Positions 1-38,424 of a stretch of DNA of 38,424 nt are shown here, in pieces. Source of the DNA: Eubacteriaceae bacterium CHKCI004. Its GTDB lineage: Bacteria; Bacillota; Clostridia; Lachnospirales; Lachnospiraceae. Every line of letters begins with the position of its first letter. The first letter of the stretch is position 1. Under the pieces are notes generated by a model, which was given only the letters and a program-made list of their open reading frames with translations, had not been told where the DNA came from and made no database searches. The DNA lies in the NCBI GenBank assembly GCA_900016875.1, contig FCNR01000073.1, forward strand, positions 1 to 38,424, in the 5' to 3' direction. The position numbers and the translations under genes are program-made.

Positions 1-369
1 AAAGACAGCCGCGCGTACCTGGCGCTGACTATGATACAGGCTATCTATCGGGAGGAAAAGCAGTTAAAGGGTCTCCCGGCAGAAGAGCGCAGGGACCGCC
101 GCCAGCGGAGCGTCCGCCCATTGGTGGAGGCCTATTTCGCGTGGATAAAAGAAAATCTCCCAAAAGTGCCGCAGAAGAGCAAGACCTGGGAAGGCTTCCA
201 ATACTCCATCCACCAGGAAAGATACCTGAAAGTGTTCCTCGATGACGGAGAAGTCCCGATGGACAATAATGCTGCGGAGCAGTCGATCCGGGGATTCTGC
301 ATCGGTAAGAAGAATTGGGTGATGATCGATACGGTCGCAGGGGCAAAGGCCAGTGCCATATGTTGTTGA
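1..369 (+). pseudogene. IS66-family transposase (TnpC), 5'-truncated by window, interrupted part
   Basis: The frame is open from base 1, so the gene begins outside the window. The residues are those of the catalytic C-terminal part of an IS66 DDE transposase, which cuts and joins the insertion sequence ends. The block DNNAAEQSIRG with its catalytic Glu, followed by GKKNW, is the family hallmark. The true coding sequence stops making sense after the ATA codon at 358-360; the next three codons (TGT TGT TGA) come from the inserted transposon. The missing tail is found in frame at 3480-3659. Joining base 360 to base 3480 restores the family-typical run ASAIIYSIAETAKANG, so the break is a clean insertion and the gene is presumably inactive. 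Confidence 0.9.
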
Positions 370-373
370 TTTC
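361..373 (+). repeat. Left terminal inverted repeat of the transposon
   Basis: TGTTGTTGATTTC pairs with the inverted copy at 3462-3474 with one mismatch. It abuts the CCATA target duplication at 356-360. Confidence 0.85.
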
Positions 374-451
374 TTAAAATAGCATATTTATGATCTACTT
401 GCCTGTCAGCGGATTGCTCTGTATACTGTCATAAGACTACAGAAAGAAAAA

Positions 452-492
452 GTCTCAGAGCACCCTCCCTGGAAAGTCGTGTACTCTGAGAC
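452..492 (+). other. Hairpin in the left part of the transposon
   Basis: GTCTCAGAG at 452-460 is the exact inverted repeat of CTCTGAGAC at 484-492, with a 23-nt loop. It lies between the left transposon end and the first cargo gene. It may insulate the cargo from read-through transcription of the target gene, but there is no T-tract after it. Confidence 0.4.
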
Positions 493-553
493 CCGGTTAT
501 AAAAACCATGGTTATTATATCAGAATACACACTGACCTACAAGGCGGACTCCG

Positions 554-1054
554 GTGTTTTTTGTTATGAGCAGTGATGACACCCCTGTCTGCCCCGTCTG
601 TGGCGGTACTTTGAAGTATCGCGATACCAGACTACGTATCCGGAAGAAGGAAGGCGGCGTGAAAGAGTATCTTATGATCCGCAGGCTCCGCTGTACGGAA
701 TGCCACCGACATCACAACGAGCCTCCTGATTGCCTTGTACCCCACAAGCATTATGAAGCCGAGGTGATCTCCGGCGTGCTCGACGGGATCGTAACATCGG
801 AGGATGCTGATTCGGAAGACTCTCCTTCCCTGCTGACCATGTTACGATGGCTCCAGTGGTTTCGGATGAACCTCGCAAATATTGAAGGATTCCTGCGCAA
901 TGCCGGATACCGGATACTTGGATTGGGAGAAGAACTTCTTTTCTCCCATGCGTCACTGCTCGATACCATACGCCAAACACATCAGGACTGGCTGGAGCGT
1001 ATCCTCCGTATCATCTACAACAGCGGCGGCTTTTTACCTGCTGTACCATGGTGA
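554..1054 (+). CDS. DUF6431 zinc-ribbon protein of the transposon
   Basis: The protein carries CPVCGG near its start and CTEC further on, forming a four-cysteine zinc ribbon, followed by LVPHKHYE and a helical tail. These features match the DUF6431 family, which is often found beside DDE transposase/ATPase pairs in Firmicutes; its role is unknown and accessory DNA binding is a guess. Starts in this frame are GTG 554 or ATG 566, neither with a good ribosome site. A more family-like N-terminus (ATG GTT ATT ATA TCA GAA from 508) lies in another frame that runs into the six-T tract at 555-560 and stops soon after. The gene may therefore be frameshifted at the T run, or use a shorter start. Confidence 0.6.
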   Translation: MFFVMSSDDTPVCPVCGGTLKYRDTRLRIRKKEGGVKEYLMIRRLRCTECHRHHNEPPDCLVPHKHYEAEVISGVLDGIVTSEDADSEDSPSLLTMLRWLQWFRMNLANIEGFLRNAGYRILGLGEELLFSHASLLDTIRQTHQDWLERILRIIYNSGGFLPAVPW

Positions 1055-1128
1055 TGCTATTGCACCTGTTTTGATTCGTCTGTCACCGGATCAGCAGGTA
1101 TAGTGGTCTCAGAAGGAGGTCACTATAT

Positions 1129-2544
1129 ATGAATACCAATACAAACAGAATCAAACAATGGCAGGAACAGGAAGCCCTTTCCCGATTCCAGCTGATCGCA
1201 CCGCTGCTTCAGGAAGATCTGGACGATGCAAAGAGACTGCAGCTCCGGAAACAGATTGCTCAGGACAATGATATTTCCGTCCGGTCCATCTACCGCTATG
1301 AAAAGGCCTACCGTGAAGGACAGTTTGCCGGCTTAAAACCAGCCGCACGCGAAAAACGCCGTTCACAGAAACTTCCGGAAAACTTTGATCTTCTGCTTGA
1401 GCAGGCGGTCCAGCTCCGTAAAGAAGTCCCGGAGCGGTCTGTCGCACAGATCATCTGCATCCTGGAACTGGAAGGCTATGCTGCACCGGGAGTCCTGAAA
1501 CGCTCCACTCTGGAACGGCACCTGTACCGGGCTGGTTACGGAAGGGAACAGATGCAGATGTACCGCGATGCACGGGGAAGTTCTTCCAAACGTTTCTGCA
1601 AACCGCACCGTATGATGCTGGTACAGGGGGATATCAAGTACGGCCCGAAACTTCCGATTGGGAAAAATGGTGCCAGAGTACAGACGTATCTTTCCTCTGC
1701 AATCGATGACCATTCCCGCCTACTGTTGGCTTCCCGTTTCTATGACAGCCAGGAGGAAGCCATTGTTGAGGATACGTTCCGCCAGGCGATCCTCCGATAC
1801 GGAAAGTTTGATGCCTGCTACTTTGATAACGGTTCCCAGTATATCGCCAGACAGATCAGGCTCTCTCTTTCAAGACTGGGGATCCGGGTCCTCCATGCAA
1901 AACCGCGGAGCGGCAAAAGCAAAGGGAAGATTGAAAAGTTCCATCAGGTAGTGGATATGTTTAACCGGGAGGCAAAACTAAAAAACATCAAAACCCTGGA
2001 AGAGCTGAACTGGCTGTGGGCCGTGTTCCTTGATGCGTACTATCATCAAAAGCCCCATGAAGGGATCAGCGAATACTACGAAAGCCTTGGTGCGGCAGTC
2101 CCGGAATCAGGGATCACTCCCCTTCAGGAATGGAACCGTGACAGCCGTCCCCTGACCTATCTGGATGTCTCTGTTGTATCCGAAGCATTTCTGCACCATG
2201 AGACACGTAAAGTGGACAAGGGCGCCTGTATCAGTTTCAGGGGCAGAAAGTATGAAACGAAACCGGCTCTGATCGGATATAAGGTTGAGATCTCCTATGA
2301 TCCTGCAGCTCCCGAAACCATTACGGTAAGTTATCCGGGATACGAGCCGTTTACCGCACAGCCGGTCAGGATTGGCGAGTTCTGTGATAAGAACCCAACA
2401 CTTCCTGCTGCGATGCAGGAACAGACTCCGACAACCTCGCGCTTCCTTGATGCGCTGGAAAAGAAACATTCGGAATCGACCCGCCAGATGGCCGATGCAA
2501 TCTCCTTTGCTTCCTATCGGAAGGAGGTGGATGATCATGTATGA
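1129..2544 (+). CDS. Mu/TniA-like DDE transposase
   Basis: This 471-residue protein has an N-terminal helix-turn-helix region (about 40-90, with ISVRSIYRYEKAYREG), then an rve/integrase catalytic core. The three acidic residues are visible in VQGDIKYGP, CYFDNGSQY and KGKIEKFH, giving a D-D-E triad with the usual spacing. A C-terminal beta-barrel-like region (about 350-430) follows, as in Mu and TniA transposases. A strong ribosome site, AGAAGGAGGT at 1111-1120, precedes the ATG. The enzyme should bind the TGTTG ends and perform strand transfer with the ATPase encoded next. No internal stops or missing catalytic residues were seen, so it looks functional. Confidence 0.88.
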   Translation: MNTNTNRIKQWQEQEALSRFQLIAPLLQEDLDDAKRLQLRKQIAQDNDISVRSIYRYEKAYREGQFAGLKPAAREKRRSQKLPENFDLLLEQAVQLRKEVPERSVAQIICILELEGYAAPGVLKRSTLERHLYRAGYGREQMQMYRDARGSSSKRFCKPHRMMLVQGDIKYGPKLPIGKNGARVQTYLSSAIDDHSRLLLASRFYDSQEEAIVEDTFRQAILRYGKFDACYFDNGSQYIARQIRLSLSRLGIRVLHAKPRSGKSKGKIEKFHQVVDMFNREAKLKNIKTLEELNWLWAVFLDAYYHQKPHEGISEYYESLGAAVPESGITPLQEWNRDSRPLTYLDVSVVSEAFLHHETRKVDKGACISFRGRKYETKPALIGYKVEISYDPAAPETITVSYPGYEPFTAQPVRIGEFCDKNPTLPAAMQEQTPTTSRFLDALEKKHSESTRQMADAISFASYRKEVDDHV

Positions 2545-3355
2545 ATCCTTCTTTGGAATGGAGCATACACCCTTTGTCCGTGATATCCCAGCTGAGAAAC
2601 TCTATGAGTCTGATGCATTCCGGGAAACGCTCGGCAGGCTCTGCTATGTAGCAGACCGGCAGATGTTTGCGGTCGTAACAGCAGATCCCGGCTGTGGAAA
2701 ATCCACGCTGATCCGCAGGTTTTATTCGGAACTTCCGAGGGAAGAATATATCATCCTGTATCTTTCCGATTCCAAGCTGACTCCGCGGTGGTTTTATAAG
2801 GGGATGCTGGACCAGCTGGGGCTGGAAGCACGGTTCTACCGCGGCGATTCCAAACGTCAGCTCCAACAGCAGATCGAGATCATCCATGGTGTCCAGCATA
2901 AAAAAGTGGTATGCGTTTTGGATGAGGCACACCTGCTGGAGAAAGAAACACTGGAAGAATTCCGTTTCCTTCTAAACTACAGGTTCGATTCTGTAAGTCC
3001 CATGGCTGTCGTGCTCGTAGGGCAGACAGAACTGTGGGACAACAAGCTGAAACTTCAACGGTACGCGGCGATCCGCCAGCGGATCGATATGTACTGTACA
3101 CTCCCGCATCTGGACCGGGCAGAGACAGAACAGTATGTCAAAAGCCATATGGATTATGCGGAATGCAGCCAGGAGATCTTTACAACCAAAGCAATGGACG
3201 AGATCCATAAAGCTTCGGCCGGGATTCCGAGAATGGTCAACCGGGTGTGCGAAAAATCGCTTATGTATGCGTTCCAACAGCAAAAACGGCTGATCGATGA
3301 TTACATGATCAAGTATGTAGTGGAACACGAAATGCTTGGAACCGTAACCGGATAG
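2537..3355 (+). CDS. TniB/ExeA-like AAA+ ATPase of the transposon
   Basis: The start is placed at the ATG opening MYESFFGMEHTPF, 8 nt after the AAGGAGGT site at 2521-2528; this gives 272 residues and an 8-bp overlap with the transposase gene. The Walker A motif is DPGCGKST and the Walker B region is VVCVLDEAH, followed by an arginine-rich sensor region (RYAAIRQRIDM) and GIPRMVNRVC. This is the AAA_22/ExeA family used as target-selection ATPases (TnsC, TniB, MuB, IstB relatives). Translational coupling to the transposase supports a shared complex. The upstream in-frame extension lies in the transposase gene and is not credible. Confidence 0.87.
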   Translation: MYESFFGMEHTPFVRDIPAEKLYESDAFRETLGRLCYVADRQMFAVVTADPGCGKSTLIRRFYSELPREEYIILYLSDSKLTPRWFYKGMLDQLGLEARFYRGDSKRQLQQQIEIIHGVQHKKVVCVLDEAHLLEKETLEEFRFLLNYRFDSVSPMAVVLVGQTELWDNKLKLQRYAAIRQRIDMYCTLPHLDRAETEQYVKSHMDYAECSQEIFTTKAMDEIHKASAGIPRMVNRVCEKSLMYAFQQQKRLIDDYMIKYVVEHEMLGTVTG

Positions 3356-3427
3356 GGAAGGTGCCGTCCGGAATCCGGACGGCCCATACATCAACCATCA
3401 CGGTGACAGTAAACTTAGCAGTTTAAA

Positions 3428-3474
3428 GACAACTCATGAGAGCAGTCTGGTGACAGCTCATGAAATCAGCAACA
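3428..3474 (-). repeat. Right terminal inverted repeat and subterminal repeats
   Basis: Read on the minus strand from 3474 the end is TGTTGCTGATTTC. It runs into two related units starting TCATGAG, 24 bp apart (TCATGAGCTGTC and TCATGAGTTGTC), each followed about ten bases later by ACTGCT. Tandem sites of this kind at an end are typical transposase-binding sites in TnsB/MuA-type elements. Their binding role here is inferred. Confidence 0.65.
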
Positions 3475-3479
3475 CCATA

Positions 3480-3659
3480 ATCTATAGCATTGCAGAAACA
3501 GCGAAGGCCAACGGACTGAAACCATATGATTATTTTGAGCATCTTCTCACAGAGATCCCGAAACATCTGGATGACACGGACCGTGGATTTCTGGAAGACC
3601 TGCTCCCGTGGTCACCGAACCTGCCGGCGAACTGCCGGAAATCCGGAAAAGAGAAGTGA
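3480..3659 (+). pseudogene. IS66 transposase C-terminal remnant, displaced by the insertion
   Basis: From the ATC codon at 3480 the frame reads IYSIAETAKANGLKPYDYFE and ends after GFLEDLLPWSPNLP and a short basic tail. This is the typical IS66 TnpC C-terminus. It is the continuation of the frame ending at 360. It has no ribosome site of its own, and the bases before 3475 belong to the transposon end, so it is not an independent gene. Confidence 0.88.
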
Positions 3660-3669
3660 GCGAAAGATT

Positions 3670-3704
3670 GGAGCAAATCTGTCCTTATCATACAGGTTTG
3701 CTCC
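3670..3704 (+). other. Hairpin downstream of the IS66 transposase
   Basis: GGAGCAAATCTGT at 3670-3682 pairs with ACAGGTTTGCTCC at 3692-3704 (one wobble) across a 9-nt loop. No U-tract follows. It probably belongs to the IS66 3' end. Confidence 0.4.
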
Positions 3705-3715
3705 AGATTTGTACA

Positions 3716-3738
3716 GGTACGAGATATCTACCGTTTAC
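3716..3738 (-). repeat. Probable right inverted repeat of the IS66 element
   Basis: On the minus strand the sequence ending at 3738 reads GTAAACGGTAGATATC, which resembles the GTAARCGG start of IS66-family ends. It lies about 80 bp past the transposase stop, the expected place. The left end is outside the window, so it could not be matched. Confidence 0.5.
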
Positions 3739-3766
3739 GTCATTCCTATTTTGATTAAAACAATCA

Positions 3767-3799
3767 AAACAGGTCAAGACACTAAATCTTGACCTGTTT
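3767..3799. terminator. Perfect 13-bp stem, bidirectional terminator-like
   Basis: AAACAGGTCAAGA pairs exactly with TCTTGACCTGTTT around a 7-nt loop. T-rich sequence follows on the minus strand. It separates the insertion sequence from the glycosyltransferase gene at 3867. Confidence 0.6.
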
Positions 3800-3866
3800 A
3801 AAAACATCAACTTATTATTCATTATAAAAACACATCAACGAATATGAAAGGATTTTACAGAATACT

Positions 3867-4826
3867 ATGAATTATTTTTGCAATCGTATCGCTATCTGCC
3901 TGGCAACCTATAACGGAGAATCTTATATAGAAGCTCAGCTTAACTCCATTTTAACTCAAACATATCATAATTGGACGCTGTTTATACGCGATGACTGCTC
4001 AAAAGACAGCACTTTGGCGATATTACAATCTTACGCGCTCCGTTACCCTGAACAAATAATTATTATCCCTAATTCTGCCAGAAAAAGTTCCGGTTCCAAA
4101 AATAATTTTGCTTCTATATTAAAGTGGGTAAATAAGCATTATTCTTTTGATTACTATATGTTCTCTGATCAGGATGACATATGGCTGGAAAGCAAGATTG
4201 AGGATTCTGTTAAAAAGTTACATCAAACAGAAAACCTCCTGTCCAAATCTATACCAGTTCTCCTCCACACTGACCTCAGAGTTGTTGATCAGGATTTAAA
4301 TTTATTGGGAAAATCTTTTTTCCAATATAGAGCACTGAATCCTACCATAACGGATTTACCTCATCTATTAGTCCAGAATAACGTCACTGGCTGCACCATG
4401 ATGTGGAATCAAGCTCTGAATAACATATTGCATCTTGATAATGAAAACATTGCCATGCATGATTGGTGGATTACACTGGTTGCCTCCTGTTTTGGACAAA
4501 TTGTCTGTATTCAGGAACCGACCATTCTTTATCGCCAGCATAAAAAAAATGTAATTGGAGCGACCAAAGTTAACACTCCCCTTTTTCTTCTTAAAAGATT
4601 ATCCGGCGATACAAAAATAAAAGAAACTTTAAATCTTTCTATTGTTCAGGCTCGAACTTTTTTACACGTTTATCGCAAAGAACTATCTCCTGAACAAATT
4701 CGCATATTAAATGTTTTCATCAACATAGCAAAACAAAATAAATTTATTCGTATTATCACTGCTTTTAAATATCATTTTCTAAAGCAGGGAATTATACAGA
4801 TTATTGGCGAACTTCTATATCTGTGA
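3867..4826 (+). CDS. GT2-family glycosyltransferase (rhamnosyltransferase-like)
   Basis: This 319-residue GT-A protein opens with ICLATYNGESYIEAQL, the nucleotide-sugar binding start of GT2 enzymes, and has the metal-binding acidic cluster SDQDDIW. It closely resembles the 322-residue protein encoded at 13667-14635: both share LVQNNVTGCTMMWNQ-type and MHDWWITL blocks and a conserved C-terminus. It probably adds one sugar, perhaps rhamnose, to the glycan made by the locus. It is the only gene of the locus on the plus strand, facing the rest, and lies directly beside the IS66 remnant. It may therefore be a rearranged duplicate. The acceptor and the linkage cannot be read from sequence. Confidence 0.85.
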   Translation: MNYFCNRIAICLATYNGESYIEAQLNSILTQTYHNWTLFIRDDCSKDSTLAILQSYALRYPEQIIIIPNSARKSSGSKNNFASILKWVNKHYSFDYYMFSDQDDIWLESKIEDSVKKLHQTENLLSKSIPVLLHTDLRVVDQDLNLLGKSFFQYRALNPTITDLPHLLVQNNVTGCTMMWNQALNNILHLDNENIAMHDWWITLVASCFGQIVCIQEPTILYRQHKKNVIGATKVNTPLFLLKRLSGDTKIKETLNLSIVQARTFLHVYRKELSPEQIRILNVFINIAKQNKFIRIITAFKYHFLKQGIIQIIGELLYL

Positions 4827-4834
4827 TTTTCATT

Positions 4835-4891
4835 CCCCATTTTTATTTCAAGTTAACTTTTGAAACATTATCGTTACTCATAAAAATGGGG
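4835..4891. terminator. Possible bidirectional terminator between convergent genes
   Basis: CCCCATTTTTAT at 4835-4846 pairs with ATAAAAATGGGG at 4880-4891. A T-rich run (CTTTCTTTTTAT) follows on the plus strand. It lies between the ends of two convergent glycosyltransferase genes. The loop is long (33 nt), so the call is moderate. Confidence 0.45.
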
Positions 4892-4903
4892 ATAACTTTC
4901 TTT

Positions 4904-7105
4904 TTATAATTCCAATTTTTCCTCCACATCAGCCAATTTACCATCCAAAACAATTTTCATAATATATGTTTTATCATGAAATTCTTGCGGATCCAAATAA
5001 CAGTTCCATCCTGTCAGATTGACATACTTTTTTGTGTTTGCCAGTAGTTGTAAATCCGGACGATATATTTTATTTGTATCAATTAACAAAATCTCTGTCT
5101 CACCTTCAAATAACAACTGGGAAATTCGTTTATTATTATTAATGCGGTTTTCAAAAAAAGCATATCCCTGTAAAAAGATATAATCCCAACAATCCGTGGA
5201 AATACAGTCAAACTTCGCTCTGATATGTGTATCTTTATCAAAATGCACAGCAGAATTCACTTTTTTTATCGTATTCATTTTTTGTTGATTCTGTTCATCT
5301 GCAGCGTCCACAAAAATACGAAAATCATTATGCATCTGTGATAAATTCGGACTATAAAACGGATCTTTATAATAATATTTTGGATGCTTTTTATAAAGAT
5401 TTTCTCTTTCACGGATTAATCTTCTCATTTTTTTATCATCCAGCACATCATTACCTCTACTGATAGATTCATGATGATAAAGAATAGCATCATTACGGAT
5501 TACGTTATAATATCCATGCTCTAAAAGTTTGAAACAAAGATCCACATCATTATAAGTAACAGCCAGTTTTTCATCAAATCCACCAATCTCTTGAAACTTT
5601 TTCCCATCCACCATAAGACAAGCACCTGTGACAGCAATTACATTAAAATCTAATCTATTTCTACCAAAATAATATATATTCTTGTCATCACAACCTCCAA
5701 ACATATGCACTGGTCCTTGCTGAATATTAATGATTCCACAATGCTGAATAATAGTACTATTAGGATAATACAATTTAGCTCCCACTGCTCCCACATAATC
5801 CAGCGACGCCTGTCCCACAAGGATATCCAGCCAATCTTTTTTGAATATCTCAATATCATCATTCAAAAAAAGCAGTAATTTCCCTTTTGCATTCTTTGCT
5901 CCAGTATTACACATTTTTGAAAAATTAAATTCCATCTGTTCATAATGATAAATATGATGATATTGCTTATCCAACTCTTCATATTTTCTTTTATTTTCTT
6001 TGTTACTTCCATTATCAACATGAATCACTTCATAGTTAGAGTATTTTGTCAATCGATGAAGTGTATCCACACATCTTTTATATACATTAAAGTTATCTTT
6101 AGATGGTATAATTATACTAACTAGAGGATTAGATGAATTATAATATGTTACATGTGCTTGATATAACTTCAACTCATCATCCACTTTACCTTCTACATAT
6201 CTTCTTTTTATTGATTCTTCACAAGCTTTTCTGGATGCCTCAAATACATAGGGTTTTGCTTCTGGCGTCACAGCCGTTGAACCTTCTCTTTGTCTCCAAT
6301 GATAAAGCACTTTAGGAATATGAGCAATTCGATCAGATGATGTTTTTTCTACAAAACGAAGAGTGAAATCATAATCCTGAGAACCTTCAAATCCTACCCT
6401 TAAACCACCTAATTCTTTAACTATGCTCGTACGATATACTCCCAGATGAGAAGTGTACATCATAGTCATAAGTGTATCCGGCGACCAGTCAGGTTTAAAG
6501 TGCGGTTCCCATCTAACTTCACCTTTTTCATCAATTTTATCCTCGTCTGTATAAATAAAATCATACTTTGGATCTTCATTCAGTTTTAAAGCCACCTCAT
6601 AAAGTGCATTTTCAGGGATCAAATCATCGCAGTCCATAAAAGCAATAAACTCTCCATCTGCTAATTCAATGGCACTGTTAGTAGCTCTGGAAATGTGTCC
6701 ATTCTCTTTTCGATAAACCACCTTTACCCGTGGATCCTTTTCATACTTCTTTAATATTTCTCGCATGCTTTCCCATGAAGAATTATCATCCGCCATACAA
6801 AGCTGCCAATTCGTATAAGTTTGATGAAAAATAGATTCAATACAATCAACCAACATATTTTCCGGCACATTGTATACTGGAATTACTACTGAAATTAATG
6901 GCTGATAATCTAACTTTTTCTGTTCTTTAGAGTTTTTTTCATTTTGTTCTATCCACTTTTCATACTCATTTTTTTCTGCAGCAAAAGTCCTTTTTTTTTC
7001 ATTCCAAAAATACAAAGTTACTAAAATACCTTCGCGCAAAGTCATTTTCAAACCTTTTATAATGTAACTTATAATTCTTTTCATTTTTTCCATTTTTCTC
7101 TCCAT
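4904..7105 (-). CDS. Two-domain GT2 glycosyltransferase
   Basis: This 733-residue protein holds two GT-A domains. The first starts near residue 70 (ISVVIPVYNV) and has an FMDCDD metal-binding motif at 157-161 and SQDYDFTLR. The second starts near 328 (LVSIIIPSKDN) and has FLNDDIEI at 413-420, then YNDVDLCFKL and a YHHES motif. Both active sites look intact, as in bifunctional polymerases such as rhamnan or O-antigen transferases. A tail of about 95 residues follows and may be a substrate- or partner-binding module. It lies 2 bp after the methyltransferase-kinase gene in the same direction. ATG 7093, just after GGAGAG, is a possible better start. Confidence 0.85.
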   Translation of the reverse strand: MERKMEKMKRIISYIIKGLKMTLREGILVTLYFWNEKKRTFAAEKNEYEKWIEQNEKNSKEQKKLDYQPLISVVIPVYNVPENMLVDCIESIFHQTYTNWQLCMADDNSSWESMREILKKYEKDPRVKVVYRKENGHISRATNSAIELADGEFIAFMDCDDLIPENALYEVALKLNEDPKYDFIYTDEDKIDEKGEVRWEPHFKPDWSPDTLMTMMYTSHLGVYRTSIVKELGGLRVGFEGSQDYDFTLRFVEKTSSDRIAHIPKVLYHWRQREGSTAVTPEAKPYVFEASRKACEESIKRRYVEGKVDDELKLYQAHVTYYNSSNPLVSIIIPSKDNFNVYKRCVDTLHRLTKYSNYEVIHVDNGSNKENKRKYEELDKQYHHIYHYEQMEFNFSKMCNTGAKNAKGKLLLFLNDDIEIFKKDWLDILVGQASLDYVGAVGAKLYYPNSTIIQHCGIINIQQGPVHMFGGCDDKNIYYFGRNRLDFNVIAVTGACLMVDGKKFQEIGGFDEKLAVTYNDVDLCFKLLEHGYYNVIRNDAILYHHESISRGNDVLDDKKMRRLIRERENLYKKHPKYYYKDPFYSPNLSQMHNDFRIFVDAADEQNQQKMNTIKKVNSAVHFDKDTHIRAKFDCISTDCWDYIFLQGYAFFENRINNNKRISQLLFEGETEILLIDTNKIYRPDLQLLANTKKYVNLTGWNCYLDPQEFHDKTYIMKIVLDGKLADVEEKLEL

Positions 7106-7107
7106 TT

Positions 7108-9606
7108 TTATTTTCTTTTTCGTTTTGGCATTCTTTTTAAATAACTGCGCAATTTTTTTATAGTTTCTTTTGATATTTTATCCAAGCTCAGCTCTACATG
7201 GATACTATTTGTTCCCTCTTTTAACTGTGTCAAATATATCCATGGATCTTCTGTATCAAATATATAGCAATGCTCTTCCAAAACATCTCCATTTATTTCA
7301 TATATTGGATCATATGTCTCTTCTCCAACTATGGCAGTTAAATTCTTTATACGAATAATGCCCTCACATTCCATTGGATCAATACGAATCCCTGTTATAT
7401 TATCTGTCAAAGGGATATCCAGTTGTATATTCTCGTTATCCTTATAATGATATATTGATGTATTTGACTCAGATAATCCGGTTCCACAATCAAAATATAT
7501 TTTTATTTCCGATTCCTTTTGAACTCTATTATATTGTCGGTTACTTTCCTCGAGAAATACAGAAGAAACTTTATCTACTATCATTTCTATATTAATAGAT
7601 TTTGTCCCCTCTTTTATATCTGGAATGTGTATCCAAGGATCACTAGTATTATATAAAATATAATTTTTATCGGTTATCACTCCATTTACATTAAAAAACG
7701 GAGCATAGTCTTCTTTATCAGAACATGCCTGAATTCTTATTAAGTTTACAATTCCTGCACATTCCATTGGATCAATTCTGATACTCTTAACTTCCTTATT
7801 AATCGGGATATTCAGAGACATTTTTTCTTTTGCCACATATGAAAAATAGCTAATGTTCATTTCTGATAATCCCTCGCCATAATCATAGTAAACTTTGATT
7901 TCAGATCCTGCTTCAATTCTATTTTTAATAGTTGCATCATTAATAATAAATTTGGGCTTTATAATCTGGGATCCAGATAAAACATATCTATTTTTGTAAA
8001 CATGTTCCTCCATAAAATGTCGTTCCATTTGAAAATAAACTGCTTGTTCTTCTTTATTAATTCCATTTTTTTCACAAAGATTCCATTTTTTTATTTCATC
8101 TGGTGCTTGATCGTATAATAATCTATATATAATGTAGTTTACAGGAATCGGGAAATCATACGACCATTCATAATCTATGATATTCCAAATGCCTTCCCTA
8201 TAAATCATATTTTCAAAAGTGATATCTATATCTGCTCCACAAATCGCTGGAACCCCTTCCAATGGACAATGTCCAAAAATACTAACAAAATCTTTGGTTT
8301 CCTTAAAATTGGTATTTTGCATACTTTGAATAATCTTCACTATTTCATCAATCAAAGCTTTTGCCTCTTGCTTTTTACCAACAGAAAGATAGCTTTCCAA
8401 CATATCTCCAGCAGACTTTCCTTCAATATACTCAAACTTCGCTGTATCATTGATCCACTGACATTTATTATATTGAAATTGTTCATCTGTATTATTAGAC
8501 TTTAAAAATTTATACATTTTATAAATATTCTGTATATGTGACTTTGCTGTTTCATTTAACGGCGTTTTATAAACAAAAAAATGTCCGGAAATATCTTTGA
8601 TAATATCTGTCCGTATTTGAAAACAATTTACTCTTTCATTAGAATATTTAGAATAAACTACTTTATTTTCGACCTTTTCCAGATTAACTTCACTTAAAAT
8701 AACTAAAAATGAATTAGAAAAGAAAGGAAACATATTATTTTTTATGATAGAATCATACACCTTTTCTTCATCAAATAGTACCATTCGAGAATTATCAAAA
8801 TTCTTCCCATTATCTGTTAACATTCCCGATTTTGGCAGATAATCATCAGAAAAAATTTGAAATGGAATTTTATAATCTGGATATGGGTAATAAAATTGAG
8901 AATAATATCCTTTTTCATAGAATAATTGTGTCATCTCATTCTTTCCTAATGTTACCGCTCCATTAGATTTTGTATATCCCTCGATACCTTCAAAAAACAG
9001 TCCTGTGTGATCCTCTCTGCACCCAGCCCAATATTTTAAGCCAAATTGATTTTCAATGGCAATGACAATTTTTCCATTTGACTTAATATGCTTTTTCAAT
9101 AAATCTAAAAAATCACCAAATGGCTCTCTCGATGACAAATACACTCCTGCATATTCCCATACGCCAATCAATGTAATTACATCATAATCTTTGTCCAGAT
9201 ATGGCTCAATTTTCTCAAAATTACCTACCTTTATAGTAATATTCTCATATTTTTTATTCCTATTGGCATTGATTAAGCTTCTTCTTCTGGATAATTCCAC
9301 GCAATCCACTTTGCTTCCCTTTTCTGCCAATGCTCCCGTAATTGCTCCACATCCCGAACCAATCTCCAGAATTTTGGCATTTTCCGCAAAAGGAATCCAA
9401 TTCACAATATTTTTTCTGAATTGCGAAAAATGATAAAGATATTCCCATTTGTTTTTTGTGTTAATCAGCGTATATAATCCATCCTCATCATTGCTCTGCA
9501 CTATTTTTAATAACTCATCCTCAATATCTCCTTCTGAATAATAATCTTCACCGGAGTAGAACTCATAGTCCAATGTAACATTCCCAATTATCTCTTTTTT
9601 TTCCAT
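7108..9606 (-). CDS. Methyltransferase-kinase-like fusion with two C-terminal beta repeats
   Basis: Residues 55-260 form a class I SAM-dependent methyltransferase, with EIGSGCG at 81-87 and an acidic DCVEL end to the second strand. Residues 320-520 resemble an aminoglycoside-phosphotransferase/kinase fold: D461-x4-N466 fits the catalytic loop and IIDYEWS (D478) the metal-binding Asp. Residues 568-678 and 699-810 are two copies of a roughly 110-residue unit sharing IRIDPMEC, DPWI and EGT-S-I blocks, probably beta-sandwiches. Methyltransferase followed by kinase is the order in WbdD, which caps O9a polymannan and sets chain length. The C-terminal repeats replace WbdD's coiled coil. A capping role is inferred from this order and from the adjacent ABC transporter with a Wzt-like tail. 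The kinase call is the weakest part. Confidence 0.72.
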   Translation of the reverse strand: MEKKEIIGNVTLDYEFYSGEDYYSEGDIEDELLKIVQSNDEDGLYTLINTKNKWEYLYHFSQFRKNIVNWIPFAENAKILEIGSGCGAITGALAEKGSKVDCVELSRRRSLINANRNKKYENITIKVGNFEKIEPYLDKDYDVITLIGVWEYAGVYLSSREPFGDFLDLLKKHIKSNGKIVIAIENQFGLKYWAGCREDHTGLFFEGIEGYTKSNGAVTLGKNEMTQLFYEKGYYSQFYYPYPDYKIPFQIFSDDYLPKSGMLTDNGKNFDNSRMVLFDEEKVYDSIIKNNMFPFFSNSFLVILSEVNLEKVENKVVYSKYSNERVNCFQIRTDIIKDISGHFFVYKTPLNETAKSHIQNIYKMYKFLKSNNTDEQFQYNKCQWINDTAKFEYIEGKSAGDMLESYLSVGKKQEAKALIDEIVKIIQSMQNTNFKETKDFVSIFGHCPLEGVPAICGADIDITFENMIYREGIWNIIDYEWSYDFPIPVNYIIYRLLYDQAPDEIKKWNLCEKNGINKEEQAVYFQMERHFMEEHVYKNRYVLSGSQIIKPKFIINDATIKNRIEAGSEIKVYYDYGEGLSEMNISYFSYVAKEKMSLNIPINKEVKSIRIDPMECAGIVNLIRIQACSDKEDYAPFFNVNGVITDKNYILYNTSDPWIHIPDIKEGTKSINIEMIVDKVSSVFLEESNRQYNRVQKESEIKIYFDCGTGLSESNTSIYHYKDNENIQLDIPLTDNITGIRIDPMECEGIIRIKNLTAIVGEETYDPIYEINGDVLEEHCYIFDTEDPWIYLTQLKEGTNSIHVELSLDKISKETIKKLRSYLKRMPKRKRK

Positions 9607-9642
9607 TCTATTTCCTCAAACTCTCTCTATCCGTCTCCATTA

Positions 9643-11007
9643 TCAACCCTGACTTACAGTTACTTCAGAAAACATATCAAAAAAACCTACATTTTCTTTA
9701 TCTGCAATTACTAATAGATTCATTACATCATATTTACGATGATATACTGTAAAATTTCCATCACGAAACCCTGTACACCCAAATGAAATTAAATAATCTC
9801 CTTTTGTCAGATTCATCTTCTGTGTAAAGCTAACAACACATGTCTGCCCCTGCTCTGACTCAAAATCAATTTTTTCATACATTGTATTCGTTCCCGTTAC
9901 TTCCGTTCCCTTTATATCCTTAATCGTGAACGCCAAAATCGGCTCATTCACTTTCTCATTAAAATGCACTTTGAATTTTACAGTATATTCGGAACCTTTT
10001 TCAATATTATTGGATATATACCCTTTCTCATCTAATATACAATAATCTATAATCTCTACTTCTTTTGTGCCATAGTCTATGACATCCGGATTCTCCATCA
10101 TATAGTCTTTCCACAACTTCCCCTCTTTTTCAACAGACTCTGGTGTTATGGCAGAAGCATCAGTAATTGCATCCAGATTGTCCTGTGCATCTTCATTATG
10201 TTCTTTTTTTAATTTCTTCTCTACATTTTCGCCGGCTTCTTCTTCATAATCCTCCAAATCATCATCCGTCAATTGATTCACTAATAATTTCTTATAAAGA
10301 TCCACAATCTTCTTTGGCTCACCTTCTGCCAGCTTATGTCCTTTATTGAGCAAAATAACCCTGTCACAGTATTTACTAATACTGCTCAAATCATGGCTTA
10401 CAATAACGATAGTTTTACCTTCTTTTTTAAATTCTTCAAATTTATGATAACATTTTGCCTGGAAGAATACATCGCCCACAGAGAGAGCTTCATCGACAAT
10501 TAATATTTCAGGATTGATATTGATGGCCACGGCAAAGGCAAGTCGGACAAACATACCGCTGGAATAAGTCTTAACCGGCTGATAAACAAAGTCACCAATA
10601 TCTGCGAATTCAAGAATATCATCCAATTTGGCTTTTATTTCTTCTTCACTGAATCCAATCATTGTCCCATTCAAATAAACATTTTGTATCCCTGTATATT
10701 CCATATTAAAACCGGCTCCTAATTCCAGGAGGGCAGAAATTCTTCCGTCTATTTCTACTTTTCCAGCCGTTGGATTCAATACTCCGGTAATGATTTTGAG
10801 AATCGTAGATTTACCAGAACCATTTGTTCCAATAATTCCTACTGTCTCCCCTTTTTTTACCTGAAAATTAATTTGATCAAGAGCATAGTGATCCTTGGAT
10901 AATTTCTTTTTTGTCAAATGCAATGCTTCTGCCAGCCTGTCTCTTGATCTATCGTATAGCCTATATATTTTACTGACATTCTGTACGTCAATTGCATATT
11001 CACTCAT
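9643..11007 (-). CDS. Polysaccharide ABC transporter ATPase with Wzt_C-like tail
   Basis: The first 235 or so residues are an ABC ATPase: Walker A GTNGSGKST, signature YSSGMFVRLA, Walker B ILIVDEA and the switch His in IVSHDLSS. A charged linker with EDYEEEAGENVEKKL follows. The final ~130 residues form a beta-rich domain resembling Wzt_C, which binds the modified non-reducing end of O-polysaccharides before export. At 454 residues the protein is as long as Wzt-type ATPases, not the shorter TagH-only type. AGGAGG lies upstream, and the permease gene ends 12 bp before it. It powers export of the undecaprenyl-linked glycan made by the neighbouring transferases. Confidence 0.88.
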   Translation of the reverse strand: MSEYAIDVQNVSKIYRLYDRSRDRLAEALHLTKKKLSKDHYALDQINFQVKKGETVGIIGTNGSGKSTILKIITGVLNPTAGKVEIDGRISALLELGAGFNMEYTGIQNVYLNGTMIGFSEEEIKAKLDDILEFADIGDFVYQPVKTYSSGMFVRLAFAVAININPEILIVDEALSVGDVFFQAKCYHKFEEFKKEGKTIVIVSHDLSSISKYCDRVILLNKGHKLAEGEPKKIVDLYKKLLVNQLTDDDLEDYEEEAGENVEKKLKKEHNEDAQDNLDAITDASAITPESVEKEGKLWKDYMMENPDVIDYGTKEVEIIDYCILDEKGYISNNIEKGSEYTVKFKVHFNEKVNEPILAFTIKDIKGTEVTGTNTMYEKIDFESEQGQTCVVSFTQKMNLTKGDYLISFGCTGFRDGNFTVYHRKYDVMNLLVIADKENVGFFDMFSEVTVSQG

Positions 11008-11019
11008 TATTTGTTCCTC

Positions 11020-11817
11020 CTATAATACATCCGCAAAATGCACCTGTAAGCTCTTAAATATTTTAGTCCCGATAATATACATTAATATGGTAAATACCCA
11101 GAAATAAATGGTAGTTTCCGGCCGTTGCCAGAAGACCCCATGGTAAATAAATGCGTCTCTATATCCTACAACGACATAATAAATCGGATTCAAATTAAAA
11201 ATCCAGAGAAGATTTTGCGGAAGAATCTGAATATTCCACATAATCGGAGTCATCCAGATTCCCACCTGTAAAATAACACTGATTAACTGGTTTAAGTCCC
11301 TAAAAAAAACCATTATAGCACTGGTAAAATACACCATACCTGTTACAATGCAGATAAGACAAAATGAATAATAAAATACTTGCAAAGTATATGGCGTCGG
11401 CATATATCCATTTAGAGCATAAACAAGTATCACAAAGAATATGAAGAAAACATGTACAAATAGCGCTGATAACACTTTAACAAACGGCAATATGTCAATT
11501 TTGAAAACTACTTTTTTAACTAAATAGCTATATTCAACTAATGCTAAAGTACCGCTATTTAACGCATCCTGAAAAAAGAACCACGGAATAATTCCTGCCA
11601 TGAGCCATAGGGCAAACGGAAAGTCATTCACAGTTCCAGATTTTAATCCCACTGTAAAAACAAACCAATATACCAATATTGTCACTATTGGCTGGATGAA
11701 CGCCCACATAATTCCCAAGTAGGAACCGGCGTATCTTGTTTTAAAATCATTTTTTGCCAGATTTCCAATCAATTTTCGATTCTCATATAAATTGCGAATA
11801 AAACTAACTATGTTCAT
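11020..11817 (-). CDS. Polysaccharide ABC-2 type permease (Wzm/TagG-like)
   Basis: This 265-residue membrane protein has a cytoplasmic N-terminus with LAKNDFKTRYAGSYLGI, the typical start of the O-antigen/teichoic-acid exporter permeases, and about six hydrophobic segments. WMTPIMWNIQILP and NPIYYVVVGYRD are also characteristic of the family. With the ATPase encoded 12 bp downstream it should form a dimeric channel moving lipid-linked polysaccharide to the outer face of the membrane. The length matches Wzm/RgpC/TagG proteins, and no residues appear missing. AAAGGAG lies about 12 nt before the ATG. Confidence 0.9.
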   Translation of the reverse strand: MNIVSFIRNLYENRKLIGNLAKNDFKTRYAGSYLGIMWAFIQPIVTILVYWFVFTVGLKSGTVNDFPFALWLMAGIIPWFFFQDALNSGTLALVEYSYLVKKVVFKIDILPFVKVLSALFVHVFFIFFVILVYALNGYMPTPYTLQVFYYSFCLICIVTGMVYFTSAIMVFFRDLNQLISVILQVGIWMTPIMWNIQILPQNLLWIFNLNPIYYVVVGYRDAFIYHGVFWQRPETTIYFWVFTILMYIIGTKIFKSLQVHFADVL

Positions 11818-11865
11818 TTTTTATTTTTACTCCTTTATTTATCCGAAAACTCATCTACCATATAT

Positions 11866-13620
11866 TTAAACTCTGGTCGGATCTAACTCAGTAACTTTAC
11901 TTCTACATGGATCTTCCAGAATTGTTTCATTCCATTTCATCTTCAAATAAAATATTTCTTCTTTATTCTTTTTTTTATTTAATGTATTTAAGCTAAATTT
12001 CTTCATATTTAAGTATACTTGTACATCAGGTATAAAAATATTATGATATCCCCTCTTCTGTAATTGTAGACATAAATCGACATCATATAAATTATTTTTT
12101 AAGTTTTCGTCAAAACCTCCTACTTGTTCAAAAATATCTTTCTTTACCATTAAGCAATCACCGGAAACAGCACTGTAATTTCTTCTGGTGGATAAATAAT
12201 ACATATATCCGCTTTCATTCTTCTTTCTGCCCTTTCCGATATCTATACATAGTTTTTCTTTATCTAAACTAATTCCCGCATTGTGAATTACATTCTCCGG
12301 ATGCAGTATTTTCACTCCAACTGCACCTACACATTCTCTTTCCGCTTCTCCCGCCATGTGCAGCAGCCATTCTTTAGTCTGAATTTCTATTTCACTATTT
12401 AGAAAGACAATAAGATCCCCTTTTGCTCTTTTTACTGCTAAATTTTGAATGGCAGTACAACATAATTTTTGATGTATTTTAATCACACTATATTCTGGAT
12501 ACTTTTTATATTTATCCAAAAATTTCTTCGTTTTCTTTTTCTCTGAATGGCAGTCAACAAGAATTACTTCATAATTATTATCTATTATATTTTCATTTAT
12601 TGATTTTAAACAACATTCTATTTTTTCTGACTGATCGTGTACTAATATTATAATAGAAATGAAATGCTTCTTTCTTGGATAAAATAAAACATTATAGCAT
12701 GGACAGTTCTCCAAATATTTTACTTCTGCACTATATTTTCGTCGTTTTACTGTATCCTCCAAAGCCTTTTTACCCGCAATATATGCATAGCTTTTCTCTG
12801 CACCGTCTAAAGCAGTAGAACCGGAAATCGCTCTCCAGTGGTATAATATTTTAGGAATATGATAAATATTTTCTGTTAATTCAATTACTCGAAGAAGCAA
12901 ATCATAATCTTGCGAACCCTCTACACCTTTCCGAAATCCACCTATCTGTTCTATCAAGGTCCTTCTATATACTCCCATATGTGATATATAGTTATAAGAC
13001 AGTAACGTATCCGGGCAATAATCTGGCTTAAAATAGGGATTTGTTCTATTGCCATTTTCATCTATCTTATCTTCATCACTATATATGACATCCAAATCTC
13101 TATGATCCTGCAAAATTTTTGCTACTTCGTATAGTGCATTTAGCGCTAACTCATCATCATTGTCTACCAAAACAATAAACTCTCCTGTTGCAATTTGAAG
13201 AGCCGAATTTGTTGCCTCAGATATATGGCCGTTTTTATAACGGTAAACTATATTGATCCTATTATCCACTTGAGCATATTCCTTTAAAACTGTTCTTACA
13301 TTTTCATCCGTAGAACAATCATCTGCCATACAAAGCTGCCAATTTGTATACCATTGTTTTTGTATCGACTGAATACATTTTCTAAGCCATTTTTCTTCTA
13401 CATTGTACACCGGAATGCAAATAGAAAATGTAGGGAGATAAGAAAAGCTCTCAATATCGTGCAAAATTTGTTCTTTGTCTATTTTTTCATGATTTATAAT
13501 CCATTTTTTATATCTTTTCGAAAAATTAATTTTACCAATTATTTTTTTACATGTTGCAAACACTCCATATCTTTTAATATAAAAAATAGACTGTTTCATT
13601 GTAGAAAAAACAGAAATCAT
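11866..13620 (-). CDS. Two-domain GT2 glycosyltransferase, second domain probably degenerate
   Basis: This 584-residue protein is a paralogue of the 733-residue one at 4904-7105. Domain one (from about residue 64, FSICIPVYNV) keeps LVDNDD at 151-156 and SQDYDLLLR. Domain two (from about 320) keeps the fold markers VGAVGVKILHPEN, GGFDENL and YDVDLCLQL. Its metal-binding motif, however, reads FLNSEIEI where the paralogue has FLNDDIEI, and the YHHES motif is replaced by YLNMKKF. The long C-terminal tail of the paralogue is absent. One active transferase domain with a structural second half is the likeliest reading. It sits between the ABC permease and a single-domain GT2 in a leftward operon. 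Confidence 0.83.
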   Translation of the reverse strand: MISVFSTMKQSIFYIKRYGVFATCKKIIGKINFSKRYKKWIINHEKIDKEQILHDIESFSYLPTFSICIPVYNVEEKWLRKCIQSIQKQWYTNWQLCMADDCSTDENVRTVLKEYAQVDNRINIVYRYKNGHISEATNSALQIATGEFIVLVDNDDELALNALYEVAKILQDHRDLDVIYSDEDKIDENGNRTNPYFKPDYCPDTLLSYNYISHMGVYRRTLIEQIGGFRKGVEGSQDYDLLLRVIELTENIYHIPKILYHWRAISGSTALDGAEKSYAYIAGKKALEDTVKRRKYSAEVKYLENCPCYNVLFYPRKKHFISIIILVHDQSEKIECCLKSINENIIDNNYEVILVDCHSEKKKTKKFLDKYKKYPEYSVIKIHQKLCCTAIQNLAVKRAKGDLIVFLNSEIEIQTKEWLLHMAGEAERECVGAVGVKILHPENVIHNAGISLDKEKLCIDIGKGRKKNESGYMYYLSTRRNYSAVSGDCLMVKKDIFEQVGGFDENLKNNLYDVDLCLQLQKRGYHNIFIPDVQVYLNMKKFSLNTLNKKKNKEEIFYLKMKWNETILEDPCRSKVTELDPTRV

Positions 13621-13666
13621 TCTTTTCTCTTCTCCCGTTTATTTTACTCATAGTAAATAGTTGTTA

Positions 13667-14635
13667 CTATATAAACAATAACTCCCCTACAATTTGTATC
13701 AGAGACTGCTTAAAAAATTTATATTTTACTACCAGATATGTCCTTTTAAACTTATTCACATCATATAATCTGGAAAATTGTCTTAAAAGCATCTTCTCTT
13801 CTTTGTCACAGGTTGGCCCGTATATTTTTAGTAAATCTCCTGCCTGCTGTACTGCTTGTCGGAACTTCATCCTGACATACTGTAAATTGGAAAGACGATA
13901 TATCACAAAAGAAATCGATTTCACTTTTGTTGCTCCAACCACATTATCTTCGTGCTGTCTATACAGAATTGTTGTTCTGTCTAAAAAAACAATCTGTCCA
14001 AACAAACTTGCAATTAAAGTAATCCACCAATCGTGCATAGCAGGCTTCACATTTTTCCAATTAAGAACTTGATTTAACTTTTGATTCCACATCATGGTGC
14101 AGCCTGTCACATTATTTTGTATCAACAATCGATTTAATTTTTTAATACAAGGATTGATGGAGCGATATTTCAGGTAAGAGGGCGCAATCGAATGTAAATC
14201 GGAATCCACTACTTCCAAATCTGTATGCACCAAAATTGGCTGTTTGTATTTTTTTTCTGCTTTTTTCATCCTTTTTAATGTGACCGCGATTTTATCATCT
14301 TTCCAAATGTCATCCTGATCGCAAAACATGTAGTAGGGGAATTCGCCCCATCTCTTTTCTGCCTGGGATAATAGATGAACAAAATTCTTTGAAGAAGCAT
14401 GAAAGCAAAGGCCATCATCCAACACCACCATATTCAGTTTATCACTTCTTTCCCAAGCTTTGAGAATATCCCCTGTATTATCTGTTGATCCATCATCATG
14501 AACAAACAAGAGGAAATCCTGGCAGGTTTGCCTGCAAAGAGATTCCAATTGCTGCTCCAGATATCGTTCTCCATTGTAAGTGGCCATACAAATTAAAATT
14601 TGTGGAAGTGGCTGATTGTTGTTGTCATTTGTCAT
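13667..14635 (-). CDS. GT2-family glycosyltransferase (rhamnosyltransferase-like)
   Basis: A 322-residue single-domain GT-A enzyme with ICMATYNGERYLEQQL at the start, CDQDDIW as the metal-binding cluster and the NNVTGCTMMWNQ and MHDWWITL blocks. It is closely related to the plus-strand gene at 3867-4826, and the two lie at opposite edges of the transporter/transferase core. The subgroup includes rhamnosyltransferases of rhamnose-containing wall glycans, fitting the neighbouring rmlC, but specificity cannot be fixed from sequence. It is transcribed in the rml direction. Confidence 0.85.
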   Translation of the reverse strand: MTNDNNNQPLPQILICMATYNGERYLEQQLESLCRQTCQDFLLFVHDDGSTDNTGDILKAWERSDKLNMVVLDDGLCFHASSKNFVHLLSQAEKRWGEFPYYMFCDQDDIWKDDKIAVTLKRMKKAEKKYKQPILVHTDLEVVDSDLHSIAPSYLKYRSINPCIKKLNRLLIQNNVTGCTMMWNQKLNQVLNWKNVKPAMHDWWITLIASLFGQIVFLDRTTILYRQHEDNVVGATKVKSISFVIYRLSNLQYVRMKFRQAVQQAGDLLKIYGPTCDKEEKMLLRQFSRLYDVNKFKRTYLVVKYKFFKQSLIQIVGELLFI

Positions 14636-14700
14636 TTTTATCTGCCTGCTTTCGTTCTCACATTCTCCTCAACTATGTTTGGAACTCATTTGATAAATAA

Positions 14701-15309
14701 CTATTTATCAAATTTGAAAGTATCTTTAAATCCCTGCCACTTCTGATCTTTGTCAGAAAGATTCAGCGGAGTACCATCTTCCAGATGATATCCTTCTGCA
14801 GATGGAGTTCCCTTGTATTCTCCACAAAGCTGTGGCCATTCAATTCCAATGTCCGGATCATTCCATGCCATTCCACCCTCATCACCCGGATGATAGAAAT
14901 CTGTACATTTATAACAAAATTCTGCCTCATCAGAAAGAACTAAGAAGCCATGTGCAAAACCCTCGCTGATATAGAATTGTTTTTTATTTTCTTCTGTCAG
15001 CTCTACACCAAACCACTGGCCATAAGTTTTACTGTGAACACGAAGATCCACTGCCACATCAAAAACTGCTCCTTTTATTACTCTCACCAGTTTACCTTGC
15101 GGATATTCTTTCTGATAATGTAACCCACGCAGAACGCCCTTTTTACTCATAGACTGGTTATCCTGCACAAATACCATGTCAAGTCCTGCTTCATGCATAT
15201 CATTTTGATTATAGGTTTCCATAAAATATCCCCTGTCATCTCCATGTACCGTTGGCACAATGACATATAATCCTTCTATTGGACATTTTTCTACTTTAAT
15301 CTGACCCAT
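14701..15309 (-). CDS. rmlC: dTDP-4-dehydrorhamnose 3,5-epimerase
   Basis: RmlC catalyses the third step to dTDP-L-rhamnose, inverting C3 and C5 of dTDP-4-keto-6-deoxyglucose. This 202-residue cupin has the family blocks DDRGYFMETY, QDNQSMSKKGVLRGLHYQ (catalytic His) and VFDVAVDLR (partner Asp), then GFAHGFLVLSD and CYKCTDFY (active-site Tyr). The length is slightly above the usual 180-190 residues because of a short C-terminal extension. It lies between the GT2 gene at 13667 and the GT4 rhamnosyltransferase gene, in the same operon direction as the other rml genes, completing the pathway. Confidence 0.95.
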   Translation of the reverse strand: MGQIKVEKCPIEGLYVIVPTVHGDDRGYFMETYNQNDMHEAGLDMVFVQDNQSMSKKGVLRGLHYQKEYPQGKLVRVIKGAVFDVAVDLRVHSKTYGQWFGVELTEENKKQFYISEGFAHGFLVLSDEAEFCYKCTDFYHPGDEGGMAWNDPDIGIEWPQLCGEYKGTPSAEGYHLEDGTPLNLSDKDQKWQGFKDTFKFDK

Positions 15310-15339
15310 AGTTAACCTCCACTTTTCTGTTATTGATCT

Positions 15340-16518
15340 TTATTTGCTACTATTCAAAAATAATCTTTCATATTGTTCTGTAATATTCTCCCAGGTATAA
15401 GCCTCCTGTATCCTTTTTTTTGCTTTTTCTCCAAAGCTATCTATTTCTTTTTCAGACATGGCATCGGCTTTCTCTATCAATTTTGAAAGGCTTCCTTTTC
15501 TTTTTGACCAATAAAGAGCGGCTTTCCCAGCCACCTCCCGATTAAATCCCACTCCTAACAGTAGATTTAAATTGGTAGAACTCAACGCTTCCAGAAGACT
15601 CGGATTTGTCCCTCCAACTTCATGTCCATGGAAATACCCATATGCATTTTCTCTTATTTTTTTCAGCAATTCCTGGTTATAAACAGTTCCCGCGAAATGA
15701 ATGCGGGAATCCTTATGAAAGCCAGTTTTATCTTTCAATGCAGCAAGAAATTTATCACTGACATTTGTAATCAAAACAAACGCTTTATCTGTTTTTGATT
15801 CCATAAATTCTCGAATCATTATTTCATAATTATTTTCCGGTACAAATCTCCCTACTACTAAATAGTATTCTCCGGGCTTTACATGATTCTTTTGATACCA
15901 TTCTACCCATATCTTATCATTATCAGACAGCGCAGACCTGCTGGTATCAGAACCATAAGCGATAAACGTTGTATCCGGTTTATATTTTTCATATTCCTTT
16001 TGAATATATTTTTCAATATTTTGGCTATCACAAATCAACAAATCTGCTTGCCGAACCATTCCTCTCTCAGAATATTTCCAATATTTTCGGATAACTTTAT
16101 TCCATTTTGCCCTTTTCCATTCATGTCCATCAGGATTTACATATAATTTCCCTCCTAATGCTTGAATCTGCTTCTTGTAATAAGGAATAAACGGTCCTAT
16201 TCTACAGGCAAGTACATAAAAAATCGGATGTCTGATTTCCTTATGATTTTTGCAATAAAAGATACAATAGTCCAATGCTGCCCCATCATAATAAACAGCC
16301 TTTGCGCTACCAATATCAGGTACTTTTATACAAAAACAATGCGCTCCGTTATGTGTGTATTCTTCTGTATGATCTGACAATACCGCCACATGATATTGAA
16401 TGTTTTTACTTTTTCTGTATTCTGTCAATTTCTCTACAAAAGTTTCAAATCCACCATAGGCTGCCGGAATTCCTTTAGATCCAACGATAAATACGTGTTG
16501 CTTTTGATCCGAAACCAT
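15340..16518 (-). CDS. GT4/DUF1972 rhamnosyltransferase (Cps2T/WchF-like)
   Basis: The protein starts its GT-B fold with VFIVGSKGIPAAYGGFETFV, diagnostic of the DUF1972 group whose members include beta-1,4-rhamnosyltransferases acting early in streptococcal and related glycan assembly. Later blocks are VNPDGHEWKRAKWN, YLVVGRFVPENNYE and GTNPSLLEA, the last being the nucleotide-sugar binding C-terminal motif. I chose ATG 16518 (392 residues) because AGGAGG lies five bases before it. An ATG at 16638 in the same frame would overlap rmlD by 46 bp and has no ribosome site. It probably transfers rhamnose from dTDP-L-rhamnose to a lipid-linked acceptor. Confidence 0.85.
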   Translation of the reverse strand: MVSDQKQHVFIVGSKGIPAAYGGFETFVEKLTEYRKSKNIQYHVAVLSDHTEEYTHNGAHCFCIKVPDIGSAKAVYYDGAALDYCIFYCKNHKEIRHPIFYVLACRIGPFIPYYKKQIQALGGKLYVNPDGHEWKRAKWNKVIRKYWKYSERGMVRQADLLICDSQNIEKYIQKEYEKYKPDTTFIAYGSDTSRSALSDNDKIWVEWYQKNHVKPGEYYLVVGRFVPENNYEIMIREFMESKTDKAFVLITNVSDKFLAALKDKTGFHKDSRIHFAGTVYNQELLKKIRENAYGYFHGHEVGGTNPSLLEALSSTNLNLLLGVGFNREVAGKAALYWSKRKGSLSKLIEKADAMSEKEIDSFGEKAKKRIQEAYTWENITEQYERLFLNSSK

Positions 16519-16592
16519 GAATTCCTCCTGCTCATGCTTATTACACATTATTTCATCCTGTTTTTCTTTAAAAACTATTCTTATTCTATTCT

Positions 16593-17441
16593 TTATTCTT
16601 CTAAGTTTTTCAAATATCTCTTCAACGCATCTTTCCAATCCGGCAATGGCTCAAATCCGTTATCCACCAGCTTCTGTTTGTTCATCCGGCTGTTTTCCGG
16701 TCGTTTTGCCTTGGCTGCATATTGGGCGCTGCTCACTGGCTCTACGTCCACATCCATACCGGCCTGGCGGAATATCTCACAGGCGAAGTCATACCATGTG
16801 ATATAGCCGCCTTCGTTGGTTGCATGATAATTGCCGTATTTGTCGGTTTCGATCATATCTACCAGAAGTCTTGCCAGATCGTAAGTGTAGGTCGGGGTTC
16901 CGTACTGATCATTTACCACGGTGAGATGATCATGGGTTTTTCCGAGATTCAGCATGGTTTTAATGAAGTTTTTGCCCTTGCCGAATACCCAGGCAATGCG
17001 GACGATGAAGAATTTTTCCACGTTATTACGAACGGCAAGCTCGCCTTCGTATTTTGTCTGACCATAGACATTCAGCGGAGTTGTAACCGGGTCATCCGGT
17101 TCCCATGGGCGGGTTCCCTTTCCGTCAAAAATATAGTCTGTGGAAATGTACATCATTTTGCAATTAAGTTTTTTACAGACCTTCGCTATATTTTCTGTGC
17201 CGTTAACGTTAACCTGACGGCATTTTTCTTCGTTGTCCTCTGCAGCGTCCACCGCCGTCCAGGCTGCGCAGTGAATAACCGCTTCCGGCGCTGCTTCTGT
17301 AATCATTTTATCTACTGCTGCGGCATCTGTGATATCCAAATCTTCGATATCGACGCCGATAGCTGCATGTCCTCGTTTCTCCAGCTCATTGACCACATCG
17401 TAGCCCAACTGTCCTTTGACACCCGTAACAAATACTTTCAT
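16593..17441 (-). CDS. rmlD: dTDP-4-dehydrorhamnose reductase
   Basis: RmlD reduces dTDP-4-keto-L-rhamnose to dTDP-L-rhamnose, the final step. The Rossmann start KVFVTGVKGQLGYDV holds the GxxGxxG nucleotide site. MYISTDYIFDG and the YGQTKYEGE segment supply the Thr and YxxxK catalytic residues of extended short-chain dehydrogenases. The length of 282 residues is normal. AGGAGG lies just upstream of the ATG. The gene precedes the GT4 rhamnosyltransferase gene and follows rmlB after a 153-bp gap that carries a hairpin and a direct repeat. Confidence 0.95.
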   Translation of the reverse strand: MKVFVTGVKGQLGYDVVNELEKRGHAAIGVDIEDLDITDAAAVDKMITEAAPEAVIHCAAWTAVDAAEDNEEKCRQVNVNGTENIAKVCKKLNCKMMYISTDYIFDGKGTRPWEPDDPVTTPLNVYGQTKYEGELAVRNNVEKFFIVRIAWVFGKGKNFIKTMLNLGKTHDHLTVVNDQYGTPTYTYDLARLLVDMIETDKYGNYHATNEGGYITWYDFACEIFRQAGMDVDVEPVSSAQYAAKAKRPENSRMNKQKLVDNGFEPLPDWKDALKRYLKNLEE

Positions 17442-17457
17442 TTCTGCCTCCTGTGTT

Positions 17458-17483
17458 TGTCAACATCTGTTATCTGTCAACAT
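17458..17483. repeat. Direct repeat TGTCAACAT upstream of rmlD
   Basis: TGTCAACAT occurs at 17458-17466 and 17475-17483, 17 bp apart, between the rmlD ribosome site and the rmlB-rmlD gap. It could be a regulator site. Its meaning is unknown. Confidence 0.35.
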
Positions 17484-17548
17484 ATACTACTATTCTGTTC
17501 GAATTGTGTCTATAAATGAATTATGAATTATCCCTGAACGCAGCGAAA

Positions 17549-17578
17549 GCCCTATCTCAACTTTCATCAAAATAGGGC
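17549..17578 (-). terminator. Hairpin between rmlB and rmlD
   Basis: GCCCTAT pairs with ATAGGGC around a 16-nt loop. On the minus strand only CTTTCG follows, a poor U-tract, so it is at most a partial terminator or an mRNA-processing hairpin inside the rml operon. Confidence 0.35.
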
Positions 17579-17594
17579 GTATCATTTCTTCTGT

Positions 17595-18629
17595 CTATTC
17601 GGCGTCTTTTAAGCGGTCGCCGTACATGGATGCATAGTAGTTCTGATATTCGCCGGAAATAATTCTTTCCCACCATTCTTTATTATCCAGGTACCACTGG
17701 ATTGTCTTTTTGATTCCGTCCTTGAACATGGTTTCCGGAAGCCAGCCCAGCTCTCTGTGAATCTTTGCCGGGTCAATGGCATAGCGCATGTCATGCCCTT
17801 TCCGGTCGGTGACATGGGTAATCAGAGATTCCGGTTTGCCCAGAGCCTCACAGATAATCTTTACGATGTCAATATTTTTCATCTCATTGTGTCCACCGAT
17901 ATTGTAGACCTCTCCGACCTTACCTTTTCGGATAATCAAGTCAATAGCTTTACAATGATCTTCCACGTAGAGCCAGTCACGGACGTTCAATCCTTCTCCA
18001 TATACCGGAAGCGGTTTGTCCGCCAGGGCATTGGCAATCATCAGCGGAATTAATTTTTCCGGAAACTGATATGGTCCGTAATTATTGGAACATCTGGAGA
18101 TTGTAGTCGGCAGCCCAAAAGTACGATGATATGCATTTACCAGGAGGTCTGCCCCTGCTTTTGATGAGCTGTACGGACTGCTGGTTTTCAGCGGAGTTTC
18201 TTCTGTGAAGAATAAGTCCGGACGATCCAAAGGAAGATCTCCGTATACCTCGTCTGTGGACACCTGATGATAACGTTTTACACCATATTTACGGCTGGCG
18301 TCCATCATCACTTGGGTTCCGATAATATTGGTCTGCAGGAAGATACCCGGGTCTTCGATAGAACGATCCACATGACTTTCTGCTGCAATGTTCACAACGA
18401 TATCCGGTTTTTCTTCTTCAAATAATTTAAATACTGCTTCTCTGTCACAGATATCCATCTTCTCAAAACGGAAGTTTGGATTCTCCATGGCATCTTTCAA
18501 TGTCTCCAGATTACCTGCGTAGGTCAGTTTGTCGATGCAGACAATCCGGTCTTCCGGATGTTCTTTTAATTCCAGATATACAAAGTTTGCTCCGATAAAT
18601 CCGGCTCCGCCGGTTACAATTATTGTCAT
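17595..18629 (-). CDS. rmlB: dTDP-glucose 4,6-dehydratase
   Basis: RmlB converts dTDP-glucose to dTDP-4-keto-6-deoxyglucose using bound NAD. The 344-residue protein begins TIIVTGGAGFIGANFVY (GxxGxxG). It carries the catalytic STDEVYGDL block (Thr-Asp-Glu), the YSSSKAGADLLV motif (YxxxK) and the substrate-binding NNYGPYQFPEKLIPL segment. All residues expected for the family are present and the length is typical. GAGGAAAG precedes the ATG. It lies 53 bp after rmlA and is presumably cotranscribed from the promoter at 19638-19666. Confidence 0.96.
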   Translation of the reverse strand: MTIIVTGGAGFIGANFVYLELKEHPEDRIVCIDKLTYAGNLETLKDAMENPNFRFEKMDICDREAVFKLFEEEKPDIVVNIAAESHVDRSIEDPGIFLQTNIIGTQVMMDASRKYGVKRYHQVSTDEVYGDLPLDRPDLFFTEETPLKTSSPYSSSKAGADLLVNAYHRTFGLPTTISRCSNNYGPYQFPEKLIPLMIANALADKPLPVYGEGLNVRDWLYVEDHCKAIDLIIRKGKVGEVYNIGGHNEMKNIDIVKIICEALGKPESLITHVTDRKGHDMRYAIDPAKIHRELGWLPETMFKDGIKKTIQWYLDNKEWWERIISGEYQNYYASMYGDRLKDAE

Positions 18630-18682
18630 AACTCTTTCCTCTTTATTCTTAATCTTATTTTTTGCGAATATAAAAACTAATC

Positions 18683-19570
18683 TTAATCCAGGTATTTTCC
18701 GTCTAACACATCTTTCAGATACTGACCGTACTGGTTTTTCTTCATGATCTCGTAAGTCTCCAGCATTTCTTTCTCGCCAATCCAGCCATTGATATAGCCC
18801 AATTCTTCCAGACAGGCAATTTTTCTGTGAGAATGTTGCTCAACGGTTTTCACAAAGTTAGTTGCATCCACAAGACTCTCATGGGTTCCGGTATCCAGCC
18901 AAGTAAATCCCTGTCCCAGCAGTTCCACATGAAGCTCCTGATTTTCCAGATAAATTCTGTTCAAATCAGTGATCTCCAACTCGCCGCGGGCAGATGGTTT
19001 TAGATTCTTGGCATAGTTTACTACGCGGTTATCATAGAAATATAAACCAGTTACGCAGTAATTACTCTTTGGATGTTCCGGTTTTTCCTCGATGGAAATA
19101 GCTTTTCCTTCTTTATCAAATTCCACGATGCCGAATCGTTCCGGATCATCCACATAATATCCGAATACTGTCGCTCCGGAATCCTTTTCTGCTCTTTCTA
19201 CCGCTGCGCGAAGACGCTTTTTAAGACCATGTCCATGGAAAATATTATCGCCGAGGACCATGGCAACCGAATCGTTGCCGATAAATTCTTCTCCGATGAT
19301 AAATGCCTGTGCGAGACCGTCCGGGCTCGGCTGTACGGCGTAGCTTAAATTAACACCAAACTGATGGCCGTCTCCCAAGAGGGCTTCAAATCTCGGCGTA
19401 TCCATCGGTGTGGAGATAATCAGGATATCACGAATTCCCGCCATCATCATCACGCTCATCGGATAATAAATCATAGGCTTGTCATAAATCGGAAGCAGCT
19501 GCTTGCTGGTTACCTTTGTAAGCGGGTACAGTCTGGTTCCTGAACCGCCTGCCAGGATAATACCTTTCAT
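18683..19570 (-). CDS. rmlA: Glucose-1-phosphate thymidylyltransferase
   Basis: RmlA joins glucose-1-phosphate and dTTP to make dTDP-glucose, entering the rhamnose pathway. The 295-residue protein begins [17 protein letters not shown], the nucleotidyltransferase signature, and has VLGDNIFHG (metal-binding Asp) and [20 protein letters not shown]. The length is that of tetrameric, dTDP-rhamnose-inhibited RmlA enzymes. The ribosome site AGGAGG lies before the ATG. It is the first gene of the leftward rml/glycan operon, behind a good sigma-A promoter. Confidence 0.96.
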
Positions 19571-19637
19571 AATCTACATTTCCTCCTGTATTATGGATAT
19601 TTTTAAAATGTCATATTTTAGCAAATTAATTTCATAT

Positions 19638-19666
19638 ACTATATCATATTCTTTCTTTTTAGACAA
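19638..19666 (-). promoter_or_regulatory. Sigma-A promoter of the rml/polysaccharide operon
   Basis: On the minus strand TTGTCT (19661-19666) and TATAGT (19638-19643) are separated by exactly 17 bp, about 70 bp before the rmlA start codon. Confidence 0.65.
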
Positions 19667-19677
19667 CGGAAAACTGC

Positions 19678-20745
19678 CTATTTTGTCCCGCCCTTTACCT
19701 CATATATGTTGACACAGGTGTACAGTTCTTTGTAATGGGAGGCAATCATAAGCTCGATGGTTCCGTCCGCTGCCACCTGTATGCCTTCCGGTTCCCGGTG
19801 GCTTATGGCTTTGGCGCCTCTGATTTTGCGGGTCATGGTAGTTTTCGTTTTGTAATCGTAGGCACGGATGCGGATCGGGGCGAAGTCGGAGACTTTGCCC
19901 AACTCGCGCATTTCGCTCCTGCTTCTGGTGCCTTCCAAAGTATATATGGTTGTACCGCAGATGTCAAACCCCTGGAAGTCGCCGGGTGTGCTTTTTATTC
20001 TTACGGTTTTCTTAACTTTCTTTGGGCGGATGGTCGTGCCGTCTGTCAGATCGTAGATCTGGAACTGCTGACCGCCATTACTGGTAAAGCGTACTGCCAG
20101 CTGGCGGCCGTCTGCGCTGATGGCCGGGAAGCAGTTGGCGGCGTAACGGCTGCCGCCGGAGCCGGAGACCAGGATGCGGTAAGTATACTGGCCGTGGCGG
20201 CGCAGGGTTGTACCGGCGTGGAAGGTAAAACAGGTGACAGTGGATGTACTCCGGCTGCTGCCGGCGGGGTCGCTGCCGGTCCAGAGCCAGGTGACTCCAT
20301 CCACGGTCACGCAATCCAGGTTAGTTCCGTGGCCGAACTGTTTTAGGGTCATATAGTCTATGGTATATTTCCCGAATCCTTTGTATTTTATGCGGGTGAG
20401 CCGCAGGTCGTTTTTCTGTTTTCCGGTGTTGGCCAGCTGGGAAAGGTAATAATAATATGTATCGTCATGGGTGTAACCCTGCGGCAGTCTTGCCGTAGTG
20501 AGCCGGGCGGCCGGATAGCACAGCGTCAGGTCGCTGCCGGCGTTCTCTGCCGGGGTGGACGCTGCGATTTTACGCTTCAAGGCCGGCGTCAGTTTCTTCA
20601 TTTTAATATTCTGTTTTTGCTTCACTGTGGTAATGGCCTTTGCCTGCGTCTGGAGAGGCGCCGCCGCGGTCATTATTCCCGCTGCCAGACCGACAACCGT
20701 CATGCAGACGGCTGTCGCCAGTTTTTTTATTCTTTTACTCACCAT
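19678..20745 (-). CDS. Secreted helveticin J/TagC-like protein
   Basis: The start is set at the ATG opening MVSKRIKKLATAV (355 residues), because the longer frame begins with TTG and no ribosome site. A basic N-terminus, a hydrophobic stretch and QTQAKA near residue 36 form a signal peptide. The mature part is rich in Thr/Gly and has repeated short strands (GHGTNLDCV, WLWTGSD, PAISADGRQLAVRF, EPEGIQVAADG), suggesting a beta-propeller like helveticin J and teichoic-acid protein TagC. It overlaps the end of the TagF-like gene by 11 bp, so the two are cotranscribed. A surface glycopolymer-related role is inferred; the family call is tentative. Confidence 0.6.
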   Translation of the reverse strand: MVSKRIKKLATAVCMTVVGLAAGIMTAAAPLQTQAKAITTVKQKQNIKMKKLTPALKRKIAASTPAENAGSDLTLCYPAARLTTARLPQGYTHDDTYYYYLSQLANTGKQKNDLRLTRIKYKGFGKYTIDYMTLKQFGHGTNLDCVTVDGVTWLWTGSDPAGSSRSTSTVTCFTFHAGTTLRRHGQYTYRILVSGSGGSRYAANCFPAISADGRQLAVRFTSNGGQQFQIYDLTDGTTIRPKKVKKTVRIKSTPGDFQGFDICGTTIYTLEGTRSRSEMRELGKVSDFAPIRIRAYDYKTKTTMTRKIRGAKAISHREPEGIQVAADGTIELMIASHYKELYTCVNIYEVKGGTK

Positions 20746-22447
20746 TTTCCAGATAATTCTCCTTGATATATTTCGCAATCCGTTCGGTGCTGTGCCCGTC
20801 TAGGGCGCTTAGGAACGCTTCCCGGAACTGCTCCATCCGCTGCGACAGGGATAGAGCTGCGTCCTCTGACTCTGCCAGCACATCTTTTTTTCTCTCTTCT
20901 TCCGTCGGATCCCACTGTCCGGCCACCATACGGGCCGCTTTTCTTGTCATGGCCGGGAAGGTGTGCTCCACCGGGCCCGGAACCATTTCTTCGTAGGCAA
21001 AGTAGAAGTCTCGGCTCGCCATATATTCTTCTTCGTCGAAGGAGTAGAAGAGCATCGGCACTTCCAGGATCGCTGCCTCGAAGATGCTGGAACTGTAGTC
21101 GGTGATGAGAAGATCGGTGATGAGCATCAGGTCGTTGATATGGTCTTTTCCGGTCAGGTCAAGCACGCGGTTCTGCCATTTTGGCGGAATTTCCACCGGC
21201 TGATGGACAAACGGATGATGTTTGATGATGCATGCGGTGTCTTCCGGCATTTTTTCCATAAAGGCTTCCAGGCGGAAGGCGTCTTCCGGATAATAGGCGT
21301 CCTTGTTGCCGTCGCCCCGGAAGGTCGGGGCGAAAAGGATGACTTTCTGGTCGCGGAGGAACGGATATTTCTTGTAGAGTTCCTCCCTTGTTTTACGTTT
21401 TCGCTCCCAGTCGAAGAGTGCGTCTGTCCGTGGCACGCCGAGAGCCTTCACCTTGCTGGTCGGAATGGCGAAGGCTTCCGCGTAGATGTCGCGGATTGTT
21501 TCGCTGCTGACGCTGACGAAGTCGTAGTTTCTGTGATTCATGGAGCTTTGCGGCGCGCCGCCGGGCTTACCCATTCGGGTGAGGCCGAAGGTCTTAAAGG
21601 CGCCGCAGGCGTGCCAGAGCTGGACAATCTTGGTCTCCCGGCGGATGTTCAGCTGGTGGAGCTGCGGGTAGAAGTCCTCCAGGATGATTACCCGGGCTTC
21701 GGCACATTTTCTGGCACACTCCTTCAGGTCTTTTTTATTTAATGCATCCACGGTGTGGGTGTTGATGAATTCTGTGACTTCTATGTCCGGGTCGCCGGCA
21801 AATCTTTCCCGGATCAGCTGCAGATTGCCGCCTTCTTCCGGCAGACGCTCGGATAAAAACAGCACCTTATTGCCAGACAGTTTTTTGTGAAGAGATACAT
21901 ACTGCTCATATTTTGCGGCAAAATAATCCGTATGCCGCTGCCTCGGACTGTAATTATAGCCGCTCAGGCGGTATACCGTTTCATTTGCTTTTTTGACGGC
22001 TTTAGAGAGATTTTTATTTTCCCTGAGCCATGCGCGGGCAATGAAAAAAGGCAGCCCGATCGTACAGCAGCCGAAGACAAACAGATTTCTTTTGCTGGTC
22101 TGTTCCGGCCGGGCAAAGAGTTCTCTCTGTATCGGGAATGGCTGATCGTCAAGAATCCATTCCTGTACGCCGCACCACAGGGCAAAGGTAACGGTCACCT
22201 TGTGTCTTGGCGGCTGACGGAATACGTACGGCAGCTCGATTTCCGCGTCCGCCAGTATCTGCGGACCGTTTTCACTCTCTTCCACACGCACTTCCAAAGG
22301 AAAGCGCCGGTCCACCTGCCGCTGGGCAAAAATGGCCTGCAGCCGTATTTTTTTATTCTGCATTTCGTCCGGCAATTTGCACCGGAATCCCAGATGCATG
22401 AGATCATCGGTGATATTGACGGTTGTTCTGTAATTAAATTTTTTCAT
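20735..22447 (-). CDS. CDP-glycerol glycerophosphotransferase (TagF/TagB-like)
   Basis: The ~350-residue C-terminal catalytic GT-B region shows the family blocks in order: VQLWHACGAFKTFG (catalytic His), VLGVPRTD-like ALGVPRTDALFD, ILFAPTFRG, IIKHHPF and ITDYSSSIFEAAIL. Such enzymes transfer glycerol- or ribitol-phosphate from the CDP-activated form to lipid-linked teichoic acid at the inner membrane face. The ~200 N-terminal residues are unlike TagB and may bind membrane or acceptor. I chose ATG 22447 because GGAGG lies five bases upstream; the TTG at 22468 has no ribosome site. The polymer type cannot be told. No CDP-glycerol synthase gene lies in the window. Confidence 0.85.
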   Translation of the reverse strand: MKKFNYRTTVNITDDLMHLGFRCKLPDEMQNKKIRLQAIFAQRQVDRRFPLEVRVEESENGPQILADAEIELPYVFRQPPRHKVTVTFALWCGVQEWILDDQPFPIQRELFARPEQTSKRNLFVFGCCTIGLPFFIARAWLRENKNLSKAVKKANETVYRLSGYNYSPRQRHTDYFAAKYEQYVSLHKKLSGNKVLFLSERLPEEGGNLQLIRERFAGDPDIEVTEFINTHTVDALNKKDLKECARKCAEARVIILEDFYPQLHQLNIRRETKIVQLWHACGAFKTFGLTRMGKPGGAPQSSMNHRNYDFVSVSSETIRDIYAEAFAIPTSKVKALGVPRTDALFDWERKRKTREELYKKYPFLRDQKVILFAPTFRGDGNKDAYYPEDAFRLEAFMEKMPEDTACIIKHHPFVHQPVEIPPKWQNRVLDLTGKDHINDLMLITDLLITDYSSSIFEAAILEVPMLFYSFDEEEYMASRDFYFAYEEMVPGPVEHTFPAMTRKAARMVAGQWDPTEEERKKDVLAESEDAALSLSQRMEQFREAFLSALDGHSTERIAKYIKENYLENGE

Positions 22448-22543
22448 ATGATCCTCCGATAATTCCAATACCAGGAGTTTGTCTGGTGTTTGACAGCCCG
22501 AACATCAAAAAAGCGCTCTCCCGGAAAGGAATATTTATTAAAT

Positions 22544-22571
22544 ATTATAATAGATTCCAGCTAAAACACAA
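22544..22571 (-). promoter_or_regulatory. Candidate promoter for the TagF-like operon
   Basis: On the minus strand TATAAT lies at 22544-22549, with TTGTGT 16 bp upstream (22566-22571). The -10 is perfect and the -35 is a partial match. Confidence 0.45.
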
Positions 22572-22604
22572 GAAAAGTACGTAGATTTTTTCCAGCCGTA
22601 TTGC

Positions 22605-22656
22605 TATAATGAATATAAAGTAATCCGATAGCAAAAAAGCGAATCTTTTCGCTTTT
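22605..22656 (+). promoter_or_regulatory. TATAAT box and hairpin leader before mazG
   Basis: A perfect TATAAT at 22605-22610 (poor -35) is followed by AAAAGCGAA (22635-22643) pairing with TTCGCTTTT (22648-22656) and then CTTTT. The hairpin lies in the 5' leader of mazG and looks like a weak terminator/attenuator. Confidence 0.4.
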
Positions 22657-22700
22657 CTTTTGCCTACACAATGACTGAACGTGAGGAAACGGAGTGTAAA

Positions 22701-23417
22701 ATGGACAGACAATTTACTTTTGAAGAACTTCATGCGGTAGTTGCCGCTCTCCGCGGCGAAAACGGCTGCCCCTGGGACAAGGCGCAGACCCACGAGAGCA
22801 TGAAGGGCAATACGATAGAAGAGGCGTATGAAGTGAATCAGGCGGTGAGCGATCTGACTGCCACCGGCAATCCTGATAATCTGTGCGAGGAGCTGGGCGA
22901 TCTGCTTTTGCAGGTGATGCTTCACAGCCAGATTGCCGAGGAGTACGGAGAGTTCACCCTGGAGGATGTCATCGACGGCATCACCCGGAAGATGATTCGT
23001 CGGCATCCTCATGTGTTTGGCGGAGAAACTTACGAGAACGATGAAGAACGCCGGGCAGCCTGGGAAGCTATCAAAGCGCAGGAACACCAGGATAACGGGC
23101 AGACGCCGACGCCCCGTTCCGAACTTGAAAATGTACCGGCTGCCTTTCCGGCTCTGATCCGCAGCCAGAAGGTTTTAAAGAAGGCAAACAAGAGCGGTCT
23201 GGTTTCCTTCCGGGAAGAAGACATTTTCAAGGAAATACTGGAATCTGTGGTGAAGCTGCAGCAGGCCGCTGCCAGCCCGGAGAACAAAGATCAGCTGACG
23301 GCAAAAATGGGGGAAATGTTATTTGCAGTCAGCAAACTGGCGGCTCTTTACAATATTCACAGCGAAATGGCGCTGACGGCGGAGACCGAGAAGTTTATTG
23401 ACGACAATAAGCGCTGA
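22701..23417 (+). CDS. mazG: Nucleoside triphosphate pyrophosphohydrolase MazG
   Basis: MazG hydrolyses NTPs and dNTPs to monophosphates, cleaning aberrant nucleotides or lowering nucleotide pools. The N-terminal domain shows RGENGCPWDKAQTHESM, then IEEAYEV and EELGDLLLQVMLHSQIAEE, giving the two acidic E-x-x-E and E-x-x-D helices that bind magnesium. A second, weaker MazG-like half (about 150-235, with RSQKVLKKANKSGLVSF) follows, as in two-domain MazG. I chose ATG 22701 (238 residues), eight bases after GGAG at 22691-22694; the ATG at 22671 lacks a ribosome site. No toxin-antitoxin genes adjoin, so it is the housekeeping type. Confidence 0.9.
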   Translation: MDRQFTFEELHAVVAALRGENGCPWDKAQTHESMKGNTIEEAYEVNQAVSDLTATGNPDNLCEELGDLLLQVMLHSQIAEEYGEFTLEDVIDGITRKMIRRHPHVFGGETYENDEERRAAWEAIKAQEHQDNGQTPTPRSELENVPAAFPALIRSQKVLKKANKSGLVSFREEDIFKEILESVVKLQQAAASPENKDQLTAKMGEMLFAVSKLAALYNIHSEMALTAETEKFIDDNKR

Positions 23418-23525
23418 CGGTTCTGCGTCGGTTTCCGGCCATTACGAAGATTTGGCAACTGCATTTTTCTTTCTGAAAAAATGTTGCGATAGATACTTTT
23501 ATTTATGATGACTGCATTTTCTGAC

Positions 23526-23541
23526 ATCTGTCCCGACAGAT
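23526..23541. promoter_or_regulatory. Short perfect palindrome upstream of the aldolase gene
   Basis: ATCTGTC-CC-GACAGAT is a 7+7 inverted repeat, about 100 bp before the aldolase start and just after a TATGAT (-10-like) at 23504-23509. It could be an operator; no regulator is known. Confidence 0.3.
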
Positions 23542-23643
23542 CTGTCATTCGTGCTATGTGTCCAGCGCATTTTATTACGGCCGGCACATTTACATATCAA
23601 GGTGCAGCCATCAGGGCAATACACGTGTGAGGAGGACTGTATT

Positions 23644-24297
23644 ATGAGATTTTTTATTGACACAGCTAAAGTAGAAGATATCCGTAAAGCAAATGACATG
23701 GGTGTGATCTGCGGTGTGACCACCAACCCTTCCCTGATTGCAAAGGAAGGCCGGGATTTTAACGAAGTTATCAAGGAGATCACCACCATCGTGGACGGCC
23801 CGATCAGCGGCGAGGTAAAGGCTACCACCACCGACGCGGAAGGTATGATCAAGGAAGGCCGGGAGATTGCTTCCATTCATCCGAATATGGTTGTAAAGAT
23901 TCCTATGACTGTGGAAGGACTGAAGGCTGTTAAAGTGTTAAGTGCAGAGGGCATTAAAACAAATGTAACTCTGATCTTCAACGCAAATCAGGCACTTCTG
24001 GCTGCACGGGCAGGAGCCACCTACGTTTCTCCATTCCTGGGACGTCTTGATGACATCAATGTACGCGGCGTGGATTTAATTCGTGAGATTGCTGAGATCT
24101 TTGCCGTATCTGATATCGATACAGAGATTATCGCTGCCAGCGTCCGCAACCCGATTCATGTGACAGACTGCGCTCTTGCAGGCGCTGATATCGCAACGGT
24201 TCCTTACAGCGTGATTGAGACAATGACCAAACATCCGCTGACCGACGCAGGTATTGAGAAGTTTAAGAAAGACTATATTGCTGTGTTTGGGGAATAA
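23644..24297 (+). CDS. fsa: Fructose-6-phosphate aldolase / transaldolase-like (TalC/MipB family)
   Basis: This 217-residue TIM-barrel aldolase belongs to the short transaldolase family. It has [16 protein letters not shown] at the start, [13 protein letters not shown], then VVKIPMT with the Schiff-base Lys, TNVTLIF and [11 protein letters not shown]. Members either cleave fructose-6-phosphate to dihydroxyacetone and glyceraldehyde-3-phosphate or act as transaldolase in the pentose phosphate pathway; sequence alone does not settle which. I chose ATG 23644, eight bases after AGGAGG at 23630-23635; the upstream in-frame extension is not conserved-looking. A strong hairpin terminator follows directly. 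Confidence 0.9.
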
Positions 24298-24306
24298 CAA
24301 AAAGAC

Positions 24307-24401
24307 AGCCCCATAACCCTGCTGATAACCGTCTGTCAAAAGCCGGATATTCTCTGACTGTTGACAGACGGTCGTCACCCATGGGTTATGGGGCTCTTTT
24401 T
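24307..24401. terminator. Two-armed bidirectional terminator between fsa and marR
   Basis: AGCCCCATAACCC (24307-24319) pairs with GGGTTATGGGGCT (24383-24395) and is followed by CTTTTTA. Inside it a second perfect stem pairs ACCGTCTGTCAA (24328-24339) with TTGACAGACGGT (24361-24372). Both stems are perfect, which is unusual for a simple terminator. Confidence 0.75.
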
Positions 24402-24403
24402 AT

Positions 24404-24437
24404 TTGCTGTTCAGCTTTATTTGCTGTTCAGCTTTAT
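24404..24437. repeat. 17-bp tandem duplication at the 3' end of marR
   Basis: The 17-bp unit starting TTGCTGTTCAGC at 24404 repeats at 24421. It duplicates the last codons and stop of the MarR gene, one copy lying just outside it. Confidence 0.7.
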
Positions 24438-24980
24438 AATCTCTTCTGACAGAATCTCGTGAAACTTCCCGCAATAGTGCAGATAATCATGGAGGCACCG
24501 ATCGCCCATCCTCTCCCGCACTTTTTCCAGCACATGGTAGCCATAGGCCATCTCCTGGTGCAGCAGTTTCTGTCCCTTATCAGTAAGCGAAACAAAAACG
24601 TACCGCTGATCCTCCTCGCCGTTCTTCATCTGAATATATCCCTTTTTCTCCAGAACATGAAGCATACGGGAAACAGCCGGACGGGACAGCTTCATGGCAT
24701 TACCCAATCCCGAAACCCGGACGGCGCCGATTCTCTCCGACTGACGGCTGATGGCAAGGAGCATCGTCAGTTCCCCCAGCGGCACGCTGCTCATCTGCTG
24801 AAACAGCAGATTGGACTTGCGCATCTGTACGATCAGTTCTTTATAATCATCCGTACTGACGCTGCCGGCAGGCCAGCCGCTGTCATCATTCTCTTCCTGA
24901 CATTTTCCGTTCTGATTATCATCTCTTCTTTGAACTTGCTGCGTTTTTTGTTCCGATGATCCTGCTTCTTCGAATTCCAT
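24417..24980 (-). CDS. MarR-family transcriptional regulator
   Basis: This 187-residue protein has a low-complexity hydrophilic first ~45 residues, then a MarR winged helix: GELTMLLAISRQSE, VSGLGNAMKLSRPAVSRMLHVLEKKGYI as the DNA-reading helices, and the wing EEDQRYVFVSLTDKGQKLL. MarR proteins bind DNA as dimers at palindromes and respond to small ligands. It lies 17 bp after the citrate synthase gene, so it shares that promoter, and palindromes over the start site (26405-26441) are natural targets. GGGAGG precedes the ATG. The ligand cannot be predicted. Confidence 0.85.
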   Translation of the reverse strand: MEFEEAGSSEQKTQQVQRRDDNQNGKCQEENDDSGWPAGSVSTDDYKELIVQMRKSNLLFQQMSSVPLGELTMLLAISRQSERIGAVRVSGLGNAMKLSRPAVSRMLHVLEKKGYIQMKNGEEDQRYVFVSLTDKGQKLLHQEMAYGYHVLEKVRERMGDRCLHDYLHYCGKFHEILSEEIIKLNSK

Positions 24981-24997
24981 AATTCCTCCCAGATCTT

Positions 24998-26368
24998 TTA
25001 TTCTTCTGCCTTTCTTTCAGCGATTGGCACATATGTTTCCTCTGCCGCAATACTCTGGTACGCCGGACGTATGATCTTATCACAGTTCATGAGCTCCTCA
25101 ATGCGGTGCGCACTCCAGCCGACTACACGGGCCACGGCGAACATCGGTGTGAAGAGCTGATCCGGCAGACCGAGCATACGATACATAAATCCGCTGTAAA
25201 AGTCAATATTGGCGCTGACGCCTTTGTATATTTTTCTGCGGCTCGTGATAAGCTCTGTCGCCAGACGCTCCACTGTCTCATAGAAATGGAACTCATCCTC
25301 ATAGCCTTCTTCTATAGCCAGTTTGCCCAGATATCCTTTAAATATCTGCGCTCTCGGGTCGGAGATAGAGTAAACGGCATGTCCCATACCATAGATCAGT
25401 CCGCTGTGATCAAACGCTTCTTTATTCAGCAGACGCAGCAGATACGCCTTGATCTCTTCTTCATCCTTCCAGTCCTTAACCTCTTCCTTCATCTCGTCAA
25501 ACATGCGGACTACTTTCAGGTTTGCACCGCCGTGTTTCGGTCCTTTCAAGGACGCCAGGGAAGCAGCGATAGCTGAGTAGGTATCTGTTCCTGAGGAAGT
25601 CACCACATGGTCTGTAAACGTGGAGTTATTACCTCCGCCGTGATCCATATGAAGCACAAGAGCGATATCAAGAATCCTCGCCTCAAGCTTAGTATACTCC
25701 TTGTTCGGACGCAGGAGCCGTAGGATATTCTCCGCTGTGGACAGTTCAGGCTTCGGGGAATGCACATAGAAACTCTTGCCTTCCACATAATGGTTGTAAG
25801 CCTGATAGCCGTATACCGCCAGCATCGGCATAGTGCTGATCAGCTGCAGGCACTGCCGCAGGACATTATCAATCTGGATATTATCCGCCATATCGTCATA
25901 ACTGTAAAGAGTCAGAATACTTCTCTGCAGAGTATTCATCATATCGTTGCTCGGCGCCTTCATAATGACGTCCCGGACAAAATTCGTCGGCAGGGTACGG
26001 TAGCTTCCCAGCAGCTTCTGGAATCTGTCAAGCTCCTCTGCGTCCGGAAGACGTCCGAATAAGATTAAAAATGCTGTCTCTTCAAAACCAAATCGTTCTT
26101 CTTTGGCAAAGCCGGCAACCAGATCCTTGATATCATATCCCCGGTATCTCAGCTCGCCTTCACAGGGAACACTCTTTCCATCTACGATCCGTGAGGATAT
26201 GATCGTGGAAATGTCTGTAAGTCCTGCCAGGACTCCTTTTCCATTTACATCTCTGAGACCCCGGAGAACGTGATAGGTGTCGTACAGTCCCGCCGGTATC
26301 TGACCATGTTCCATACTTATGGAAGCCAGCTTCTGAATCTCCGGTGTCATTGCAGAATATTCATTCAT
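24998..26368 (-). CDS. gltA: Citrate synthase
   Basis: The enzyme condenses oxaloacetate and acetyl-CoA to citrate, feeding 2-oxoglutarate and glutamate synthesis in anaerobes that lack a full cycle. The 456-residue protein has the catalytic residues in MDHGGGNNSTF (first His), MGHAVYSISDPRA (second His) and SANIDFYSG (Asp), plus KGPKHGGAN. The N-terminus is longer than in Bacillus CitZ but usual for clostridial forms. A 2-methylcitrate activity cannot be excluded. No aconitase or isocitrate dehydrogenase gene adjoins; a MarR regulator is the partner instead. AAAGGGGA lies before the ATG. Confidence 0.93.
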   Translation of the reverse strand: MNEYSAMTPEIQKLASISMEHGQIPAGLYDTYHVLRGLRDVNGKGVLAGLTDISTIISSRIVDGKSVPCEGELRYRGYDIKDLVAGFAKEERFGFEETAFLILFGRLPDAEELDRFQKLLGSYRTLPTNFVRDVIMKAPSNDMMNTLQRSILTLYSYDDMADNIQIDNVLRQCLQLISTMPMLAVYGYQAYNHYVEGKSFYVHSPKPELSTAENILRLLRPNKEYTKLEARILDIALVLHMDHGGGNNSTFTDHVVTSSGTDTYSAIAASLASLKGPKHGGANLKVVRMFDEMKEEVKDWKDEEEIKAYLLRLLNKEAFDHSGLIYGMGHAVYSISDPRAQIFKGYLGKLAIEEGYEDEFHFYETVERLATELITSRRKIYKGVSANIDFYSGFMYRMLGLPDQLFTPMFAVARVVGWSAHRIEELMNCDKIIRPAYQSIAAEETYVPIAERKAEE

Positions 26369-26404
26369 GTCTGTCAGTCCCCTTTCTATAAAACCAAATC
26401 ATAC

Positions 26405-26441
26405 ACAAATTAGTTTGTCTTGTTAATTAACTATGTTAATT
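26405..26441. promoter_or_regulatory. Probable MarR operators over the citrate synthase start site
   Basis: Two inverted repeats lie just downstream of the -10: AATTAAC-TAT-GTTAATT (26425-26441), a perfect 7+7 palindrome abutting it, and ACAAA-TTAG-TTTGT (26405-26418). Their size and place fit repression by the MarR protein encoded in the same operon. The pairing is inferred. Confidence 0.6.
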
Positions 26442-26470
26442 ATTATACTGGAAAAATTTCTTCTTGTCAA
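26442..26470 (-). promoter_or_regulatory. Consensus sigma-A promoter of citrate synthase-marR
   Basis: On the minus strand TTGACA (26465-26470) and TATAAT (26442-26447) are both perfect and separated by 17 bp. The start of transcription is expected near 26435. Confidence 0.85.
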
Positions 26471-26499
26471 TCTTCGATAAAAGAAGCAAAAAATTACCC

Positions 26500-26562
26500 T
26501 GTACATAAAAAGTTTATGCAAAAACAGATTTCTCATCACTAAAAATTTATGTATTATGTACA
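26500..26562. repeat. Inverted repeat TGTACATAA/TTATGTACA in the divergent gap
   Basis: TGTACATAA (26500-26508) and TTATGTACA (26554-26562) are exact inverted copies, and the flanking AAAAAGTTTATG / AAAAATTTATG segments are direct copies between them. It lies between the citrate synthase promoter and the aminopeptidase promoter. The rest of 26369-26727 holds no gene. Confidence 0.45.
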
Positions 26563-26591
26563 AGTTTTTTCTGTTTTTCAAATTCTAATTG

Positions 26592-26600
26592 TGCTATACT
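26592..26600 (+). promoter_or_regulatory. Extended -10 promoter of the aminopeptidase
   Basis: TGCTATACT at 26592-26600 is an extended -10 element, without a clear -35 upstream. It lies about 125 bp before the aminopeptidase start. Confidence 0.45.
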
Positions 26601-26727
26601 AAAGCTATCTTTTATAAGGGGAAAGTACGCCGGTATGCCGGCACAGACAGATATATTCCCCATTTCCGGATAACAGACGGCAATTCATCGAAAACAGATG
26701 TCAATATTAAGAAAGGAGCGTATCAAA

Positions 26728-28203
26728 ATGCAAATACAACGTCTCGTAGACCTGGAGGATTACGAATTTGATACATTGCTCGTTACATATAACCACAAAA
26801 ACCGCCTGAGCATCGAACTTGGCAAAGTCAGCGAGATTTTTAAGGGACTTCAGGAAGATGAGCTGGTTGGTGGGAGCAAGGTGTACGGACTTCGCGGCAA
26901 AGATTTTTCTTACCAGGGGCAGCCTTACTACAATCTGATTTTTATCGGCATTCCGGAACATGCTTCGCCGAGAAGATATCAGCTTCAGTTCGGGGCAGCT
27001 CTGAAAGAGGCCAAGAAGCTGAAAGGACATAATCTTCTGATGACCGCCATCGGTGACGACGTTTCCTATTGGCTTAATTCCGCCATGAGAGGAATTCTCC
27101 TGGCAGACTATACCTTTGATAAATATCATTCTGACAAAAAAGAGACTCCGGAACTGAATCTTGGTATTCTGACCGGCGTAGATTCCGCCTCTTTCAAGAA
27201 AGAGGAGCAGTATTCCCATATGATGGCCTCCGCTGTAGCGCTGGCACGCGATCTGGTCAACGAACCGGCCAATGTAATGACTCCTTCTGCTCTGGCTGAG
27301 GAGGCAAAGGCTGTCTGCGACAAACATAACATCAAATGTACTATCCTTGAAAAAGAGGACTGCGAGGCTCTGGGCATGAATGCTTTCCTGTCTGTTGCCA
27401 AAGGCTCCAAACAGCCTCCGAAGTTTATCGTCATGGAGTATAACGGACGGGTGACAGACGAAGAAAAGATTGCTCTGATCGGCAAAGGCATCTGTTTTGA
27501 CGCCGGCGGCTATAATCTGAAGCCTTCCGCTTCCATGAAAGGAATGCACGGCGATATGGGCGGAGCCGCCGCTGTCATCGCCGCCATGAGCGCCATCGCT
27601 CAGGCAAAGCTCGGCATCAATGTGACTGCTGTGATTCCTGCCTGCGAAAATATGGTTTCCGGCAAAGCCATGAAACCGGGAGACATCATCGCTTCCATGA
27701 ACGGCAAGTATATTGAAGTTGCCAACACAGACGCAGAAGGCCGCATGGCTCTGGCTGACGCCATTACATACGCCATCCGCGAATGCGGCGCCACATCTCT
27801 CATTGATGTTGCCACACTGACAGGCGCATGTCAGGTTGCTCTGGGCAGCCGTTACACCGGCGTATTCAGCAACAGCGACGAGCTCATCGCCAAGCTGGTG
27901 CAGGCTTCCATTCTCGCCGGAGAAAATATCTGGCGTATGCCTCTCGGCGACGATGAATATAAAGATCTGAACGCTTCTTCCGTTGCCGATATCGCCAACT
28001 GTGGTACACAATGCGGCGCCATCGCAGCTGCCAGATTCTTAAATGAGTTCGTGGAGCGCAAGCCTTGGATTCACATGGATATCGCCGGCACCTCAGATTC
28101 CGACGCCGACACAGAGATCTACTCCAAAGGCGGCACCGGCGTTACCGCCATGACATTATACGAGTTTGTCAAATTAATGGAGAAACCATATAAGAGTTAT
28201 TAA
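26728..28203 (+). CDS. pepA: Leucyl aminopeptidase, M17 family
   Basis: This cytosolic dimetal aminopeptidase removes N-terminal residues from peptides. The 491-residue protein has a smaller N-terminal domain (1-160) and a C-terminal catalytic domain holding IGKGICFDAGGYNLKP, MHGDMGGAAAV and NTDAEGRMALADAI, which supply the two-metal ligands and catalytic Lys and Arg. Family consensus has FDSGG where this has FDAGG, a minor change. I chose ATG 26728, nine bases after AAAGGAG at 26712-26718; the in-frame ATG at 26698 lacks a ribosome site. It is a single-gene unit closed by the terminator at 28308-28353. Confidence 0.92.
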   Translation: MQIQRLVDLEDYEFDTLLVTYNHKNRLSIELGKVSEIFKGLQEDELVGGSKVYGLRGKDFSYQGQPYYNLIFIGIPEHASPRRYQLQFGAALKEAKKLKGHNLLMTAIGDDVSYWLNSAMRGILLADYTFDKYHSDKKETPELNLGILTGVDSASFKKEEQYSHMMASAVALARDLVNEPANVMTPSALAEEAKAVCDKHNIKCTILEKEDCEALGMNAFLSVAKGSKQPPKFIVMEYNGRVTDEEKIALIGKGICFDAGGYNLKPSASMKGMHGDMGGAAAVIAAMSAIAQAKLGINVTAVIPACENMVSGKAMKPGDIIASMNGKYIEVANTDAEGRMALADAITYAIRECGATSLIDVATLTGACQVALGSRYTGVFSNSDELIAKLVQASILAGENIWRMPLGDDEYKDLNASSVADIANCGTQCGAIAAARFLNEFVERKPWIHMDIAGTSDSDADTEIYSKGGTGVTAMTLYEFVKLMEKPYKSY

Positions 28204-28307
28204 ACCAAACGGCATATTGTACATATCCTCATTGAGACGAGGCATCCTGCCGCCATTGGTTAAGTGATATCCCAATATCTTTCTGCACAGAATACCTTGA
28301 GGATACA

Positions 28308-28353
28308 AAAGGAGCGCTGTCAACCGCTTTTTACGGGGACAGCGCTCCTTTTT
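28308..28353. terminator. Strong bidirectional terminator after pepA
   Basis: AAAGGAGCGCTGTC (28308-28321) pairs with GACAGCGCTCCTTT (28338-28351), followed by further Ts. It lies between the convergent aminopeptidase and carboxypeptidase genes. Confidence 0.85.
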
Positions 28354-28367
28354 GATTTTTATCCGGA

Positions 28368-29375
28368 TCAGTCAAACAGCATTGCTTCCCGGATCACAAC
28401 ATCTTTATTTTTCTTCCAGATGGACGGAAACTCGCGGATACTCAGCGGGCAGGCGCCGCGGCCAATTTCCAGCGTTATACATGGAATATCCCTTTCATAA
28501 AGAAAATACTCTCTGGAGCATCCGGCGGCAGAACTGATACTTTCCGTCGGCATCAGCCTGTAACCCGTCAGACTCTGAGCTGTTTTATACATCCGGGTTG
28601 TAATCTGCTCCACCTTTGATGTGGCATTGCTCGCGCACCTTCCATATAGAATCGATCCTGTGGAATGATAGCTGACAACCCCTACAATTTTCCCTCTTTT
28701 TTCAATACGATTGACCATCTTCACCAGAGCCTTTACCTCAGGCTCACTAGCTGCCTTATTGCCATGGAATCCGGCGTAGCCACGGGTTCCTCCTCTACGA
28801 AACGCCACGGCCCAATTCCGGTTCAAATCCACACCTCTTGCATTGGCTTTCCACCTGGTAGTACTTCCCGGCATCTTCCGCAAGGCAGCCCGAAGACTTT
28901 TATTGCGTATCGCACCGAACCCAAATTGACTGATTGCCGTTCCATCCGGATTGCTGGAAGGCACATAATGAATAGCCACCTCATTGAGCACCTTAGATAC
29001 CTTTGTGCCGTTGATTTTTTTATTATATTTTTTCAAATAATACTCTATCTGGCTCATGCAAAGCTGTGTTGTCATATATTCTCGTCCATGAAGATTTGCA
29101 ATCACGACCAGATGCTTTTTTGCCTGCGCATTGCCCAGAATCACTTCATAGAGATTCCGGTCATCAGCTGATTTTCCAATCACATTGACCTGACAGTATT
29201 CCGGATATTTCTTCTGAAGCTGCTGCAGATCCTTCCGGTATTCCGTGTATGAATACTTCTGATGCCCTGTCGATACAATGGCTGCCTTCGTCTCCATCCC
29301 ATGTCCCAGCCAGATCATAACTCCCAGAACCAGACACAGAGTCAGAAATGTTCGTAACCTTTTTACAATATTCAT
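28368..29375 (-). CDS. Secreted M14 zinc carboxypeptidase
   Basis: The 335-residue protein begins with a signal peptide (MNIVKRLRTFLTLCLVLGVM, cleavage near ETKA). The zinc site is HGRE (H-x-x-E) in ANLHGREYMT plus the His of SYHSTG; SNPDGT and GVDLNRNW bind substrate, and TLEIGRG carries the catalytic Glu. The closest known type is the gamma-D-glutamyl-diaminopimelate endopeptidase-like M14 group, which cuts peptidoglycan stem peptides outside the cell. No LysM or other wall-binding domain is present. It has its own promoter at 29438-29466 and a GGAG site near the ATG. Confidence 0.9.
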   Translation of the reverse strand: MNIVKRLRTFLTLCLVLGVMIWLGHGMETKAAIVSTGHQKYSYTEYRKDLQQLQKKYPEYCQVNVIGKSADDRNLYEVILGNAQAKKHLVVIANLHGREYMTTQLCMSQIEYYLKKYNKKINGTKVSKVLNEVAIHYVPSSNPDGTAISQFGFGAIRNKSLRAALRKMPGSTTRWKANARGVDLNRNWAVAFRRGGTRGYAGFHGNKAASEPEVKALVKMVNRIEKRGKIVGVVSYHSTGSILYGRCASNATSKVEQITTRMYKTAQSLTGYRLMPTESISSAAGCSREYFLYERDIPCITLEIGRGACPLSIREFPSIWKKNKDVVIREAMLFD

Positions 29376-29437
29376 TATTTGCTGTCTCTCCTTCTTCTTT
29401 TTGTAAAATTGTAAAATAACTGTAACATTCTATTAAT

Positions 29438-29466
29438 AATTTACATTAAAAAAGAAGAATCGTCAA
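29438..29466 (-). promoter_or_regulatory. Promoter of the M14 carboxypeptidase gene
   Basis: On the minus strand TTGACG (29461-29466) and TAAATT (29438-29443) are 17 bp apart, just after the RNA terminator at 29493-29524. The peptidase therefore has its own start, separate from the upstream RNA. Confidence 0.55.
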
Positions 29467-29492
29467 CAAAGGATTTTAAAGGCAAAGTAAAA

Positions 29493-29524
29493 GAGAGCAT
29501 CTGACTACCAATTCGGATGCTCCC
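29493..29524 (-). terminator. Terminator of the candidate noncoding RNA
   Basis: On the minus strand GGGAGCATC pairs with GATGCTCTC (one G-U) around a 14-nt loop and is followed by TTTTACTTT. Confidence 0.75.
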
Positions 29525-29914
29525 TTTCACTGTTCACTTATTATGTCCAACGGTCTATACCTCCTGTTCATAATATCGTTTCGAATATTACGTTATGTTT
29601 TCTTCGGACCGTACCTCAAATACTTTTCCTCTTAACTCTAAGAAAAACTCTCCGGGAAACTTTCACCAATTCATTTACCTATCCCTACACAATTATAACC
29701 GGTTATTCTCCTCCACCTTCAAGCTTCCTTAAAATCTCGAGCGAACTTTCCTGTAATCACAATTTCAAAGTGCCAATCCTTTGAATCCTAAGACAAACTG
29801 CGCGGTGACCTGTACAACTTCTGCTTCTCAACTCATCAGGCTCTGCTATCGATAACCCCTTACCTCTTGTACCTCTTCCTTCAGCTTCTCCTGAATTCCT
29901 TACTTACTACTTCC

Positions 29915-30090
29915 GGTGGTCTGTACCTCCTGTCTTAGTATCGTTTGAGTGTCAGATTAAAGTTTTTGGTGGTCTGTACCTCCTTTACTTAGTATAGTTT
30001 TGAGTTCAAATTAGTCTTTCTGGCGGTCTGTACCTCCTGTGCTTATTTAAATCTTGAAATTAAATTAACCTTCTTGGTGGTCTCACCTCT
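29915..30090 (-). repeat. Four tandem 53-54-nt repeats (core GGAGGTACAGACCACC)
   Basis: Plus-strand cores are at 29915-29933, 29968-29984, 30022-30040 and 30076-30090, spaced 53, 54 and 54 nt; a further copy lies at 29550-29568. On the minus strand the core can fold as GG-A-GGT-ACAG-ACC-A-CC. The diverged copies keep the pairing: the distant copy changes CC to TT (G-U pairs) and the loop to ATAG, and the 30076 copy has loop GAG. Between cores, ACTAAG or AATAAG precedes the AGGAGG in three of the units. Confidence 0.8.
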
Positions 30091-30172
30091 TTTTCTTTGA
30101 CAAAAAACTGAAAATTAACAACTACAAGATTTATATAATGGACTAATCCGTCCTTTCTTTGTTTGTATCTGC

Positions 30173-30201
30173 ATTATAATATAAAGCTCATTTTTTGTCA
30201 A
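30173..30201 (-). promoter_or_regulatory. Perfect sigma-A promoter of the noncoding RNA
   Basis: On the minus strand TTGACA (30196-30201) and TATAAT (30173-30178) are separated by 17 bp. No coding start follows within 700 bp. Confidence 0.85.
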
Positions 30202-30310
30202 TACTATTTTTCAAAAAAATTTTTGTTTTTCAAAAATGATTAAATATTCTGATAAATATTAGTTTTCATCTCTTTATTTTAATATTTTTCTGATAATTTC
30301 GAAATCACAG

Positions 30311-30847
30311 TTATTCTCGGATCTTGAACTTCTTCTGAATATCATAACGTCCCCAAAGTTCCACATCGTTTTGCCGCGCCAGATTGCGGGCGCTCTTTGT
30401 AAACCCGCTGTTAGTAACTACCATGGCTCTGTCAGCGTCATAATATGCCACGGATCCCACCGCTTCCTGAACGGCCGCGATACCTACATTTTTTTCATAG
30501 CGCTTCGCCTGAACAACAATCTTTTCTCCCCGTTTCCGGACGATCAGATCGGCTCCATAATCGTGACTGTAATCTGTCAGCGTCACCCGGTAACCCAGAT
30601 GCTTAAACTGTACCCGAAGATATTTTTCAAAGGCCCTGCCGCTTAATTTGTCTACCTTCCTCATGGACATTCTAAGATAGCGCCGGCTAATTAGTCTGCG
30701 GACAAGAAGGACGAATCCGACGGCGCACAGCATGGTGTACAGAACACACTCTTCTCCTCTGCTCTCCGTAAACAATATGTATCCTTTTCCGTAGGCTGCA
30801 AGAACCGCCGCGGCGAGTATTCCTGTGATCATATCAAATCCTGTCAT
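30311..30847 (-). CDS. Membrane-anchored Mrr-like nuclease-fold protein
   Basis: The 178-residue protein has two hydrophobic segments (about 5-25 and 33-53), then a Mrr_cat domain from residue 70: GRAFEKYLRVQFKHLGY, DYGADLIV and VVQAKRY, which supply the D and Q-x-K of the PD-(D/E)xK nuclease site, then AMVVTNSGFTKSA. Family members with this fold cut modified or foreign DNA; membrane-tethered single-gene forms are common in Firmicutes and their target is unknown. No methyltransferase gene adjoins, so it is not a classic restriction system. It is divergent from the methionine-salvage gene. Confidence 0.8.
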   Translation of the reverse strand: MTGFDMITGILAAAVLAAYGKGYILFTESRGEECVLYTMLCAVGFVLLVRRLISRRYLRMSMRKVDKLSGRAFEKYLRVQFKHLGYRVTLTDYSHDYGADLIVRKRGEKIVVQAKRYEKNVGIAAVQEAVGSVAYYDADRAMVVTNSGFTKSARNLARQNDVELWGRYDIQKKFKIRE

Positions 30848-30933
30848 TGGTCCTTTGTTTCCTTTCTGCTCTGTCTTCTATCTGTCGCTTTTTATCCTGC
30901 AAGTAATTATACTATAATCCCCCGGTTTTTTCA

Positions 30934-30962
30934 TTGTTTTTCGGGCGTTGCTATTCTATAAT
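30934..30962 (+). promoter_or_regulatory. Sigma-A promoter of the methionine-salvage fusion gene
   Basis: TTGTTT at 30934-30939 and TATAAT at 30957-30962 are 17 bp apart, about 85 bp before the start codon. I looked for a SAM riboswitch in this leader and saw none. Confidence 0.6.
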
Positions 30963-31045
30963 AAAAACAGTACATTTTGGGAGGATAACCGGTATTTTTA
31001 TGATAATGAACGAGTTCGTACACATATGCAAAGGGGGTACATATT

Positions 31046-33454
31046 TTGTCTGATTTCAACAGCTATTTTCTGATGAAGGAGCCGGACGTCATCGATTACG
31101 TGCAGGCGAAGCTCCATTATTTTGACTCGGAGTCGTCTCTTACCTGCAGAGAGATCGGCGACGGCAATCTTAATTATGTTTTCCGGGTGAAGGATGAAAA
31201 AAGCGGGCGTTCCATCATTGTCAAGCAGGCGGGAACGCATCTTCGCATTTCTGATAAAATGACTCTGACCACAGACCGGGGACGGATTGAGGCCAGTATT
31301 CTGAAACTCCAGGGCGCTCTGTGCCCTGGACTGGTTCCTGAGGTATACCTCTATGACGGGGTAATGTGCGCCATGATCATGGAGGATATGATCGGGCATA
31401 CAATGATGCGCACCGGACTGATTCATCATGAGATGTATCCGAAGTTTCCGGAACAGATCAGTACATTTCTTGTGAACAGTCTTCTAATGACCACCGATAT
31501 CGTCATGGATCATCAGAAACGTAAAGCTCTGGTGCGTGAGTTCTCCAACCCGGAACTGTGCGACATCACGGAGAATCTCGTGTTTGGCGAGCCGATCCTC
31601 AACTACAACGGCCGAAACGACGTCTTTCCTCCTGTGAAAGATTTTGTGGAGAAGGAAATTTACGGCGACAAGGCCCTGAAAGCGGAGGTGGCACGGCTCA
31701 AATTCCGTTTTATGAATCACGCCCAGTCGCTGATCCACGGCGACCTGCACACTGGTTCGGTATTTATCAACCAGGAGCATACTTTCGTATTTGATCCGGA
31801 GTTTGCCTTCTTCGGCCCGATGGGTTATGACATAGGAAATGTAATAGCCAACCTGTTTTTTGCGTGGGCAAACGGCAACGCCACCATCAGCGTTCCAGAG
31901 GAAAAGGCGCAGTTCTGCGGCTGGTGTATGTGCGCCATCATGGAAATCGTTGATCTGTTCAGAGAGAAGTTTCTTCGTCTTTATGACGAGCAGGTAACAG
32001 AGCCGCTGGCCAAGTCCGACGACTTCAAAGCATCTTATCTGGCAGAAATCCTTGCCGACACAGCCGGATACGCCGGTACCGAATGCATCCGCCGGATTGT
32101 GGGCATGGCGCATAATAAAGATATTACTGTTATTGAAGATATGGATAAACGTGCGACAGCAGAGAAGATTCTGCTGACCTTCGCCAAAGATCTGATCATG
32201 CATCAGAAAGATTTCCAGACGGCCGGAGAGTATTATCGCGCCATGACAGACGCCATCCGTGCCGTGGAGCCGGACAATCCTCTCATCGGCCCGGAGAAAA
32301 CCATTCTTGATTATGACACAGTGGCACTCGATGATAAAAAACACGCCCTTGTGATCATCGACCAGACCAAGCTGCCTTCCCGCATTGAGATTCTCTCGCT
32401 CACTGCTCAGAAGGATATCTGGGACGCCATTTATCTGCTGAAAGTGCGCGGCGCTCCGGCCATCGGCGTAGCAGCCGCCATCGGCATATATCTGGCAGCC
32501 AGAGAGATTGCTATTTCCATGACAGCACAGAGCGGCGATGCCGCAGGGCAAGGGGAACCCACTCCGGATTACAATGAGTTCCTTCGGCGTTTCCGCGAAG
32601 CTTCTGAGTATCTGAATTCTTCCCGTCCGACGGCAGTCAACCTGTCCTGGGCTCTTCGACGCATGGAAAATGTGGTGCTTGATCACAAAGGAGCTTCTGT
32701 GCCGCAGATTGTCGATGCTCTGCATGACGAGGCTCTCGCCATCCGCAAAGAGGACATTCTGGTCTGCCGGTCCATCGGCAAATACGGACTGTCTCTCGTG
32801 AAACCGGGCGACGGCCTGCTAACCCACTGCAACGCCGGACAGCTTGCCACGGTAAAATACGGCACCGCCACCGCCCCGATGTATCTTGGCCAGGAAAAAG
32901 GCTATAATTTCAAAGTATACTGTGATGAGACTCGTCCGCTGCTTCAGGGCGCAAGACTTACCAGTTTCGAGCTGTCAAGCGCCGGTCTGGACGTTACGCT
33001 GCTGTGCGATAACATGTCCGCCTCCCTAATGCGTGAAGGCAAGATTCAAGCTGTGTTCGTAGGATGCGATCGTGTGGCGGCCAACGGAGATACCGCCAAC
33101 AAGATCGGTACTTCCATGGCGGCTCTCGCCGCTAAGAGATACAATGTACCGTTCTACGTGTGCGCGCCGACCTCCACCATCGATATGGACACCGCCACCG
33201 GCGATGATATTGTCATCGAACAGAGAAAACCGGAAGAGGTCACTGACATGTGGTACGAAAAGCCAATGGCCGCTCCCGGCGTAAACGTTTATAATCCTGC
33301 TTTCGACGTGACCGACCACGATCTGATCACAGGCATTGTCACTGAATTTGGTATTGCATATCCGCCGTACAGTGAATCATTTCAGGAGATATTTTTGAAA
33401 AAACAGATTCGGGATACTGTACAGCGGATGATAAAGGATATGGATATAAAATAA
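31046..33454 (+). CDS. mtnKA: Fused methylthioribose kinase / methylthioribose-1-phosphate isomerase
   Basis: Residues 1-400 are MtnK, which phosphorylates 5-methylthioribose: IGDGNLNYVFRV (ATP loop), SLIHGDLHTGSVFI (catalytic) and VFDPEFAFFGPMGYD. Residues about 410-802 are MtnA, which isomerises the product to methylthioribulose-1-phosphate: KVRGAPAIGVAAAIG, LLTHCNAGQLAT with the catalytic Cys and GCDRVAANGDTANKIGT with the catalytic Asp. In Bacillus these are separate adjacent genes; here one chain does two consecutive steps of methionine salvage, perhaps channelling the product. The start is TTG 31046, eight bases after AAGGGGGT; the nearby ATG at 31026 is out of frame. No mtnB, mtnW or mtnD lies nearby. 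Confidence 0.92.
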   Translation: MSDFNSYFLMKEPDVIDYVQAKLHYFDSESSLTCREIGDGNLNYVFRVKDEKSGRSIIVKQAGTHLRISDKMTLTTDRGRIEASILKLQGALCPGLVPEVYLYDGVMCAMIMEDMIGHTMMRTGLIHHEMYPKFPEQISTFLVNSLLMTTDIVMDHQKRKALVREFSNPELCDITENLVFGEPILNYNGRNDVFPPVKDFVEKEIYGDKALKAEVARLKFRFMNHAQSLIHGDLHTGSVFINQEHTFVFDPEFAFFGPMGYDIGNVIANLFFAWANGNATISVPEEKAQFCGWCMCAIMEIVDLFREKFLRLYDEQVTEPLAKSDDFKASYLAEILADTAGYAGTECIRRIVGMAHNKDITVIEDMDKRATAEKILLTFAKDLIMHQKDFQTAGEYYRAMTDAIRAVEPDNPLIGPEKTILDYDTVALDDKKHALVIIDQTKLPSRIEILSLTAQKDIWDAIYLLKVRGAPAIGVAAAIGIYLAAREIAISMTAQSGDAAGQGEPTPDYNEFLRRFREASEYLNSSRPTAVNLSWALRRMENVVLDHKGASVPQIVDALHDEALAIRKEDILVCRSIGKYGLSLVKPGDGLLTHCNAGQLATVKYGTATAPMYLGQEKGYNFKVYCDETRPLLQGARLTSFELSSAGLDVTLLCDNMSASLMREGKIQAVFVGCDRVAANGDTANKIGTSMAALAAKRYNVPFYVCAPTSTIDMDTATGDDIVIEQRKPEEVTDMWYEKPMAAPGVNVYNPAFDVTDHDLITGIVTEFGIAYPPYSESFQEIFLKKQIRDTVQRMIKDMDIK

Positions 33455-33497
33455 ATGTGGCTCAACCGCCAAATGAATTAATGTTAATAAAAGAACG

Positions 33498-33545
33498 AAC
33501 AGCCGACGCATATGCTGAAAACAGTTTTGCGCCGGCTGTTTTTAT
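33498..33545. terminator. Terminator after mtnKA, usable in both directions
   Basis: AACAGCCG (33498-33505) pairs with CGGCTGTT (33533-33540), followed by TTTTAT. The minus strand also ends in a T-rich run, serving the convergent methyltransferase gene. Confidence 0.75.
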
Positions 33546-33615
33546 AAGCCACCTATTCTTATAAGACAGCTATTGTTATATTCGGAGAATCAAACCATCA
33601 CGCGATAACTTTCAA

Positions 33616-35217
33616 TTAATTCTTCCTCCAGCCCGCCGGGTATTTATTTTTCACGGTCTGCCCGGCCAGTTTGCCAAAGCCCAACGGATAACCGTCGGCA
33701 AGAATCAGATACCAGCCGTTCGGTAAGGCGGTCTGTGACGACTGTCGCTCTATCTGTTCTGCCGGTTCCTTTTGCCGGCCAAAGGATATTCCTGCCTGCT
33801 CCTCCGCATTCAGCTGGAAACTCTCTCCCCGAAGATAGCGCTGCAACCGTTCGTCTTCGCCCGAGAAATTCAGGCAGCTGTCAAAAGTCTCCCGGGACAA
33901 CGCAAGAGCAAAAGGCTGGGATGGCTCGAAACGCTTTTTCTTCAAATCTCCCATATACAGGCCGTTTCTCAGGAAATGTATCCGGCCGCTCATGCGGTCA
34001 GCGCTGGTCTCCTCCGGCACATAGTAAATTTTATCACCGCGGATATCGATGCGTTCGCTTTGAATCGGCAGACAGACATGGGCGAAAAATTCGGCAAGCG
34101 CCTGGCGCTGTTCTTTATCAAGACCTCTGCAGACATCCCACCAGTTTTTATTCTGATCATCCCGCTGATTCTGACGGGACGTTTTTTTGAGTTTTTTCTT
34201 ATCTTTTTTACGTCTGCCGCAACTGTCCTCTTCCATCTGTGCATTTCCTGGCTGTACATTTTCTGACCACATATTATCTGAGCGGGCCTCTTCCTCTTCC
34301 TTTTTGCGCAGCAGAGCCATAAAATGTCCTTCCCCCGCCATCTTGTGCGGGAAGATGCGGCGGCAGAGGCTGCAGCTTTCGTGGAAAGATTCGCCGTCAA
34401 AACTGGTAAGACCATGGGAAAATCCTTCGTAATCCTCCATGGGAATGACTTCCATTTCCGGTCTCTCCCGGAGAAGATGGGTGATGACCGCTTCATTTTC
34501 TGCCGGAGAAAATGTACAGGTGGAGTAGAGCATCTGCCCGCCGGGACGGAGCATATCGGCGCCGTGAAGGATGATTTCCTTCTGCAGCCGGGAAAAATAT
34601 TTCGGTCCCTTCTCCTGCCACGCGTCAATGACCGCCGGATTCTTCCGGAACATGCCCTCGCCGGAGCAGGGCGCATCCACCATGATTTTGTCAAAATATT
34701 CCGGATAGCGTTCCGCCATGACATAAGGCGGCTCATTGGTCACAAAGGCGTTGGAAATGCCGAACAGCTCCAGATTCCGCAGAAGTGCCTTTGCCCGCGC
34801 AGTGTTGATATCGTTAGCCACAAGAAGTCCTTCGCCTCTGAGCCGCGCTCCCAGAGCCGTCGCTTTGCCGCCGGGTGCGGCGCACAGGTCCAGCACCCGT
34901 TCTCCAGGCTGTACCGGAAGCCGGGAAGCCGGAGTCATGGCGCTCGGCTCCTGCAGGTAAAACAACCCCGCCGCATAAAACGGATGTCTGGCCGGAGCAT
35001 CCTCTTCCTCATAAAAATATCCTTCCGGAATCCACGGGATTTTTCTCAAATGAAAAGGAGCAATTCTTTCGAATTCCTCCAGTTCCATTTTTGATGTGTT
35101 TACCCGCAGACCAAATTGTCTTTTTCCGTCAAATCCTTCCAGAAATGCATCAAACTCTTCGCCGAGAAGCTGCCTCATCATCTCCAGAAAAGATTCCGGT
35201 AACTGCAATTGTGTCAT
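33616..35217 (-). CDS. rsmF: RsmF-type rRNA cytosine-C5 methyltransferase
   Basis: The 533-residue NOL1/NOP2/Sun-family enzyme methylates cytosine-C5 in 16S rRNA using SAM. Its N-terminal RNA-binding part (FGLRVNTSKME, WIPEGYFY) leads to the Rossmann core: VLDLCAAPGGKAT (motif I), VDAPCSGEGMFRK with the first catalytic Cys region, and YSTCTFSPAENEAVI with the second Cys. A low-complexity basic linker (KKDKKKLKK, about residues 335-350) separates it from the C-terminal RsmF-like domain with RIDIRGDKIYYVP and PLGFGK. Its start codon overlaps the CBS-domain gene stop as ATGA, so the two are translationally coupled. YebU-like substrate choice is inferred. Confidence 0.9.
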   Translation of the reverse strand: MTQLQLPESFLEMMRQLLGEEFDAFLEGFDGKRQFGLRVNTSKMELEEFERIAPFHLRKIPWIPEGYFYEEEDAPARHPFYAAGLFYLQEPSAMTPASRLPVQPGERVLDLCAAPGGKATALGARLRGEGLLVANDINTARAKALLRNLELFGISNAFVTNEPPYVMAERYPEYFDKIMVDAPCSGEGMFRKNPAVIDAWQEKGPKYFSRLQKEIILHGADMLRPGGQMLYSTCTFSPAENEAVITHLLRERPEMEVIPMEDYEGFSHGLTSFDGESFHESCSLCRRIFPHKMAGEGHFMALLRKKEEEEARSDNMWSENVQPGNAQMEEDSCGRRKKDKKKLKKTSRQNQRDDQNKNWWDVCRGLDKEQRQALAEFFAHVCLPIQSERIDIRGDKIYYVPEETSADRMSGRIHFLRNGLYMGDLKKKRFEPSQPFALALSRETFDSCLNFSGEDERLQRYLRGESFQLNAEEQAGISFGRQKEPAEQIERQSSQTALPNGWYLILADGYPLGFGKLAGQTVKNKYPAGWRKN

Positions 35218-35633
35218 TGGTTCTCTCCATTTTTGTTTTTCTTGCGTATCATCTCACTGATAATCTGTTTACGTGTGACAATTCCGATAAATACATTTCT
35301 TCCGTCCACCACCGGAACAAAGTTCTGATTCATAATATACTGTTCCAGCTCGGACATATTCGCATCAATACTCACTGCCTTATAATCCCATTTCTTCCGC
35401 AGAGACGCAACTCCCACTTTCCGCATGGCCTCCATATCCATATGATAGTCCTCAATGAGATTCCAGAGGAAATCCCCCTCTGTGACAGTTCCCACATAAT
35501 GGCCTTCCTCATCGATGACCGGCACCGCCTGAAATCCGTTCTTATGTATGACCCGCAGCGCCCTGCCGACGGTATCCTCCTGCTCAATGTATGTCACTTC
35601 ACTCTTCGGAAGAAGAAAAAAAGAAATATTCAT
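35214..35633 (-). CDS. CBS-pair domain protein
   Basis: This 139-residue protein is essentially two CBS motifs. One, near residues 15-60, contains EDTVGRALRVIHKNGFQAVPVIDEEGHYVGTVTEGDFLW and the other, near 85-128, contains SELEQYIMNQNFVPVVDGRNVFIGIVTRKQII. CBS pairs bind adenosine nucleotides and act as energy or ligand sensors. With no catalytic domain attached, it probably regulates a partner protein in trans. GGGAGGGTGAC lies at the ATG. It is the first gene of a two-gene operon with the rRNA methyltransferase, overlapping it by four bases. Confidence 0.88.
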   Translation of the reverse strand: MNISFFLLPKSEVTYIEQEDTVGRALRVIHKNGFQAVPVIDEEGHYVGTVTEGDFLWNLIEDYHMDMEAMRKVGVASLRKKWDYKAVSIDANMSELEQYIMNQNFVPVVDGRNVFIGIVTRKQIISEMIRKKNKNGENQ

Positions 35634-35718
35634 GTCACCCTCCCTGCATTTCTTTTATTTTCTCATCATTGCCTTATCATACCACACTTGGCGGCTTTTA
35701 GGAGAAAAAATACAGAAC

Positions 35719-35748
35719 CTTCATGAAATCTTCATATTTTTGTAAAAT
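35719..35748 (+). promoter_or_regulatory. Pho-box-like promoter (CTTCAT repeats 11 bp apart)
   Basis: CTTCAT at 35719-35724 and 35730-35735 are exact direct repeats with an 11-bp period, like sites of OmpR/PhoB-type response regulators. TAAAAT (35743-35748) follows at the spacing used by activated promoters whose -35 is replaced by the regulator site. Confidence 0.5.
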
Positions 35749-35772
35749 AGGGATTTGTCGAGGTGATAAGGA

Positions 35773-35979
35773 ATGATACACAGACGACGGCAGGACGGAC
35801 ATAAAAATTCAGCCGCCGACGCCCTCAGTTCAGACATTAGAGAGAAATTGATAAGCAGGGAGGAACCGCAATTAGCGGTTCCTCCCTGCTTCTCCCATAG
35901 TTTGTGCCATGTCTTCCTTCACAGGCCGGACGGCTCGAATTTTATGTCCGCAGGAGCCGTCTGTGCTATGAAACCATGA
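35773..35979 (+). CDS. Possible small basic protein, doubtful
   Basis: This 68-codon frame has a plausible ribosome site (GAGGTG at 35760) and lies just after the Pho-box-like promoter. Its middle, however, is a perfect 17-bp inverted repeat (35853-35891), and I recognise no homology in MIHRRRQDGHKNSAAD or the rest. The reading frame may be a chance opening on a structured RNA, or a true short N-terminus that has been disrupted. I keep it only as a candidate. Confidence 0.25.
   Translation: MIHRRRQDGHKNSAADALSSDIREKLISREEPQLAVPPCFSHSLCHVFLHRPDGSNFMSAGAVCAMKP
35853..35891 (+). other. Perfect 17-bp stem hairpin
   Basis: AAGCAGGGAGGAACCGC and GCGGTTCCTCCCTGCTT flank the loop AATTA. No T-tract follows on either strand. 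A second, less perfect stem (ACGGCTC/GAGCCGT) lies at about 35929-35965. Confidence 0.75.
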
Positions 35980-36156
35980 AGTACAACGCCGCCATTCCCT
36001 GTCTAACTGTATCACTCAGTTTACAAAAAATACCCGCTTCAACTCGATGGCATCTGTACTATTGTAGCGTGCTCTCCAGTTTACATATTTCTTAGCACAA
36101 ATTCAAGCTGTTATGGCATCTTTTTTTCCAGAAACTTCTGGTTTGCCACGTTGTAT

Positions 36157-36363
36157 ATTTGTGAATTTCCGAGTGCCTTCACGCCTCTTTTTTAGGAGAA
36201 GGCAAGACATTTATGTAATTTGACGACGACTGTGAGCGCAGGCGTTTGATGCATAATGTTTCATGTGAACGAAAATAACGCCTGCCGAGGTGGAGGAGGA
36301 AAATTCTATAAATGTCTGCCTTCTCTGAAATAGCCTGCGAGACATACCCGGAGATTCACAAAT
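36157..36363. repeat. 207-bp concentric imperfect palindrome (MITE-like or structured RNA)
   Basis: Three nested inverted repeats share one centre near 36260. The outer pair is 36157-36171 with 36349-36363 (ATTTGTGAATTTCCG against CGGAGATTCACAAAT, one mismatch). The middle pair, 36197-36221 with 36301-36324, matches at all but three or four positions including one bulge. The inner pair is GCAGGCGTT at 36238-36246 with AACGCCTGC at 36277-36285. No coding frame, target duplication or promoter is evident. The rest of 35980-36469 shows no gene. Confidence 0.75.
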
Positions 36364-36469
36364 CCCAATTGCTTTCTTTTCCCACCCCATGTTATAATTT
36401 TGAAAATGTCAGACTTATTTTTGTATGTTTTTGTTCTGGCATAATTCATAATAGGAAAGGTTGCGTTTT

Positions 36470-36865
36470 ATGAGAGAAACAGTTTTGTTATATAATATTG
36501 ATGATAAAAAAGCCCGCAGTGCCATCCAGGTGATTGCCGTCCAGATGAAGGTTCGTGTCCGGGCGGTGTCTCCTTCTCAGTATCGTATGCCTCTGGGGCT
36601 GCTGGCATTTGGTCAGGCGGACGACCAGAAAGAGTATCTTACGGAAGACCCTGCGGGTTTTGATGATGCCATGCTGGTGTTTGCCGGATTCTCTGGCGGA
36701 AGGCTTAATGAGTTTCTGTCTCAGATGGCAAAAAAACGGGTGCCGAAAATTGATTTAAAGGCTTCTCTGACGGAGCATAACGCTGTGTGGGATTCTGTTT
36801 CTCTTCACGATGAACTGGTGAAGGAGCATGCTTCCCTGCATGGCGATGTATCTGACAAAGCATAG
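36470..36865 (+). CDS. DUF3783-family protein
   Basis: This 131-residue protein begins RETVLLYNIDDKKARSAI, has QVIAVQMKVRVRAVSPSQY, MLVFAGFSGGRLNEFLSQMAKKRVPKIDLKASLTEHN and a polar tail. The order matches DUF3783, a small family found widely in Lachnospiraceae and other Clostridia, of unknown role; no enzyme motif is visible. I chose ATG 36470, nine bases after AAAGG; the TTG at 36461 would add three residues. It is a lone gene with a terminator just downstream. Confidence 0.75.
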   Translation: MRETVLLYNIDDKKARSAIQVIAVQMKVRVRAVSPSQYRMPLGLLAFGQADDQKEYLTEDPAGFDDAMLVFAGFSGGRLNEFLSQMAKKRVPKIDLKASLTEHNAVWDSVSLHDELVKEHASLHGDVSDKA

Positions 36866-36882
36866 TCTAATGTCAAATCTAT

Positions 36883-36916
36883 TTTCCTGGAAATTCCAAC
36901 AGGATTTCCTGGAAAT
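36883..36916. repeat. Direct repeat TTTCCTGGAAAT, 22-bp period
   Basis: TTTCCTGGAAAT occurs at 36883-36894 and 36905-36916. The core TTTCC-TGGAAA is nearly palindromic. It follows the DUF3783 gene stop and may be a regulator site. Confidence 0.35.
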
Positions 36917-36932
36917 GTGAAATAGAAAAACA

Positions 36933-36972
36933 CCGGATACAACTCTTTCCAGAAGCTTGTATCCGGCATTTT
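36933..36972. terminator. Terminator between the DUF3783 and foldase genes
   Basis: CCGGATACAA (36933-36942) pairs exactly with TTGTATCCGG (36957-36966), followed by CATTTTATTTT on the plus strand. It serves the plus-strand gene and possibly the convergent one. Confidence 0.75.
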
Positions 36973-37023
36973 ATTTTCAAAAACTTTTTATACAGCCGAC
37001 TATCACCGATTTACACGGCAGTT

Positions 37024-38250
37024 TTAATTACCGGCTGCAGTTGTTGCTGCTGCTGTGGTTGTATCTGCCGCTGTTGTGGTATCTGCTGCTGCGGTTGTGT
37101 CCGCCGCTCCGGCTTCGGTCGTCGCTGCTGCTGTGGTTGTATCAGATGCCGCGGTTGTATCTGCGGCACCGGCAGCTGTGGTCGACTCTGCGGCGGTGTC
37201 TTCGTGGAGGACAAGTTCTGCCCAGAGTTCCTGATTGACGTCTTCGTCGTAGTTCCATTCTTCTTCCAGATCCGCGGTCCATCCATCGTAAACTTCTGTG
37301 AATTTGGTCTGCTGGCGTTCGGCGATAATGGACTGGCGGTTGCTTTCTGTGGCGTCCGTGTCGGTGTAGGCGTCCAGTCTGGCGATGACGTAACCGTTGT
37401 CGCATTCCTGTACTTCCTGGGTGATGTCGCCGTCGTTCATGGTGGAGAGCAGCTGTTCGAATTCTTCGCCTTCTTCGGATTCGCCTGCGGCGAAGGTTTC
37501 TGTGGTGTTGGTGTATTCCTGTTCTTCAGCCACATCGGCGATGTCGGTGCCTGCCTGTACTTTGGCAAGGGCGGACTGTGCAGTAGCGAGAACCTGCGCT
37601 TTTTCTTCGTCGCTCATGTCTACGGTGTTTCCTTCATCGTCTGTGGTTGTGGTGGCAAATACCACACGGGTGATGGTGGTTTCTCTTGCCTCATCGTCAC
37701 TGACATTGGTGTCGGTGTCTTTTATCATGTATTCCTGCACTTTGGCTGCCAATGCATTTTCTTCGTAGATCTCCACCATATCGTCTTCGGTAGCTCCGCA
37801 CTCAGCGAGAATTGCAGCGCCGGATGTATCTTCCGCAAAAGCGGCGGCGTATTCCTCACACTGTGTCTGTTCATCTTCAGTCAAAGATGCTCCCGCCTCC
37901 TCGGCATGGTTATTGAGAACGATGATCTGTTTGATCCGGGCAATAATCTGCTCTTTCGCATAATCCTCAAATGTTGTTGTATTGCCTTCCTCATCCGTAC
38001 CCATACTCATTGTCCAGAAATTCTCTCCAAAATAGGAAGAATAGGATGACTCATACTGGGCAGCAGTCATTTTACCGTATATCCACGCTTTTTTCAGCGT
38101 CACATCCACGCCGTCATAAGTGAACAACGTCTCATTTCCATTCTGGGTTACTTCCCCCTGTCCGCCGGATGTGCCGCAGCCGGTCATGGCGCCGACGGCC
38201 AGAACTGCTGTAAGAGCTGCTGCTGCCAGGCGTTTTGTATTGTGTTTCAT
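37024..38250 (-). CDS. PrsA/SurA-like peptidylprolyl isomerase lipoprotein
   Basis: The 408-residue protein has a lipoprotein signal with lipobox AMTGC near residue 25, so it should be anchored on the outer membrane face. An alpha-helical chaperone-like region follows, then a parvulin-like (PpiC) stretch around ETTITRVVFA to GYVIARLDAYT. Such proteins assist folding of exported proteins. The last 45 or so residues are a low-complexity Thr/Ala-rich repeat (TTAAADTTT-type), perhaps a flexible or glycosylated tail. The rotamase active site is weakly conserved. AGGAGG precedes the ATG, and its leader matches the repeats of the candidate RNA. Confidence 0.75.
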   Translation of the reverse strand: MKHNTKRLAAAALTAVLAVGAMTGCGTSGGQGEVTQNGNETLFTYDGVDVTLKKAWIYGKMTAAQYESSYSSYFGENFWTMSMGTDEEGNTTTFEDYAKEQIIARIKQIIVLNNHAEEAGASLTEDEQTQCEEYAAAFAEDTSGAAILAECGATEDDMVEIYEENALAAKVQEYMIKDTDTNVSDDEARETTITRVVFATTTTDDEGNTVDMSDEEKAQVLATAQSALAKVQAGTDIADVAEEQEYTNTTETFAAGESEEGEEFEQLLSTMNDGDITQEVQECDNGYVIARLDAYTDTDATESNRQSIIAERQQTKFTEVYDGWTADLEEEWNYDEDVNQELWAELVLHEDTAAESTTAAGAADTTAASDTTTAAATTEAGAADTTAAADTTTAADTTTAAATTAAGN

Positions 38251-38252
38251 TT

Positions 38253-38269
38253 TGTACCTCCTGCTTAGT
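38253..38269 (-). promoter_or_regulatory. Foldase ribosome site resembling the RNA repeat core
   Basis: On the minus strand ACTAAGCAGGAGGTACA lies just before the ATG. The repeat at 29922-29939 reads ACTAAGACAGGAGGTACA, identical but for one extra base. Confidence 0.65.
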
Positions 38270-38424
38270 TAATTCCTCTCTGTATTGTACAATATTTCTA
38301 TATTATGATATTGGGGTCAAAAGCCTGTCTATAGCACCTTGAAAAGTTCATATATTTTGTAGTAAATACAAGCCGAAATGCTTCTCTTGCTGTATAATAG
38401 AGCTATCCTAGAAAAGAAGCAAAG

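Follow-up and report, generated by a model that had tools for sequence, protein, structure and literature searches.

The window, a 38,424-nt stretch of DNA from Eubacteriaceae bacterium CHKCI004 (Lachnospiraceae; contig FCNR01000073.1), looks to encode a real, strongly promoted RNA on its minus strand. A family of such RNAs almost certainly exists; it is conserved and, within the searches made, undescribed, and its architecture fits no known class. The first-pass annotation of this region had proposed a new noncoding RNA with its own promoter and terminator, but it overlooked that the repeats in the predicted RNA are Shine-Dalgarno (SD) units and that a putative micro-ORF ends it. The arrangement suggests that the RNA engages ribosomes without making a normal protein.

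Features of the RNA locus, in window coordinates (all on the minus strand)
Feature	Positions	Strand	Description	Basis
Promoter	30201..30173	-	-35 TTGACA 30201-30196; 17-nt spacer; -10 TATAAT 30178-30173	12/12 consensus match
RNA body	29487..30166	-	predicted start ~30166 (7 nt past -10), end at T-tract; ~680 nt	sequence; homologues in 21/23 other genus genomes
5' element GGACGG..GUCC	30153-30140	-		sequence; GGAC/GUCC invariant in 12/12 aligned, hence no covariation
AUU-AUA-UAA after 5' element	30139-30131	-	near-cognate start, single codon, stop	
Long-range stem	30133-30119 with 30062-30048	-	encloses first degenerate unit	12-sequence alignment
Degenerate unit GAGGUGAGACCACC	30076..30089	-		sequence
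Internal unit 1 GGAGGUACAGACCGCC	30022..30037	-	SD site without start codon	repeat, pattern and unit-model searches
Internal unit 2 GGAGGUACAGACCACC	29968..29983	-		repeat, pattern; unit model E = 2.6e-10
Internal unit 3 GGAGGUACAGACCACC	29915..29930	-		repeat, pattern and unit-model searches
Internal unit 4 GAGGUACGGUCC	29606..29617	-	GUCC type, without start codon	
Terminal SD site AGGAGGUAUAGACC	29552..29565	-		3'-end comparison of genus and family
Micro-ORF UUG GAC AUA AUA AGU GAA CAG UGA	29550-29527	-	M-D-I-I-S-E-Q-stop	UUG and in-frame stop in 22/22 genus loci
Intrinsic terminator	29524..29489	-	9-bp stem 29524-29516 / 29501-29493; 14-nt loop; TTTT 29492-29489	read from sequence; relatives' 3' ends correspond

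The perfect promoter reported in the first-pass annotation was confirmed, and it is the sole 12-of-12 site that a promoter scan found between positions 27000 and 33000; looser promoter-like sites in this interval number 9, against 9.2 in shuffled sequences. At all 21 loci of the genus (Anaerobutyricum) whose 5' end is intact, both hexamers are perfect; the spacer, by contrast, has diverged. A 22nd genus locus, L006, was left out of this count because its 5' end is cut by a contig end. The stem-loop and T-tract that had been noted downstream are likewise present; our automatic terminator scan omitted them, as it allowed loops of 3-8 nt only. The interval had been described as lacking a credible gene, and indeed no minus-strand frame within it exceeds 29 aa. 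It had also been described as containing tandem repeats, which we find at 29915-30083 with a period of 54 and 3.1 copies. The window's genome carries one copy of the RNA.

The neighbourhood of the locus was also inspected. Upstream, at 30311-30847 on the minus strand, lies a gene for a small Mrr_cat nuclease-like protein (PF04471), and this protein or a homologue stands directly upstream of the RNA in 13 genus loci. The plus strand carries, at 31046-33454, an 802-aa frame that matches S-methyl-5-thioribose kinase (residues 10-395) and S-methyl-5-thioribose-1-phosphate isomerase (residues 425-787), and which is thus an apparent MtnK-MtnA fusion. Short tandem repeats at 24399-24437, 33542-33580 and 37047-37164 (periods of 17, 17 and 18 nt) are unrelated to the RNA. 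On the downstream side, a 9-of-12 promoter-like site (29466-29438) precedes an M14 gene, and by eye a sequence like it precedes the M14 gene in several relatives. The earlier claim that this gene has its own promoter is plausible, but the site is weak.

How widely is the RNA distributed? A DNA search of 61 genomes returned 23 with a homologue. They comprise the window's own genome, 21 of the 23 other members of the genus (including Anaerobutyricum hallii DSM 3353, locus L040) and one marginal case in another genus, where only 56 bases at the promoter end matched (E = 1.4e-4). The two genus genomes without a homologue are 75 and 78% complete. Within the genus, the length of the RNA ranges from about 430 to 920 nt. 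The repeat core, GAGGTACRGACCACCRAAA, occurs with at most one mismatch in 85 of 397 Lachnospiraceae genomes; the reversed control pattern was found in one genome. A 45-nt, sequence-only model of the unit (R1), built from 57 units, matched 171 of these 397 genomes (43%) at E ≤ 0.001 and left 226 without a match. In a sample of 291 Clostridia genomes, 17 matched at E ≤ 0.01, five of them Lachnospiraceae. Below 1e-5, there were only two, the window's genome and another member of the Lachnospiraceae, and the best match outside the family had an E of 1.7e-4. Both unit-model searches used stricter filters, which lose weak matches. Another pattern, comprising the promoter plus the RNA start, was rejected as a family marker: it found at least 118 genome_contigs loci, many of which are unrelated promoters. 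Among the 100 of these that were scanned with model R1 (L031-L130; the other 18 were left out), 22 matched at E ≤ 0.001. In the family sample this pattern hit 42 of 397 genomes, and one (L165) of six inspected loci was family-like.

The first-pass annotation had stated that the sequence fits no known RNA class and had proposed an Rfam search together with a search for covarying pairs. Within the searches made, the statement holds. At the gathering cut-off, Rfam 15 (4227 families) gave no match in the window and none in 20 family loci, and a lax search of the locus returned two matches only (E of 0.13 and 0.72), both far below gathering. ARAGORN found no tmRNA in the window. The locus had no match among phage records and plasmids, nor did the exact unit pattern among viral contigs. 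The RNA was not recognised in a literature search that covered the titles and abstract openings of open papers, with subscription papers mostly outside its reach. One report assigns the strongest start site of Clostridium phytofermentans, on cellulose as well as on corn stover, to a transcription unit without a name that follows a glycoside hydrolase gene and may, as suggested there, be noncoding (PMC5171806). That unit lies beside cphy2658 and might be a further member of the family. Six loci from different genera (L190, L223, L246, L255, L260 and L266) share a downstream gene cluster, one inspected member of which looks GH3-like by eye and invites comparison with the hydrolase gene next to the C. 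phytofermentans unit.

Loci that had been collected by the unit motif alone allowed the promoter and the 3' end to serve as independent tests. Promoters were scored out of 12, with 0.5 added for a 17-nt spacer, at 84 loci (89 unit-hit loci less two genus copies and three with short upstream sequence). A TTGACA/TATAAT score of at least 11 was found within 300 nt upstream on the same strand at 60 of these 84 loci, on the opposite strand at none and downstream at three. The gene downstream of the RNA is codirectional in 60 of 88 cases and on the opposite strand in 28, and the neighbours vary by clade. Since loci found by the unit alone mostly carry same-strand upstream promoters, and since the neighbours vary and are in part opposed in direction, the RNA is a stand-alone transcription unit. 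These comparisons show the promoter, predicted RNA body and terminator to be one independent unit. They support this part of the first-pass proposal: within the genus, and in RNAs of other lengths across the Lachnospiraceae, the promoter, the internal units and the 3' end are all conserved. From the promoter only, we infer that the RNA would be highly abundant.

The internal units have the consensus AAGGAGGUACRGACC-ACC-RAAAAC-N-UAA, the first half of which is an SD sequence complementary to the 3' tail of 16S rRNA. An RNA has from one to nine such units, and 54 of 94 RNAs have just one. At the position where a start codon would be expected, units of the ACC class (n = 157) have CCA (92), CCG (40) or ACA (21), so that CCA or CCG accounts for 132; a stop triplet falls exactly at codon 4 of the frame in 105 of the 157, and this is so for 67 of the 85 such units found in other genera. 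Of the 189 internal sites, just 12 have a start codon at a usable distance behind them, whereas random positions within these RNAs would lead one to expect 43.8, and 10 of the 12 open a frame that closes after 2-5 codons. AUG is depleted only after the SDs; over whole RNAs it occurs 422 times (424.7 expected). Because start codons are rare after the internal SDs, and because the frames that do open are soon closed, the internal sites appear to be kept from opening a real reading frame. The comparison thus shows that the predicted internal SD units stay free of a real frame, usually by means of CCA, CCG or ACA and otherwise by a start that is followed by a stop after 2-5 codons. In short distant members (e.g., L066, L079, L112), the start-bearing sites read like AUG-AAA-ACA-UAA or UUG-AGA-AAG-UAA.

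Some genus RNAs also carry the 5' element. In 14 of them, the triplet after GUCC is AUU, AUC or AUA in 11, AUG in one (L013) and UUU or UUC in two (L003, L007). It is followed by one codon (AUA, once ACA) and then a stop, making a near-cognate start-stop. After the SD of the internal units, the block UACRGACC-ACC-RAAA looks as conserved as the SD itself, a conservation whose true extent is uncertain because the seed pattern selects for this block. A conserved middle domain was sought and rejected: beyond A-rich words, there were only words like TGACGAGAAAGTA, in 10-14 of 78 RNAs. One RNA (L067) contains a long AACAAGA-type tandem run with a stretch of N.

The 3' end of the RNA is organized differently. 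All 22 genus RNAs have a UUG behind their last SD, and the frame that it opens stops after 7-10 codons. This comparison was extended to 94 RNAs, which comprise the 22 genus RNAs and 72 unit-hit loci. From the 89 unit-hit loci (L179-L267) we dropped two genus copies already counted (L184, L185), four that lacked an acceptable upstream promoter in the available sequence (L218, L225, L229, L233), three with no terminator (L216, L221, L240) and eight with a weak one (L180, L211, L215, L245, L247, L258, L264, L265). An SD and a start codon precede the terminator in 92 of the 94 RNAs (54 AUG, 37 UUG, one GUG); they were not found in L241 and L256. In 85 RNAs, the predicted frame has 4-10 codons (mostly 5-10) and its stop lies no more than 6 nt from the terminator stem, so that, judged from sequence only, a small frame with an SD of the kind expected in a dual-function sRNA is conserved. 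Dinucleotide shuffles of the upstream 75 nt lead one to expect 3.8 such layouts, and five were seen at 184 other terminators, which were taken from genome_contigs loci L031-L148 under a somewhat stricter stem rule. Some of the automatic terminator and frame picks are probably wrong (e.g., L253, L261). Many terminator stems of L179-L267 share, by eye, a sequence like GGGUAUC...GAUACCC across genera, beyond what a terminator should need.

The micro-ORF peptides vary (MDSIV, MIEESK and MDIIEQY types) and are not conserved between clades. For their comparison, the odd frames L202, L213, L242, L253 and L261 were also excluded, leaving 87 peptides. Third codon positions change most (58, vs. 38 and 43 at the other two), and 33 of 139 nearest-neighbour changes are synonymous, a slight enrichment over the 17.7% expected. 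Asp or Glu is present in all of the peptides but one (MKLLNYH). The position of the frame and its presumed translation look more constrained than the peptide. The word "noncoding" in the first-pass annotation is thus not tenable in the strict sense, given the conserved 7-codon micro-ORF. That annotation had named a coding frame conserved in relatives as evidence against its proposal; this applies in part, since the frame found is the micro-ORF and not a protein gene.

The annotation's further claim of several stems fared less well. With its terminator, the window RNA has a fold energy of z = -2.45 relative to 20 shuffles; without it, z = -1.49 relative to 30. The mean z for 18 RNAs without terminators is a modest -2.45, and the bodies of the 18 RNAs examined are purine-rich (62-72%). 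One 15-bp long-range stem near the 5' end is consistent across 12 genus sequences, with 97.8% of helix cells paired and at most 57.9% in slid controls of the whole structure. Eight of its pairs are invariant, five vary on one side, one varies on both sides and one varies only by unpaired cells. Covariation in this stem does not rise above the control, as 58 of 500 shuffles reach the observed score. A unit hairpin, GG.GGU/ACC.CC, was rejected as a conserved structure: no pair changed on both sides, and pairs 13-28, 14-27 and 18-23 were broken in 15, 9 and 5 of 57 rows, although the rows were seed-selected. On these measures, the RNA is mainly a linear-motif RNA.

What might the units bind? The 16S 3' tail sequence that we used is present exactly in 4 of 10 family genomes searched; the other six, including the window's own draft genome, gave no exact match. 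With a single-stranded tail, the predicted pairing energy averages -13.4 kcal/mol for terminal sites (n = 77) and -15.3 kcal/mol for internal units (n = 107), and the SD core contributes about -9.7 of this; these sets include only some genus members and no rows in which an SD core could not be recognised. Compared with shuffled spacers, the spacer strengthens the pairing in 57 of 77 terminal sites (52 of the 58 that end in CC) but in only 64 of 107 internal units, and the extra pairing of the terminal sites disappears when the tail's GG is removed. With a longer tail, the units beat the shuffles in 73 of 81 and 104 of 107 cases, a result that we discarded because the pairing used bases of helix 45. 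When the full unit was hybridised in silico to one rRNA operon, it scored -20.5 and -20.1 at two places in 23S, vs. -19.1 at the 16S 3' end. The spacer half had no special rRNA target: its best score in one operon was -16.9 kcal/mol, no better than the average over 40 shuffles (-16.9). Pairing with 16S therefore does not explain the conserved ACC block, and a second ligand is possible.

Other candidate partners were considered. The motif ACAGGAGGUACA resembles CsrA sites, but a CsrA sponge was rejected, as CsrA exceeded the PF02599 cut-off in 0 of 24 genus genomes; in two of the 24, a frame of about 300 aa contained a weak match below that threshold. A target elsewhere in the window's genome was likewise rejected: the unit gave 17 + 21 matches with up to three mismatches, against 13 + 13 for the reversed pattern. 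Matches with no or one mismatch were the RNA's own copies only, and one other place has two. The complement of the unit showed no clear excess in this genome.

The reading that we prefer, while holding it somewhat short of probable, is that the RNA docks 30S subunits at non-productive sites and that one translated micro-ORF links its fate to initiation. The 30S subunits would pair with the internal sites via the anti-SD of 16S rRNA, and initiation there could not be completed. A subunit that reached or landed on the terminal site would form a 70S ribosome, translate a few codons and terminate against the hairpin. The RNA might thereby hold a pool of 30S subunits as a buffer or decoy, by a logic like that of the CsrB-type multi-site decoys, and terminal translation would bring a ribosome to the base of the 3' hairpin, coupling RNA stability or ribosome release to the success of initiation. 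Speaking for this reading are the same-strand promoters, the avoidance of starts at internal sites, the terminal micro-ORF, the strong predicted pairing with the 16S tail, the purine-rich bodies and the neighbours, which differ by clade and are in part opposed. Against it, a plain 30S decoy would not need the conserved UACRGACC-ACC-RAAA block; the spacer's gain in 16S pairing is limited among internal units, and two 23S places score slightly above the 16S 3' end. Moreover, AUG is undepleted in whole RNAs, a single internal unit, as in 54 of the 94, is little for a titrating array, and more than half of the sampled family genomes have no match to the unit model.

Two other accounts strike us as unlikely. 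The RNA could be a minimal mRNA or a dual-function RNA whose product is a short, acidic, formylated peptide (of the MDSIV, MIEESK or MDIIEQ types), and the internal sites would be standby sites, increasing the density of ribosomes available to the last frame. The SD, start, frame and stop kept in 85 of 94 RNAs, the changes concentrated at third positions, the synonymous excess and the near-universal Asp or Glu are what this account would predict, but that excess is small, the peptides differ between clades and are too short for a secretion signal, and the internal CCR-NNN-NNN-stop is left unexplained. Alternatively, and with a similarly small chance, the units may be decoys for another ligand, such as an RNA-binding protein or a base-pairing sRNA rich in C and U, for which the SD-like purines would serve as bait. 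Conservation of the spacer and the ACC block beyond the SD (a seed-biased measure), which 16S pairing does not account for, fits such a decoy, as does the logic of CsrB-type multi-site decoys; the lack of CsrA above the cut-off in the genus, the lack of a clear excess of unit complements in the window's genome and the MIEESK-type RNAs, in which the terminal site has no GNCC block, do not.

The remaining accounts seem to us less probable still. A translation-gated sensor of initiation fidelity or of fMet-tRNA supply, in which graded starts (AUU/AUC/AUA, CCR, UUG, AUG) decide ribosome access to the terminator base and open it to exonucleases, is quite improbable. The short frame with its stop close to the stem, the near-cognate triplets after GUCC and the UUG start of all 22 genus RNAs would suit it; however, the 5' element is limited to part of the genus, its triplet is UUU or UUC in 2 of 14, and most terminal starts overall are AUG (54 of 92). 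An SD and a short frame ending at a terminator constitute the layout of ribosome-mediated attenuators, and most downstream genes are codirectional. Nevertheless, it is very unlikely that the RNA acts in cis on the downstream gene, as its leader or attenuator: 28 of the 88 downstream genes are opposed, their identity varies, no conserved codirectional downstream gene was found across the 88 loci, and the window's M14 gene may have its own promoter. That the motifs arose by chance in an untranscribed spacer is barely credible, as independent loci in many genera share the unit, the promoter and the 3' end.

Comparison with known systems places the RNA beside several without matching any. Like the CsrB, CsrC and RsmZ decoys, it is a stand-alone RNA with a repeated motif resembling a ribosome-binding site that may be able to titrate a translation-related factor, although 54 of the 94 RNAs have one internal unit only; unlike them, it has full SDs in a fixed, frame-like context rather than GGA in hairpin loops, as well as a terminal micro-ORF, in a genus with no CsrA above the cut-off in 24 genomes. 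It shares with the dual-function sRNAs RNAIII, SgrS/SgrT and SR1 a regulatory size and a small frame with its own SD, but here the frame has mostly 5-10 codons, is poorly conserved and is pinned to the terminator, and the remainder consists of SD sites without frames. In minigenes of the lambda bar type, too, an SD leads into a start and, a few codons on, a stop; in our case, most sites have another triplet instead of the start codon, and the RNA is a stand-alone chromosomal one. Finally, GOLLD, ROOL, OLE and raiA are long bacterial noncoding RNAs whose functions are obscure or recently found, whereas this RNA has no Rfam match, modest structure and an architecture of sequence motifs.

The boldest form of our preferred reading is an RNA, spread through the Lachnospiraceae, that acts directly on the translation apparatus: start-less initiation sites would capture 30S subunits, and the micro-ORF would park or release a ribosome on the RNA's own terminator hairpin. 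We consider this form rather unlikely. Were it true, the RNA would be the counterpart, made of RNA only, of the factors that buffer ribosomes or put them into hibernation, and, if the ribosome reading is right, these bacteria would tune their free 30S pool by RNA, not by protein. The unit model marks 43% of the sampled genomes of a major gut family, and the loci tested are absent from Rfam 15. Even if the ligand should be another one, start-less SD sites and terminator-linked micro-ORFs escape annotation pipelines.
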